DNA of 64,000 bases from Opitutales bacterium. GTDB lineage: Bacteria > Verrucomicrobiota > Verrucomicrobiia > Opitutales > Opitutaceae. A program made the position numbers and the translations under genes. Below the pieces are notes generated by a model. It was not told the DNA's origin and did not search any database. It saw only the letters and a list, made by a program, of their open reading frames with translations. Numbering within the stretch: position 1 is the stretch's first letter; every line of letters starts with the position of its first letter. The stretch spans positions 1 to 64,000 of the forward strand of contig JABITN010000045.1 of the NCBI GenBank assembly GCA_018700525.1, written 5' to 3'. Positions 1 through 64,000 of this stretch are shown here, in pieces.

Positions 1-760
1 CACCAACGCATTAATAAAAATCATCGCCACCACGATAGCCGCCCCTATGTAAAACCCGCCCGACATCGTTTCACTCTCCGGCCAAACTAAAACCGCTAGA
101 ATCATCGCGTAAATCGGCTCCAAGTTTATCTTCATAACGAAGGTATACGGCGTCTGACGCTTCACTAATTGAACGCTGAGACAAAAGGAAAATGCCGTAC
201 CTACTGTACCCAAAATAAGCAACCAACCGAAATCGTTTCCCGAAAGAGTCATCTGTTCGACATTGAATCCGCCTGTCACCAACAGAAGAAGCGTTAACGA
301 CCCCAATGCCCCTAGCAGCTCGTAAAGCGTAATCGTCTTGGCATGGGTCTCGCCTGCCAACAACGCGTTTAGAACAGTAAACCAAGCGGCAAACAAAGCT
401 GAGACAATACCCAGAATCATGCGTCCGAGATACTCGAATTCAAAGCTGAAAACGAAATAGAGCCCGACAATGATACAGAGCCCAAAGAATGGCTCAGGCC
501 AAGCCATCTTCCGCCTGTAATACAAAGGCTCCAAAATCGAAGTAAAAAAAGCGGTGCTCGAAAGGCAAACCAAGGCCACAGAAACGTTCGACCACTTAAT
601 CGCTTCGAAAAACGTAATCTAATGGATGACTAAAACAACCTCGGTCCCCAAAACCTTAATCAACGGTCGACGACCTATTCGCATATCGCTTTTGCCAACA
701 TACAAGATCGCAAAAAAGGCGACAACAGCGGTTGCATAATCCCGAGGGTCGATCTCCAAC
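1..760 (-). pseudogene. EamA/DMT-family permease remnant, interrupted by in-frame TAG (619-621)
   Basis: Minus-strand translation gives ...GTEVVLVIH*ITFFEAIKWSNVSVALVCLSSTAFFTSILEPLYYRRK...GTVGTAFSFCLSVQLVKRQTPYTFVMKINLEPIYAMILAVLVWPESE..., typical of EamA repeats; the stop replaces a position usually occupied by W; N-terminal part poorly recognisable. Confidence 0.6.
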
Positions 761-1108
761 AAAAATTCCCCTTTTCGAAAAATCCGCTCGCCCGAAACGA
801 CGGCGAAACCGAGATTACTTTGCCACGGGCCTCAGAAATCAAAGCTCTCTCGGTCCTCGCTTGGACCGTTCCATGAGAATCCAGTAGCAAATCCCTGCAG
901 ATACCGCTAGGACGAACAACGGTGGTATGACTCTCAGAAAACTCATAAATTTGGAGACTTATTCGATAATACACTCTAATTTCAGTTTTGAGCAATCAAT
1001 TGGACCTTACCAATCCTTCATTCAATCAAAATTATAGATAAACCAAACCCAGGACCGAGAGCTTCAACCACCCTTGATCGCAGAACACAGCAGCCGACCC
1101 GCACCCTC

Positions 1109-1468
1109 ATGAGTAATTCCAAGCTAACGCCCACAGACTATTCCAACAATTATAGCGAAACAGGTTTCTGGGACAAACTCACCCAATTCGCCAAATCGGC
1201 TGGTCGAGAAGTCGTGGGGAAAGCCCTCATTCTGTTCTACGTGGCCTCCGATCCCGATACCCCAAAAAGAGCCAAGACCATCATCTTCTCAGCCCTAGGC
1301 TACTTCATTCTTCCTCTTGATGCCATACCCGACTTCACACCAATCCTCGGTTTCTCGGACGACCTCGGAGCCATGGCCCTGGCCCTAGCCACAGTAGCGG
1401 CCCATATAAAGCCCGAACACCGCCAAGCCGCTAAACGCAAAACCACCGAGTGGTTCGGCGAAGCCTAA
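1109..1468 (+). CDS. DUF1232 (YkvA-like) membrane protein
   Basis: ORF with ...FYVASDPDTPKRAKTIIFSALGYFILPLDAIPDFTPILGFSDDLGAM... typical of DUF1232. Confidence 0.85.
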   Translation: MSNSKLTPTDYSNNYSETGFWDKLTQFAKSAGREVVGKALILFYVASDPDTPKRAKTIIFSALGYFILPLDAIPDFTPILGFSDDLGAMALALATVAAHIKPEHRQAAKRKTTEWFGEA

Positions 1469-1482
1469 GCAACGTCTCGATC

Positions 1483-2238
1483 CTATTTCCACTCCATCGT
1501 GACGGGGCAATGATCTGAACCGAGCACGTCTGGCAGGATCTCCGCCCCGATCAAGCGTTCGCGCAATGCTTCGGAAATCATGAAGTAATCAATACGCCAC
1601 CCTACGTTGCGAGCCCGGGCTCCCGCACGGTAGCTCCACCAGGAATAGTGACCCTTGCCTTGCTTGAACTCGCGAAACGTATCGACGAAACCCGCTCCGA
1701 TGATCGTATCGAAATCAGCCCGTTCCTCGTCCGAAAAACCGGCGTTCTTTCGATTAGTCTTCGGGTTCGCCAAATCCTCTTCCGTGTGCGCCACGTTCAA
1801 ATCGCCACAAAACACTACCGGCTTTTGCGACTCCAACTCCTTCATTCGCTCCAAAAACGCTGTATTCCATTCCTGCCGATATGGCAATCGCTTCAACTCG
1901 TTTTGAGAATTAGGAGTGTACACGGTCGTCAAAAAGAAGTCGGCGTACTCGAGCGTCACAGCCCGGCCTTCCGCGTCGTGCTTCGCGATGCCCAAACCGT
2001 AGCTCACCGATAGTGGCTCGTGCGGTGTGATGATCGCTGTACCTGAATAGCCCTTCTTGTCTGCCTCGCTCGCGAACACATGCAATCCCTCAGTCCAGCC
2101 GATTTGCTCAACGATTTCGCACGTAGCCTTCGTTTCCTGCAAACAGATAAAATCCGCTCCGCTGTTTTCGAAAAAAGACATCGCGTCCTTTTTAACTGCC
2201 GCCCGAATACCATTCACATTCCACGAAACGAATTTCAT
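1483..2238 (-). CDS. xth: Exodeoxyribonuclease III (start trimmed to MKFVSWNVNGIRA)
   Basis: MKFVSWNVNGIRAA, LQETKA, GDLNVAHTEEDL, GSDHCPVTMEW motifs. Confidence 0.95.
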   Translation of the reverse strand: MKFVSWNVNGIRAAVKKDAMSFFENSGADFICLQETKATCEIVEQIGWTEGLHVFASEADKKGYSGTAIITPHEPLSVSYGLGIAKHDAEGRAVTLEYADFFLTTVYTPNSQNELKRLPYRQEWNTAFLERMKELESQKPVVFCGDLNVAHTEEDLANPKTNRKNAGFSDEERADFDTIIGAGFVDTFREFKQGKGHYSWWSYRAGARARNVGWRIDYFMISEALRERLIGAEILPDVLGSDHCPVTMEWK

Positions 2239-2362
2239 GGGCTCGTTGATAGATCGAATCATCCGGCAAGCAATCGTTTTCGCGGCCAATCACTCTCCCG
2301 AACTTATGACGAACTGAGCGCTCGACATGTAAGAAGGTCGTCCTAATGTCGCGACTCATTCC

Positions 2363-3862
2363 ATGAGTCTAAGCGAACAGATTCCAATCGGAAAACGCAT
2401 TCCAAACATCCCGCACGCCGTTTCGGTCAGCCTACCGACCATGGCCGACGTTATCGGCTATGAAAAACGCGATCCAAGAATCCTCGCGAAGATGAATTCC
2501 GGCTATCCGCGTTTCGTGAAACACGAATGGCTGCGCGAAATTGAGATCTACTGGGAGTCCTTGTTCGACAAGCCAGGCAATACCGTCTGGCTCACCTCCT
2601 CCGAGAAGATTGCCCACCAACTAGAGACGCACCTAGACACGCCCGGAACAAAATTCCAAAAACATCTCGGAGTATCCGGCCTGAGGATACCAGACGATGA
2701 ACAGCTCAATCGAAAAGCCAAACTATTTCTCCAGCACGTCGGAGGCTATCTCTGTTCGAGGCAAGCCGAAGACTATCTCGTCGCCAATGGACTTAAAAAA
2801 CAAATTGAGTCAGAAGCGCTATACTCCGGCGACGCCGAAGCGAAAATTCTGGAGAGCATTCGTCCGCTCCTCAACGCGGAGAAATGCGACGACATAATTC
2901 TTTCCAACTGCGGGATGAACGCGATCTACGCGGCATTCCAAGCGGTCAACGAAATACAAGCTCCCAAAGGCCGCAAATCCTGGATCAAGCTCGGCTGGCT
3001 CTACACCGATACGATGTCCATCCTAGACAAGCTCTCCCACCGAGAAAGCAATAACCAAAAACTATACAACGTCTTCGACACCGACAAGCTCCAAGAACTA
3101 CTCGCCAGCCGTCCAAACCAATTCGCCGGAATCGTAACGGAAACGCCGACTAACCCGCTAATTCAATCGATGGATCTAGAGCGTATCCGCGAATTAGCGA
3201 CAAAACATGGCGTCTGCCTCATTCTCGATCCGACAATCAATTCTCCGGCAAACGTCGATATCTCTCCCTACGCCGACATCATAGTTAACAGCCTGACCAA
3301 ATACGCGTCCAGCGAAGGCGATGTCATAATGGGAGCCGTTTGCACAACGCAGCAGTGTCCTGAACGAGATGCCATCACTCAAAGAATTCGCGCTATCGTC
3401 GAACCGCCCTACGCACGCAATTTGCAGCGACTCGCAGAGCAAATCGATAGATACTTGCCGCTTATAGAATCCATCAACACGTCCACGATCCAGGTTGTAG
3501 AATACCTAAAATCTCACCCGAAAGTAACTAAAGTTTACTGGTCGAAAGAAGCGCGATCGAAAGCCAACTACGAACGCATCGCCCGAACGCCCGAATCGAT
3601 CGGGGGGATGATCTCGTTTGTTCTGAATACCGATCTTGCGACATTTTACGATCGCCTCCTCCTCGCGAAAGGACCGAGCTTCGGCATGACCCAGACTCTC
3701 GCCTGTCCGTTTATGTATCTCGCTCATTACGACCTGATCTCAGCGGAAGCCGGGCGTGCCTACCTCCAGCAAGCAGGTATCGATAGCGAGCTCATTCGAT
3801 TCAGCATAGGCGGCGAGCCGGTAGCGGAAATCATCGAAGCGCTTGACTACGCCTTAGCGTAG
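2363..3862 (+). CDS. PLP-dependent Cys/Met metabolism (cystathionine gamma-synthase-like) enzyme
   Basis: ETPTNPLIQSMDL, PYADIIVNSLTKYASSEGDVIMGA lysine motif. Confidence 0.8.
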   Translation: MSLSEQIPIGKRIPNIPHAVSVSLPTMADVIGYEKRDPRILAKMNSGYPRFVKHEWLREIEIYWESLFDKPGNTVWLTSSEKIAHQLETHLDTPGTKFQKHLGVSGLRIPDDEQLNRKAKLFLQHVGGYLCSRQAEDYLVANGLKKQIESEALYSGDAEAKILESIRPLLNAEKCDDIILSNCGMNAIYAAFQAVNEIQAPKGRKSWIKLGWLYTDTMSILDKLSHRESNNQKLYNVFDTDKLQELLASRPNQFAGIVTETPTNPLIQSMDLERIRELATKHGVCLILDPTINSPANVDISPYADIIVNSLTKYASSEGDVIMGAVCTTQQCPERDAITQRIRAIVEPPYARNLQRLAEQIDRYLPLIESINTSTIQVVEYLKSHPKVTKVYWSKEARSKANYERIARTPESIGGMISFVLNTDLATFYDRLLLAKGPSFGMTQTLACPFMYLAHYDLISAEAGRAYLQQAGIDSELIRFSIGGEPVAEIIEALDYALA

Positions 3863-4552
3863 ATCGCAGCTAAGCAATTAGCCAGTCCAGCTCAACGTAT
3901 ATACAAATCATTAATACCTATAGAGCCGCGACCCTTGCCTTTATCCTAAACGCCTCAATGGTTTTCACTCACGACGACCATTAACACGATGGACCTAGCT
4001 GGGAAGATCCTCCCCCTCCCCTTAAAGCCCTTGGATATTCGCCTAGCAAGCGCATTTGACGCACAAGAACGGAGTCACTCCCAGAAACGTGAATGTAGCG
4101 AAACTGCAAGAACTCGAAAGAATCGCAGGAGCCATTCTAAAGAAGCGTGCAGATCGCTGATTCCCCTTAGAACTTCACCAACCGCTAATCAGCGTGTTGC
4201 TGTATCGCGTTTGGTCGATGAATTCAACCGAGTGATAACTAGAGCTATAAAAGTAGAAGAGATGAGATAAAATGGAACCGGTGATCTCGACAACGACATT
4301 CGTCGACTCGCATTCCCAAGCGATCCACTTATCGATAACACCGTCTACGCAGCCCCCAATCCCTCAAGTCGTTTCCTCGCTATCCCAAAATAAAAGCATC
4401 GACGCGCTCTCCTTAGAACTTACCACAATCACTACCATATTACCCCTAAAACGAAGCGTTTTCAACCCTTTTCAAGCACTCAAGGACAAGTAGTTCCAAC
4501 AGCCAAAACATTAAGGGTTGAAAATCGACGCTGCCCAACTAGACCCTGCTTC

Positions 4553-5002
4553 ATGACTCGATCAGGCAGACCAGACACTGGAGAAATCCACTACGACTTG
4601 CCCTCGCCTTACATTCCTCATTCCTGTGGATTGCTTCACTTGCCACGCTTCATTGCAAAAGCAAAGCGTGCCGTAAAAGGGGAACTCGGAAAATCCTACC
4701 AACGCAATTACAAGAGAGGGTTCGACCGTTTTCTCTCGCTACACCTGGGAATCGAACCCGATGCAGTTGAAGAGATCGTGCGCGTCAGCGTTGACGATGC
4801 TGAAATCGATCGCCGCCTCATGGAAATCTTGCCCGCCGATCTTCGAATTGCCAAATGGAATCGCGAAATCGTCCAAAAAGGCATGAGTAAAATGGGACGC
4901 GAAGCGCTTGAAAACGCTAAGGGCAAAATGGACATCGCAGAGCGCAAGGACCTTGTTTCATTTGCCGACATGATCGAATTTGACGAAGAACGTATTCTGT
5001 GA
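4553..5002 (+). CDS. DUF5069 domain-containing protein
   Basis: YDLPSPYI...LHLPRFIAKAKRAVKGEL...GFDRFLSLHLGIEPDAVEEIV pattern. Confidence 0.7.
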   Translation: MTRSGRPDTGEIHYDLPSPYIPHSCGLLHLPRFIAKAKRAVKGELGKSYQRNYKRGFDRFLSLHLGIEPDAVEEIVRVSVDDAEIDRRLMEILPADLRIAKWNREIVQKGMSKMGREALENAKGKMDIAERKDLVSFADMIEFDEERIL

Positions 5003-5039
5003 CCTCGATTGATCACCCCTCTCTTTTTTCCCCGCCCTT

Positions 5040-5900
5040 ATGGATGAACCATCAAGGCGAGAATCGATAATCAGCTCGAATAAAACCGCTTTCGTCAGAG
5101 GCTGCCACGAGATCTCGTTCGCCCAAAACGACAAACAGGTCAACGAGCTACCGCTTATCGTAGCTTACTCTTTGCCGAGCGGAGCGATAAAGACTTCACG
5201 CGGTTTCGCGACGGGCGACGGGCAAATGAAAGCTCGTTGCGATGTCTGCGCAGAAGGACAGTGGAAATGGGAAGCGAAGAACTTAGCTGGACGCTGCATC
5301 GATACCGGCGGATTCCACGCAATCGGGTCGCCGTTTCCCGCGCTACTACTTTCGCCGCTTGTTTTGGGGAGCTCTCCTTTCCGGAGGGATGCCCTCCTAT
5401 CGCGGATTGAATACCGACGCCGAATCCGACCGCAACTACAACGGAATCGAAGGTTACTATGGTTCGTGTAACGGTGGTCATCTAAGCTACGGAACCCACA
5501 ATTTGCTCAAGATAAAGCAATTCTTCGCGGATGCCGAAATCAGTTTGGAAAACTGGAAGCCCAACGATTCTCTTTCCGGATCGAACCCCCTTTTGGTCAA
5601 ATCAATGATTTTCAATGACGCGAGCCAATGCATCGCCTATATCGCCAACCCGGAATCCTACGCCGGCCACAGCCCCAATGGCTACGAAGGCATGCAGTCC
5701 GATCAGATTTCCGATACGAGCCAAACCTATACCATCTTCACGCTAGAACTCCCGTTTTCGAGCGGAAAGATCAGCTGGTTCAACCCAAGCACGGGTGAGT
5801 GGAACGGCAGTGCGGAAATCACAAAAAACTCTACAACTCTACTCACTCCAACGACTGGCGACTGGCGACTGGCGACTGGCGACTGGCGACTGGGTGGTTC
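5040..5900 (+). pseudogene. Glycoside-hydrolase-like (DUF5060/DUF4038-type) gene remnant: N- and C-terminal pieces in different frames, catalytic middle missing
   Basis: 5040-5350 resembles a DUF5060-like N-terminal domain; 5345 onward in another frame RYYFRRLFWGALLSGGMPSYRGLNTD...GYYGSCNGGHLSYGTHNLLKIKQFF...WFNPSTGEW resembles the end of a GH domain plus its C-terminal beta domain. Confidence 0.6.
5852..5893. repeat. Tandem heptanucleotide repeat (CGACTGG)x6
   Basis: Six exact consecutive copies read directly. Confidence 0.97.
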
Positions 5901-5975
5901 TGGCAAAACGCGGATAGTCAATTCGGCTCCACTCATTCGAATCGCCAAAGACGCCAGGCATGCTTTTCTCAAGCC

Positions 5976-6440
5976 ATGGAAAAAACGACGCTCATCTGCG
6001 CCATCATCGCTCAACTCGAATCCGACCTCGACCAAGCAAGCGGCGCAGCCCTCGAATCCGCCGAGTCCGCCACCCACGAAGAAGCGCGAGCAGAAAGCAA
6101 ATACGACACCCGAGGATTGGAAACCTCTTACCTCGCCAGCGGCCAGGCCCGCCACGCTCTCGAACTAAAAGAGAGTCTCGACGCCATTCGCAACTTCACA
6201 CTTCCAACATTCGACAGCTCCAATCCCATCGCTCTCGGGGCCATCGTCACCACACTCTCCTCCAACGGTCGGGAAACTTTTTTTCTCGTTCCTGGAATTG
6301 GTGGAATTAAACTTGAAACCGAACAAGGTCTCCTTACCGTAATCACTTCGAAATCCCCTATCGGCAGCGAACTGATCGGCAAACGAACCGGCGATCGCAT
6401 TCAAGCCGGCGGCGGCAAATCGATCATCCGCATAAGCTAA
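5976..6440 (+). CDS. GreA/GreB-family C-terminal-domain protein
   Basis: MEKTTLICAIIAQLESDLDQA...ESKYDTRGLETSYLASGQA...SPIGSELIGKRTGDRI (GreA/GreB FKBP-like domain). Confidence 0.75.
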   Translation: MEKTTLICAIIAQLESDLDQASGAALESAESATHEEARAESKYDTRGLETSYLASGQARHALELKESLDAIRNFTLPTFDSSNPIALGAIVTTLSSNGRETFFLVPGIGGIKLETEQGLLTVITSKSPIGSELIGKRTGDRIQAGGGKSIIRIS

Positions 6441-6447
6441 CAATCCA

Positions 6448-7218
6448 CTAGGGGATGATTAGCGACATCCCAGGCTGCAATTGATTCGCGCTCGGCAAAG
6501 TCGCCTGATTCGCCTTAAGGATCTCCTTGTAACGACCGCCGTCTCCGTAAACTTCTCGGCTGATGTTGTAGAGGCTATCGCCTGGTTTAACCACGTAAAG
6601 CCGCCGTTCGCGCGGAGTCGACATCGACCCGCCTGGACGCCTCGGCTCTGCGCGATTTCCCAAGGCGGAACCGTCCACACGCTGCGCAACTTCCGACGGT
6701 GCCTCCTCCAAAATGCGTTTTCGGCTTTTCACCAAATCATCTCTCAAAGACTCGTTTTCCGCACGCAATTGCTCAATTGTGCTTAACAACTTCGACCGGT
6801 AAACCTGAGCCTCCAAAGTCGACAGCAATTCCTTCATCGCCGTCTTCTCGAGATCGTCAACCCGCTCCAAAGACGCATCTAGCTGTGGAGATTTCGATTC
6901 CCGCCCCCTCAACGCTTGGTAGCGCTTGAAATGGTAGATCGCCGAAACCGGGTCTTTCATATGATCGAGAAAGATCAATCCCACTTCCAAATGCGATTCC
7001 GGAGCATTGCCGTCACGCATCATAATGAGCTTTTCGAAGTTCGAAAGCGCCTCGCTGTGCAAATTTCGGGCCAAGAGATCCTTAGCCCGGCGATAGACCG
7101 GATCTTCGGTCTCGCTCTGAATATTAATCGATACACGCTCCGAGCAACCCACCCAGGCGATCGCGCAGAGTAGAGCGAAAATAAGTTTTGATGCGGAGAG
7201 CGGTCTCGTCATGATCAT
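6448..7218 (-). CDS. LysM-domain lipoprotein with TPR-like region
   Basis: N-terminal signal with lipobox-like AWVGCS; C-terminal YVVKPGDSLYNISREVYGDGGRYKEILKANQ LysM. Confidence 0.85.
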   Translation of the reverse strand: MIMTRPLSASKLIFALLCAIAWVGCSERVSINIQSETEDPVYRRAKDLLARNLHSEALSNFEKLIMMRDGNAPESHLEVGLIFLDHMKDPVSAIYHFKRYQALRGRESKSPQLDASLERVDDLEKTAMKELLSTLEAQVYRSKLLSTIEQLRAENESLRDDLVKSRKRILEEAPSEVAQRVDGSALGNRAEPRRPGGSMSTPRERRLYVVKPGDSLYNISREVYGDGGRYKEILKANQATLPSANQLQPGMSLIIP

Positions 7219-7299
7219 TAATGCACGATCACTATGAGACCATCTCCGCGTGACTTTCCAAGTCTGAAATCCGCCAAACGGCTCCTCACTACCAAAAAA

Positions 7300-8280
7300 A
7301 TGGATACCGACGAAATAATTGCCAAAGGGCGGCGTTGCATCGAAATCGAAGCCGATGCCCTCAAGAAAACCAGCGAACAGCTCGATTCCGGTTTCGCCGC
7401 GGTCGCTTCCGCCTTGATCGAAACAGTCAATCAGGGAAACAAGCTCATCCTCTCCGGCATCGGAAAGAGTGCCCACATCGCCCAAAAACTCGTCGGCACC
7501 CTTAACAGCATCGGTGCGCCGGCAAGTTTCCTCGACCCCGTCAATGCCTTGCACGGAGATATGGGCCTCTGCCGCGAAGGCGACGCGCTCCTCGCATTCA
7601 GCAACAGCGGCGAAACCGAAGAACTTCTCCGTCTGGTACCGCTGATCTCTCGCTTCAACGTACTCTGTATCGCCGTCACATCCAAAAAAGACTCATCGCT
7701 CGCTCAGCTCTGTCAGAACAGCCTTGTCTATTCCGCCGACAAGGAAGCCTGCCCCCTCGATCTCGCGCCAACGGCTAGTTCGACTGCATGCATGGCAATC
7801 GGCGACGCCGTGGCGATGGTCATCCTCGAAGGTCGAGCATTCAGCAAAGAAGATTTCGCCCGATTCCACCCGGGCGGCAGTCTCGGCAAATCTCTCGCAG
7901 TTAGCGTCAACGGAATCATGCGCACCCCGGGAGAATTCGCCCAATTATCCGATACAGCCTCCTGCAAAGACTGCTTGAAGCAAATGACCAACCCGAACAG
8001 CGGTTGCATCGCCCTCACCGATCACGATGGGAAACTCAGCGGAGTTTTCACTGATGGCGACATAAGACGTCTCGTACTAACTGATGCCGATTTCCTCTCG
8101 AAACCTGTATCCACCTTCATGACACGAAATCCGATCGTTATCCGATCCGGGTCGCTCGCCGTAGAAGCGCTGCGCGTATTCGAGTCTTTGAAAATAGACG
8201 ATCTCATCGTGGTCGACGAGCACGGAGCTCCCATCGGAGTCATAGATGGTCAAGACCTTACCAAAGTCAGAATGGTGTAG
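7300..8280 (+). CDS. kdsD: KpsF/GutQ-family D-arabinose 5-phosphate isomerase (SIS + CBS)
   Basis: SGIGKSAHIAQKLVGTLNSIG, FLDPVNALHGDMGL, two CBS domains. Confidence 0.93.
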   Translation: MDTDEIIAKGRRCIEIEADALKKTSEQLDSGFAAVASALIETVNQGNKLILSGIGKSAHIAQKLVGTLNSIGAPASFLDPVNALHGDMGLCREGDALLAFSNSGETEELLRLVPLISRFNVLCIAVTSKKDSSLAQLCQNSLVYSADKEACPLDLAPTASSTACMAIGDAVAMVILEGRAFSKEDFARFHPGGSLGKSLAVSVNGIMRTPGEFAQLSDTASCKDCLKQMTNPNSGCIALTDHDGKLSGVFTDGDIRRLVLTDADFLSKPVSTFMTRNPIVIRSGSLAVEALRVFESLKIDDLIVVDEHGAPIGVIDGQDLTKVRMV

Positions 8281-8402
8281 GTAACCGATTCTAAATGCTT
8301 CTATGTGCTTTTTGATTGGGAAATTCAAAAAAACCGTCAAGTTACCTTTCGAGTCGCCCCAAGACCGGACCGCTTGCGGCACCCATTGCCAAGACTAATA
8401 CC

Positions 8403-9440
8403 ATGAGCCAAGCTTCTCAGACGCCAACGCCAATCGAAATCAAGCTCCTTCCCGAGCTTTTTCAATTGCTACAGCCGCATCTGAAAGCCCTTGACACTTT
8501 TCTCGTAGCCCAAATCGACAGTTTTGAAGCCGAAATCCGCGGCTACGTCGAATATTGCATGGACACCAGCGGAAAACGGATCCGCCCGGCGCTTATTTTC
8601 TTTTCCGGATGGCAAGGCGATACCGCCGTCGACGAAAAGCTCGTAAAGCTCGCCGCCGTCATCGAGACGATCCATCTAGCGACACTCGTTCACGACGACA
8701 TCATGGACGAAGCGGACATACGCCGCAACCGCCCAACCGTCGCCAAGGCCTACGGAAGCACCACTGCAGTTCTACTAGGCGACGCCCTCTTCTCTCACGC
8801 TGTCTACCTCGCAACGCAATTCCCAACCTCGGAGGTCAGCGAAAAAGTCGCCATCGCTATGCGAAATGTCTGCACTGGAGAAATCCTCCAAACCATGCAG
8901 CGCGGCGACCCAAACATTGACCTGCCGACCTATTATCGTGTCATCGATCTGAAAACTGCGGAATTATTCCGTATAGCCTGCTTTCTCGGAGCCCGCCTAG
9001 CCAATCGAAGCGACGCTTACGTCGAAGCCGCTGGGTCCTTTGGGCGTCACCTCGGCATCGCCTATCAAATTTACGACGACCTCACTGACCTCATCGGGAC
9101 CGAAGACAAGATCGGCAAAACCCTCGGCACCGATATCGCAACTGGGAAAGCCACCCTCCCTCTCATTCTCATGCGAGATCGTCTTTCGGAAAATGATGCC
9201 AATCGACTAAGAGACGCACTAGCTGGCAAAGAAAACGCCAATATTTCTTACTGGCTCGAACAGCTCGATCAACTCGGAATCTTCGAAGAAGTCCGCCAAG
9301 CCGTATTCAACGAAATCCGGTGTGCACGCGAACAAATCGAGGCCTTCCTGCCCAGAGAGGACGCCAAGCTCCTACATACGATCAGTGAACTCCTCTGGAA
9401 CCAGGTGGAAACCCTTGGGTCTGTTCAGTCTACACGCTAG
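8403..9440 (+). CDS. Polyprenyl (trans-isoprenyl) diphosphate synthase
   Basis: LVHDDIMDEADIRRNRPT (FARM) and YQIYDDLTDLIG (SARM). Confidence 0.93.
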   Translation: MSQASQTPTPIEIKLLPELFQLLQPHLKALDTFLVAQIDSFEAEIRGYVEYCMDTSGKRIRPALIFFSGWQGDTAVDEKLVKLAAVIETIHLATLVHDDIMDEADIRRNRPTVAKAYGSTTAVLLGDALFSHAVYLATQFPTSEVSEKVAIAMRNVCTGEILQTMQRGDPNIDLPTYYRVIDLKTAELFRIACFLGARLANRSDAYVEAAGSFGRHLGIAYQIYDDLTDLIGTEDKIGKTLGTDIATGKATLPLILMRDRLSENDANRLRDALAGKENANISYWLEQLDQLGIFEEVRQAVFNEIRCAREQIEAFLPREDAKLLHTISELLWNQVETLGSVQSTR

Positions 9441-9535
9441 TTTCGCGTTGAAAAATCAGCCTTTCCCAGCTATTTTATAACGATGCAATCTAGACATTTC
9501 CACAGCGCTGCTTTAGGTTCCTCAAATTACTCCTC

Positions 9536-10165
9536 ATGAGCTTCACTAAAACCATCACCAAATCGCTTGTTTCCTCGCCCGAAAGGCGCATGGAAGCGGA
9601 CGAGGATCTTCTCATCGTACGCAAGATTCAAGCTGGCGATGTCGATGCATTTGATGCCCTTATCCTTAAATACCGTGAACGCGTCTACTCGGTCATCTAC
9701 AATCTTACCTCCAATCGAGAAGACGCCTCGGATTTGACCCAAGATGCCTTCATCAAGGCTTTCCAGTCCATCAATCGCTTCAAAGGGAAATCCAGCTTCT
9801 TCACTTGGCTATATCGGATCGCGCTCAACACTACGTTGACACACCTGCGCAAGAACAAGCTACGCCGCTTTCTCAGTTTCGAGAAAATGGCAGACGAAGA
9901 CCATACCGCAGGTTTCATCGAAAACATGACCTCGGAGTCAGACTCCGACAAGGCTGCTCTGATGAACGAGCTGCAAGAGAAGCTTAACGACGCTTTCCAA
10001 AAACTTTCCGTTAAACACAGAACCGTCATCACTCTTTTCGAAATCGACGGACTCAGCCACAAGGAAATCGCCGACATTACAGGTACTTCTATTGGAACCG
10101 TTCGCTCGCGGCTCCACTACGCCAAGCAATTTCTACAAGGCGAACTCAAGGACTACCTTCGCTAA
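9536..10165 (+). CDS. ECF-type RNA polymerase sigma factor
   Basis: sigma2 (DLTQDAFIKAFQSINRFKGKSSFFTWLYRIALN) and sigma4 (GLSHKEIADITGTSIGTVRSRLHYAKQFL). Confidence 0.93.
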   Translation: MSFTKTITKSLVSSPERRMEADEDLLIVRKIQAGDVDAFDALILKYRERVYSVIYNLTSNREDASDLTQDAFIKAFQSINRFKGKSSFFTWLYRIALNTTLTHLRKNKLRRFLSFEKMADEDHTAGFIENMTSESDSDKAALMNELQEKLNDAFQKLSVKHRTVITLFEIDGLSHKEIADITGTSIGTVRSRLHYAKQFLQGELKDYLR

Positions 10166-10187
10166 CCGCCAACCAATTCCCCCAACT

Positions 10188-10760
10188 ATGCCATCCCAAA
10201 AGCCAACGCCCGAAGCCGAAGAACGCTTAAGCCAGCTTTTACGCATTAAACGTCAGGAACGTCCCGACGCTGCATTTTGGAATAAATTCGACGAAGAACT
10301 ACGTAGCAAACAGCTCTCAGCGCTCGTCCGCACACAATCTTGGTACGAACGACTTGGGAAAATGTCTCTGGTCGTTGCTCGAAGATCAGCTACTGCAACT
10401 GCGGTCATCAGCGTATTCGCTCTGGGAATTTTCAGCGTGTCGCAAAGCGAGTTTTTCGCCAACAACAACACAGATAAAACCCAACCCGTGCTGGCGGGCG
10501 AATCGATCGCTCAAGATGCGACCAACCAATCGCCGCTGTTTATAGTCGAAGATAGCTTCATAGCCACTTTGGAGCCAACAGAACCCGTATTCATCCAAAC
10601 GATCGACGCTCAACCGCTCTACGAGATACACACGCTAACTCAAAGAGCGTCTTCTTCGAGCTATTCGATCAACGCGGCGACAAAACAATTTACGGTTGGT
10701 GGACTAACAAACAATACAAGCCTCGGAGCCAAAGTAATTCGCACCGGAAGCCAGTTCTAG
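10188..10760 (+). CDS. Single-TM protein, putative anti-sigma factor partner
   Basis: Charged N-terminal half, one TM (SATATAVISVFALGIFSVS), extracytoplasmic tail; immediately downstream of the ECF sigma gene. Confidence 0.6.
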   Translation: MPSQKPTPEAEERLSQLLRIKRQERPDAAFWNKFDEELRSKQLSALVRTQSWYERLGKMSLVVARRSATATAVISVFALGIFSVSQSEFFANNNTDKTQPVLAGESIAQDATNQSPLFIVEDSFIATLEPTEPVFIQTIDAQPLYEIHTLTQRASSSSYSINAATKQFTVGGLTNNTSLGAKVIRTGSQF

Positions 10761-10763
10761 CAA

Positions 10764-11816
10764 ATGCTCATTCCGTTGCTTAACCGTGCCCCAAAGGCTG
10801 GGCACTCGCTCGTTGCTATAGGATCAATTTTCGCATTATTACAATTCGCTCGTGCGGTCGATCCCGCCTTAAGCGGTCTTCAAACCACGATCCAAAAAGT
10901 CTACCAAGAACATTCGAACGCTGTCGTCAGGGTAAAAGTCGCCACTGAAAAGCAAACCGGTAGTGGAGAGCCTAAAGTTGTATTACGCGTTTTCTCCGGC
11001 TTCTTCATTAGCGATAAAGGTCAGGTATTGACCAGCTATATGCCTCCAAGCGAAACGACCCGCGTCTGGATCGAGCAAAACGGCATTTCATACCTCGCCG
11101 ATATATTAGGAGCGGACGCTCGAACGAACATCGCCTTGCTGCAAATCATCAATCTACCAAAATCCTTCGATTTCATAGAACTCGTAGAGAACAAAACTCC
11201 TCAATCAGTCGGATCATTCGCTTTTGCGATCACAAGTCCGCTCGACTTCGACCCAACGCCCAAATTCGGCCTAGTCACCGGATTCGAAAGCCATTTCGCC
11301 GAAGTCGAATTTCCCTTCACCTACACCCGGCTCAGTATTCCGATCGGACCCGCCGAAGGAGGATCTCCCGCCTTCGATGCAGACAACGAGTTGATTGGTA
11401 TCGTCATGGCAACATTACCCGAAGTGAACTCCTCGTACATCATTCCAACCAAAGCACTTTCTCGGATAACCAACCAACTCAAAGAATATCAGAAAGTAAG
11501 ATACGGAGTCATACCAATCGCTTTCGAAGAAAAAGCCGATAGCTACAATCAAAGTAAACGCGTCCTAATAAAAAGCATCGTCCCTGGCAGTCCCGCAGAC
11601 CGTAGTGGGCTTCGTCCCAAAGATATCCTCCTCAGTCTAGATGACACCCCTGCCGACAGTCTCAACGAGGTACGGAATCAAATTTTCATCAAGAACCCTG
11701 GAGACTTCATATTATTCAAGGTGAAACGCGACGACAAAGAACTCGAATTTGCGATTCTCCTGGAGCCTCAAGAAGACCATATCCAATCAACGGATACTCA
11801 AGGTGTTTCGAAGTAG
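10764..11816 (+). CDS. HtrA/DegS-like trypsin-fold + PDZ protein with degenerate catalytic motifs
   Basis: GFFISDKGQVLTSYMPP...DARTNIALLQI...GPAEGGSPAFDADNELIGIV...PDZ (VPGSPADRSGLRPKDILLSLDD). Confidence 0.85.
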   Translation: MLIPLLNRAPKAGHSLVAIGSIFALLQFARAVDPALSGLQTTIQKVYQEHSNAVVRVKVATEKQTGSGEPKVVLRVFSGFFISDKGQVLTSYMPPSETTRVWIEQNGISYLADILGADARTNIALLQIINLPKSFDFIELVENKTPQSVGSFAFAITSPLDFDPTPKFGLVTGFESHFAEVEFPFTYTRLSIPIGPAEGGSPAFDADNELIGIVMATLPEVNSSYIIPTKALSRITNQLKEYQKVRYGVIPIAFEEKADSYNQSKRVLIKSIVPGSPADRSGLRPKDILLSLDDTPADSLNEVRNQIFIKNPGDFILFKVKRDDKELEFAILLEPQEDHIQSTDTQGVSK

Positions 11817-11830
11817 CGATAGTCAGCCTT

Positions 11831-12250
11831 ATGGCAATCTTTCAAACCGAAATCAAAGTCCACACAAGCGGACAAGGCACCTACGAAGTTTCGGACAAAG
11901 CGCATAACGCGCTCAGCGTTTCAGGACTGCAAAACGGAACGCTGTCCATCTTCTGCCGCCACACAAGCTGCAGCCTCGTTCTGATGGAAAACGCTGACGC
12001 TTCCGCTCGAAGCGACTTGGAGGCCTACATGGGACGCCTAGTCCCTGAAAACGATCCACTTTTCACTCACACTTACGAAGGCCCCGATGACATGCCAAGT
12101 CACATAAAAATGGCTTTGACGCGCAGTTCTGAAACGATTCCTTTCTCCGACTCCCAATTACTTCTCGGAACCTGGCAAGGTCTATTCCTATGGGAGCATC
12201 GCTATCAACCGCACACGCGTTCGCTTATAATCACTCTAACAGGAGAATAA
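11831..12250 (+). CDS. YjbQ/UPF0047 family protein
   Basis: NGTLSIFCRHTSCSLVLMENADASARSDLEAY...LGTWQGLFLWEHR. Confidence 0.93.
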   Translation: MAIFQTEIKVHTSGQGTYEVSDKAHNALSVSGLQNGTLSIFCRHTSCSLVLMENADASARSDLEAYMGRLVPENDPLFTHTYEGPDDMPSHIKMALTRSSETIPFSDSQLLLGTWQGLFLWEHRYQPHTRSLIITLTGE

Positions 12251-12290
12251 GCTTCCGAGCCCCGAAGGCCGGTTTCAGCTCCCAAATAAA

Positions 12291-12322
12291 AACAGGCCTC
12301 TCCCTTTCGGGAGTGGCCTGTT
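12291..12322. terminator. Bidirectional intrinsic terminator between convergent genes
   Basis: AACAGGCCTCTCCC-TTTC-GGGAGTGGCCTGTT inverted repeat with flanking A/T runs. Confidence 0.85.
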
Positions 12323-12349
12323 AAAATTCAATTTAAGCGATAACGCTGT

Positions 12350-13885
12350 CTATTGATTACGGAAAGCATCCATATCGATTCCGACTTCCGTCATACGCTC
12401 TTGGGAGAAGACATCTTCGAAATCCGCATCTTCGCTAGGCAAGATTTTAGCCGTGATGAAGATCAGCAAATTCATCTTACTACCTTCCTTATCCTTATGT
12501 CGGAATGCAGCACCGATTCCTGGAATCTTGGAAAGAAAAGGCACCTTGCTTAGCTCTTCTACCCCGCTAGCTTGCATCAACCCGCCAATCCCCATAGTGT
12601 ACCCATCTTGCAATGCGATCTGAGTCTCTGTACGCCGCGTCGAAATGATCGGGATACTTGCTCCACTAGCTCCACCGAATTCACGTTCGCCCGTACGACT
12701 ACTAACTTCAGGAATAACGCGCAAAGTGATAAGGCCCTGATTGTTGACCGAAGGTTTAACTTTAAGGTTTACACCAATGTCCTTATATTCAAACCCGCTA
12801 ATCTCAAACGTTCCTCGCTCGTCGTTATACTGGTAATTCGGAATCGGGAACTGCTCCCCGATCGAAATTGTAGCTTCCTGGTTGTTCAAAGTCACAACCG
12901 TTGGGTGAGATACCAAACGACTGTTACCCTGTTGCTTCAACGCTCTGAAGATGAATCCAATTTGGCTCGAATTGAAAACAGCATTGGTCATCTTGGTCAA
13001 ATCTCCATTGCGAACCAACGAACTCAAATCTCTGACCGCACTCTGCTGAAGCAAGAGATCTTTTTCGGTTGTAGTCATTCCTTGGCGACCCTCAATATCC
13101 GTAAACTGATGGCTTAGTTGATCAGTGCTAATTTCCAAATTATCCAAACTATTCCAGCGAACACCAATCTTGGATACATCCTGGTTCGTAACTTCGACGA
13201 ACCGCGTTTCAATCATAACCTGCAAGGTAGGTTTATCCAGACGTTCCACCACCTCGCGAATTGCGCCCATCCGAGACTGGCGTTCCGTTACGATCAATCC
13301 ATTCGTCCGAGCATCGATCTGTACGCGGCCACCTTTTTCAGCGTCAACCATACTTGTGACCGTACCCGCAATCTGACCAGCCTCCGCATAGTTCAGCATA
13401 AAGATATCCGTAACCGGAGGTTCGAAATTAAGAGTATCATTTGAAATGACATTTATGATATTTCCTTCTTCTACGTAAGTAAATCCGATTGGATCCAACA
13501 CTACATTAAAAATCTGCCTCCAGGAAACCTCACGTAATTTAATCGAAATCGTTCCTTGCAAACTTTCAGGTATTACGATGTTCAACATATATAAATCAGC
13601 GACATTTCGCAGAACCGTTCGAATTTCTTCGTTCGGAAAGTCCACGGAAATCATATCCGATTCTCCCAAAGAGAGCTCATTGCCCAACGGAGAACTGCCA
13701 GACGGATCGCTTCTAGATTCGTCGCTTCCGTTCGACGACTCGCTAATCAAAACGGAATCATCGAACTGCTTGCCAACATTGCCCCGGCTCGAAGGGTCAA
13801 AGCTTACGTTATTCTGGCCGAATGCCGCAAGACTCAAGCATCCAATCAAGACAGTAGTTATCTTTATTCTTATTGTTCTGCTCAT
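12350..13885 (-). CDS. pilQ: Type IV pilus/type II secretion secretin (PilQ/GspD-like)
   Basis: Secretin domain: VSHPTVVTLNNQEATISIGEQFPIPNYQ...GVNLKVKPSVNNQGLITLRVIPEVS; end of pilM-N-O operon. Confidence 0.88.
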   Translation of the reverse strand: MSRTIRIKITTVLIGCLSLAAFGQNNVSFDPSSRGNVGKQFDDSVLISESSNGSDESRSDPSGSSPLGNELSLGESDMISVDFPNEEIRTVLRNVADLYMLNIVIPESLQGTISIKLREVSWRQIFNVVLDPIGFTYVEEGNIINVISNDTLNFEPPVTDIFMLNYAEAGQIAGTVTSMVDAEKGGRVQIDARTNGLIVTERQSRMGAIREVVERLDKPTLQVMIETRFVEVTNQDVSKIGVRWNSLDNLEISTDQLSHQFTDIEGRQGMTTTEKDLLLQQSAVRDLSSLVRNGDLTKMTNAVFNSSQIGFIFRALKQQGNSRLVSHPTVVTLNNQEATISIGEQFPIPNYQYNDERGTFEISGFEYKDIGVNLKVKPSVNNQGLITLRVIPEVSSRTGEREFGGASGASIPIISTRRTETQIALQDGYTMGIGGLMQASGVEELSKVPFLSKIPGIGAAFRHKDKEGSKMNLLIFITAKILPSEDADFEDVFSQERMTEVGIDMDAFRNQ

Positions 13886-13889
13886 ATGT

Positions 13890-14360
13890 CTACTTTAGTT
13901 TGATTGCCACTTCAGCATCCCCGAGCCGTAGGCTATACCCGTTACGCAGGACGTTCACTATTTCCAAATTGTATTCTATATTCTGATACCTTACGGGAAC
14001 AGATTCACCCGACTTCACCCTAATTTCCTTAAATATCAGGTAATACGCTCCTCCTACAGCAAAAATCCCAGTCGGTTTAATATTCTTGGCGAGAATCGGC
14101 ATCAACTCCTGAGCGGAAAGGCTTTCGTCAACTTCAACAATCGCTTCCTCCACAACCTTCCGAGTTACCGAGAACGGATCTCCCACCAAAACAATCGCCT
14201 CTTCCGTCAACGGAATAATAATCCGATCCAAAAGCTTTTTCGACAATTCGATTTTCTCTTTACGTTCATCCGGAGACTTAACCGCCGAATAGCCAATCGA
14301 TGCCGGCATCAAGATAATCGCGAAAGCAAGGAAGCCTTTAAAGTTTTTCGAAAACCTCAT
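13890..14360 (-). CDS. Small exported protein in PilP position
   Basis: Signal peptide; lies between pilO-like and pilQ genes with tight spacing. Confidence 0.5.
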   Translation of the reverse strand: MRFSKNFKGFLAFAIILMPASIGYSAVKSPDERKEKIELSKKLLDRIIIPLTEEAIVLVGDPFSVTRKVVEEAIVEVDESLSAQELMPILAKNIKPTGIFAVGGAYYLIFKEIRVKSGESVPVRYQNIEYNLEIVNVLRNGYSLRLGDAEVAIKLK

Positions 14361-14953
14361 GATGATGCATTCCTTCCCAAAATCAGTAGAGACATGTCCA
14401 TCGAGAGTTTAGAGGAATCAGTGCCCGTACCTTTAGATACACGAAACTTCTCTAACCGATAGAACGAGGGCCCACCTTCAAGCTTCCGCATCAGATCTAC
14501 CAATTGCATATACTCGCCGATCGCCGTCATATGATATCGTATTTTCTGATACGCATCTTTTGTTGGCTTAGGCATTCGCTTCTTTTTGTTTGACCGAACT
14601 TCGTCTTCGCTCACATCAAATTGCTTCAAACCGCTAATTCTCACTCCCGTATCCGCTTCGATATTGAAGAAGTAATTATAATTTTTGGCCAACTCTTGGG
14701 AATCGAAAAGCCGGGCATCGAGTTGCTCTATGCTATCCTCGACAACTGCTAGATCTTCCTCCAACCTCCAGCTATTCTTCATATTCTTCAAGATCGTCGA
14801 CATTCGAATATCAAGCTGCTCGATCTCGGAATCCAAATTCGCTTTTTTGTCTAAATGAAACAAGAAGACCAAGGTGCACACCAAGAATACAACGCTCGAA
14901 ATCGAGAGTATCACCTTCTTCCTTACAAAATCTAAAATCGCTTCAATTTTCAT
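14357..14953 (-). CDS. PilO-like type IV pilus inner-membrane protein
   Basis: N-terminal TM, coiled coil, context. Confidence 0.6.
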   Translation of the reverse strand: MKIEAILDFVRKKVILSISSVVFLVCTLVFLFHLDKKANLDSEIEQLDIRMSTILKNMKNSWRLEEDLAVVEDSIEQLDARLFDSQELAKNYNYFFNIEADTGVRISGLKQFDVSEDEVRSNKKKRMPKPTKDAYQKIRYHMTAIGEYMQLVDLMRKLEGGPSFYRLEKFRVSKGTGTDSSKLSMDMSLLILGRNASS

Positions 14954-14955
14954 CG

Positions 14956-15576
14956 CTAGGACCTCTTTTTGGTTTTGTCCGTTTCATCCGATCGGGTTGC
15001 CTCTAAGTGGAATTTTATCTGATCGGTTCCTGGCTGACGCTCAACCGAAACCTGGGTAAACTCATCGTACCACTCGCTCAGTAATTCGATACCTTTAAGT
15101 CTCTCCATATATTCCTTAAGCAACGAATCCGTCTCTTCGTTCGCCACAACAAAACCATGCAATACGGTTTTCCCTTCGGTATACTCCACACTCGAAAGCG
15201 ACATATCCGGCATTAAGCTTTTACCGACATAAATCAGCATATCACTTGCGATCATTTGATCGCTTTCGAACGTATTGAGTTCATCAATTCGACGAACTTT
15301 TTCGGTGAAATTGTTATTCATCCCGATCGCCTTCGCATGCACACCTTGCCTCGCGGCAATCTCCACATTCACCGCCTCGATCTTCTGCTCAACCGATACG
15401 ATACTGTATTCATGAAAGCCTAATCGCATTAGGCTCATAACCGCTAGGCTCAAAGCAAGTGACGAAACGAAAAAACTTGTCCTAACCGTCTTGACGTCAG
15501 GCAAAGCATTCGTATCCCTAAAATCAGGACGCCAGCTATACTCCCTGACCTCTACTCTTTCCCCAAAAAATTTCAT
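14956..15576 (-). CDS. PilN-like protein
   Basis: Single TM then coiled coil; start trimmed to MKFFGERVE; start overlaps end of pilM-like gene. Confidence 0.6.
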   Translation of the reverse strand: MKFFGERVEVREYSWRPDFRDTNALPDVKTVRTSFFVSSLALSLAVMSLMRLGFHEYSIVSVEQKIEAVNVEIAARQGVHAKAIGMNNNFTEKVRRIDELNTFESDQMIASDMLIYVGKSLMPDMSLSSVEYTEGKTVLHGFVVANEETDSLLKEYMERLKGIELLSEWYDEFTQVSVERQPGTDQIKFHLEATRSDETDKTKKRS

Positions 15577-16610
15577 TAAGCGGCAACTTCCTCTTTTTTG
15601 AAGTTGCACAAGGAAGCCAATTGCCCTAGCCAAGAAATATCTAAACGCTCGATCAACGAATCGTCAGCACCTTTAATATCGTTGGCTTTCAACCATTCGC
15701 TTAGATCCAAGCTAAATGGATTCAGGTTCAACAAACTTCCTACGCTACCCTCGAGCCAATCCATAGAGGTCACCCGATTCGAACAATGTATCCAGCTAAC
15801 CGACTGCCCTGTTTGAACTTCGTAAAACCCAATCGACGATTGGAGTTCGCGCATCAGTCTTCGCAGTATCTTACGCGATATTGAGCTAAAATCGAAATCT
15901 CGGGAAGAAAGCAATTTGTAAGCTGCGTTTTCATCTTTCAAATTCAGCTCTCCCTTGAGGGCGAACGCGATATCCTCCGAACCGGTTTCGATTCGACGAG
16001 ACATCTCAATGCCTTTCGGTCCTACGATTACTGTATTTGAAAACGTTTTTTCGATTTCTAAAAAAAGGGAGGGAGCCTCAGAACCCTCCTGAATCAAAGC
16101 ATCCTGCAATGAACCAATCGTACCGATCGTTCCCAATTCGATCCTATTAGGATAGATTCCGTGCTCGAGCATTTGATTTTGCAAATTCACAATATCAACG
16201 TTCGGAACGCCACAGACAATGACCTCCTTATTATTATAATTGGAGGGATCGATTTCCTCGCCAGTCGCCGGCGATAGGCAATGAACCGAGAGCTCAACTG
16301 GAACGTCGCTAAAGCTCTCGCCGAGAGTCTTAAAAACGAAATCCGCTTCAGTTCCTTTCGGAGCATCGATCGTAATCTGCCGAATGACTCGACGTTCCGG
16401 ATAAACGACGCAGGCTCCACTAAGATAGCCATTTACTTTTACGCCAGCGAGTTTTCGAACTGCCGCCGCGATTACCCTGACATCGTTTCCGAGAGGAATT
16501 TCCTCGATGGATTCAATGGCGATGGGAGACGTGTAAGAACTTACACGAACGACTCTAATGCAGGTCGGTCGATACTCTATGATATAATCTTTCTTGCTTG
16601 AGGAAATCAT
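15576..16610 (-). CDS. PilM-like actin-fold ATPase
   Basis: First gene of the M-N-O-Q order; SSKKDYIIEYRPTCIRVVRVSS..., SLFLEIEKTFSNTVIVG, ELQSSIGFYEVQTG. Confidence 0.65.
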   Translation of the reverse strand: MISSSKKDYIIEYRPTCIRVVRVSSYTSPIAIESIEEIPLGNDVRVIAAAVRKLAGVKVNGYLSGACVVYPERRVIRQITIDAPKGTEADFVFKTLGESFSDVPVELSVHCLSPATGEEIDPSNYNNKEVIVCGVPNVDIVNLQNQMLEHGIYPNRIELGTIGTIGSLQDALIQEGSEAPSLFLEIEKTFSNTVIVGPKGIEMSRRIETGSEDIAFALKGELNLKDENAAYKLLSSRDFDFSSISRKILRRLMRELQSSIGFYEVQTGQSVSWIHCSNRVTSMDWLEGSVGSLLNLNPFSLDLSEWLKANDIKGADDSLIERLDISWLGQLASLCNFKKEEVAA

Positions 16611-16947
16611 GACTGGATTCCCTAGGCGAATAGGCGCCCCAATGGGATGCTAATCGTATCGACTGACTTAGGCCTTAACTGAGCTCTTTAGAGGGAACTT
16701 ATTTGAAAACCGAATCAATAGCCATAGTGGCATGGGCGTTATCCTCCCTAAGAAAACCGCTCGTACCGATAGCCCTACCTAATCCGCCTGGAGCCTTGAG
16801 CTCATGACTCAAAGAAGTTTCCAACCCTAAGCCCCAAAGCTTGTAGCGATTGAGACCTCTAGTCAACTTATCGGCTTTTATTTTAAGGGAGACTCAAACT
16901 GATCAACAATGCCGCTAACCCCACGAAGTTGAATACTAGCCAATAAA

Positions 16948-16976
16948 AAAGCTCGGACTGAAATAGTCCGAGCTTT
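16948..16976. terminator. Intrinsic terminator
   Basis: AAAGCTCGGACT-GAAAT-AGTCCGAGCTTT perfect 12-bp stem. Confidence 0.85.
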
Positions 16977-17061
16977 CGCAAAATTACTTTCGCATCTTAT
17001 GGCGATAGTTGACGATGCGGCAATTACCGCAATCGCCACGCGTCTATGAGTCGCAGCTGCT

Positions 17062-17157
17062 CTACCAAGCCTTCTTCTTGTGACGATTCGATTTCAAACG
17101 CTTGCGGCGCTTGTGTTTCGACATCTTAAGACGGCGTTTTTTCTTTAGATTACCCAT
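17062..17157 (-). CDS. 31-aa AURKAIP1/COX24-domain (bS22-like) small basic ribosomal protein
   Basis: Not in ORF track; minus translation [31 protein letters not shown] matches the compact KKRRxKMxKHKRRKxLKxxRxKK signature. Confidence 0.8.
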
Positions 17158-17262
17158 AGGTTGGTGTCTTCAAATTTTTAGAAAAGCACGGAAACGTGAT
17201 GAGTCCATGCTCCTCTGTAAAGAAGATTCTACCGAATATTTTCACAAGCTTAAAAAATAGCC

Positions 17263-18075
17263 CTAACCACGCGGGCCACGGTGTCGCTCCAAAAATTTCA
17301 ATAGCACTTCGAAACCTCTTGGCAACGGAGCGAATACGCCCGGAAGCTCTTGATCGGGGACCTTGAATTCCACTGAAACCAAGTGGGCAGCCAATTGATC
17401 GTAGATCGGCTCCTCAGTCCCCTTGTTTTGACGATAGCCTCTCTTGATCATCGAGAGGAAAATTCGCTCCCCTTTCGAATAGAGATCCTCACCAACGATC
17501 TGCAGGTCTCTTTCGGAAGCGTGAAGCCGCAGCTGATGCATACGGAAATCGCTCGTATCCGCTTCCCACAACTGATACCGCTTAAAGCTCCTCAAATAGC
17601 GAAATCGCGTTTCGCACTTCTTTCCCGTTTTGTGAGAGACGAGCATTCGCTCTTGGTTCGAATGCTGAGCAAGAGGCAAATCGCAGAAGCGCTCACGCTC
17701 ATCCGACTCGGTCGTCGCCAAAAAATGATATTTAAATACGATTTGCCGGGACCCAAACGCATTTCGCAAGATTTCCTCCCATTCGACAGTTTTCGCGAAT
17801 ATCAATGCCCCGCTTAACTCAGCATCAAGCTTGAACACTCGAAACAGCCCCTCTAGCCCCAATGCCTTCAGCTGAGGCTTTTCATTGAGAATCTCACGAC
17901 GCAATGCCATCGAGATATCAGGCGTTCCCAAGGTCCAATCGTGACGAAAGCACGCAATGCCCGCAGGCTTATTGATGGCGAAATATCCAGGGTTATTCAC
18001 CAACAAAGGAAACTTTACCGGACGCTCTCCCAGATAACGCTCGGGAAACGAAATGAATGGCACTGATTTATACAT
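17263..18075 (-). CDS. RluA-family pseudouridine synthase-like protein
   Basis: YFAINKPAGIACF, RVFKLDAELSGALIFAKT (variant of HRLDxxTSG), FRMHQLRLHASERDLQIVGEDLY. Confidence 0.8.
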   Translation of the reverse strand: MYKSVPFISFPERYLGERPVKFPLLVNNPGYFAINKPAGIACFRHDWTLGTPDISMALRREILNEKPQLKALGLEGLFRVFKLDAELSGALIFAKTVEWEEILRNAFGSRQIVFKYHFLATTESDERERFCDLPLAQHSNQERMLVSHKTGKKCETRFRYLRSFKRYQLWEADTSDFRMHQLRLHASERDLQIVGEDLYSKGERIFLSMIKRGYRQNKGTEEPIYDQLAAHLVSVEFKVPDQELPGVFAPLPRGFEVLLKFLERHRGPRG

Positions 18076-18088
18076 GACAGATGAAACG

Positions 18089-18120
18089 AAAAAAGCTCCC
18101 ATCGCCTAAACGCTGGGAGC
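18089..18120 (-). terminator. Intrinsic terminator downstream of rpsT
   Basis: Minus strand GCTCCCA...TGGGAGC stem followed by TTTTTT. Confidence 0.75.
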
Positions 18121-18146
18121 CAAAAGTGTTAAAAGGGAATACGAAC

Positions 18147-18404
18147 TTACGCAGCGATCAATTTGGCCATCGCCGCCTTGGTACGGTTTGCCTTATTGTT
18201 ATGCACAAGATGTGTCTTAGCTGCTCTGTCCATTGCTGAAACGTACTGGCCTGCAGCCACTTTAAGCGCCTCTTTGTCATCTCCAGCCGCGAGCGCTTCA
18301 ACCTTCTTGGCCAGCGTCTTCAAACGGCTCTTACGCGAGCGATTGTGAAAAGTACGTGCGATCGTTTTGCGGTTGTTCTTCTGTGCTGACTTCGTGTTTG
18401 CCAT
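18147..18404 (-). CDS. rpsT: 30S ribosomal protein S20
   Basis: MANTKSAQKNNRKTIARTFHNRSRKSRLKTLAKK...; annotated ORF starts too far upstream. Confidence 0.95.
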   Translation of the reverse strand: MANTKSAQKNNRKTIARTFHNRSRKSRLKTLAKKVEALAAGDDKEALKVAAGQYVSAMDRAAKTHLVHNNKANRTKAAMAKLIAA

Positions 18405-18529
18405 AAGAGGGGCGGATATTCCGTCAAATTCGGAGCATGTCAAGGCATTAAGAGAAGATAATCGGGGCAATGACTCAAAGCGGGAAATCGCCGAAGCCAA
18501 GTCAGAAGTGCTTGAGAAATCGAGGCACT

Positions 18530-18999
18530 CACTCGCACCTCTCAGCTCTCGCCAACGCCCTATCGACATCGTCCCGCCATCCTCCTTGCTCTTTAAATTT
18601 ACATCGTAGTGGATGGCCGCATTTCCGACCAACGTAATATTCCCCCCACAACCGCACCGGATACATTACCGTTGCCAACCACTTTCACATCTGTGTTCGG
18701 AGCGTAGACGATTCACGCGAAATTCCCGTTGCCAGCCCTTTTTGATAGATTGAGAGCTTCCTGCAGTAGCCAACCGAAGTCCATCCCGTCCAATCGTCGG
18801 TGTTGATGGCATCCATCCCTTCTTCCAATCCCGCTTCGGCCAAATTCATGGCTCTCTGCATCAGAAAGGTCTTTTGAGATAGCTTCAATTCCATAAGCGT
18901 CATCTTCAAGTAACCGCCGACAACGGCAGCTGCAACCAACGTAATCCCTACTGTCGCCAGCAAAACGGAACCTTCCTTCGATCTAATTGATTGTCTCAT
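18530..18999 (-). pseudogene. PilX-like minor pilin/assembly gene remnant (N- and C-terminal pieces in three frames)
   Basis: N-term GSVLLATVGITLVAAAVVGGYLKMTLMELKLSQKTFLMQRAMNLAEAGLEE; C-term IVYAPNTDVKVVGNGNVSGAVVGG and GGNITLVGNAAIHYDVNLKSKEDGGTMSIGRWREL in other frames. Confidence 0.7.
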
Positions 19000-19017
19000 A
19001 TTACTAACGCTCTTCCC

Positions 19018-19566
19018 TCAAGTGCTCACCCGACGATTCCGCAGAATAAACCGAGCAGAAATAATTTCATCCGTATTGCTCAAATTGAGAACTTTCTTTC
19101 GCAAAATCGCCTCGATCTGAACCTCTTTAACCGATAGAAGATTCGTAGTGGAATTTCTGGTTAAATCGAAAAAGGAAAGGCCAAATCGATTCACGTTTCT
19201 CAGCAAAACCGTACTTGCTCCATCGTACGTACGAATCACCTTATCCGCGACGTCATCGAAAACATAATTAACCGTCACCCTTTTATTAGACGCGGCATAT
19301 GCTGTGAAAGTAAACGTTCCGCTATTCGAGACCGACACATCATCGGCCATTCTGACATCGGAAGCGAAAATGTCCAAAGTGCGACGACAGCTCCCGCTCA
19401 TATCCACGTAATTTCCAAGACTCACCGAACTGCGAGCCCACAAGTTTACGCTCATCGTAGCTCCCACCAGAACAATCCCTCCAATCCCAATAGCAAGCAA
19501 CAGCTCCATCAGGGAAAATCCCGATTTATCGGATCGCGAAAATTTACTTCGTTTATTCATCACCAT
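19018..19566 (-). CDS. PilW-like prepilin-type minor pilin
   Basis: SGFSLMELLLAIGIGGIVLVGATMSVNLWARSS prepilin N-terminus. Confidence 0.8.
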   Translation of the reverse strand: MVMNKRSKFSRSDKSGFSLMELLLAIGIGGIVLVGATMSVNLWARSSVSLGNYVDMSGSCRRTLDIFASDVRMADDVSVSNSGTFTFTAYAASNKRVTVNYVFDDVADKVIRTYDGASTVLLRNVNRFGLSFFDLTRNSTTNLLSVKEVQIEAILRKKVLNLSNTDEIISARFILRNRRVST

Positions 19567-19593
19567 ACCCTAGTCCTAGAAGGAGCGATAGTA

Positions 19594-20033
19594 TTAGTCA
19601 TAGAGCCCATTCTTGGCAATTAAAGTGATATATTCGCGAGAATGAGACAGGCCCCCATTATCCGTCCAAGCCACCTGCATCGTAACGCGGCGCTGAGTTG
19701 CTGAACGCATCGAAATAATTCGCTTCACCGTATAGCACGTCGAATATGTATCGGTAAACGAACTTTGAGGCACGTAATTAGCTTCACCATCCAATGCTAC
19801 CAGAGTCATCCAATCATAGGCACGCAAATCCTCAACTTCACTCTTTAAAATCTGAGAGGCTCGCGTTTCGTCGCGAGAAGCTTTCACAAGACGCTTACCA
19901 TAAAGCAAAGCGCCAAAACCGCCTCCAAAACAATCAGCAGCAAAAAAGTCTACATCATCACTTCAACCAAAGTGAACCCAGCCTTGGAAGCTGGCCGGTC
20001 CAGTCCTTTAAGGTCGAAATGTAACGTTCCAGA
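19594..20033 (-). pseudogene. PilV-like minor pilin, TAG (19950-19952) plus frameshift
   Basis: KAGFTLVEVMM*TFLLLIVLEAVLALCF in one frame then LYGKRLVKASRDETRASQILKSEVEDLRAYDWM in another. Confidence 0.7.
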
Positions 20034-20219
20034 ATGAATACTGCTCATCGATTAAATCCAACTAAACGCGTCATCGCCCGGTGACTCCGAGCCTTCACGA
20101 ATCGACCAATATTAAGCCAAGGAAACACTAAGTCCTCAGATTCAGTGCTCTACACCCCTTCCAAAGGAAAAGAACCTGCTCGGCATCGGATGATTTACCC
20201 CAAAATATATCGAAATCTA

Positions 20220-20665
20220 GCTCCGGAGCCTATAAGCCGGATTTTGTGGTCCGCCGAAACGGACCCACGTTCATTTATCTGTTCCGCAACTGGAAAACCA
20301 ATTGCGAAACCCTTCCGAAGAAGGCGCGACATACCCGGGACATGTAAGACGGGTCGCCCTGTCCCCTATTTTGTCTTGCGTCGGAATGGGCTTGCCATGC
20401 CCGCCCGATTACTCGGAACGGCGGTGGGCTCTTACTCCACCTTTTCACCCTTACCCCTAATCAAACCAAATCCCGAAATTCAGGATCCGAGATCAATTAC
20501 GGGCGGTATATTCTCTGCGGCGCTATCCGTCGACTTACCTTGAAGCAAATCTCCCCCGTTTTCACGAGGAATCCTACCCTATGACGTCCGGACTTTCCTC
20601 TCCACTGGCCATAAACTGAACTAAATCAATAAAGAACGGCAGAGCGAACGTGCAGCTCCGAAGCT
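20220..20665 (-). ncRNA. rnpB: RNase P RNA (bacterial class A)
   Basis: Minus strand GAGGAAAGTCCGGACG, CAGAGAATATACCGCC, GGTAAGGGTGAAAAGGTGGAGTAAGAGCCCACC, AGATAAATGAACGT, 3' end ATCCGGCTTATAGGCTCCGGAGCT; 11-bp P1 pairs AGCTTCGGAGC with GCTCCGGAGCT. Confidence 0.97.
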
Positions 20666-21404
20666 AGGCATCCCAATAAAGGATGCGCCCGCAACTATCG
20701 CAAGTCGTTATTTCAATCCCTTTTCGCACTTCGACGTCCACGGCCGCAGAAACCTTCATGTGGCACGCCTGACACGTGCCATTCTTCTGGGCGACAATGA
20801 TCGGAAACTTAAGCCCACGCGATACTCTGCGGTAGATCGACATCGACTGTTTATCCATTTCCGCTTGGACCGAAGCCAGGGCCTCTTTCGCTCCATCGAT
20901 CTCCCCTTTTAAATTCACTTCCTTCTCGTCAAGACGAACCAGAGCTCGATTTTCCATTTCAATCCGCTCGCTAACATCAGCCGTCTCCTTCACGAGGGCC
21001 TTCCGAGCGTCGTCTAGCTCATAAAGCAACTCGATTTCCTTTTCCTCGAGATCCGAAACCTTCCCCTGCCCCCTCTCGATCTCATGAGTCAATGCTTGGT
21101 ACTCCTCGTTTTTCTTAACCAGCAACTGCTGACTCCTATACTTTAAAATCTGTTCCTCAATTTCCGCCATTTCGGTTTCAAGTGCCTTTCCATGAACTTC
21201 GACCCCCCGAACCTTCTGCTTGCCCGCTTCGATTTGAGCTTCCAAATCCTCGATTTTCTTGCGAGTCGCCGCCCGCTCCAACGGCAATTCTACAAGCTCG
21301 CGCTCGATCCGTTGCAAATTCATATCGCGATCCTGAAGGATCAGTAGGCTAGTAGTGCATTCGGCTGGCATATAAGTCTCCAATTGCATGACGCTTGTGC
21401 CCAA
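20664..21404 (-). CDS. CT398-like coiled-coil + C4 zinc-ribbon (DUF164) protein
   Basis: Long coiled coil and CQACHMKVSA...TTCDSCGRILYW C-terminus. Confidence 0.9.
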   Translation of the reverse strand: MGTSVMQLETYMPAECTTSLLILQDRDMNLQRIERELVELPLERAATRKKIEDLEAQIEAGKQKVRGVEVHGKALETEMAEIEEQILKYRSQQLLVKKNEEYQALTHEIERGQGKVSDLEEKEIELLYELDDARKALVKETADVSERIEMENRALVRLDEKEVNLKGEIDGAKEALASVQAEMDKQSMSIYRRVSRGLKFPIIVAQKNGTCQACHMKVSAAVDVEVRKGIEITTCDSCGRILYWDA

Positions 21405-21468
21405 TCGTCAATCCCCCAAATGCCCTGCGAGCAAAAAGGAACGCTACCCATAAGAACGGCGGAGACAA

Positions 21469-21882
21469 TCAGATGTAATACATCTCTTCCGCCGGTCGAT
21501 TCGCCAAATCCCGCAAAGTCACCGCCTTCGCGCTTTGCCCAAAGCTTTCCTGCAACCGATTCCACGCATCAGCCACCGCATCCCCTGAAGCGCCCGAGGA
21601 TCTGGATACGCTTGAAAACAACCCGCCCTCGACCAAGCCAATCACATCGTGAAGCGAAATTTCCTCCGGAGCCTTCGCCAACAAATACCCCCCCTGCTTT
21701 CCACGGCGACTCTCAACCAGTCCGCCATTGCGAAGCTCTCCCAAAATCTGAGCCAAATACTTAGCAGGTGTCTCTTCCACGCTCGCCAATTCGTCGATGC
21801 AAGACACTTGGCCACTCTCGTAACGCTTTGCAAGTTGAGCTAAGACGCGGCAGGCATAATCCAGTTTGACGGTAAGTTTCAT
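21469..21882 (-). CDS. Rrf2-family transcriptional regulator
   Basis: MKLTVKLDYACRVLAQLAKRYESGQVSCIDELASVEETPAKYLAQILGELRNGGLVESRRGKQGGYLLA. Confidence 0.93.
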   Translation of the reverse strand: MKLTVKLDYACRVLAQLAKRYESGQVSCIDELASVEETPAKYLAQILGELRNGGLVESRRGKQGGYLLAKAPEEISLHDVIGLVEGGLFSSVSRSSGASGDAVADAWNRLQESFGQSAKAVTLRDLANRPAEEMYYI

Positions 21883-22041
21883 ATCGCAGACCTAAATTGA
21901 CGGCCCAGGCTCTAGCTATCCAGCCCAAAACCATAAAACGCTTTCATCCAAGCTCCGATTACAACCTAAAAAGCCTCAATTTATCCCTAATCCCACAGAT
22001 ACCCGAAAAAGGACCTTGCGCGAAGGGGAAGAGACGATTGA

Positions 22042-24645
<2,604 letters not shown>

Positions 24646-24691
24646 TTTCCCACAGTTCCCAAAGCAAAACGTAATCAATTTCTAGATACGC

Positions 24692-27154
24692 ATGGATCAA
24701 TCCACCGAACGCATCACGTCAACCAACATCACCGACATCATGTCTACGGCCTACATCGATTACTCGATGTCGGTCATCGTTAGTCGCGCTCTGCCAGACG
24801 CGCGCGACGGGCTAAAACCGGTTCAACGACGCATTCTCTACGCAATGTTTCGAGAAGGCTTGCTCCACAACCGGCCCTTCGACAAATGCGCTGGCGTCGT
24901 CGGCGAAGTGCTCAAAAACTACCACCCACACGGTGACTCCTCAGTATACGACACCCTCGTCCGAATGGCCCAAAAATGGGTCATGCGCTACCCGCTAATC
25001 GATCCGCAAGGCAACTTCGGTTCCGTCGACGGCGACTCGCCCGCAGCCTATCGTTACACCGAAGCGCGCCTGACGAATATAGCTGAAGACCTCCTGCGCT
25101 ACCTCGACGAAGATACCGTCAATTTCGTAGCCAACTACAAGGAAAGCACAACCGAACCTGACGTGCTTCCTGCCGCTTTGCCAAATCTTTTGATGAACGG
25201 CTCCACGGGAATTGCTGTCGGTATGGCGACGAATATCCCGCCGCACAATCTCGACGAGCTCATCGACGGTATTTGTGCCCAAATTGACAATCCTAACATC
25301 GAGATAGACGAACTAGCCACTCACATTCAAGGTCCCGACTTCCCGACCGGCGGTCAAATTGTAGGACGCAAAGGCATCGAAGAATACCTGCGCACCGGTC
25401 GCGGCATCGTTCGCATGCGCGGCATCATGACCAAGGAAGAAATGGATAACGACAGGGACCGTCTCGTTATAACCAAAATTCCTTACAATGTAAATCGCGC
25501 TACGCTCGTCACCAAAATCGCCGAACTCGTATCCAACAAAGACATCGAAGGTATCAGCGACTTGCGCGACGAATCAGATGAAAACACTCGCATTGTCATC
25601 GAACTAAAACGCGGGGAATTCCCGGAAGTGATTATGTCCAAGCTGTTCAAGAAAACAGCCTTGGAAAGTAGCTTCGGCGTCAACCTGCTTGCCCTCGACA
25701 ACCGTCGTCCGAAGCAGATGAACATCAAGGAGCTGATCAATTGCTACGTAGATCATCGCCGCGATGTCGTCTACCGGCGCACCGCCTTCCGCCTCAAAAA
25801 AGCCGAAGACCGTGCCCATATCCTCGAAGGCTACAAAATCGCGCTCGATAACCTCGACGACTTCATCAAGATCATTCGTGGGTCGGCCAATCGCGACGAA
25901 GCGAAAATACGCCTCCAAGAAAAGTATCCGCTTTCCGACAGGCAAGTAGCCGCCATTCTCGACCTACGTCTCTACCAGCTTACCGGTATGGAGCGCGGTA
26001 AGATTGAGGACGAATACGCGGAACTCATGAAGGTGATCGAAGAACTCCGATCCATCCTGGATAGTGAACAAAAGCTCCTTCTCATAATAAAAACCGAGCT
26101 GCTCGAACTAAAAGAAAAATACAGCTCGCCGAGACTCTGCGAGATCGTCCCTTACGAAGGCGACATCTCAAAGGCGGACATGACGCCACGCGAAGGCTGC
26201 TTCATCACAGTTTCCCACAAGGGATTCATCAAGCGCACCAGCGATAGCGAATACCGCACCCAAAAACGCGGCGGCAAGGGCGTCCAGGGAGGCAACACCT
26301 ACGAAGAAGACTTCATCGAACACATCTTCACGGCCAACACCCATGACTACATTTTCTTCGTCATGAACAACGGCCGCGTCTATGTAGAGAAGGTATACGA
26401 GATCCCCGAAGGATCTCGTACATCGAAAGGACGCTCTATTGCCCGTGTTTTCCAACTTCAGGAAGGCGAGAAAATCGCCGCCATGATCTGCTTAACGGAA
26501 ATCGTAGATACCTTGCACTTGGTAATGTGTACGAAAAACGGCGTCACAAAAAAAACTAACCTCATCGACTATAAGAACTTCCGTAAAGGCGGCATTATAG
26601 GCATCAATATCGACGAGGGCGACGATCTCATATCAGCCAAGCTAACAAGCGGCGAAGACGACCTTGTCGTCGTCACGCTCAAAGGCAAAGCTATCCGCTT
26701 CCCGGAAACCGATCTTCGTGATCAAGGCCGAGCCACTCGCGGAGTTCGCGGCGTCAAGCTCGCCGAAGGTGACGAAGTCAAGGCAATGGAAGTGGTCGAT
26801 CCCGAAGGAGCGCTTCTCATCTGTGGACTCAACGGACAAGGCAAGCGTACTAAATTCGACGAGTATCCTACCCAAAAGCGCGGCGGTAGCGGCGTAATTG
26901 CTGCTCGCACTTCAGGCGTCTCCGGGGCTCTAACCGTATTCGAGACGGACGAAATGATGATGCTCACCAAACTTGGCCAAGCCGTTCGCACAAAGATCTC
27001 GGACATCAATATCATCGGGCGGGCGACTAAAGGTGTGCGTTGCATCAACCTAGCGAAAAAAGATCAGCTTCTCGGCGTTGCTCGCATCGTAGAAATCGAT
27101 GAGGACAACAACGCGGAAGACGGTGAAACAGCCGTGCCTGAAGGCGAATCATAG
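24692..27154 (+). CDS. gyrA: DNA gyrase subunit A
   Basis: YIDYSMSVIVSRALPDARDGLKPVQRRILYAM; QKRGGKGVQG GyrA box. Confidence 0.97.
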   Translation: MDQSTERITSTNITDIMSTAYIDYSMSVIVSRALPDARDGLKPVQRRILYAMFREGLLHNRPFDKCAGVVGEVLKNYHPHGDSSVYDTLVRMAQKWVMRYPLIDPQGNFGSVDGDSPAAYRYTEARLTNIAEDLLRYLDEDTVNFVANYKESTTEPDVLPAALPNLLMNGSTGIAVGMATNIPPHNLDELIDGICAQIDNPNIEIDELATHIQGPDFPTGGQIVGRKGIEEYLRTGRGIVRMRGIMTKEEMDNDRDRLVITKIPYNVNRATLVTKIAELVSNKDIEGISDLRDESDENTRIVIELKRGEFPEVIMSKLFKKTALESSFGVNLLALDNRRPKQMNIKELINCYVDHRRDVVYRRTAFRLKKAEDRAHILEGYKIALDNLDDFIKIIRGSANRDEAKIRLQEKYPLSDRQVAAILDLRLYQLTGMERGKIEDEYAELMKVIEELRSILDSEQKLLLIIKTELLELKEKYSSPRLCEIVPYEGDISKADMTPREGCFITVSHKGFIKRTSDSEYRTQKRGGKGVQGGNTYEEDFIEHIFTANTHDYIFFVMNNGRVYVEKVYEIPEGSRTSKGRSIARVFQLQEGEKIAAMICLTEIVDTLHLVMCTKNGVTKKTNLIDYKNFRKGGIIGINIDEGDDLISAKLTSGEDDLVVVTLKGKAIRFPETDLRDQGRATRGVRGVKLAEGDEVKAMEVVDPEGALLICGLNGQGKRTKFDEYPTQKRGGSGVIAARTSGVSGALTVFETDEMMMLTKLGQAVRTKISDINIIGRATKGVRCINLAKKDQLLGVARIVEIDEDNNAEDGETAVPEGES

Positions 27155-27505
27155 ACCCAAACATCAGCTTTCGCCCTGGTGAACATCCTCCATCGCGGTT
27201 CAACGGATTTATCAAAATCTTTAGCAAGTAAGGCGCATTGGAGAGATTTAAGGCTTTTTTACATAGAATATCGCTCCGTTAGGTCGAGAATCAGGTTTTA
27301 TTCTTGATCTCTTGCGCTTCCTTCAACTATCTGTCCATCAAATTGCAGTCTCTAATTCTAACCTATTGTAGGGTCGTTTCTACGATCGGGTGAAACCCGG
27401 CCAAAACCACAAATTAATTCTTCCATTTTTCTCTGAATAGTATCGTCGTTTTGATACTTTCAAAATTCTAGAATTTCGTCACAAACACTCACTCAAACTA
27501 TAAAA

Positions 27506-28501
27506 ATGAACAAACTACTCAAAACCACACTCGCGGTATTGCTTCTAGCAACTACCGCTCTTCAAGCTCAAATCGAAATCAACGATAACATCTCCGTTAC
27601 CGGTTTTGTCGATATGTCCGTTTCCAAAACTGATTCCGAAATGACGAGAAGCACTTCGAATAGTGCAGCAGTTAATAACGCTGCAGATGCAGATGGATCT
27701 TCCGGCAATCTGGATCAAGCTGAAATCGACTTCATCCTTAACTTCGACAAAATCAGCGGTCAAGTCGATCTAAACTATCTCGGTGCCAACGATGGCGAAG
27801 GAAAAATCGGTGAATTCGATCTCGAGCAAGCATTCATTCGCTACGATCTCGGGGACGGAGGAGACGTTGAAGCTGGTAAATTCCTTAGCTACATGGGATT
27901 TGAAACATTCGAGCCCACTGGCCTTTACCAGTACTCCTATGCCTACGATATCAGGAACGCTATTCCAGGCCACCACAGCGGTGTACGCTACAACTACAAC
28001 GACGACTTCCTCAGCCTCGGCTTGAGTCTTCTCGACTCCGTCTACCGTCCAGATGGAGGCATCCAAGACAGCGGACATGGTGTTGAAGCGAAAATAGCGA
28101 TCAAACCAATCGAAGGCCTGACCATTTTCCTCGGCTTCGCTCAGGATTCGCAAGATGGAGCTGCTGAAGATTCTGACCTCATCAACTTCTGGACTTCATA
28201 CGAAACCGGCAACATCACTTGGGCATTAGAGCTCAATGAATACGATTTCGGCGCAATGAATTCTGGTAGCCAATTTTTGGTTATGGCCAATCTCGGCCTA
28301 ACAGACAGAACAGGTCTTACTTTCCGCGTCAGCGAAGACGCGCAAGACTTCAAGGGGGGCGATACCGCTACTAAGTTCACGGTCAGCCCGAACTTCTCGG
28401 TTAACGACAACCTTGGCTTTCTCTTCGAACTCAGCCAAACGGACTACGGATCGGAAGGTACCGTAACTTCTGCTGCTTTCGAAACGATCTTCACGTTCTA
28501 A
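27506..28501 (+). CDS. Outer-membrane beta-barrel porin-like protein
   Basis: Signal peptide, amphipathic strands, C-terminal F (AAFETIFTF). Confidence 0.7.
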   Translation: MNKLLKTTLAVLLLATTALQAQIEINDNISVTGFVDMSVSKTDSEMTRSTSNSAAVNNAADADGSSGNLDQAEIDFILNFDKISGQVDLNYLGANDGEGKIGEFDLEQAFIRYDLGDGGDVEAGKFLSYMGFETFEPTGLYQYSYAYDIRNAIPGHHSGVRYNYNDDFLSLGLSLLDSVYRPDGGIQDSGHGVEAKIAIKPIEGLTIFLGFAQDSQDGAAEDSDLINFWTSYETGNITWALELNEYDFGAMNSGSQFLVMANLGLTDRTGLTFRVSEDAQDFKGGDTATKFTVSPNFSVNDNLGFLFELSQTDYGSEGTVTSAAFETIFTF

Positions 28502-28547
28502 TCCATTCGGATTGTCAACATAGGGTATTTCAAGAAAACATTTCAAC

Positions 28548-28578
28548 GCCTCTCTCGCTTAAGCGAGGGAGGCTTTTT
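28548..28578 (+). terminator. Intrinsic terminator after porin gene
   Basis: GCCTCTCTCGCTT-AAGCGAGGGAGGC followed by TTTTT. Confidence 0.9.
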
Positions 28579-28611
28579 CTTTGCCTAGACGCATTCTCGA
28601 CTTTGCCGCCT

Positions 28612-29373
28612 CTAAACCGTCAAATAGCGGGCGATCAAATCATTATCTAACTGATCGATCTCTCCTTTCCGCACGACCGATCCTCGTTCCAATATGTAGA
28701 AGCGGTCGCTCGCATTCCTGGCGAAATCAAGGTACTGCTCTACAAGAATAACGCTCATGTTGCCCTTCTTCTTTATCGCGTAGATCGCATCTTCAATTTG
28801 ATCGATAATCGAAGGCTGAATTCCTTCGGTGGGTTCATCCAAGATTAAAAGCTTCGGCTTCAAAAGAAGCGCCCTACCAATTGCAAGCTGCTGCTGCTGC
28901 CCCCCGCTAAGCACTCCTCCCTTTCGTTTGAGCATTTCTTTCAAGACTGGAAACAGCTCGTAAACTTCATTCAGCCGCGCCTCCGCCTCCTCGCGGGCAA
29001 CTCCCGATACGCGCAAGCTCACATTAAGATTTTCCCAAACGCTTAGCCCAGGAAAAATATCCCGACCTTGGGGCACGTATCCAATTCCCAAACGCGCTCG
29101 CCGATCAGGCGCTAACGAATCCACTAAGCGACCATTGAAAGTCATAGATCCGCCGCTCGCCGAGACCAGCCCCATAATCGAATTCAGCAGAGTCGTCTTT
29201 CCAACTCCATTGCGACCCAACAACGCTACCACCTGATTCCGTGGCACCGCCATGCTGACGTTTTTCAATATAAGCGATGCATCGTAACCCGCCGAAAATT
29301 CGTCGATACTAAGAAGGATCTCATCATCCGAAAGCTTTTTCGCCTTCCCTTCATAATCCGTCATCGTATTCAT
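28612..29373 (-). CDS. urtE: Urea ABC transporter ATP-binding protein UrtE
   Basis: LivF-like ABC ATPase: GRNGVGKTTLLNSIMG, LSGGQQQQLAIGRALLLKPKLLILDEPTEGIQPSI; operon position. Confidence 0.9.
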   Translation of the reverse strand: MNTMTDYEGKAKKLSDDEILLSIDEFSAGYDASLILKNVSMAVPRNQVVALLGRNGVGKTTLLNSIMGLVSASGGSMTFNGRLVDSLAPDRRARLGIGYVPQGRDIFPGLSVWENLNVSLRVSGVAREEAEARLNEVYELFPVLKEMLKRKGGVLSGGQQQQLAIGRALLLKPKLLILDEPTEGIQPSIIDQIEDAIYAIKKKGNMSVILVEQYLDFARNASDRFYILERGSVVRKGEIDQLDNDLIARYLTV

Positions 29374-29386
29374 ATTTCTGCAGAAC

Positions 29387-30178
29387 TCAATGCTTGCGGG
29401 CCTGACGTCCCAAATAAACTTCAACGACTTTTTCATCACTTCTTACAGTATCGAAATCGCCCTCTTTAAGAACCGAACCTTGATGTAAAACCGTAACACG
29501 ACTCGCAATCTGCCGCACGAATTCCATATCATGTTCGATAACGATCAAGCTATGCTTGCCAGCTAAACCAAGTAACAGCTCGCCTGTACGATCCGTTTCC
29601 TCGTCGCTCATCCCTGCTGCCGGTTCATCGACCAGCATGATCTTAGGATCCTGAGCTAAGAGCATTCCGATCTCTAGCCACTGTTTCTGTCCATGCGAAA
29701 GAGCGCCGGCCAGCGTGCCCTTAACGTCTTGAAGTCGAATCGCCTTCATCACTTCGAATATCTTTTCGCGATCCCGCTTTTGTTCCTTAAAGCGCAAGGA
29801 TGCCCAAATCCCTCGGTTATTATTTAGAGACAACAGAAGGTTATCGTATACCGAATGCGAAGCATAGACCGTCGGATTTTGAAATTTCCTCCCAATGCCA
29901 AGCTGACTCACCTGGTGCTCCCGGACCCTCCTTAAATCGACATCATGCCCTTCCTCAAGATGGAGCGTTATCTGCCCTTCATCTGGTCGCGTACGCGCCG
30001 TGATCAAATCCATGAACGTACTCTTACCAGCCCCGTTCGGCCCGATAACTGTTCTTAGTTCACCTTCTTCTAAGTAAAAGCTCAAATCGTTTATCGCCTT
30101 GAATCCGTCAAACGACTTGGAAACTCCATCGACAGAGAGAATCAACGGCGTGCTCTTGTGTATCAAAGATAGTACCAT
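29387..30178 (-). CDS. urtD: Urea ABC transporter ATP-binding protein UrtD
   Basis: LivG-like ABC ATPase: GPNGAGKSTFMDLITARTRPDEG, LSHGQKQWLEIGMLLAQDPKIMLVDEPAAGM. Confidence 0.92.
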   Translation of the reverse strand: MVLSLIHKSTPLILSVDGVSKSFDGFKAINDLSFYLEEGELRTVIGPNGAGKSTFMDLITARTRPDEGQITLHLEEGHDVDLRRVREHQVSQLGIGRKFQNPTVYASHSVYDNLLLSLNNNRGIWASLRFKEQKRDREKIFEVMKAIRLQDVKGTLAGALSHGQKQWLEIGMLLAQDPKIMLVDEPAAGMSDEETDRTGELLLGLAGKHSLIVIEHDMEFVRQIASRVTVLHQGSVLKEGDFDTVRSDEKVVEVYLGRQARKH

Positions 30179-30183
30179 TTTCT

Positions 30184-31338
30184 TTAGGGTGCAGTTACAG
30201 TTTTCCTTGTATTGGCCCGACGTTCTTTACCTCGAATTCGATTGATCCAAGGTGCCAATTGCTTCGGAAGCCCTACCAGGCCATTCGGCATGAACAAAAC
30301 TACTAGAATGAAAATCGCTCCTAGAATAATCAACCAACTGTCCGGAAACGCTCGTGTCGCGTAACTCTTAAGCATACTCACCACAATTGCTCCAAGTATA
30401 GGCCCGAACTTAGTGCCTCTTCCCCCCAGAGCGACCCATACAACAACATCTAAAGATTTCGCCGCAGTCATTTCGCCAGGATTAATAATGCCCACCTGAG
30501 GAACATAGAAAGCCCCCGCGATTCCAGCGATCACTCCCGAAAGAACAAAGATAAACAATTTGTAAGTAGTTGTCGAATACCCCGAGAAACGGACTCGATT
30601 CTCGCTGTCTCGAATCGCTTGCTGCACCTTGCCGAATTTTGTCTTCAGCATTATCGAAATCAGTGCATATACAATTAGCATGAAAGCCGTGCTGCCGATA
30701 AACAACCAGCGCGTTGTCGAAGCGTCATTGATATTCGCGCCTAGAATTTTTTTGAAATCGGTGAAGCCGTTATTCCCCCCGAACGTGAAATCAACCCATA
30801 GCAACGTGAACTTATTTTGGAAAAACAGAAGGCAAACCGCATATGTCAATGCTTGCGTCAAAATCGAAAAATAGACACCCTTAATTCGCGATTGAAAAGC
30901 TAAGAATCCGAAAACAAACGCAACCAGGCCGGGCACCGCCATTACTGCTAGCATCGTGAAAACAGGATTCTTGAACGGCTTCCAGTAACCCGGCAGTTCG
31001 CTATAGCCGAGAAAATCCATAAAATCGGGAAGGGCCGTATTGTAGACCGGATCCACGCCGACCTGTAACATGAGATACATCCCGAACGCGTATCCTCCCA
31101 ACGCGAAAAACAAACTCTGACAAAGGCAGAGCAAGCCCGTATACCCCCAAAGTAAATTCAAACTCATCGCCAGCACTGCGTAAGTAATATACTTGCCCCA
31201 CAACGACAACTGATACCCTGCAACGTGGAAAATACTATCTTCAGGAACTATCGTATTCGAAAGCGGCAATAGCCCCATGAGAATGAAGCCAGCCAAGACA
31301 AACCCGCTCAGCTCCTTTTTTGTATCGAAAATATTCAT
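30184..31338 (-). CDS. urtC: Urea ABC transporter permease UrtC
   Basis: LivM-like permease: [30 protein letters not shown]. Confidence 0.92.
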
Positions 31339-31354
31339 ATCGGATACTCTCGCT

Positions 31355-32986
31355 TTAGTCGTCCAAACTTCGCGACTTCGTTGGAAATAAACCCCCGGGT
31401 TTCCATTGCAAAAACAAGATAATCGCGAACAACACGACGATCTTTCCCATAACCGGCCCTAACAAGGGCTGCAAAAATTGATCTGTCACCCCAATCCCTA
31501 GCGCCGAAATTCCCGCTCCGATCAAATTCCCAAGCCCGCCAGCCACCACGACCATGAAGCTATCCACAATGTACGTCTGCCCCATCGAGGGCCCAACATT
31601 GCTAACCAGAGAAAGCGTCGCTCCGGCGAGACTCGCCAGACCGCAACCAAAAGCAAACGTGAGCGAATTCACCCGAGCAACCGGAATCCCAAGACTCGAC
31701 GCCATGTTCCGATTTTGCATCACTGCGCGAATATACAGCCCGAGGTTCGTTTTCGAAAGTAGCAGCCAAGTGATCAAGATCACGAACCCCGCGAACACGA
31801 CGATGAAGAGCCTCGTATCGCTCATCGAAACCAATCCAAACGTGGAAGTCCCATTCAATACGCTAGGCGTTTCGACGGAAACGTTCGCCGCGCCGAAAAC
31901 GAGTCGAAACGTCTGGCGCATCACCATCGACAACCCCCAAGTCGCTAAAAGCGATTCTAACGGACGACGATAGAGAAAACGAATAAAGCCTTTTTCAAAA
32001 ACAAGACCGATAACTGCGGCAACCAAAAAACTGATCGGCAAAGATACCCAAAAAAACCACTGGAACACACTCGATTGGATACCGAAAGTACTCTCAAATA
32101 CATTTTGAACCACATAGCATGTGTATCCACCAATCGCGATAAACTCACCATGAGCCATGTTGATAATCCCCATCAACCCAAAGGTTATCGCCAGACCGAA
32201 GGCGACGATCAACAGTACCGAACCAGTGCTAAGCCCACGAAAGAAACTACCCACATTTTCAACGATACTTTGCCGTTTTTGAATTTTCAGAACCGAATTG
32301 CGAGCAGCCGCGAAGAGCTTCGGGTCGCCATCTATTTCATTTTTGTTACGTATTTTTATCACTAAATCTCGACCTTTCAAAGAAGCCAGCTCTCCAAGCC
32401 GAACCACGGCACCCAGCCGCTCCTCTGGCTTCTCCGCATTCTTCAAAAGACTAATCATAATGGCTTCCTCAAATGCTCGCTTCGCCTTCTCGTTCGTTTC
32501 CCGTTCGAAGCGAGCACGTAGAGATGGTAGATAGTCCTTGTTCTGGCCCTGCCCAAGCTTAAGCGCCGCATTGATTCGCGTATCCAAATCTGGAGATGCC
32601 AAATCAATCGTGTCCGTTATTCGCGACAAGTCCTTACGCAAGCTTCGCGAAGCGCGGCTCTTCTTAAGATATTTCTCCCGACCCTCTGGTACATCCAGGG
32701 CTTCCCCCGACGTAAGCAATTCGAATTGTTCGGATACGCGATGGAGAATCACCTTCGCGGCGTTCTCGAGCTCGTATTCGTAGATCTCGCCTACGCGCCA
32801 AGCGTCAACGAATACTTTGATGAACGGATCCCCGGTTTCTACTAGGTCGTTCAAATGATCATCCACCGAGTCTACTCGACCCAAAGCAAGCTCTTCTAGC
32901 ATCTTTCGAGAACTCGAATCGCCATCGGAATAAACTAATGGGACTAACAGGAAATGAAGACAAATAAGGAGGGTTTTCTTCATCGG
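31355..32986 (-). CDS. urtB: Urea ABC transporter permease UrtB with N-terminal alpha-helical domain
   Basis: LivH-like C-terminal permease ([23 protein letters not shown]), long N-terminal extension typical of UrtB. Confidence 0.92.
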
Positions 32987-33067
32987 GAGCAGGCACCGAA
33001 GCACATAAAACTGGAAAAGGAGGCCTGGCGGAAAATTCCGCCAAGCCTTCGCCGGAAATTATTCGAA

Positions 33068-34339
33068 TTACTTGAAGGTTCCTTTCAGGAATGGCTCTCC
33101 GTAAACGTCGTCAAAGGACTCGAGGATATCAAACTGACCATCTTCAAGTATCTCTCCTATGAATACATTTTTCGTCAAGTGATGGTTCTTCTGAGTTGTA
33201 ACCGTTCCGCCAGGACCATCAAAGGAAATACCCGACTCGAGTGCCTTGATCACGGCTTCAACCTCAAAAGTGCCGGCCTTTTCAACGGCCTTTTTCCAAA
33301 GGTAAACGCCGTTATATGAAAGTACCATTGGCGAGCAAGTAACTCGATCGCTCTTCTGTACGCCCGAAGCTTTTGTTTTAATCAACCACTTCTCCCAATT
33401 CTTGATGAATTTCTTATTCGCAGGCGTATCCAAGGACATGAAGTATGTCCAGCACCCAAGATGTCCGACCAAGTCTTTCGTCGGTAAAGCCCGAAACTCA
33501 TCCTCAGACAAACTGTAGGAAACAATCGGGCAATCGTCAGCAGTCAGGCCAGACGCTGCGATTTCCTTAAAAAAAGAAACGTTGGAATCACCATTAACCG
33601 TATTCAAAACGGCTGCATCTCCACTCGCTGCGAAGTCTTTGATTTCGGAAACGATCTGCTGATAGTCGGAATGGCTGAACGGCGTGTACTTTCCTGCCGA
33701 AATCACTTCGCCTTTCGCGTCCTTTCGGAGACCACCACCTATGTTTTCGATAGGTATGCCCTTCGAGAGCAAATATTCAAGCAGTACCAAATTGGTTGTT
33801 TGAGGATAAACGTAATCCGTTCCAATCAAGTAAAACTTCTTGATACCTTCCTCTAGCAAGAAGTCAACCGCGGGAATCGCTTGCTGACCGACAGCTTCCG
33901 CCGTGTAGAATATATTTGGAGACAATTCTTCCCCTTCGTACTGTACTGGATAGAAAAGCAAACCATTGTACTTTTCGTAAACCGGTAAAACCGATTTCCG
34001 GCTCACCGAAGTCCAGCAACCAAATGTCGCAGCAACTTTGTCTTTAGCCAAAAGCTGCTCCGCCTTTTCAGCGAAAAGCGGCCAATCGGAGGCGCCGTCA
34101 ACGACGACCGGCTCAATTCTCTTGCCCAGTACGCCACCGTTCGCGTTAATTTCGTCAAAAGTGAAAAGCAGAATATCTCTCAAGGAGGTTTCGCTAATCG
34201 CCATCGTGCCGCTCAGCGAGTGCAATACGCCAACTTTTACGGTTCCATCAGTTTCTTCAGCATAGGAGACATTCGCCGCCAATGCTAAAAGCGCTAGGCT
34301 CGCAGCCAATCTTTTAAAAGGACTCATAGTGTTGTTCAT
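33068..34339 (-). CDS. urtA: Urea ABC transporter substrate-binding protein UrtA
   Basis: [64 protein letters not shown]. Confidence 0.95.
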
Positions 34340-34425
34340 TTAGTGTTTTCAATTTATTCAGCTGAACTTCATTAGTGACGCTTCGTTTAAACATCTCTCA
34401 ATCAGCCATGATCGATTTCCTTTTA

Positions 34426-34440
34426 GCAACCGTTGGGCCA
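34426..34440 (-). promoter_or_regulatory. Candidate sigma-54 promoter for urtABCDE
   Basis: Minus strand TGGCCCAACGGTTGC; GG-N10-GC spacing, near TGGCAC-N5-TTGC consensus. Confidence 0.55.
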
Positions 34441-34582
34441 ACTTCACCGAAACCTCTAAAAACATTTAACTTCGATTAAATTGAAGCATAGTCGAATCGA
34501 GATTGATTAATATTAACCACACGCAAACCCTTTCCAAAGGTCGCCATGTTCGGATTTTGCCAATTTGACTATCTCTGTTAAT

Positions 34583-34597
34583 TGGCTTGCTATCTGC
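34583..34597 (+). promoter_or_regulatory. Candidate sigma-54 promoter for ureABC
   Basis: TGGCTTGCTATCTGC; GG-N10-GC spacing, weaker match. Confidence 0.4.
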
Positions 34598-34677
34598 TAA
34601 ACTGATCCGCCGCTCATATTCCATTTTATTCAAATCGATCTCACTCGATTCCTTTCCGCTGAAACGAAACACTGATT

Positions 34678-34980
34678 ATGCATCTAACTCCCCGCGAACA
34701 AGAGAAGCTCATGGTTGTCGTCGCCGCCGACCTAGCCCGACGTCGGCAGCAACGGGGCCTAAAACTCAACTACCCAGAGGCTGTATCCATAATAACTTAC
34801 GAAATATTCGAAGGCGCCCGTGACGGGAAGTCGGTCGCCGAACTCATGGCATATGGAGCGACCATTCTGAAAAAGGGCGACGTCATGGAAGGCATCCCCG
34901 AAATGATTCACGAAGTCCAAGCCGAAGCGACCTTCCCCGATGGCACGAAACTCGTAACCGTTCACAACCCGATCCAATGA
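34678..34980 (+). CDS. ureA: Urease subunit gamma
   Basis: [40 protein letters not shown]. Confidence 0.97.
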
Positions 34981-35288
34981 TCCCTGGAGAAATCATCCCG
35001 AAACCCACCGCCGAAAAGCTGCAGGCAAACGTCGGCCTCGCCACGATCGTCGCCACCGTCAGCAATACAGGCGATCGTCCCATCCAAATAGGCAGCCACT
35101 TCCATTTCTACGAAGTCAACGAAGCCCTAGCATTCGACCGCGAAGCGGCCCGAGGTTTTCGCCTCAACATCGCCGCCGGCACCGCCGTACGCTTCGAACC
35201 AGGGGACACCAAAGAAGTCGAACTCGTAGCCCTAGCCGGCGCTCGCGAAGTCCACGGACTCAACAACAAAGTCGACGGCACCCTCTAA
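34977..35288 (+). CDS. ureB: Urease subunit beta
   Basis: MIPGEIIP...[21 protein letters not shown]. Confidence 0.97.
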
Positions 35289-35319
35289 ATCGCCGAATCA
35301 GCAATCAGCAATCCATTAG

Positions 35320-37053
35320 ATGAGCCTAGAATTCGATCGAAAACAATACGCTGAAATGTTCGGCCCCACAGTCGGTGACCAGGTTCGCTTGGGCGACACT
35401 GATATTTTTATAGAAGTGGAGCGTGACCTCATTGCCGAAAACGGCGGCTACGGCAACGAAATCAAATTCGGCGGCGGCAAGGTCATCCGCGACGGCATGG
35501 GCCAATCTCCCCTCGCCACCCACAACGACACGCTCGACCTCATAATCACCAACGCCACTATCCTCGACGCCAAACAAGGCATAATCAAAGCGGATATCGG
35601 CATAAAAGACGGCCACATTGTCGGCATCGGCCACGGCGGGAACCCCGGCATTCAAGATGGCATCAACGCCAACATGATCGTCGGAGCCTCCACCGAAGTG
35701 ATTGCCGGCGAAGGTCACATCATCACCGCCGGCGGATTCGACTCCCACATCCACTTCATCTGCCCCCAGCAAATCGACGAAGCCCTTGCCAGCGGTATCA
35801 CATCCATGACAGGCGGAGGCACCGGTCCCGCAACCGGCACCAACGCTACCACTTGCACCCCCGGTCCCTGGAACATCCGCCGTATGCTCGAAGCCGCAGA
35901 GGAATATCCCATGAATCTCGGCTTCATGGGAAAAGGGAACTCCTCCAATCCCGAGGCCCTCCGCGAACAAGTCGCCGCTGGTGCGATGGGCCTGAAACTC
36001 CACGAAGATTGGGGAACAACCCCCAGTACCATCGACGCTTGCCTCTCCGTGGCCGACGAAATGGACGTCCAAGTCGCTATCCATACCGACACGCTCAATG
36101 AAGCCGGATTCGTCGAGCACACGATCAACGCTTTCAAAAACCGGGTCATCCATACTTTTCACTCAGAAGGCGCCGGCGGTGGACACGCTCCTGACATCAT
36201 CAAAGTCTGTGGCGAGCTCAACGTCCTTCCCTCCTCCACCAATCCCACCCGCCCTTTCACCGTCAACACCATAGACGAGCACCTCGACATGCTCATGGTC
36301 TGCCATCACCTTGACTCGAAAATCCCCGAGGACGTAGCCTTCGCCGAGTCTCGAATCCGCCCAGAAACAATCGCCGCCGAAGATCGTCTTCATGACCTAG
36401 GCGCTTTTTCAATCATGTCGAGCGACAGCCAAGCAATGGGTCGAGTCGGAGAAGTAATCTCCCGTACCTGGCAAACCGCTCACAAGATGAAAATGCAATT
36501 CGGAAAGCTCGAATCCAAGCTCCATCCTGCAGCCGATAATTTCCGAGCCCTCCGATATGTGGCGAAATACACTATCAATCCGGCAATCGCCTGCGGCGTT
36601 TCTCACGAGGTCGGCTCCATCGAGATCGGTAAGTTCGCCGATCTCGTTATCTGGAAACCCGCCTTTTTCGGAGCCAAACCCGAACTCATTCTGAAAGGCG
36701 GCCTCATAGCCCTCGCAAACATGGGCGACCCCAACGCCTCGATCCCAACGCCCCAACCCATGTTTTACCGGAAGCAATTCGCAGCCCACGGTCGAGCCAA
36801 ATACGCAACATCCATCACATTCGTCAGCCAAGCATTCCTGGACGAAAGAGACGAAAAGGACCTCCCGCTCAATAAGCGCCTCGTCGCCGTTAAAAACACC
36901 CGCAGGATCACCAAAAAAGACCTGGTCCTCAACGAGGCGACTCCGAAAATCGAAGTCGATCCCGAAACCTATATCGTCAAAGCGGACGGCGAGATCCTCA
37001 GTTGCGAACCAGCCACCGAAGTCCCTCTCGCCCAACGCTACTTCCTGTTCTAG
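35320..37053 (+). CDS. ureC: Urease subunit alpha
   Basis: [45 protein letters not shown]. Confidence 0.98.
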
Positions 37054-37085
37054 GCCGTTCCTCCCTTTCTATATTTAGTGGCTCA

Positions 37086-37153
37086 GGTAGCGGACGATCT
37101 CCGAGCGGCCATCTAATTGCTCGACAATGGCCGCTCGGAGATCGTCCGCTACC
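37086..37153. repeat. Long perfect inverted repeat (26-bp arms, 16-nt loop), REP/MITE-like
   Basis: GGTAGCGGACGATCTCCGAGCGGCCA ... TGGCCGCTCGGAGATCGTCCGCTACC, arms exactly complementary. Confidence 0.95.
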
Positions 37154-37185
37154 AAAAACCAAAACGAAACAAGCAACTCATCCCA

Positions 37186-37614
37186 ATGAACCTAATCACC
37201 AATCACCTTTCCGGCGAAGCAGTCGAAAAGGAAACCATCTCTCTCAAAGTCGACCGGCGTAAACTCGCCAAGAGACGCTGGCGCGGAATAGCTGACGACG
37301 GAGAAGAATTCGGATTCGATCTGCAGCATCCGCTCACGAACGGAACCCCCTTTCACGAAACCGAAAAGGCACGCTACCAAATCGAGCAAACAGCCGAAAA
37401 CGTACTCAGAATTCCCTTCGCCGATCAAAAGCAAGCCGCTTACTACGGTTGGATGGTGGGCAATCTCCACTTCTCTGCCGACTTCGAAGACACCGCAGTC
37501 ATAGCCGAAGAAGACCCCGCCGTCCGACAGATGCTAGAACGCAACCACATCCAATACCAAGAAGCCACTAGCGTATTCGAACCCGTCATCGTGTCCCACG
37601 GACACAGTCATTAG
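37186..37614 (+). CDS. ureE: Urease accessory protein UreE
   Basis: UreE-like; YYGWMVGNLH; C-terminal HGHSH. Confidence 0.85.
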   Translation: MNLITNHLSGEAVEKETISLKVDRRKLAKRRWRGIADDGEEFGFDLQHPLTNGTPFHETEKARYQIEQTAENVLRIPFADQKQAAYYGWMVGNLHFSADFEDTAVIAEEDPAVRQMLERNHIQYQEATSVFEPVIVSHGHSH

Positions 37615-37618
37615 AAAA

Positions 37619-38323
37619 GTGAAAACGCCCTCGTCTAACATTCAATGGCTTCCCTCGATGTTGCAGACTATCGATCCGCTATTTCCTATCGGGTCATATG
37701 CTCACTCCTATGGGCTTGAAGAAATCGTCGCAATGGGGAAAGCCCGCAACACTGACGAACTGGCCAACTATCTCGAAGGAATCGTCTTCCTTAACCTCAG
37801 CCAGTTCGAACTCCCCTACTTGCGATTCTCTTACCTATCCCAAACAAGCGGCGACTGGGAGGAAATTGCGAACGTAGACCAGGAAATCGGAGCCTCGAAA
37901 CTCAGTTCAGAAATACGATCCGCAAGTGCGACCCAAGGACAACAACGCCTCCAGCTCCTTAGCAAGCTTCACCCCTGCGGGGCCTTCGAGAAACTAACCG
38001 AACTTCGAAAGAACAATCAAATCGCCCCTCATCATCTCACCGTTTTCGCAGCCGAACGTATTCAACAAAACACGCCACTGGATGCGATTCTCGCAGCCTG
38101 GACTTATCAAGCTCTTGCCGCTCCCTGTGCCGCGTCCCTTAAGATTATGCGCATCGGCCAGGAGGGAGCCCAACGAGTTCTTACCCAAGCCCTCGAAAGC
38201 ATTTTCGAATTAATCGAAATCTCTCTCAAGGTGGAACGTGACTGGGCAGGAGCGTTCAACCCGCTAATCGACCTAGCATCCGATCGACACGAACGAGCCT
38301 ACTCCCGATTATTCATTTCCTGA
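37619..38323 (+). CDS. ureF: Urease accessory protein UreF
   Basis: [27 protein letters not shown]. Confidence 0.93.
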
Positions 38324-38363
38324 ATACAAAATTCTAGACCTACCACCCAACAACCTAAACTCC

Positions 38364-38984
38364 ATGTCTGAACCGAAATTCTCCCGACCCGTACGTATTG
38401 GAATCGGAGGCCCTGTGGGCTCCGGCAAAACGATGCTCGTTCTGCGCCTCTGCCAAGAGCTGCGCGAAACCTTCGAGCTCGCTGTGATTACCAATGACAT
38501 CTACACCCGCGAAGACGCTGAATTTCTCGTGCGCGAAAACGCACTTGAAAAAGAACGGGTGCTCGGCGTCGAAACCGGGGGATGCCCGCACACAGCCATT
38601 CGCGATGACACTAGCATGAATATGGCGGCGATCGACGACCTCATCGTCCGCAATCCCAAGACTCAAGTCATCCTCATCGAAAGCGGGGGCGACAACCTGT
38701 CTGCCACTTTCTCGCCAGAACTGGTCGATGCTTTCATCTACGTTATCGACGTCGCCGAAGGCGACAAGATCCCCCGCAAAGGAGGCCCCGCTATTCAATA
38801 TTCAGACCTCATGATCATCAACAAAACCGAGCTCGCACCATACGTAGGAGCCGACCTCGGCGTGATGAATCGAGACAGCAAAAAAATGCGCGGCGGACGC
38901 CCTTTCATCTTCTGCGATCTCAAATCCCGCAAAGGAGTGGACGAAGTTTGCGAATGGTTGAAAAAAGAAGCACTCTTCAGCTAA
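38364..38984 (+). CDS. ureG: Urease accessory GTPase UreG
   Basis: [51 protein letters not shown]. Confidence 0.97.
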
Positions 38985-39060
38985 ATCCACAGTCCAATGG
39001 TAAGTCACTTCCTTTGCCAAGCGCCGCGTTGGAAGATCGGAAACCAACACCTCCCTGAAA

Positions 39061-39897
39061 ACTATTTCCACAGCCCATACTCCGTCCCGATTAAGCGGAT
39101 ACCTTCGCATCACTGCATCGTGCGACGAAACCGGAAAGACAACCCTTTCCCGGAAAGCTTACCGAGTGCCCATTCACATCAGTAAACCTTACTGGAATGG
39201 CCAAGCCCTTCTCCTCAACGTGATGAGCCCCACCGCCGGATTGCTCGAAGGCGATCACGTCGAATTGGATATCCTCGTAGAACCTGGGTCGACTATTGCC
39301 CTATCGAACCCTACCGCCCTGAGGATCCATAAAATGAGTACAGGTAAGGCAACCTGGAATCAGACCTTCCGTATCGCCAAAGACGCCTTCCTCGAAACGC
39401 ACCCTGAATGGCTGATCCCTCAAGCCCAAAGTCGCTTCGAACAACGCACTCGAATCGAACTCGAAAAAGACGCTCAGCTATTCTTCATCGAAACGCTCGC
39501 AGCTGGCCGTGTCGCATCTGGAGAGTCCTTCTCCTTTAGTTCCTTTCGAAACCGCCTCGAACTACGCTACGACAGAAATCTCTCCGCTTTAGAGAAATTC
39601 GACATCTCCCCTGAAAATAAAACTCACACAGGGTGGACTGCTGCATTCGAAAATTCATTTTATATTTCGATCTACGCAGTGTCTCCAAAACTTAAAAACG
39701 CCTCTCCTCTTTTCCAAGCAATACACGATATTCAGACTGAATCCCTTTTCTGCGGCTCCAGCCAACTCAGTCACGGTCCTTGCTGGAACATCAAAATCCT
39801 CTCCCCATATGCCGTAGAAGCCAAAGCCGCTCTCACCAAGATTCGAGAACTATTCTACCAAGCTATCGGGCTCCGAATCATCGATCTAAGACGATAG
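39061..39897 (+). CDS. ureD: Urease accessory protein UreD; exact start uncertain
   Basis: GYLRITASCDETGKTTLSRKAYRVPIHISKPYWNGQALLLNVMSPTAGLLEGDHVELDI; ORF track start (GTG 39166) truncates the conserved N-terminus. Confidence 0.85.
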   Translation, partial: TISTAHTPSRLSGYLRITASCDETGKTTLSRKAYRVPIHISKPYWNGQALLLNVMSPTAGLLEGDHVELDILVEPGSTIALSNPTALRIHKMSTGKATWNQTFRIAKDAFLETHPEWLIPQAQSRFEQRTRIELEKDAQLFFIETLAAGRVASGESFSFSSFRNRLELRYDRNLSALEKFDISPENKTHTGWTAAFENSFYISIYAVSPKLKNASPLFQAIHDIQTESLFCGSSQLSHGPCWNIKILSPYAVEAKAALTKIRELFYQAIGLRIIDLRR

Positions 39898-39971
39898 TCC
39901 ACAAACGTTAGGGCCGACATTCACGCCGCACCACGTAGCAAGATCAAATCCGGTTCTATCGAAAACGCTCC

Positions 39972-41168
39972 TCAGCGCCTCAACCGACCGTACATACGAC
40001 TCGATGCCTTACGCTGAGCCTGCTTCTCTTCGTTGTCAAACAACGCAGAGTACATGTAATCAAATCCTTCGAGCTTAGTGCGATCGATCTTCTGACCAAC
40101 ATAGTGCTCGATCGATTTCGCATTCTTAACTTCTGCTTCAGTGACCAAAGTAAACGCGTCGCCTTCTTTTTCAGCACGGCCCGTACGACCAATGCGGTGA
40201 ACGTAATCCTCAGCGTTTAGCGGTACATCGTAATTGATTACATGCGTAACGCCAGCGATGTCTAAACCGCGAGCAGCGATATCAGTAGCCACCAATACCT
40301 CGAATTCTCCGGATTTAAACCCTTTCAAAGCCGCTGTGCGTTCTCCTTGCGATCGATCGGAGTGCAATGTGGCAACCGAATGATTCAGCTTTTCCAAACG
40401 TCGGGAAATAAGATCCGCATTCACCTTCGTTCGAGTAAAAATCAACACGCTCTCGAAATGTGTTCGAGTCAGTAACTCTATCAAAAGCTTGTACTTCTGC
40501 TGCTCCGCCACTGGGTAGAACGCATGCGTCACAGTAGTCGCCGCCGAGTGATTCCGTCCGATCTCAATGACTTCCGGATCCTTCAACACCCACTTCATCA
40601 TGGTCTGAATCGCGGCCGGCAAGGTCGCCGAGAAAAACAAGGTTTGCCGATTTTCCGGGCACATCTTGATCAAACGACTCACGTCAGGGAGGAAACCCAT
40701 ATCCAGCATGCGATCTACTTCGTCTAATATGAGGACCTCCACGTTTTTCAAAGAAATCACACCTTGGCTAACGTAATCCAGCAAGCGACCAGGTGTCGCC
40801 ACCAAGATATCCACCCCTTTCCCCAGCATCTGCCGCTGACGGCCGTACTTCACTCCACCGTAAACAACGCCCACTCGAGTCGACATATGTTTGGAATAAT
40901 CCTGCAATGCCTCTTCTACCTGCTGAGCCAACTCACGAGTCGGCTCCAAAATCAAACATTGGATTCGCTTGCCCGGCGCCAGCCTATCAAGCGTTGGGAG
41001 TCCGAATGCTGCCGTCTTTCCCGTACCCGTTTGGGCGGATGCGATGATATCCTTCCCCTTGAGTATCAAGGGGATAGTCTTCTCCTGAACAGGAGTAGCT
41101 TTCTCGAATCCGAGCTCCTCGATCGCTTTAACTATAGATTCTGAAAGTCCAAGACCATTAAACGACAT
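39972..41168 (-). CDS. DEAD-box RNA helicase (RhlE-like)
   Basis: Q motif, ASAQTGTGKTAAF, PTRELAQQ, LDEVDRMLD, HRIGRTGRAEKEG. Confidence 0.95.
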   Translation of the reverse strand: MSFNGLGLSESIVKAIEELGFEKATPVQEKTIPLILKGKDIIASAQTGTGKTAAFGLPTLDRLAPGKRIQCLILEPTRELAQQVEEALQDYSKHMSTRVGVVYGGVKYGRQRQMLGKGVDILVATPGRLLDYVSQGVISLKNVEVLILDEVDRMLDMGFLPDVSRLIKMCPENRQTLFFSATLPAAIQTMMKWVLKDPEVIEIGRNHSAATTVTHAFYPVAEQQKYKLLIELLTRTHFESVLIFTRTKVNADLISRRLEKLNHSVATLHSDRSQGERTAALKGFKSGEFEVLVATDIAARGLDIAGVTHVINYDVPLNAEDYVHRIGRTGRAEKEGDAFTLVTEAEVKNAKSIEHYVGQKIDRTKLEGFDYMYSALFDNEEKQAQRKASSRMYGRLRR

Positions 41169-41377
41169 TTGGCGTATATGATTACGCAAATCGCCTGAAG
41201 CAAGCTCTGCCTTCGAGAAAATCACCTCCCGAGGACCAAGACCCTGCAAAGCCGTATAGACCATATCTGAAACCAAATTGCTTCCCAGCCTAGTATGACA
41301 GCTATTTGAATGGACAGAATCGGAGCAAATCTATTCCTATTCGCTTCAAACTAAGCGATCTCTCAACCCGCAATCCG

Positions 41378-42625
41378 ATGACCGACACACTATCACCACC
41401 AACTATTCCGGAAAGTCTGAAAAAGGCTCGCGAAGACTTCCCCATTCTCAAGCGCGAAGTCAATGGCAAGCCGCTCGTCTACCTGGACAATGCAGCTTCA
41501 ACCCAAAAGCCGCAGTCCGTCATCGACGCTGTCACTCGCTACTATTCCCAAGAAAATGCTAATATCCATCGCGGCGTCCACCTTCTTAGCGCAGAAGCCA
41601 CCGCCGCCTACGAAGCCGCCCGAGGCAAACTTGCCCGCTACCTCAACGCAGCCGACGAATCGGAGGTCATCTTCACTCGCGGGGCCACCGAATCAGTCAA
41701 CCTCATCGCCTATTCCTTCGTCGAACCGCTCGTCCAGCCAGGCGACGAAATCCTCATCACCCACATGGAACATCACGCCAACATCGTGCCTTGGCAGCTT
41801 CTATGTGAACGAACCGGTGCCATCCTAAAAGTAGCCCCGATCTTCGACAACGGCGACCTCGATATCGATGCCTACCTATCCATGATTGGGCCGAGAACGA
41901 AGCTAGCCGCCGCAGTCCACGTCTCCAACGCCATTGGAACCGTCAATCCGATAGAGAGAATCATCCAAGCAGCCAAAGCCAAAGGCGTCCCCACCCTGAT
42001 CGACGCCGCTCAATCCATACAGCACATGGATCTTGACGTCCAGGCGCTCGATTGCGATTTCCTCGTCTTCTCCGGTCACAAATTATTCGCCCCCACCGGA
42101 ATAGGAGGCCTCTACGGACGCCGCTCGCTACTTGACGGTATGCGCCCGTATCAAGGCGGCGGAGACATGATTGCCCACGTTTCCTTCGACGGCACCACCT
42201 ACAAGGAACCCCCATCTCGCTTTGAAGCCGGCACGCCTCACATCGCGGGCGGTATTGGACTCGGAGTTGCCGTCGACTACATCCAGTCAATCGGACGAAA
42301 TGTCATGCAAGACTACGAGTCGCAACTAATCAAATACGCCGCTAATCGATTGAAAAACGCTCCCGGCGTTCAACTCATCGGCGAACCCACCCATCGGGCA
42401 GGCGCCATCTCCTTCACTATGGAGAACGCTCACCCCCACGACATTGGCACTATTCTCGATACCGAAGGGATCGCCATACGCTCCGGACATCACTGCTGCG
42501 AGCCTCTAATGACCCGATTCGACATTTCCGCTACGGCACGCGTCTCAATCGCGCTTTACAACAATCACGAAGACATCGACGCACTGATAAGCTCCCTCGC
42601 CAAAGTCAACGCGCTATTCGGCTGA
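41378..42625 (+). CDS. sufS: Cysteine desulfurase SufS
   Basis: YLDNAASTQKPQSVIDAV, HMEHHANIVPWQ, FSGHKLFAPTGIGGLYG, RSGHHCCEP. Confidence 0.95.
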   Translation: MTDTLSPPTIPESLKKAREDFPILKREVNGKPLVYLDNAASTQKPQSVIDAVTRYYSQENANIHRGVHLLSAEATAAYEAARGKLARYLNAADESEVIFTRGATESVNLIAYSFVEPLVQPGDEILITHMEHHANIVPWQLLCERTGAILKVAPIFDNGDLDIDAYLSMIGPRTKLAAAVHVSNAIGTVNPIERIIQAAKAKGVPTLIDAAQSIQHMDLDVQALDCDFLVFSGHKLFAPTGIGGLYGRRSLLDGMRPYQGGGDMIAHVSFDGTTYKEPPSRFEAGTPHIAGGIGLGVAVDYIQSIGRNVMQDYESQLIKYAANRLKNAPGVQLIGEPTHRAGAISFTMENAHPHDIGTILDTEGIAIRSGHHCCEPLMTRFDISATARVSIALYNNHEDIDALISSLAKVNALFG

Positions 42626-42632
42626 CGCGACA

Positions 42633-43076
42633 ATGAAGCCCGATCTAAAGTCGCTCTACCGGGATACGCTGCTCATGCATAGCCGCGCGCCGAGCAACCG
42701 CAACCCACTACCGGACGCAACCACTTCTGCCAAACTTAAGAATCCACTTTGCGGCGACCTTGTTTCCATCCACCTGAAAACCGAGAACGATCGCATAACC
42801 CAAGCGTCCTTCGAAGCTCAATCCTGTTCCATTTGCATGGCCTCTGCATCCATGCTCACCGAAAAAGTAATAGAAAATCCAATACAAGAAGTCCAAACTT
42901 TTGCAAGCTCCCTCATCGAGATGATTTCTGACCCAGAGAAAGAAATGTCTCTCCCCAACAACGACCTCAACGCCCTCTCGGGCGTAAAAGATTTTCCCAG
43001 CAGAATCCGCTGCGCCACCCTACCATGGGAAGCGCTACTCGCTGCGCTAGCAGAAAAGATGAAGGGTAAAGGGTGA
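42633..43076 (+). CDS. SufU-type Fe-S cluster assembly scaffold/sulfur acceptor
   Basis: NPLCGDLVSIHLK, SCSICMASASML, RIRCATLPWEAL; directly after sufS. Confidence 0.88.
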   Translation: MKPDLKSLYRDTLLMHSRAPSNRNPLPDATTSAKLKNPLCGDLVSIHLKTENDRITQASFEAQSCSICMASASMLTEKVIENPIQEVQTFASSLIEMISDPEKEMSLPNNDLNALSGVKDFPSRIRCATLPWEALLAALAEKMKGKG

Positions 43077-43127
43077 AATGAGAATTCCGCTAGCCTCCTT
43101 TCATCCTTCATCCTTCGCAATTCATCC
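43057..43127. repeat. Heptameric imperfect inverted array (AGATGAA GGGTAAA GGGTGAA ... TTCATCC TTCATCC TTCGCAA TTCATCC)
   Basis: Units in 7-nt register at the end of sufU and in the spacer before the ABC-F gene. Confidence 0.75.
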
Positions 43128-43132
43128 TTAAA

Positions 43133-45079
43133 ATGATTCAGCTTCGAAACCTTAAACTCCAATACGGCGAGCGTTTTATTTTCCGCGATGCCAATGCGAG
43201 CATAGGAGCGAAAGACCGTATTGGCCTCATCGGCTCTAACGGCTCGGGCAAGACCACCATGCTCAAAGTATTGGCGGGAAAAGAGGAAATCGATGGTGGC
43301 GACGTAGACAAAGCCAAGTACGTCACCATCGGCTACCTACCCCAAGATGGAATTATCGTCGCTGGAAAAACCCTCTACCAAGAAGCAGAGTCCGCATTCG
43401 AGGATATTATTAGTCTAAACGCAAAAATTGAAGACGCTAGTCATCAACTCCAACAACTGGATACCGAATCCGAAGCTTATACGGAAACCCTCGAATTAAT
43501 CGGAACCTGGGAACGCGAGCTCGAGAATCACGACGCCGACAAACTGCCTTCGCGTATCGAAGCCGTACTACACGGCCTCGGCTTCGAGCAAAGCGACATG
43601 GTTCGCCCGACCAGCGAATTCAGCGGAGGTTGGCAAATGCGCATCGCCCTAGCCAAGCTGCTCCTCGCCTCCCCCTCTTTACTCCTACTCGACGAGCCGA
43701 CCAATCACCTAGACATCATTTCCCAACGCTGGCTAGAGAACTACCTCAAACGCTACGAAGGCGCAATCCTCATGGTCTCCCACGACCGGGCCTTCCTCGA
43801 CGAGCTCTGCACCCGCTCCTGGGAACTCACCCAGGGCTCTTTGCACATCTACCAGGGCAACTACTCAACCTACGAAGCTCAAAGCAGTGTACGCAAAGAG
43901 CAGCTCGTCCGCTCCTTTAAAAGCCAACAAAAAGAAATCGAGCGTACTGAAAAGTTCATCAATCGCTTCCGATCCAAAGCGTCCAAAGCCACCCAAGTCC
44001 AAAGCCGTATCAAAGCCCTCGACAAAGTCGAACGCATCGAAATCGAAACCGAAGAAAACACGATCGCCTTCACATTCCCCCCTGCTCCCCGCAGCGGTCA
44101 AGTCGTCATCGAACTGGAAAACCTTTCGAAATCCTACGGCGACCTACATGTAATTCGCAACGCATCCATCCGTATCGAGCGCGGCGATCGCATCGCAGTC
44201 GTTGGCGTCAACGGAGCCGGAAAGTCAACTTTAGCGAAAGTAATGGCCGCCATAGAACCCTTCCAAGAGGGAGAACGAACTCTCGGTCACAACACAATCC
44301 TCTCCTACTTTGCTCAGCATCAAGCCGACGAACTCGATCCACGCGACTCGGTTATCGAAACGCTAGAGAAAGCCAACTCAGGACAGACCAACACTCAACT
44401 TCGCACCGCCCTCGGAGCCTTCCTCTTCCACGGTGACGATGTATTCAAAAAAACTGACGTCCTTTCCGGCGGCGAACGCAATCGGCTAGCCCTTTCCAAA
44501 ATACTTACTCAACAAGCGAACTTCCTCATTCTCGACGAGCCCACCAACCATCTCGACATGCGTTCGCAAGATGCCCTCCAACGGGCCCTAAGCGAATTCG
44601 ACGGCACGTTCATTATCGTATCCCACAATCGAGCTTTCGTCGATCGAATCGCCACCAAGACCCTAGAAGTCAGAAAAGACGGACTTTCCCTCTTCCCAGG
44701 AAATGTATCCGATTACCTCCGACATGTCGAGCAGCTCGAATCCGACCAACCAGTAAACCCAACCAACGGGCAAGTCGATTTTCCCAAAAAGAAGCCATCC
44801 ACCCTGTCTCCCAAAGAACGCCGACAACGCCGCGCCGCAATGGTCGCCGAACTCAGCCCCCTCAAAAAACGCAGCCAAGAGCTCGAGTCCAAAATCGCCG
44901 AGCTCGAAACCGAACAAGAAACCTTCGAAGCCAACATGGCCGACCCAGGCTTCTTCAAAACCGGCGCCGCCGCCGAAGCAATGCGTCAATACGACCGCAA
45001 CAAAGCAACCCTCGAAAAAACCTACGAAGCCTGGAGCCAAGCCTCCGATCAACTAGCCGAAAAAGAAGCTACCCTCTAA
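43133..45079 (+). CDS. ABC-F family ATPase
   Basis: Two ABC domains; GSNGSGKTTMLKVLAG, LLDEPTNHLDI, LSGGERNRLALSKILT; no TM. Confidence 0.95.
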   Translation: MIQLRNLKLQYGERFIFRDANASIGAKDRIGLIGSNGSGKTTMLKVLAGKEEIDGGDVDKAKYVTIGYLPQDGIIVAGKTLYQEAESAFEDIISLNAKIEDASHQLQQLDTESEAYTETLELIGTWERELENHDADKLPSRIEAVLHGLGFEQSDMVRPTSEFSGGWQMRIALAKLLLASPSLLLLDEPTNHLDIISQRWLENYLKRYEGAILMVSHDRAFLDELCTRSWELTQGSLHIYQGNYSTYEAQSSVRKEQLVRSFKSQQKEIERTEKFINRFRSKASKATQVQSRIKALDKVERIEIETEENTIAFTFPPAPRSGQVVIELENLSKSYGDLHVIRNASIRIERGDRIAVVGVNGAGKSTLAKVMAAIEPFQEGERTLGHNTILSYFAQHQADELDPRDSVIETLEKANSGQTNTQLRTALGAFLFHGDDVFKKTDVLSGGERNRLALSKILTQQANFLILDEPTNHLDMRSQDALQRALSEFDGTFIIVSHNRAFVDRIATKTLEVRKDGLSLFPGNVSDYLRHVEQLESDQPVNPTNGQVDFPKKKPSTLSPKERRQRRAAMVAELSPLKKRSQELESKIAELETEQETFEANMADPGFFKTGAAAEAMRQYDRNKATLEKTYEAWSQASDQLAEKEATL

Positions 45080-45430
45080 AACAACGCCAATTGATAGGTG
45101 AAGAGTGGAACTGCCAGCGGTAAACTAGGAGCGTGATTTCGAACATCTTTGCCGTTTTATTGACCTCTTCTCCTTCTAGGTTCGTAAAACTATCGTACGC
45201 CCATCCACCTAGTTTATCAGGGTGACGCTCGCTACTTTTGATAGTCCCCTCTAACCCAATGAAGTCCCCTTGAAAATAGCCAAGCCCACCTACTGCGGCT
45301 TTCAGTCCCACACTGACGAGTTCCTTAATAGGAAGGTTCCATGAGAAAATTTTCCAAAAAATTCATGCCCCGAGAAACTGTCTGGATCGATGGAGCCACT
45401 ATGAGATTCTGAAAACGCCCAATTCACTTT
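45075..45430 (-). pseudogene. Possible cytochrome P460-like gene remnant lacking heme motif
   Basis: FQGDFIGLEGTIKSSERHPDKLGGWAYDSFTNLEGEEVNKTAKMFE resembles P460-family region; no CxxCH follows, upstream coding in another frame. Confidence 0.3.
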
Positions 45431-45703
45431 GGAGCAATACAAATGGGCCATAAACAATCCATCTTGTGGGAAAGCTAGTTATCGAGCCTCCTACAAATCA
45501 AAACGTAGAGTCGCCTACAATGAATTCTATTTCGCACACGTTCCCCCGAAACAAACGTTTCCCCTATTCCCTGTATGTAATATTCAATATTTTCCGGAAA
45601 TATTTTTGCTTACGATTGTTCCTCTCATCGTTCAGACTAGGGCCCTCTTCATTGGCCTCTACCGTGACCGCATAGTCCTTCAACTCAATATTGGGAACTT
45701 CCC

Positions 45704-46600
45704 TCAACCCCCAAAAGCAAAACACGGTACTCCCGCAACATCCATCCGGATGCGAAAAAGACCGCCAGTCTGGGGCTCACCGGCCCAATCCTTGTCCGTC
45801 ACCTCAACACTGGAAGTCGTAACGTAAAGATCTTGGTAGTCCGCTCCGACAAATGCGCAAGAGGTCAATCGTTTGACGGGAATTGGGACCTCTTGCAAAA
45901 CGTTACCCGTATTCGGATCCCAACGACGAACATGCCACCCTTGCCAGTGAGCTATCCATAGCATACCTTTCAAATCGATTGTCATACCATCAGGAATTCC
46001 CATTCCCGGATCAACATCGATAATCGTTCTTCGATTCGATAGCTCTCCCTTTTCAATATCGAAATCATAAGCAACCACGCTTCGGGTCGGCGAGTCGATG
46101 TAATAAAAAGTCCTATTATCAAGACTCCAAACTAATCCATTGGAACAGGTAATACCGCTTTCGATTTCCGTCCAGCGACCATCGGCCTCGATTCGATAAA
46201 GCCCATCCGACTGTTTCTCACCCATACAACCAACATAGAACCGCCCATCCGGACCCGCCTTTCCGCCTTTCCGTCGTTCAAGCGATTTTCGATTTTCCCT
46301 GCATAGGATCGCAATACTTGGTGAGTTCTTCCGTTTCAAAATCAAAACCGTAAACGCCATCCGACAGTCCCAGCACGAGCTTGCCCGATTGAGTGGATGC
46401 CACAGTCCCGACTTTTTTGCCAACATTGCGACCAATATTCTCTCCGGTCGCAGGATCGAAACGATGAACAATGAAGTCATCGATATCCACCCAGTAGATA
46501 CACTGCTCATTCTCGCTCCAAAAGACTCCTTCTCCCAGAATCGATTTGGTATCTACAACGCATTGAAGTTCGTTAATCGACCGTCACTATTGCCCCCCGA
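45704..46600 (-). pseudogene. SMP-30/gluconolactonase/LRE family gene with two frameshifts
   Basis: VDTKSILGEGVFWSENEQCIYWVDIDDFIVHRFDP...CDPMQGK (frame a), GKIENRLNDGKA (frame b), GKAGPDGRFYVGCMGEKQSDGLYRIE...FRIRMDVAGVP (frame c). Confidence 0.85.
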
Positions 46601-46656
46601 AACACAGCAATCAAGCGGTATTATTTTCTGGTAGGAGGCCAGACACCATCAACCTC

Positions 46657-47328
46657 CTAAAACAATTCTCGCTGCTCGACCTTCTGGCGCTTAACCGAGT
46701 TGCCTTGGCTGCGTGCCACCAATTGCAGCAAGGTCAGACGTTCATCGCAAAGCTCTCGGCAATAATTGCAAAGTAACAAGGCAGACGCTAAAGCATCGAA
46801 CAAGGCACAGTGATAGCCTTGACGGCCGACCGGACAATAAGCGCGCCCCAGGTCTTCCAAGTCCGTTTGCAGGCCATAGCGAAGAATCAGCTCTTCCAAA
46901 TTTAGAGAATTCGTTTTATCACTTTTATCTCGATACAATACCCCTGTATCTAACCAAGGACCCCATTTCGCAACAGATCGATTTTTATCAACCCAACTCG
47001 GTGATTTCCGCGGATAAGGGAAAACGGACTTAATCATGGAATTCTCCGCCGAGGCGAAATGAGCGGATACCGGCCCCGTCTCGCGCAACTTGGCAAAGCG
47101 TTCCCACTCATCCTTAAACGGTTGCTCGGAAACCGCTTCCGATGTTCCGATTCCGTGAACGGCTTGTTCCCGTCTCGATATCGCCGTTTTGGGGCGGCAA
47201 ATGCGCGTGGCGACGGATTCAATCGAGTATCCCCTCAGAGTAACCACCCCGAACTCTACGATGCCGCACTGCGGTCCGCCTTCGAAATCGATTACATGAA
47301 TCGGTATTTCATCCCAGTAGAGTTCCAT
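46657..47328 (-). CDS. DnaQ-like 3'-5' exonuclease
   Basis: VIDFEGGPQCGIVEFGVVTLR (Exo I), later YHCALFDALASALLL. Confidence 0.8.
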   Translation of the reverse strand: MELYWDEIPIHVIDFEGGPQCGIVEFGVVTLRGYSIESVATRICRPKTAISRREQAVHGIGTSEAVSEQPFKDEWERFAKLRETGPVSAHFASAENSMIKSVFPYPRKSPSWVDKNRSVAKWGPWLDTGVLYRDKSDKTNSLNLEELILRYGLQTDLEDLGRAYCPVGRQGYHCALFDALASALLLCNYCRELCDERLTLLQLVARSQGNSVKRQKVEQRELF

Positions 47329-47389
47329 CTTATCAGTTAAAAGGCTTTAACCCAAAGAAGCATCCGCGCAATCTAAGACTTCCTATCTT

Positions 47390-48163
47390 ATGCAATTTGA
47401 CGAATTTGACGAATTCACTCGGAAACTATCGACCGAGACGCAAAAAATCATTCTTTCGCTCTACGAAGATCCAGATCTGGAAATCGAGCTGAAGGGTGAT
47501 GAAACGCCGGTTACTTTTGCCGACAGAGAAACCGAACGCCAAATCCGCGAAGCAATTCAGGTTGTATTTCCCGATCACGGTATCAAAGGCGAAGAGTACC
47601 CGAACATCAACCCGAACTCGGCTTTTACCTGGGTCATCGACCCTATCGACGGCACTAAAACATACACCGCCGGCTGCCCGCTCTTCGGAACTATGATCGC
47701 CCTTATGAAGGAGGGGGAACCAATATTCGGCTGCATTAATTTCCCGGCTCTCGGCAAACGTATCATTAGCGACAGCAAGACAACCGCGGTCAACGGCAGG
47801 GTCGTCAAAGCCTCCACGAACCGCCAGCTAAAAGACGCGATTCTCCTTACGACCGATCAAGCCGACATCGCCCGCCACCAAAATGGCGACGCCTTCGCAA
47901 AACTGGTTGCGGCAACTCGCTTCACACGCACTTGGGGCGATTGCTACGGCTACTATCTCCTCGCGACTGGAAACGCAGACATAATGCTCGACCCGGAGAT
48001 GAGCCCTTGGGACATCATGGCCCTCGTCCCAATCATTCGCGGATCTGGCGCGAAAATTACCGATTGGGAGGGCGGCAATCCCGCCACCGGTAACTCCATC
48101 GTCGCCACCTCGCCCAATCTCCATGGCGAAGTTCTACAAATTCTCAATGCTTCCAACGTATAG
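47390..48163 (+). CDS. Inositol monophosphatase/CysQ-family phosphatase
   Basis: GEEYP, WVIDPIDGTKTYTAGCPLFGTMIAL, DPEMSPWDIMALVPII. Confidence 0.92.
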   Translation: MQFDEFDEFTRKLSTETQKIILSLYEDPDLEIELKGDETPVTFADRETERQIREAIQVVFPDHGIKGEEYPNINPNSAFTWVIDPIDGTKTYTAGCPLFGTMIALMKEGEPIFGCINFPALGKRIISDSKTTAVNGRVVKASTNRQLKDAILLTTDQADIARHQNGDAFAKLVAATRFTRTWGDCYGYYLLATGNADIMLDPEMSPWDIMALVPIIRGSGAKITDWEGGNPATGNSIVATSPNLHGEVLQILNASNV

Positions 48164-48184
48164 CCACGTCTCTAGGCCCAGTAT

Positions 48185-48613
48185 TTGAATACAATGAAAT
48201 CGATATTTATACTTTCGTTCCTCGCAGGCCTTGCGCTTCTATCGGCGTGCAGCGACAATCAACTGGATATCCACTCGATTGAAAGAGAGACTCAAGCGTA
48301 CGAGTCCGCTCCCGTCCAAACGATGAATACAGGCGAGCTATTAGAGCACATTCAAAACCTAGCGGAAACCATGACCCTCGCTACGCAAAACGAACAATAC
48401 GCGGAAATGCATCACCTGGAAATTGCGCTGACCAAAGCGCTTATAACTCTCGAGCCTCAGGCACCAGCCAAGCTCAAACCATCCATTGAAACTCTCAAGA
48501 TCATTGCGGCCAAAATTCACGGTGCCGGCCACGACCAAAACAAATCCATGGCAGCAACGCTCGACACAACGCTCAAGGAACGCATAGCCCAGTTGTTGCA
48601 GGCTTTCGAATAG
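48185..48613 (+). CDS. Small putative lipoprotein
   Basis: Signal peptide with lipobox LLSAC. Confidence 0.55.
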   Translation: MNTMKSIFILSFLAGLALLSACSDNQLDIHSIERETQAYESAPVQTMNTGELLEHIQNLAETMTLATQNEQYAEMHHLEIALTKALITLEPQAPAKLKPSIETLKIIAAKIHGAGHDQNKSMAATLDTTLKERIAQLLQAFE

Positions 48614-48631
48614 CCATATTCCAACCGATCG

Positions 48632-50164
48632 CTATTTCGCTGTTTCGACGTAACGCTGCTCGCGTATCACGATAATTCGAATCGAACTGGGATAGTCTAA
48701 TTCATCTTCGATCCGCTCCCGCATGCGAATTGAAAGATTGCTCGCGTCCTCATCGGAAATCGAGCTGGGATCGACTACCACACGCACTTCACGTCCAGCC
48801 TGGATAGCATAAGCATTCTTCACTCCCTCAAACGAACGGGCCAAAGTTTCGAGAATCTGCAAACGATCGATGTATGCTGAAATTGATTCGGCACGAGCGC
48901 CCGGACGTACTGCAGAAATAGTATCGGCCAAAATGACGATTCCCGCATAAAGCGATTCCGGCGGCACTTCTTCGTGATGAGCCGCGACTGCGTTAACCAC
49001 AATATCGTTTTCGCCGCGAGCCTTGACGAAGTCGGCCCCCACAATCGCATGGCTGCCCTCGTATTCTCCATCAATCGCTTTGCCTATGTCGTGCAACAAA
49101 CCCGCGCGCTTCGCCAAATTCGGGTCCAGCCCCAGCTCCGAAGCTATAATCGAACAGAGCATCCCCACTTCAACTGAATGCTCCAAAACGTTTTGCGAAT
49201 ACGAAGTCCTGAATTTCAATTTGCCCAGCAGAGTAGCTATCTGTGGATGCATTCGAGAAATTTTAAGCTGATTGATCGCCGCGTCGCCCGCCTTCTCTAT
49301 CATTCCGTCAACATCCGCACGCGCAGCCCCTACAAATTCCTCGATCGTCGCCGGATGGATACGACCATCTTTGACTAACCCTTCCAAAGCTGTTTTCGCG
49401 ATCTCGCGACGAACCGGATCGAAAGAGGAAATAAGCACCAGTCGCGGCGATTCGTCGATTAGTAAGGTCGTACCAGTCGCCGTTTCGAAACATTTGATAT
49501 TGCGACCTTCCCGACCGATGATGCGGCCCTTCATGTCGTCATTCGGTAGCTGAATGATCGATGCACTAATCTCGCTGCTAGGCTTGCTCGCTATCCGCTG
49601 CATCGCAGCCAGCAAAGTACGGTTAGCCTCACGATTAACGTCCACTTCCGAACGTTCTAACAGATCTTTCCGCATTCGAGCCAAAGCATCGCAGCATTCG
49701 AGCTCTACTTGCTCTCTCAATTCACTTTTAATTTCCTCGACATCCATCGAAGCGAGATTGGCCATAGTTCGCTGCACATTGCCCGACATTTTCAGCAAAT
49801 TGCTCTTGCTGGCTCGCACTTCATCGAGCTCCAGCTCGATATTCTTTTCGCGAAGCCTAAGCTCTTGACCCAAAGTGGCTAAGCTCTCCTCGTGGGAATG
49901 GATCTCGTTCAAACGAACTTCCAATTCCATTTTGATACGTTTGGATTCCCGTTCGAAAGCCCCTCGTTTTTCATCAATGTCTAGCTGGAGGGCCGATGTC
50001 GCTTCTTTCGCCACCACTTCCGCCTCGCGCTTCGCTAAGCCTACGATCGAAGCCGCATGCTCTTGAGATCGATTTCGAGTCTGCCGGATAAGTAGCCAGC
50101 CAATCGAATACGCAGCCGCAAAACCCGCGACAATTGATCCGACTCCTGAAAAAATCACTTCCAT
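48632..50164 (-). CDS. rny: Ribonuclease Y
   Basis: N-term TM, KH (GRIIGREGRNIKCFETATG), HD (LLHDIGKAIDGEYEGSHAIVGADF). Confidence 0.97.
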   Translation of the reverse strand: MEVIFSGVGSIVAGFAAAYSIGWLLIRQTRNRSQEHAASIVGLAKREAEVVAKEATSALQLDIDEKRGAFERESKRIKMELEVRLNEIHSHEESLATLGQELRLREKNIELELDEVRASKSNLLKMSGNVQRTMANLASMDVEEIKSELREQVELECCDALARMRKDLLERSEVDVNREANRTLLAAMQRIASKPSSEISASIIQLPNDDMKGRIIGREGRNIKCFETATGTTLLIDESPRLVLISSFDPVRREIAKTALEGLVKDGRIHPATIEEFVGAARADVDGMIEKAGDAAINQLKISRMHPQIATLLGKLKFRTSYSQNVLEHSVEVGMLCSIIASELGLDPNLAKRAGLLHDIGKAIDGEYEGSHAIVGADFVKARGENDIVVNAVAAHHEEVPPESLYAGIVILADTISAVRPGARAESISAYIDRLQILETLARSFEGVKNAYAIQAGREVRVVVDPSSISDEDASNLSIRMRERIEDELDYPSSIRIIVIREQRYVETAK

Positions 50165-50170
50165 AAGCTC

Positions 50171-50203
50171 AAAAAAATCGAGACCCCAAAGCTGGGGGTC
50201 TCG
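50171..50203 (-). terminator. Terminator-like hairpin with U7 tract directly upstream of rny start codon
   Basis: Minus strand CGAGACCCCCAGCTTTGGGGTCTCGATTTTTTTGAGCTTATG. Confidence 0.85.
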
Positions 50204-50539
50204 CGTAACGCTTTTAACAAATCGATTGCTAGAGAAAAATCAATGACCAAGTTAGCGCAACCCATACGTCGGGAGCGATTAAAGACGTCGCCAGATAGGG
50301 CATCAATTCCAAACTGCTTAGCGAGTCCGACCGTAATCCAGCAGGGGTGGCTAATATAATGAATCCGTACGGCCTCACCATTTTGGGAATCAGAGCAATG
50401 CCCTAATGGCTTACCAAAAGCAAAAGCGCTTATTAGAACGTAGTAATTCAACTCAGATTATGCTCCATCGTCATCAATCCAACCGATTTACTGCATCGCG
50501 ATCTAATATAACGATCAACTAGACTGGCCCACTATTTCC

Positions 50540-51631
50540 GCGATCGAGAACGATCTGCTGCAATTAGTGAGATCATTCAAATCGTTCAGAAGCTCTCGGA
50601 TCAAAGTTCGTCGGTGTCCATCACCGATCTTTCGGAACTTATTGGTTGCGATCCAAGTACAGCTGAAAAGATCGTCAGTGCCTCGGACACCATGGCATTC
50701 AAGGTTGGAGGTGATTGAATTTCAGCGATTCCAGAGGCAATCCTTGCTTTGAGATTCGAAACCTCACGATTTCCATTCTTCTAGTCGAAAACTCGTCACA
50801 ACGTCTAAACACTTACGAACAACACGAAATAACAGGAATTTCCATGTGCAGCGGTCTGGTGGCTCAACACCTATCGCGGAACGAAAGCCTAAACCTCGAC
50901 CCCGAACTCGCTTTCGTATGCTCATCGCTTCGAAACTACGGGAAACTATAGGTACCAATTCCAGGGTAGCTCACACAGTCGGCATATTAAAAGCCCGAAT
51001 CAATGGCGAATCAGCTACCTGAATTGCCTGCCGACGCAAAACGGGCCCGCCTAGAGGCGCTCTCCAGGATAAAACCTAATATGAGGATCGAAGAAAAGAA
51101 GGCGATAGCCGAGGCAAACTTCCATCAAGAACTCGATCAGATTGCCATAGAGAGACCCAAACCAACCATCGATACCGGAAAAATCTACCAAATCGCGACC
51201 CAAGCGATAAAAGATGGGCTTAATCTGTACAGTGTCATGGCCTTCATACGAGAGGAGCGCGAAACCGAATGCTTCGCTAGCCGCTTCGTTCATGGCGACC
51301 TTTTTAAACCAATCCGCAATCGCCCATTCGTATCCGATAAAAACGGGACATTTTCGGTATTTGCATTAACCGCAAAGAAGACATTCTCATACAGGATGTA
51401 AACGCCGGGAAAATACTCTCCGTCATCTCCGATTGGATCGACACCGAGGATCGCAACGCATCGCTCGTCATTTTGCCCATATTGGCCGATGCAAAGGTAT
51501 CTGCCATCATTCTAGGTTCGCTAGACACAGGATCTATACAACTCAGCAAGGGCGACCTCCGGCGACTCAAAGACCTAAGACTCCTTCTAACCAAGCTCGA
51601 AGGGCAGGCCCAACAATCGGTTCCAGGCTGA
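50540..51631 (+). pseudogene. HDOD(-GAF) signalling protein, multiply disrupted
   Basis: SDQSSSVSITDLSELIGCDPSTAEKIVSAS...; LAFVCSSLRNYGKL; TIDTGKIYQIATQAIKDGLNLYSVMAFI...FVSDKNG | DIFGICINRKEDILIQDVNAGKILSVISDWID... in successive different frames with stops. Confidence 0.75.
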
Positions 51632-51805
51632 ATCGCCTTTCGTCGAGAGAGTATCTCACGGGGTTTGCGAATATCCCGCATATCAACGATAGAGGATATT
51701 CTCCATGCTTTATGGGTGACTTTGGAAAGGTGCTCAAGCGGCAATAGATTCGATTACTAAATCTAGTCCAAAACGCTTAAATTCATTGGTTTAGAGGCGT
51801 TTATT

Positions 51806-52654
51806 GTGGGCATGCAACGAATCAACACCACAGTCGAACAGCTTCAAAAACGCTTTGAGACACTGACTCCCGCCCCGCGAATTTCTAACAGCTTTAAAAC
51901 GCTCGTCACGGAAGGTAACATCAACCCCGACGAGATAATCGCTCTCATCCGCCTGGAACCACTTTTAGCAACTCGCATCATGCGTGAGGCCAATCAACTC
52001 GAGAACGCTCGCCAAGGCGGTTACACAAGTATCGAGCAGGCTGCCACCGCAGTCGGCTTCGAACGTATGTACGATCTCCTTGGTATCTACTCCTACCAAT
52101 ATTGCGACGAAACTGAGGATGTCTCTAGCTACAGTCCAGAAGCCTGGAAACGTGCCGTCACCTGCGCCGTATGCATGGAAAGCCTCGCTGCTAAGCACAA
52201 GCTCGATCCGCATGAAGCTTACTCGATCGGACTGCTTCATTCCCTAGCGTCCGCTATATCGGAGGCCGAGGCCCATAAGAATGAAGTCGCTGAAGGAGCT
52301 CCATTCGGACACCTCAATTCCCGACTCAAAAGCTTTGGCAGCTCCGGGCTCTCATACACGCTCTTTCGATCGTGGGGATTTCCAGATTCCTTCACCGATC
52401 CCGTCCGCTTTCAATACTCGCCGCTAGATTGCATCACAACCGGCAAAATGGCCTGCTTACTCAAACTTTCCAAATGGATCACCGGCGTCATTCGAGAAAG
52501 CGACGAATTGCCCGACCAAGAAATGGGACCCGATCTCCTCGTACTCAACCTCCTTGGCGAGGGCGAGCAAACCTTATGGAACCTGGTCACCGACGTGAGC
52601 GATTGCTTGCAACGAGCTGACGCCATTCTCCAAGGCAAGTACTGCTTCGTCTAG
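51806..52654 (+). CDS. HDOD-domain protein
   Basis: HDOD-like helical pattern; YTSIEQAATAVGFERMYDLLGIY, YSIGLLHSLASAI. Confidence 0.75.
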   Translation: MGMQRINTTVEQLQKRFETLTPAPRISNSFKTLVTEGNINPDEIIALIRLEPLLATRIMREANQLENARQGGYTSIEQAATAVGFERMYDLLGIYSYQYCDETEDVSSYSPEAWKRAVTCAVCMESLAAKHKLDPHEAYSIGLLHSLASAISEAEAHKNEVAEGAPFGHLNSRLKSFGSSGLSYTLFRSWGFPDSFTDPVRFQYSPLDCITTGKMACLLKLSKWITGVIRESDELPDQEMGPDLLVLNLLGEGEQTLWNLVTDVSDCLQRADAILQGKYCFV

Positions 52655-52734
52655 CCCATCATAACAATTTCAAAATAAGAATGACGAATCCGTGGACTCG
52701 TCGTTTCTCATTAATCGGAGTCTCGGCTTAAGCC

Positions 52735-53190
52735 CTACTCAGCAGAAACTTCTTTGCGAAGAATCAATGGTACGTTCATCATTAGCGGCAATTCCACCTC
52801 TACGGGCTTGATCTCCTTTTGAATCTCCTCGCGTTCGATTTCCGGGATTTCGATTTCCGGCGGATTCCGCCAATCGAAGCCCTGCTCGTCATAAAGCTTC
52901 TGATAAATCTCGGCGATCGCTAGATCCGGATTTGGCGGAGGCGTTGCTGGAACCGCAACTTCCTTATCTTCGGCGAGTTCAATATTCACCATCAGATGAT
53001 CTTTCTCGACCTTCAAAATCCGCATTACGATCGGTTTTAGATACGGAGCGGCTAAAATAAGAAAGACGCACAACAACAAAGTAGGGATCAATGTTACCAA
53101 CATACCCGGTCCCATTGGCTTATCCAATCGGCTACGCCAAACTTCACGATTTTGGGCATGGGTTGAGGGTCTTCTTGGTTTAAATTTCAT
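52735..53190 (-). CDS. Hypothetical single-TM protein, proline/glutamate-rich
   Basis: One TM (GMLVTLIPTLLLCVFLILAAPYL), long charged tail. Confidence 0.5.
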   Translation of the reverse strand: MKFKPRRPSTHAQNREVWRSRLDKPMGPGMLVTLIPTLLLCVFLILAAPYLKPIVMRILKVEKDHLMVNIELAEDKEVAVPATPPPNPDLAIAEIYQKLYDEQGFDWRNPPEIEIPEIEREEIQKEIKPVEVELPLMMNVPLILRKEVSAE

Positions 53191-53312
53191 TACGATAACA
53201 ATTGACCTTCGGTATGCAGGTCGCGTTCCACAGAATGTTTTTAGCAGATAGAGCAATTCGTGCCTTCATCGCAAGCACGATGATCACCGCTATCAGTCAA
53301 AAGAGATCGCCA

Positions 53313-53633
53313 ATGCCGCAAGCCAATACTCCCGAGTCTACCCTTCTCGCCATCAAAGTGATCCTCAATGCATCTCGAAACCAAATCGCGTCACGGGAAA
53401 ACGATACCCTCAAAATCCGTATCCAATCGCCGCCCATCGACGGCAAAGCCAACAAAGCGTTTATAGCCTTTCTTTCGAAACAGACCCAACTTTCCAAAAG
53501 CCGAATCACCCTCCAAAGCGGCGAGACTGGTCGCCAGAAATGGATTGCATTCAGCGGCATTGACCGTACGGATTTGCTAGACCGCCTTGGAATTCAAGAG
53601 AACCCGCATGGCAAAAGAGAAGAACAAGAATAA
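53313..53633 (+). CDS. DUF167/YggU family protein
   Basis: LKIRIQSPPIDGKANKAFIAFLSKQTQLSKSRITLQSGETGRQKWIAFSG. Confidence 0.92.
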   Translation: MPQANTPESTLLAIKVILNASRNQIASRENDTLKIRIQSPPIDGKANKAFIAFLSKQTQLSKSRITLQSGETGRQKWIAFSGIDRTDLLDRLGIQENPHGKREEQE

Positions 53634-54171
53634 GATTAAAAAATCGAAGAAACGAAAATTTTTCGGACTCGATAAAAACGGTAATCCACCGGAATTCCCC
53701 TACGTTTTGGCAACATCCTCGACAATTCACAATCGTGGCCTATTCGCCGCCAAAGACATTCCCAAGGACGCTTACATCATCCAATACCTCGGCCAAAAGA
53801 TCTCCAAAACCAATTCCGCTCAAATTGGATTAAACCAGTTCGAGTCTTCTCAATTCACCAACGAAGGCTCCGTCTACATCTTCGACCTCGACGACAAGCA
53901 CGACCTCGACGGCAACTTCGACTGGAATATCGCTCGGCTCGCCAACCACTCCTGCAATCCCAATTGCGAAGCCCAAGACATCGAAGGTGAGATTTGGTTC
54001 GTCGCCCTTTCGAAAATAGCCGAAGGCGATGAGCTGACATTCGATTACGGATACGCATTGGAACATTGGAAGGATCACCCTTGTCAATGCAGATCGAAGA
54101 ACTGCATCGGATTCATCGTCCGGTCGGAGGATCGCAAACAGCTTAAGAAGATCATGAAAGTCAGTGCCTAA
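53608..54171 (+). CDS. SET-domain methyltransferase with post-SET cysteines
   Basis: IHNRGLFAAKDIPKDAYIIQYLG...RLANHSCNPNCEAQ...GDELTFDYGY...CQCRSKNCIGFI. Confidence 0.93.
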   Translation: MAKEKNKNKIKKSKKRKFFGLDKNGNPPEFPYVLATSSTIHNRGLFAAKDIPKDAYIIQYLGQKISKTNSAQIGLNQFESSQFTNEGSVYIFDLDDKHDLDGNFDWNIARLANHSCNPNCEAQDIEGEIWFVALSKIAEGDELTFDYGYALEHWKDHPCQCRSKNCIGFIVRSEDRKQLKKIMKVSA

Positions 54172-54181
54172 ACCTTCGCCC

Positions 54182-55060
54182 ATGCGTATCTTCAAAATAC
54201 TTACCTGCGCCTCGCTCCTCCTCGCCTTTCCTTGCGCCGAGGCTTTAGTGCATGTAGTTCGTAAGGGAGACAACCTCACGACGATCGCTCAATCGTATAA
54301 AATATCCGTCGCATCAATCAAGACGGCCAACAAGATCAAAGATGCGGACAAAATCCGTATCGGACAGAAACTTCAAATCCCCGGAGCCGCCCCCGCATTC
54401 ACTTCATACAAAATCAAGCCCGGAGACAGCCTCTCGTCGATCGCCTCGAAGCACGGTCTCAGCACCAAGCAACTCTCCGCCTATAACGGTATCCGAAATG
54501 CGAATAAAATCCGCTTCGGCCAAACCATACGCATCCCGTCCAGTTCAGCCGCAGCCGCATCCAAGTACGCACGCTTACCCGCAGGCGTCAAAGCCGCTCT
54601 CGACAAAATCGCGGTAAAACGAGGGCAATGGAAAAACATCGTAATCCACCATAGCGGAACACCAGCTGATCGAGCTATCAACATGGCTCGCTTTCACAAA
54701 GAAGAACGCAATATGGAAAACGGGCTGGCCTACCACTTCGTGATCGAAAACGGAACACGCGGCACAAGCAATGGAGACATCTTCGTCGGAGATCGCTGGA
54801 AAAAGCAATTGCACGGCGGCCACATGAAGATCTGGGCCCACAATCAAATTGCGATCGGTATCTGCCTCATCGGCAACTTCGAAAAATCTCGCCCAAAGGA
54901 AAAGCAAATGGAGCAGCTCGAAGTATTGATTTCCTACCTACGCGACAAAACGGGAATTCCTGCCAAGTATATAACCACGCATACTCTCATGCATCCCAAG
55001 CACACGTTATGCCCCGGAAAGTATTTTCCGACGTCGCGCTTAAAGGCGATGGTGCAATAA
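54182..55060 (+). CDS. LysM + N-acetylmuramoyl-L-alanine amidase (PGRP/amidase_2)
   Basis: Two LysM repeats; IVIHHSGTPADRAINMARFHKEERNMENGLAYHFVI. Confidence 0.93.
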   Translation: MRIFKILTCASLLLAFPCAEALVHVVRKGDNLTTIAQSYKISVASIKTANKIKDADKIRIGQKLQIPGAAPAFTSYKIKPGDSLSSIASKHGLSTKQLSAYNGIRNANKIRFGQTIRIPSSSAAAASKYARLPAGVKAALDKIAVKRGQWKNIVIHHSGTPADRAINMARFHKEERNMENGLAYHFVIENGTRGTSNGDIFVGDRWKKQLHGGHMKIWAHNQIAIGICLIGNFEKSRPKEKQMEQLEVLISYLRDKTGIPAKYITTHTLMHPKHTLCPGKYFPTSRLKAMVQ

Positions 55061-55067
55061 ACGACGT

Positions 55068-55553
55068 CTAGCGCCTTTCGTGCTGCGCAACTAATTTGGC
55101 GGAATAATTCGCCTCGTAAGGAACGCTCCAAAAATCCTCGAACCTCCAGGAAGTAATCACTGCTTCGTTTACGAAGACCTCATCGACGCCGCGATACATC
55201 CAACCTTCCGGGTTGACCAACTCGTAACGCACAACGACCGACCATATCATCGGCTCGTTGCGATGACCTTCCGGGTTGACCCACCCCATCACTTCGAATC
55301 GATGATCACCCAGATCTTTGACCCGAGTTTCGAAGTCGCCCCAAATCCCTGTCGAGTTAAACCGAACCGGATTAAACTGGCTTTCTTCGATCGGAACCAA
55401 ATTGAATGTCTCTACGATATAGTTTCGAGCGATCTCAAACACCTTTGCTCGATGATCCGAAATCTGTCCTTCCGTGGGCACAAAGTCAGGCTGCTTGCCC
55501 ACAACAAAGGGACCAATTGCCAACAAGCAAACGACTGATAGGAAGATACGCAT
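55068..55553 (-). CDS. Secreted hypothetical protein
   Basis: Signal peptide MRIFLSVVCLLAIGPFVVG. Confidence 0.5.
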   Translation of the reverse strand: MRIFLSVVCLLAIGPFVVGKQPDFVPTEGQISDHRAKVFEIARNYIVETFNLVPIEESQFNPVRFNSTGIWGDFETRVKDLGDHRFEVMGWVNPEGHRNEPMIWSVVVRYELVNPEGWMYRGVDEVFVNEAVITSWRFEDFWSVPYEANYSAKLVAQHERR

Positions 55554-55720
55554 CTAGCTAACCCTATCGACACCAAGTCCAGATTAGTTAAGTTTCCGCC
55601 ATTAAACCCGATCGATCTCCTCTCTCGATCCAACCGTCTTACACTGACCAATAATCCCCCAACTGCTTATCTCTCATTATTTTCTGGCCTGGATACCGCT
55701 TTTTATTAGCGTTTCCCACC

Positions 55721-56656
55721 ATGCTCACCCCCACCGAGACGAATCTGCTCATTTTAATGACTTTCGTGATCATGTTCGGTCTTGGCTGCACCCTCTCCAT
55801 CAAGGACTTCAGGACTGCAGCTAGGCATCCCAAGCCCGCCATCGTCGGTTTTCTCTCTCAATATCTCATTATGCCGGCTCTCGCCTTCTCCATGGCGAAA
55901 CTCTTCAACTTCTCCGATCCAGTCGCTATCGGGCTCATAATTGTCGCCTGCTGCCCATCGGGAACCACATCAAGCCTATTCAACTACTTCGCAAAAGGCG
56001 ACCTAGCCCTCAGTATCTCGCTCAGCACGCTAACCACCGCGGTCGCCCTCTTCGCGATGCCGATTCTGCTGACCATCTATGCCGGGCCGTTTACTAGCGA
56101 CGAAATCCAAATCGACTTTGGCAAAGTCATCGGCTCGCTGCTCATCTGTCTCCTCCCGGTGACCGGAGGCATGTTTCTCAAATCAAAGAGCAAACGCTGG
56201 AGCAAAAACATGGAGGAGACCGGCAGTGCCCTCGGCATTATAGTAATCATTTTCCTGATAATCAGCTGGCTCCCACGCAACGTAGACCGGATGCTGAACC
56301 CCGAAGAAACCAGTCCTTTCATTCTCGTTGCGAGCGTCTTCCTCGGATTGGGCGGCTTTCTATTCGGCTATTTCTTCAGTCGTGTCCTCGGCATGGACCA
56401 ACGGAGCAGTCGGACCGTATCTCTCGAAACCGGTATCCAAAACGGTCCCCTAGCCTTCGCGATCATCACCCTCAGCTTTAGCGCGGAAATCTCCGGCGAC
56501 ATCCTCTGGCCTGCATTGCTTTACTCCTTCTTCATCGTCAACACCTCGACGCTCGTCACTTACTTCCTCCGTAAATACACGCGTAAGGAATGGTTCCAAT
56601 TCGAGAACCAAATGGTGAAGGACACGCTATTCAGCCAAAGCTGGACCAAACCCTAA
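55721..56656 (+). CDS. Bile acid:sodium symporter (BASS) family transporter
   Basis: FGLGCTLSIKDFRTA, CCPSGTTSSLFNYFAKGDLALSISLSTLTT, ETGIQNGPLAFAI. Confidence 0.93.
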   Translation: MLTPTETNLLILMTFVIMFGLGCTLSIKDFRTAARHPKPAIVGFLSQYLIMPALAFSMAKLFNFSDPVAIGLIIVACCPSGTTSSLFNYFAKGDLALSISLSTLTTAVALFAMPILLTIYAGPFTSDEIQIDFGKVIGSLLICLLPVTGGMFLKSKSKRWSKNMEETGSALGIIVIIFLIISWLPRNVDRMLNPEETSPFILVASVFLGLGGFLFGYFFSRVLGMDQRSSRTVSLETGIQNGPLAFAIITLSFSAEISGDILWPALLYSFFIVNTSTLVTYFLRKYTRKEWFQFENQMVKDTLFSQSWTKP

Positions 56657-56687
56657 GCTGGCTCAACTCGCACCCAATACCCAAACA

Positions 56688-57161
56688 TTGATCATGGCAA
56701 AACGACAACACTCCCACCAACGAAATCAATCCCTCCTCCAATGGTCCGCCGAAACCTGGGCCTTCCTTTCGCTTAGACTGTTTCTGGCCCTCCGCTTCAT
56801 CGTCGCCGGACTAGGAAAATTTCAAGACAGCGAAGGAGACTATGGCTTCTCAAACCTCTATGACGGTTTCGTAGCCAGCCAAACCCAGAATTTCAGCAGC
56901 AATACAAACCTACCGAATTTTCTGTCATCCCCCTACTTCCACTGCCTCGCCTACATCGAAATAAGCCTAGGTTTACTACTCTTCCTGGGGATTCGAACCA
57001 AACACACCCTCGCGGTCATTGCCCTGAACTACGTCTCCCTGGCCTTCGGCATGATGCTGCTGGACAACAGCAGCAATGTCAGTGCCATCGGCACTCACCT
57101 GCTTCTAACGGCGGCGGCCCTCTACTTCGTTCGGCACAATAAATTCGAACTGATCCGCTAG
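56688..57161 (+). CDS. DoxX-like membrane protein
   Basis: Four TM segments, LRLFLALRFIVAGLGKFQDSEG. Confidence 0.7.
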   Translation: MIMAKRQHSHQRNQSLLQWSAETWAFLSLRLFLALRFIVAGLGKFQDSEGDYGFSNLYDGFVASQTQNFSSNTNLPNFLSSPYFHCLAYIEISLGLLLFLGIRTKHTLAVIALNYVSLAFGMMLLDNSSNVSAIGTHLLLTAAALYFVRHNKFELIR

Positions 57162-57201
57162 ATTACTACTCGCTCTTACACGCCCCCACCGGAGCGGCCT
57201 G

Positions 57202-59124
57202 CTAGCTAAAAATCCATCCGATCAAGTCTCCGTACTTTTCGTCTACGACGTGACGCTTGATTTTGAACGTATTAGTCATCTCCTCGCCAACCTCAAATGG
57301 CTTGGGAAGAAGTGCAATTCCATGGATGTGTTCGAATGTCTTAAAACCATTTTCATTCGAGATCAGCCGCTTCGCCTCTTTGACAATGCGATCATGAGCC
57401 TCCGAATCTTCCGCAAGCGCCGCTACGGATTCCTTGGAGAATCCCTGATTCGCAAATCCTTCGAGCGAAGGTACGACCAAAGCTCCTAGCTGCTTTTGGT
57501 CCTGTCCCACAATCATGCACTGATCGATCAATGGCGATTCGCACAGTTTCGCTTCTATTGGAATCGGTTCCAGGTTCTCGCCGTTCAGCAATACGATCGT
57601 ATCCTTCGACCGTCCCACAATTTTGAGACAATCATTGTATGTGTAGATTCCGATATCACCCGTATTCAGCCAGCCATCCTTCAAGACACGACTCGTCGCG
57701 TCCTCGTTCTTGAAATAGCCTTTCATGACCTGCGGCCCTTTGACGTGAACCTCCCCTTTCAATCCACGACCTTCGCCCGGGTTAGAAGTATTCGGGAAAA
57801 GAATTTCGCCCGTATTCAAATCCATGATCCGCAATTCCGTTTCCTCATATAAAGGCCCGACCGTACCGATAACCAACCGACGGAGCGTACGAACGGCGAT
57901 TACCGGCGCCGTTTCGGTCAAGCCATAGCCCTCCTGTACGCATATTCCTATGTAGTTGAAAAACTCATCCACATGCGGCTGCAAAGCCCCACCCCCAGAC
58001 ACAGTCCCTTTAAAGCTGCCCCCAACAATTTGTCTCAGCTTTTCAATTACGACCGCGTTCAGCGCGACGTATGGCGGGAGAAACAGGAGAACGCGCAGCG
58101 CATGCAAAACCGCTAAGCCCGACGACGCGACTGCGTTCCGGCCCTTTAAATCTATTTTCTTGCCCTGCAAGAAAAAGAGCGACCCCTTCACCATTCGCGA
58201 ACAAAAATACGCTACCTTGAAAAGTCCCCGACGAATCCAGTGCGAATCCTGGACGTTCTTCAAAATGCGTAGGTATAGGTTCTCCCACAACCTTGGAGCC
58301 GAAGCCATCATCGTCGGCTTCACCGTTTTCAAATCATCCGTGAGACTCCGCAAACTAGTAAAATAAGTGCAGCAACCATTACTGACCGCGATCATTTGAA
58401 ACACTCGCTCGTAACTGTGCCAAACCGGCAAAATCGAGAGTACGCGGTCATTCGACTCTAACAAAAACGGTAGAAACTTCACCTGCGATGCCATATTCGC
58501 ATGAGTCAGCATTACACCCTTAGGCGTACCAGTGGTACCAGAAGTATATATTAAGGTAAAAAGATCGTCCGGCGCAATTCGCTCCATCCGATCCTCGACC
58601 TGCCGGTCTCCTTCTTCGCGAAGCGAACGGCCACGTTCAATCAAGGTTTGCAAAGACAATATTCCCTGCGGCGCCTCCGCCTTTCGGTCCATCAAAACTA
58701 AGTGACGGACCTTCTCCATCTGCGGCATCAACGTTATCATTCGGTCAAGCAAGCGCTTGTTCTCGACGAATACCACTTCGCTATCGGAATGATTGATTAT
58801 GTATTCAATTTCTTGATTAGTTACGTCCGTTCCACGCGGGACATCCGCGGCGCCCACCATCAAGGTCCCATAATCAACCATGTTCCACTCAACGCAATTA
58901 TCCGATAAGATAGCAACGTGGTCTCTTTGCTTCACTCCAATCTCGATCAGGGCCGTACCAAGACGCAAACCCGTTTCGTAAAGATCATTGTAGCTAATCG
59001 GCTTGAAGACTCCGCTTCGAACTCGAGAGGCGAATACCGGTAAATCACCATAGCGCTCAGCCGCTAAGCGATACATTTCCGCCAAATTGTTTGCTATGAC
59101 ACCGTTATACAGAGGGTTCGACAT
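57202..59124 (-). CDS. Long-chain acyl-CoA synthetase / AMP-dependent ligase
   Basis: LIYTSGTTGTPKGVMLTHANM, VSGGGALQPHVDEFFNYIGICVQEGYGLTETAP. Confidence 0.93.
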   Translation of the reverse strand: MSNPLYNGVIANNLAEMYRLAAERYGDLPVFASRVRSGVFKPISYNDLYETGLRLGTALIEIGVKQRDHVAILSDNCVEWNMVDYGTLMVGAADVPRGTDVTNQEIEYIINHSDSEVVFVENKRLLDRMITLMPQMEKVRHLVLMDRKAEAPQGILSLQTLIERGRSLREEGDRQVEDRMERIAPDDLFTLIYTSGTTGTPKGVMLTHANMASQVKFLPFLLESNDRVLSILPVWHSYERVFQMIAVSNGCCTYFTSLRSLTDDLKTVKPTMMASAPRLWENLYLRILKNVQDSHWIRRGLFKVAYFCSRMVKGSLFFLQGKKIDLKGRNAVASSGLAVLHALRVLLFLPPYVALNAVVIEKLRQIVGGSFKGTVSGGGALQPHVDEFFNYIGICVQEGYGLTETAPVIAVRTLRRLVIGTVGPLYEETELRIMDLNTGEILFPNTSNPGEGRGLKGEVHVKGPQVMKGYFKNEDATSRVLKDGWLNTGDIGIYTYNDCLKIVGRSKDTIVLLNGENLEPIPIEAKLCESPLIDQCMIVGQDQKQLGALVVPSLEGFANQGFSKESVAALAEDSEAHDRIVKEAKRLISNENGFKTFEHIHGIALLPKPFEVGEEMTNTFKIKRHVVDEKYGDLIGWIFS

Positions 59125-59263
59125 GTTAGAAGGAGTTCTGGAAGAAGGACCTAGAGATGAATGAAGCAGTACGGGCTTTCAAGCTAAAGCTTCGAGACAG
59201 GAATGGCCCAATTCGTTTTCTGTTGCTCCAACCGCCTCAAGGGCTCCAATAACCCCTTCGAAA

Positions 59264-61117
59264 ATGCCAGTCCTCAGCCTTACAGACATCACGATCAGTT
59301 TCAGCGGACCTCCCGTTCTGGAAAATATTTCCCTCCATATCGACAAAGGAGAACGCGTTTGCGTACTCGGTCGAAACGGAGCCGGCAAATCAACCCTTCT
59401 CAAAGTTATCGGAGGTATCTACGGCCCCAACTCGGGACTCATCGCCTTCCCTGAAGGAGGCGGGGCAAACACCCTCTCTCAACAGATTCCCGAAGCCATA
59501 AGCGGAAGCGTGTTCGATGTCATCGCTAGCGGATTCGGCAGGGCAGGCGAAGCTCTATCCCGAATTCGCAGCGGATCGGAAAGCGAAGATCTCGACCCCG
59601 ATGCCCAATGGAAAATCGAACAACGCGTCGAACGCCTAGCGAAAGATCTCGGACTCGAACTTGAGACACAATTCGGCTCTCTCTCCGGCGGACAGAAACG
59701 ACGCGCGTTGCTCGGTAAAGCGCTTTCCACCGAACCTGCAATTCTCGCCCTCGACGAGCCGACCAATCACATGGATCTCGAATCCATTCTCTGGCTTGAA
59801 AATTTCCTCCTGAAAAGCGATCTCACTATTATTTTCGTTACTCACGATCGCTCGTTCCTCCGCAAAGTCGCCACTCGCATCGTCGAAGTCGATCTCGCCG
59901 CAGTCACCAGCTATCGCTGCGACTATGACACTTATCTCGACCGCAAGGCAGAGCTTCTCGAAACCGAGGCCAAGAACCAAATGGCCTTCGAAAAAAAGCT
60001 CTCTCTCGAAGAGGCCTGGCTTCGCAAAGGTATAAAGGCCCGCCGCACTCGTAACGAAGGTCGCGTCAAAGCCCTCAAAAAAATGCGCGACGAGCGAGCA
60101 GCCCAAAGAAGCCGCCAAGGCACAGCTACTTTTACGATGCAAGGCTCCAACCAGTCGGGACGCAAAGTTGCGACTGCTACAGACGTGAGCGTTTCGCTCG
60201 GCGGCAAACAGATCCTCAATCCTTTCTCTCTCGAACTCATGCGAGGCGACCGGATAGGAATCGTCGGCCCCAACGGATCCGGAAAGACTACTATGATCCG
60301 AACCTTGCTCGGCGACCTCGAACCCGAGTCCGGGGAAGTCGAACACGGCACCAAACTTCAGGTTGCCTATTTCGACCAGTTACGCGAGCAACTCGACGAC
60401 TCTAAAACCGTTTTCGACAACATCGCCGACGGCAACGAATCCGTGAGTATCGACGGGCGCAAGCGCCACGTAATCACCTACCTTCAAGATTTTCTCTTCA
60501 CTCCTGATCGAGCCCGAGCCTCCATCAAAACGCTTTCCGGCGGCGAGCGCAATCGACTGTTGCTCGCCAAGCTCTTCACCCAAAGCGCTAACCTACTCGT
60601 TCTCGACGAACCCACCAACGATCTCGATACCGAAACGCTAGAGCTACTCGAAGAACGAATAATGGATTTTCCAGGTACGCTTCTTCTCGTAAGCCACGAC
60701 CGAGCCTTCCTCGAAAACACTGTTACCAGCCTCATCGTAATCGACCGCAGAGGCAACGTCAGCGAGCATCCCGGCGGCTACGAAGACTGGCGAAATCGCA
60801 TGCAGAACGCCGCCGCATCCTCTCCTAAAAAAAGCGAAAAGCCGAAAAACAGCCGACGCGATTGGAAATCGCGCTCACGGCGCTTCGGCAATCGAGAACA
60901 GAAAGAATTGGACGCATTACCCGAACGCATCGAAGAGCTCGACGAGCGACGGCATGAAATAACCGCGAAGCTTGCCGACCCGCAAACCTACAAATCCGAG
61001 CCTTCTTTCGCCGAAACGGCGAAAAGCCAATTCTCGAAAATCGACTCGGAAATCGAAACGATCTACAAGCGCTGGGAAGAGCTAGAAGCCCTAAAAGAGT
61101 CTCTAGGATCCTCTTGA
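59264..61117 (+). CDS. ABC-F family ATPase (Uup-like)
   Basis: LGRNGAGKSTLLKVIGG, LSGGQKRRALLGKALSTEPAILALDEPTNHMDLESI, C-terminal coiled coil. Confidence 0.95.
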   Translation: MPVLSLTDITISFSGPPVLENISLHIDKGERVCVLGRNGAGKSTLLKVIGGIYGPNSGLIAFPEGGGANTLSQQIPEAISGSVFDVIASGFGRAGEALSRIRSGSESEDLDPDAQWKIEQRVERLAKDLGLELETQFGSLSGGQKRRALLGKALSTEPAILALDEPTNHMDLESILWLENFLLKSDLTIIFVTHDRSFLRKVATRIVEVDLAAVTSYRCDYDTYLDRKAELLETEAKNQMAFEKKLSLEEAWLRKGIKARRTRNEGRVKALKKMRDERAAQRSRQGTATFTMQGSNQSGRKVATATDVSVSLGGKQILNPFSLELMRGDRIGIVGPNGSGKTTMIRTLLGDLEPESGEVEHGTKLQVAYFDQLREQLDDSKTVFDNIADGNESVSIDGRKRHVITYLQDFLFTPDRARASIKTLSGGERNRLLLAKLFTQSANLLVLDEPTNDLDTETLELLEERIMDFPGTLLLVSHDRAFLENTVTSLIVIDRRGNVSEHPGGYEDWRNRMQNAAASSPKKSEKPKNSRRDWKSRSRRFGNREQKELDALPERIEELDERRHEITAKLADPQTYKSEPSFAETAKSQFSKIDSEIETIYKRWEELEALKESLGSS

Positions 61118-61304
61118 GTCCGATTGTCCGATTCATTGAGCGCCCCCTAGGGATACCTAGAGGCTAGTGCCCATCGCATTTTGCCAATTGCTTTTTTAGG
61201 GTAAATTTTGCCGTTTTTATAACAGCAAGTCGATTTCCGTCCGTAAATAGATAGACCGAATTAACCTGCGATCATAGGCCAACCCAATTCGCCCATTCAA
61301 TCTG

Positions 61305-61793
61305 ATGAGCCACCTAAAGAAGACCATGAGAACCCACTCGAAAGCAAAACGCGGATTCACGCTGATAGAAATGATGATTACCGTTTCAATTATCGGATTA
61401 CTTGCAGCCATGGCCATCCCAACCTTCGTCAAGGTCACTAAGAAATCCCGAGTAACTGCTTTTACCAGAGATATCAAAACCATCGCGAACGCCTCGGAAA
61501 CATTCATCATGGAGTCTGGGATCTGGCCTCCCGACACCACTCCAGGTGTATTTCCCGAAGAGCTAGCTGGCTATTTCGCAAAACGATTCTTCGAATCGGG
61601 CACGTCAATGGGAGGTAATTGGGACTACGAAGAATTCAGCAGCGGTATCACATCCGGAATCGGCGTCGTCAATCCATCGCTCGACGAAAGCGAATTCGCA
61701 AAAACCGATGCCTTGATAGACGACGGTAACCTTTCAACTGGACGCTTTCGCAAAATCACCGACAACAGCTACTTCTGGGTCATCGCGGATTAA
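61305..61793 (+). CDS. Type IV pilin-like/pseudopilin protein
   Basis: KRGFTLIEMMITVSIIGLLAAMAIPTFVKV prepilin signature. Confidence 0.88.
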   Translation: MSHLKKTMRTHSKAKRGFTLIEMMITVSIIGLLAAMAIPTFVKVTKKSRVTAFTRDIKTIANASETFIMESGIWPPDTTPGVFPEELAGYFAKRFFESGTSMGGNWDYEEFSSGITSGIGVVNPSLDESEFAKTDALIDDGNLSTGRFRKITDNSYFWVIAD

Positions 61794-61831
61794 TCGCAAC
61801 CCCGCCGAGAAACGCACCCCTCAATGCCCTT

Positions 61832-62680
61832 CTAGAACTGCCCTGTCTGCAATAAGGCAAGCGTGCACGCCTGCTCCGCTTTTATCCCCGCAGCTTCTAA
61901 GGTTGTCTCGCTTTGAACGGACTCCGTCCCCGGATTAAAGATAACGCGCTTCGGGGATAATACCAATATTTCGGCAATAATTTCCTCCTGGCGGGCTGGT
62001 CCGACATAAAGCGTCACCGTATCCACCTTTTCGCCGAAGGATTCGAGATTCGGATAACCAGCTACCCCAAGGACGTCCACTCCAATAGCTGAAACCGGGA
62101 TCACCGAATGCCCAAGATCAGTAAGCATTCTCTGCGCGCGATTCGAATAGCGATCAGGCTTAAGACTTGCTCCAACGATCGCCACCGTTTCGCAATCTTC
62201 GAAAGCGATCAGACGCTCGACTCCACCCGCCCCCAACTTATCGAGGAACGACTTTACACTCAATCCACCAATCTCGGCCTTTGGCCATAGCTCGAGCAAT
62301 GGAACCAAAACAAACGCGCGTTCCGCAATCAAAGGATGCGGAAGCGTAAGCCGCTCATCCCTTGACGATCGGTCTCCAAAAACCAATAAGTCGATATCCA
62401 GCGTCCGAGGCCCCCAACGCTCCAATCGTTCTCTTCCTCGATTCCGCTCGATCTCCAAGCACCGCTCGAGCAATTCCAAAGGTTCGAGTTCAGTCTCGAC
62501 GCGAACGACCACATTGAAAAAAGCATCTTGATCGACAAACCCAATCGGCTCCGTTCGATAAATTGAAGAGATAGCCTTTATTCGAACGCCATCAACGCTA
62601 CCCAATCCAGTCACCGCTGCTTTGAGGTGACCCGATCGATCTCCCAGATTACTCCCGAGTCCTAGATAAGCTTCAGTCAC
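61832..62680 (-). CDS. folK: FolK (HPPK) fused to a CoA-binding (YccU-like) domain
   Basis: YLGLGSNLGDRSGHLKAAV, WGPRTLDIDLLVFGD, LPHPLIAERAFVLVPL; then VAIVGASLKPDRYSNRAQRML...TVTLYVGPAR...KRVIFNPGTES...ACTLALLQTGQF. Confidence 0.93.
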   Translation of the reverse strand: MTEAYLGLGSNLGDRSGHLKAAVTGLGSVDGVRIKAISSIYRTEPIGFVDQDAFFNVVVRVETELEPLELLERCLEIERNRGRERLERWGPRTLDIDLLVFGDRSSRDERLTLPHPLIAERAFVLVPLLELWPKAEIGGLSVKSFLDKLGAGGVERLIAFEDCETVAIVGASLKPDRYSNRAQRMLTDLGHSVIPVSAIGVDVLGVAGYPNLESFGEKVDTVTLYVGPARQEEIIAEILVLSPKRVIFNPGTESVQSETTLEAAGIKAEQACTLALLQTGQF

Positions 62681-63038
62681 CTTGCGTCCTCGTTATCTCG
62701 ATACCAACCGACTCGAAAGAACCTTCAATTGGAGCATCCGGTTTCAATACTTCAACAGTTACTGATTTCGCCTTTGGAAATGTCGTCAATATCTGTCCTG
62801 CAAGACACTCCGCATAACACTCGATCAACTCGCAATCGCTCACGTCCATCAGCGATTTCGCCATCTCGAAAACATGGCCATAATCAATCGTTTCACCCAA
62901 TCGATCCGTTCTTCCGGCCACCTTAATATCCGCCCTGATTACAATCGAAACCAAATAGCGCTGAGCTCTACGCTTTTCTTCTTCTAAAACGCCAATTTTT
63001 CCAAGGAGTTCGATCCGATTCAAAATTATTTTATCCAT
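62673..63038 (-). CDS. folB: Dihydroneopterin aldolase
   Basis: DKIILNRIELLGKIGVLEEEKRRAQRYLVSIVI, TIDYGHVFE. Confidence 0.92.
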   Translation of the reverse strand: MDKIILNRIELLGKIGVLEEEKRRAQRYLVSIVIRADIKVAGRTDRLGETIDYGHVFEMAKSLMDVSDCELIECYAECLAGQILTTFPKAKSVTVEVLKPDAPIEGSFESVGIEITRTQGD

Positions 63039-63866
63039 TTAGCCTCGAGTAATTAAGTCCGTCATCTTCGCGACTCGGACATTTTCCTTCACATCATGCA
63101 CTCGTACGAAATCAATGCCCTCGCCTATTCCAAGAGCTGTCGTCGCCAAGGTCGTCTCCAGTCGCTCATCCAGTCCCAGTCCAAAGGGTTCTCCAGTGAT
63201 GCGTTTCCTAGAAACGCCTAAAAGCAACGGAAAACCAATCGATCTCAACGCTCCAAGGTTTCGGATTATCTCCAGATCCTGTTCTCGAGTATCGGTAAAC
63301 CCGATACCTGGATCCAAAATGATTCGATCTTCGCTCAACCCAGCTTGAAACGCCAACGAAACCGACTCCTCCCAAGAAGCACTAATCGAATCGAGAACCC
63401 CGTCACGACGCCAACCTCCAAGCGAATTATGCATCAGCACGCAACTCGCCCCGAATTCCGCCACCACCGACGCCATCTCCGGGTCATGCTGCAATCCCCA
63501 TATATCATTAACGATTTCCGCCCCCGCCTCCAGCGCAGCTCTCGCTACAGCAGCCTTCGTCGTATCGATCGAAACTACTGGCATCGACTCATCGATCGCG
63601 ATCGCTTCGATGACAGGAACGACTCGGGCAATCTCCTCTTCCGTCGAAACCTCCTTGAATCCCGGTTTTGTCGATTCGCCCCCAATATCCAGCACATCCG
63701 CCCCTTCCTCGACCATTCGTCGAGCTTGGGCTAGGGCCGCATCAATCCTAACGAAACGCCCTCCGTCCGAAAAGCTGTCAGGCGTCACATTCAATACTCC
63801 AAATATCCCCGTCCGTTCGCCAATCGCCCAATCGCGAGACCCCAGTTTCAAAAAACCTTCTTTCAT
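63039..63866 (-). CDS. folP: Dihydropteroate synthase
   Basis: IFGVLNVTPDSFSDGG, VLDIGGESTKPG, DPGIGFTDT. Confidence 0.96.
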   Translation of the reverse strand: MKEGFLKLGSRDWAIGERTGIFGVLNVTPDSFSDGGRFVRIDAALAQARRMVEEGADVLDIGGESTKPGFKEVSTEEEIARVVPVIEAIAIDESMPVVSIDTTKAAVARAALEAGAEIVNDIWGLQHDPEMASVVAEFGASCVLMHNSLGGWRRDGVLDSISASWEESVSLAFQAGLSEDRIILDPGIGFTDTREQDLEIIRNLGALRSIGFPLLLGVSRKRITGEPFGLGLDERLETTLATTALGIGEGIDFVRVHDVKENVRVAKMTDLITRG

Positions 63867-64000
63867 CTTTCTAATCCTCTCCTAGGCTCGCTTCCTCCAA
63901 AACCGCCAAACGCTCGGCCAATCGGCGAACCCTTGGAGACGCTACAATTGGAAATGAGTGCAGCCTATCGGTTTGTATTTCAGATATACCTACAAGACCT

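Follow-up and report, generated by a model that had tools for sequence, protein, structure and literature searches.

An HtrA-fold pseudoprotease encoded with an ECF sigma factor and an aromatic-tailed membrane protein across much of Verrucomicrobiia

In the textbook sigmaE-RseA-DegS system, recognition of misfolded outer-membrane protein (OMP) C-termini by a PDZ domain turns on the protease. What, then, can an HtrA-fold protein without a catalytic triad contribute when it is encoded beside an ECF sigma factor and a membrane protein? The question is raised by a locus in a 64,000-nucleotide stretch of DNA from an Opitutales bacterium, here called the window. Three genes follow each other head to tail on the plus strand, encoding a sigma factor, a single-pass transmembrane (TM) protein and an HtrA-like protein. 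The open reading frames give this trio, as in the original prediction, and Pfam identifies the sigma factor and the HtrA-like protein, NCBIfam the former.

The HtrA-like gene (10764..11816, plus strand) encodes 350 residues comprising a signal-peptide or anchor segment, a trypsin-like domain and one PDZ domain. Pfam detects Trypsin_2 (3.7e-11) and PDZ_2 (6.5e-13). The AlphaFold model has a mean pLDDT of 85.9 and shows the layout of the HtrA family, i.e. a trypsin-like beta-barrel domain and then a PDZ domain, preceded by a hydrophobic helix (residues 11-29) that could be a signal peptide or an anchor. Foldseek matches the model to DegP, DegQ, DegS and AlgW, and the three best matches have TM-scores of 0.79-0.82 by target length. 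The protein had been described as HtrA/DegS-like; the HtrA fold holds, and the protein is nearer to DegP and DegQ than to DegS both in sequence and in the Foldseek ranking.

The catalytic triad is missing from this fold. In the alignment to solved DegP/DegQ structures TNNHV is replaced by TSYMP, RSDIA by RTNIA and GNSGGP by AEGGSP, so that the catalytic His position is occupied by Met93 (11040..11042), the Asp position by Asn122 (11127..11129) and the Ser position by Gly199 (11358..11360), which bears out the degenerate motifs first read from the window. The 87 aligned orthologues comprise 40 sequences of the order, 46 of the class beyond it and a single one of the phylum outside the class. 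None has the His, none has the Asp, which is mostly Asn or Gly, and eight have the Ser. A triad displaced to another part of the protein was rejected because no His column is conserved, the best reaching 42 of 87 and none lying at the active site. The His of TSHLPP, found in some members of the genus, was also rejected as catalytic; it sits one position before the catalytic column. Between near relatives dN/dS is 0.07-0.24, i.e. the gene is under purifying selection, and this value, the class-wide retention and the open frames led us to reject a recent pseudogene. That the protein is a pseudoprotease is well supported.

The pseudo-HtrA has orthologues in all ten further genomes of its genus; some genera of the family carry it, as do most of the order's families that were searched. 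The sigma and TM genes adjoin it in 27 of the 28 loci from the order, and many of these also share polyprenyl-synthetase and UPF0047 neighbours. Of 286 genomes sampled from the class, about 125 contain a match of 1e-50 or better; the loci sampled there show the same trio, with the sigma and TM genes alongside in nearly all cases where no contig end interrupts the locus. Beyond the class, one genome of the phylum (L169) has the same trio. Relatives in the order and the class share both the degenerate residues and the synteny, a comparison that the original prediction had proposed. In a phylogenetic tree every intact HtrA falls on one side of a branch with 100/100 support, so that the pseudoproteases may have a single origin; with the root placed among the intact proteases, the pseudoproteases form one clade. 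At one locus (L051:5320-6345) the pseudo-HtrA directly follows the polyprenyl synthetase and the sigma and TM genes are missing, with no TM-protein match in that genome, and at another (L183) no sigma gene is within reach.

The sigma gene (9536..10165, plus strand) encodes a 209-residue RpoE/SigW-like ECF factor. It matches Sigma70_r2 (4.7e-19) and Sigma70_r4_2 (3.2e-14) in Pfam, its nearest NCBIfam model is RpoE, and it contains regions sigma2 and sigma4 without sigma1 or sigma3, as RpoE-type ECF factors do. Orthologues 51-96% identical are found in the equivalent position in relatives. Upstream, at 9485..9525 (plus strand), a region conserved within the genus and read by eye contains GCAATCTAGACATT (GGAAYCTAGACA in some sister genomes), followed after about 17 bases by a CGTA/TAG-like element. 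As an ECF-type autoregulatory promoter this is only suggestive, and a genome scan with the motif found 16 sites, compared with 7 in the reversed control, which is no clear enrichment.

The TM protein (10188..10760, plus strand) has 190 residues when read from its ATG; the mechanical call of the reading frame begins at a TTG upstream. According to AlphaFold it forms helices at residues 8-23, 28-46 and 52-86, and the remainder is unstructured; the mean pLDDT is only 65, with about 90 in the N-terminal helices. The order along the chain is conserved N-terminal helices (LLRIKRQERPDAAFW), the TM helix (residues 52-86, 10341..10445), a variable disordered periplasmic part and a C-terminal Phe. Five Lys/Arg residues lie on the N-terminal side of the TM helix and one on the C-terminal side, which argues for an N-in, C-out topology. 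An N-terminal LLxLKRxExPxxxFW segment is kept in the TM proteins of the order, and those of the class carry a related LLRLKKxExPxxYFxxF. The window, class and long versions have no significant Pfam match, and the window protein none in NCBIfam; the N-terminal domain of RseA was not recognised, nor was any known anti-sigma domain, and a profile search of solved structures returned chance-level hits only. As in RseA, there is a single TM helix, a predicted cytosolic N-terminus and an adjoining sigma gene. An anti-sigma factor is the likeliest reading, resting on position and topology, and from it we infer that the protein inhibits the sigma factor. Contig C4 of the source genome (L162:2904-3701) encodes a further member of this TM family, longer than the first and ending LSLRF, with similar proteins in L163 and L164. 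We looked for a sigma gene beside it and found none; it is possibly an anti-sigma factor acting in trans.

The most constant feature of the TM protein is its last residue, Phe190 in the window (10755..10757, plus strand; tail TGSQF-COOH). The chain ends in Phe or Tyr in 98 of 102 TM proteins, i.e. 47/47 from outside the order, 37/41 from the order and 14/14 from genera lacking the pseudo-HtrA, paralogues included. In a fresh set fetched after the first observation, where the reading frames were chosen by position and hydrophobicity alone and the C-terminus was ignored, all 35 end in Phe or Tyr. The naive binomial probability for this set, 4e-39 with a background of 8%, is too small given the relatedness of the sequences. 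The other two proteins encoded at each locus served as controls: a terminal Phe or Tyr occurs in 2 of 100 sigma factors and 0 of 87 HtrA-like proteins, on which grounds a chance Phe was rejected. The residues around the terminal Phe/Tyr are scrambled between families and the periplasmic arm varies freely.

Phe-ended C-terminal peptides are PDZ ligands in the E. coli DegS and P. aeruginosa AlgW systems, where the ligand form is a hydrophobic residue at position -2 and a terminal Phe (YQF for DegS, WVF for AlgW; PMC8545111). Of 46 tails from the class, 43 have a hydrophobic residue at position -2. The carboxylate-binding loop of the PDZ domain is mostly W-hydrophobic-G-hydrophobic outside the window's family, with the Gly invariant (69/69) and the Trp before it present in most. 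This is close to W281-L282-x-V284 of AlgW, where alanine substitutions hurt activation (PMC8545111). In the class, tail and loop thus resemble a Phe ligand and the pocket that fits it, as known from AlgW.

The window's own family departs from this pattern. Its loop reads V249-I-P-I252 in the window (11508..11519, plus strand), the Gly is replaced by Pro in 17 of 18 members (P251 here), and the -2 residue of the tail is non-hydrophobic in 16 of 18. The PDZ had been called well kept, which is only partly right given this change in the carboxylate loop. Loop type and -2 residue are associated (Fisher P 2e-7), though the signal comes from a single lineage and is no more than suggestive. Because of the loop Pro and the mostly non-hydrophobic -2 residue, tail binding in this family may be weak or different, and the loop Pro is a warning that the window's lineage may be drifting away from it.

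In many genera of this family the pseudo-HtrA is absent, but the sigma factor is kept along with a longer TM protein that ends in [ILF][KR]F (14/14, paralogues included). These are the genera of L150-L158, L165 and L166, and in L152 and L154 a fumarase/aspartase-like gene stands where the pseudo-HtrA would be. Since the Phe tail persists without the pseudo-HtrA, it has at least one other reader and the linked PDZ is not the sole one; most simply, the other reader is the PDZ of an intact HtrA. The near-invariant Phe/Tyr lends strong, if indirect, support to the suggestion that the PDZ binds the partner's C-terminus; the altered loop in the window's family and the tails kept without a pseudo-HtrA qualify it. 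Among the TonB-receptor hits of the source genome 7 of 13 end in Phe, in partial support of OMP mimicry; BamA, whose C-terminus is TFGGRL, has no terminal Phe and was set aside as such support.

Three other HtrAs of the source genome keep His, Asp and Ser, one of them DegS-like with an N-terminal anchor, and RseP is encoded elsewhere than the trio. Non-proteolytic release of the sigma factor, proposed in the original prediction, does not follow from the loss of the triad; because these proteases are encoded in the genome, release may still be proteolytic.

We tentatively favour an envelope-stress switch of sigma factor, anti-sigma factor and pseudo-HtrA, in which the last would use its PDZ to cap the anti-sigma tail, with no catalysis of its own. 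The anti-sigma factor would hold the sigma factor in the cytosol with its short N-terminal helical domain, cross the membrane once and extend a flexible periplasmic arm whose aromatic end resembles the C-terminus of an OMP. In calm conditions the pseudo-HtrA, a periplasmic PDZ scaffold that does not cut, would hold this tail and so control the access of the intact HtrAs, and then of RseP, to the anti-sigma factor. Misfolded OMPs with similar C-termini would compete for the PDZ and uncover the tail, and the freed anti-sigma factor would be cut by an intact HtrA, e.g. the DegS-like one, and then by RseP. In this scheme both the binding of tail to PDZ and its protective direction are inferred. 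It is conceivable, though more doubtful, that the system is class-wide, with a dead HtrA reading the OMP-like tail of the anti-sigma factor and misfolded OMPs sensed by PDZ competition rather than by protease activation. The analysis suggests that a dead protease is what many Verrucomicrobiota use to detect stress at the envelope.

The binding could also have the opposite effect. As a positive adaptor, the pseudo-HtrA would bind the tail or an active HtrA, through mixed trimers or allosteric contact, and promote cutting of the anti-sigma factor, much as MamO activates MamE-dependent proteolysis (PMC4794232). The kept HtrA fold and the intact HtrAs of the source genome would suit such a role, but none of the trios was seen with a linked active protease, and we consider it rather unlikely. 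The tail might instead be mainly a degron or OMP mimic for the PDZ of an active HtrA or for BAM, with the pseudo-HtrA sensing or chaperoning something else in the pathway and not binding the tail. In genera without the pseudo-HtrA the tail persists and looks more like an OMP end ([IL]KF), which points this way, as does the Gly-to-Pro change that the PDZ loop shows in the window's family; against it, tail and pocket look matched in the wider class and the pseudo-HtrA and TM genes adjoin, and this too seems unlikely. CnrX-CnrY-CnrH is a non-proteolytic sigma switch, and a similar arrangement, where the pseudo-HtrA would pull on the anti-sigma factor in the periplasm and free the sigma factor uncleaved, would fit the three-gene layout, the short two-helix N-terminal domain and the absent catalytic residues; it is improbable given RseP and the intact HtrAs in the genome, and no metal-site pattern was seen. 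That the protein still cuts by means of a rearranged catalytic site, for which the Ser of the eight orthologues might speak, or that the gene is simply decaying, is hardly credible, as no His column exceeds 42 of 87 or lies at the active site, and decay is already disfavoured by a dN/dS clearly below 1 and by retention across the class.

The favoured PDZ-cap switch is built of known kinds of parts. E. coli sigmaE-RseA-DegS and P. aeruginosa AlgU-MucA-AlgW share with it an RpoE-type ECF sigma factor, a single-TM partner with a periplasmic arm and a one-PDZ HtrA fold, whereas here the HtrA member is dead and its gene sits in the sigma operon, and the aromatic tail belongs to the membrane partner itself, which has no RseA-domain match. 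P. aeruginosa MucE (C-terminal WVF) is likewise a non-OMP protein whose Phe C-terminus is read by an HtrA PDZ, that of AlgW, whose pocket (W281, L282, V284) resembles the class loop W-V-G-V; MucE, however, is not an anti-sigma factor; it is a protein apart that activates a working protease. MamO of magnetotactic bacteria also combines an HtrA/trypsin-2 fold and a degenerate triad with non-catalytic roles (PMC4794232). It differs in its magnetosome function, its metal binding and its lack of sigma linkage. The role proposed here, a non-catalytic periplasmic shield of the anti-sigma factor against proteolysis, is that of RseB/MucB, the fold of which is unrelated to HtrA. In literature outside subscription journals, and other than the main ECF reclassification paper, we did not find a dead HtrA in a sigma operon together with a tail on the anti-sigma factor; on that coverage the combination cannot be called unreported.

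Across much of Verrucomicrobiia a related layout has kept the recognition fold and dropped the chemistry, with a membrane partner that has its own OMP-like tail. If the model is true, sensing and cutting can be divided over two HtrAs, one dead and one live, and what the PDZ adds on its own could be tested cleanly. A single terminal residue also offers a concrete, mutable handle on stress signalling in a little-studied phylum.

Elsewhere in the window, a short tandem repeat at about 5799-6000, close to where an open frame ends, encodes DWRLATG units, and, judged from sequence alone, the minus strand at 12350-16610 carries a run resembling pilus-assembly genes (secretin, PilM/N/O/P-like).
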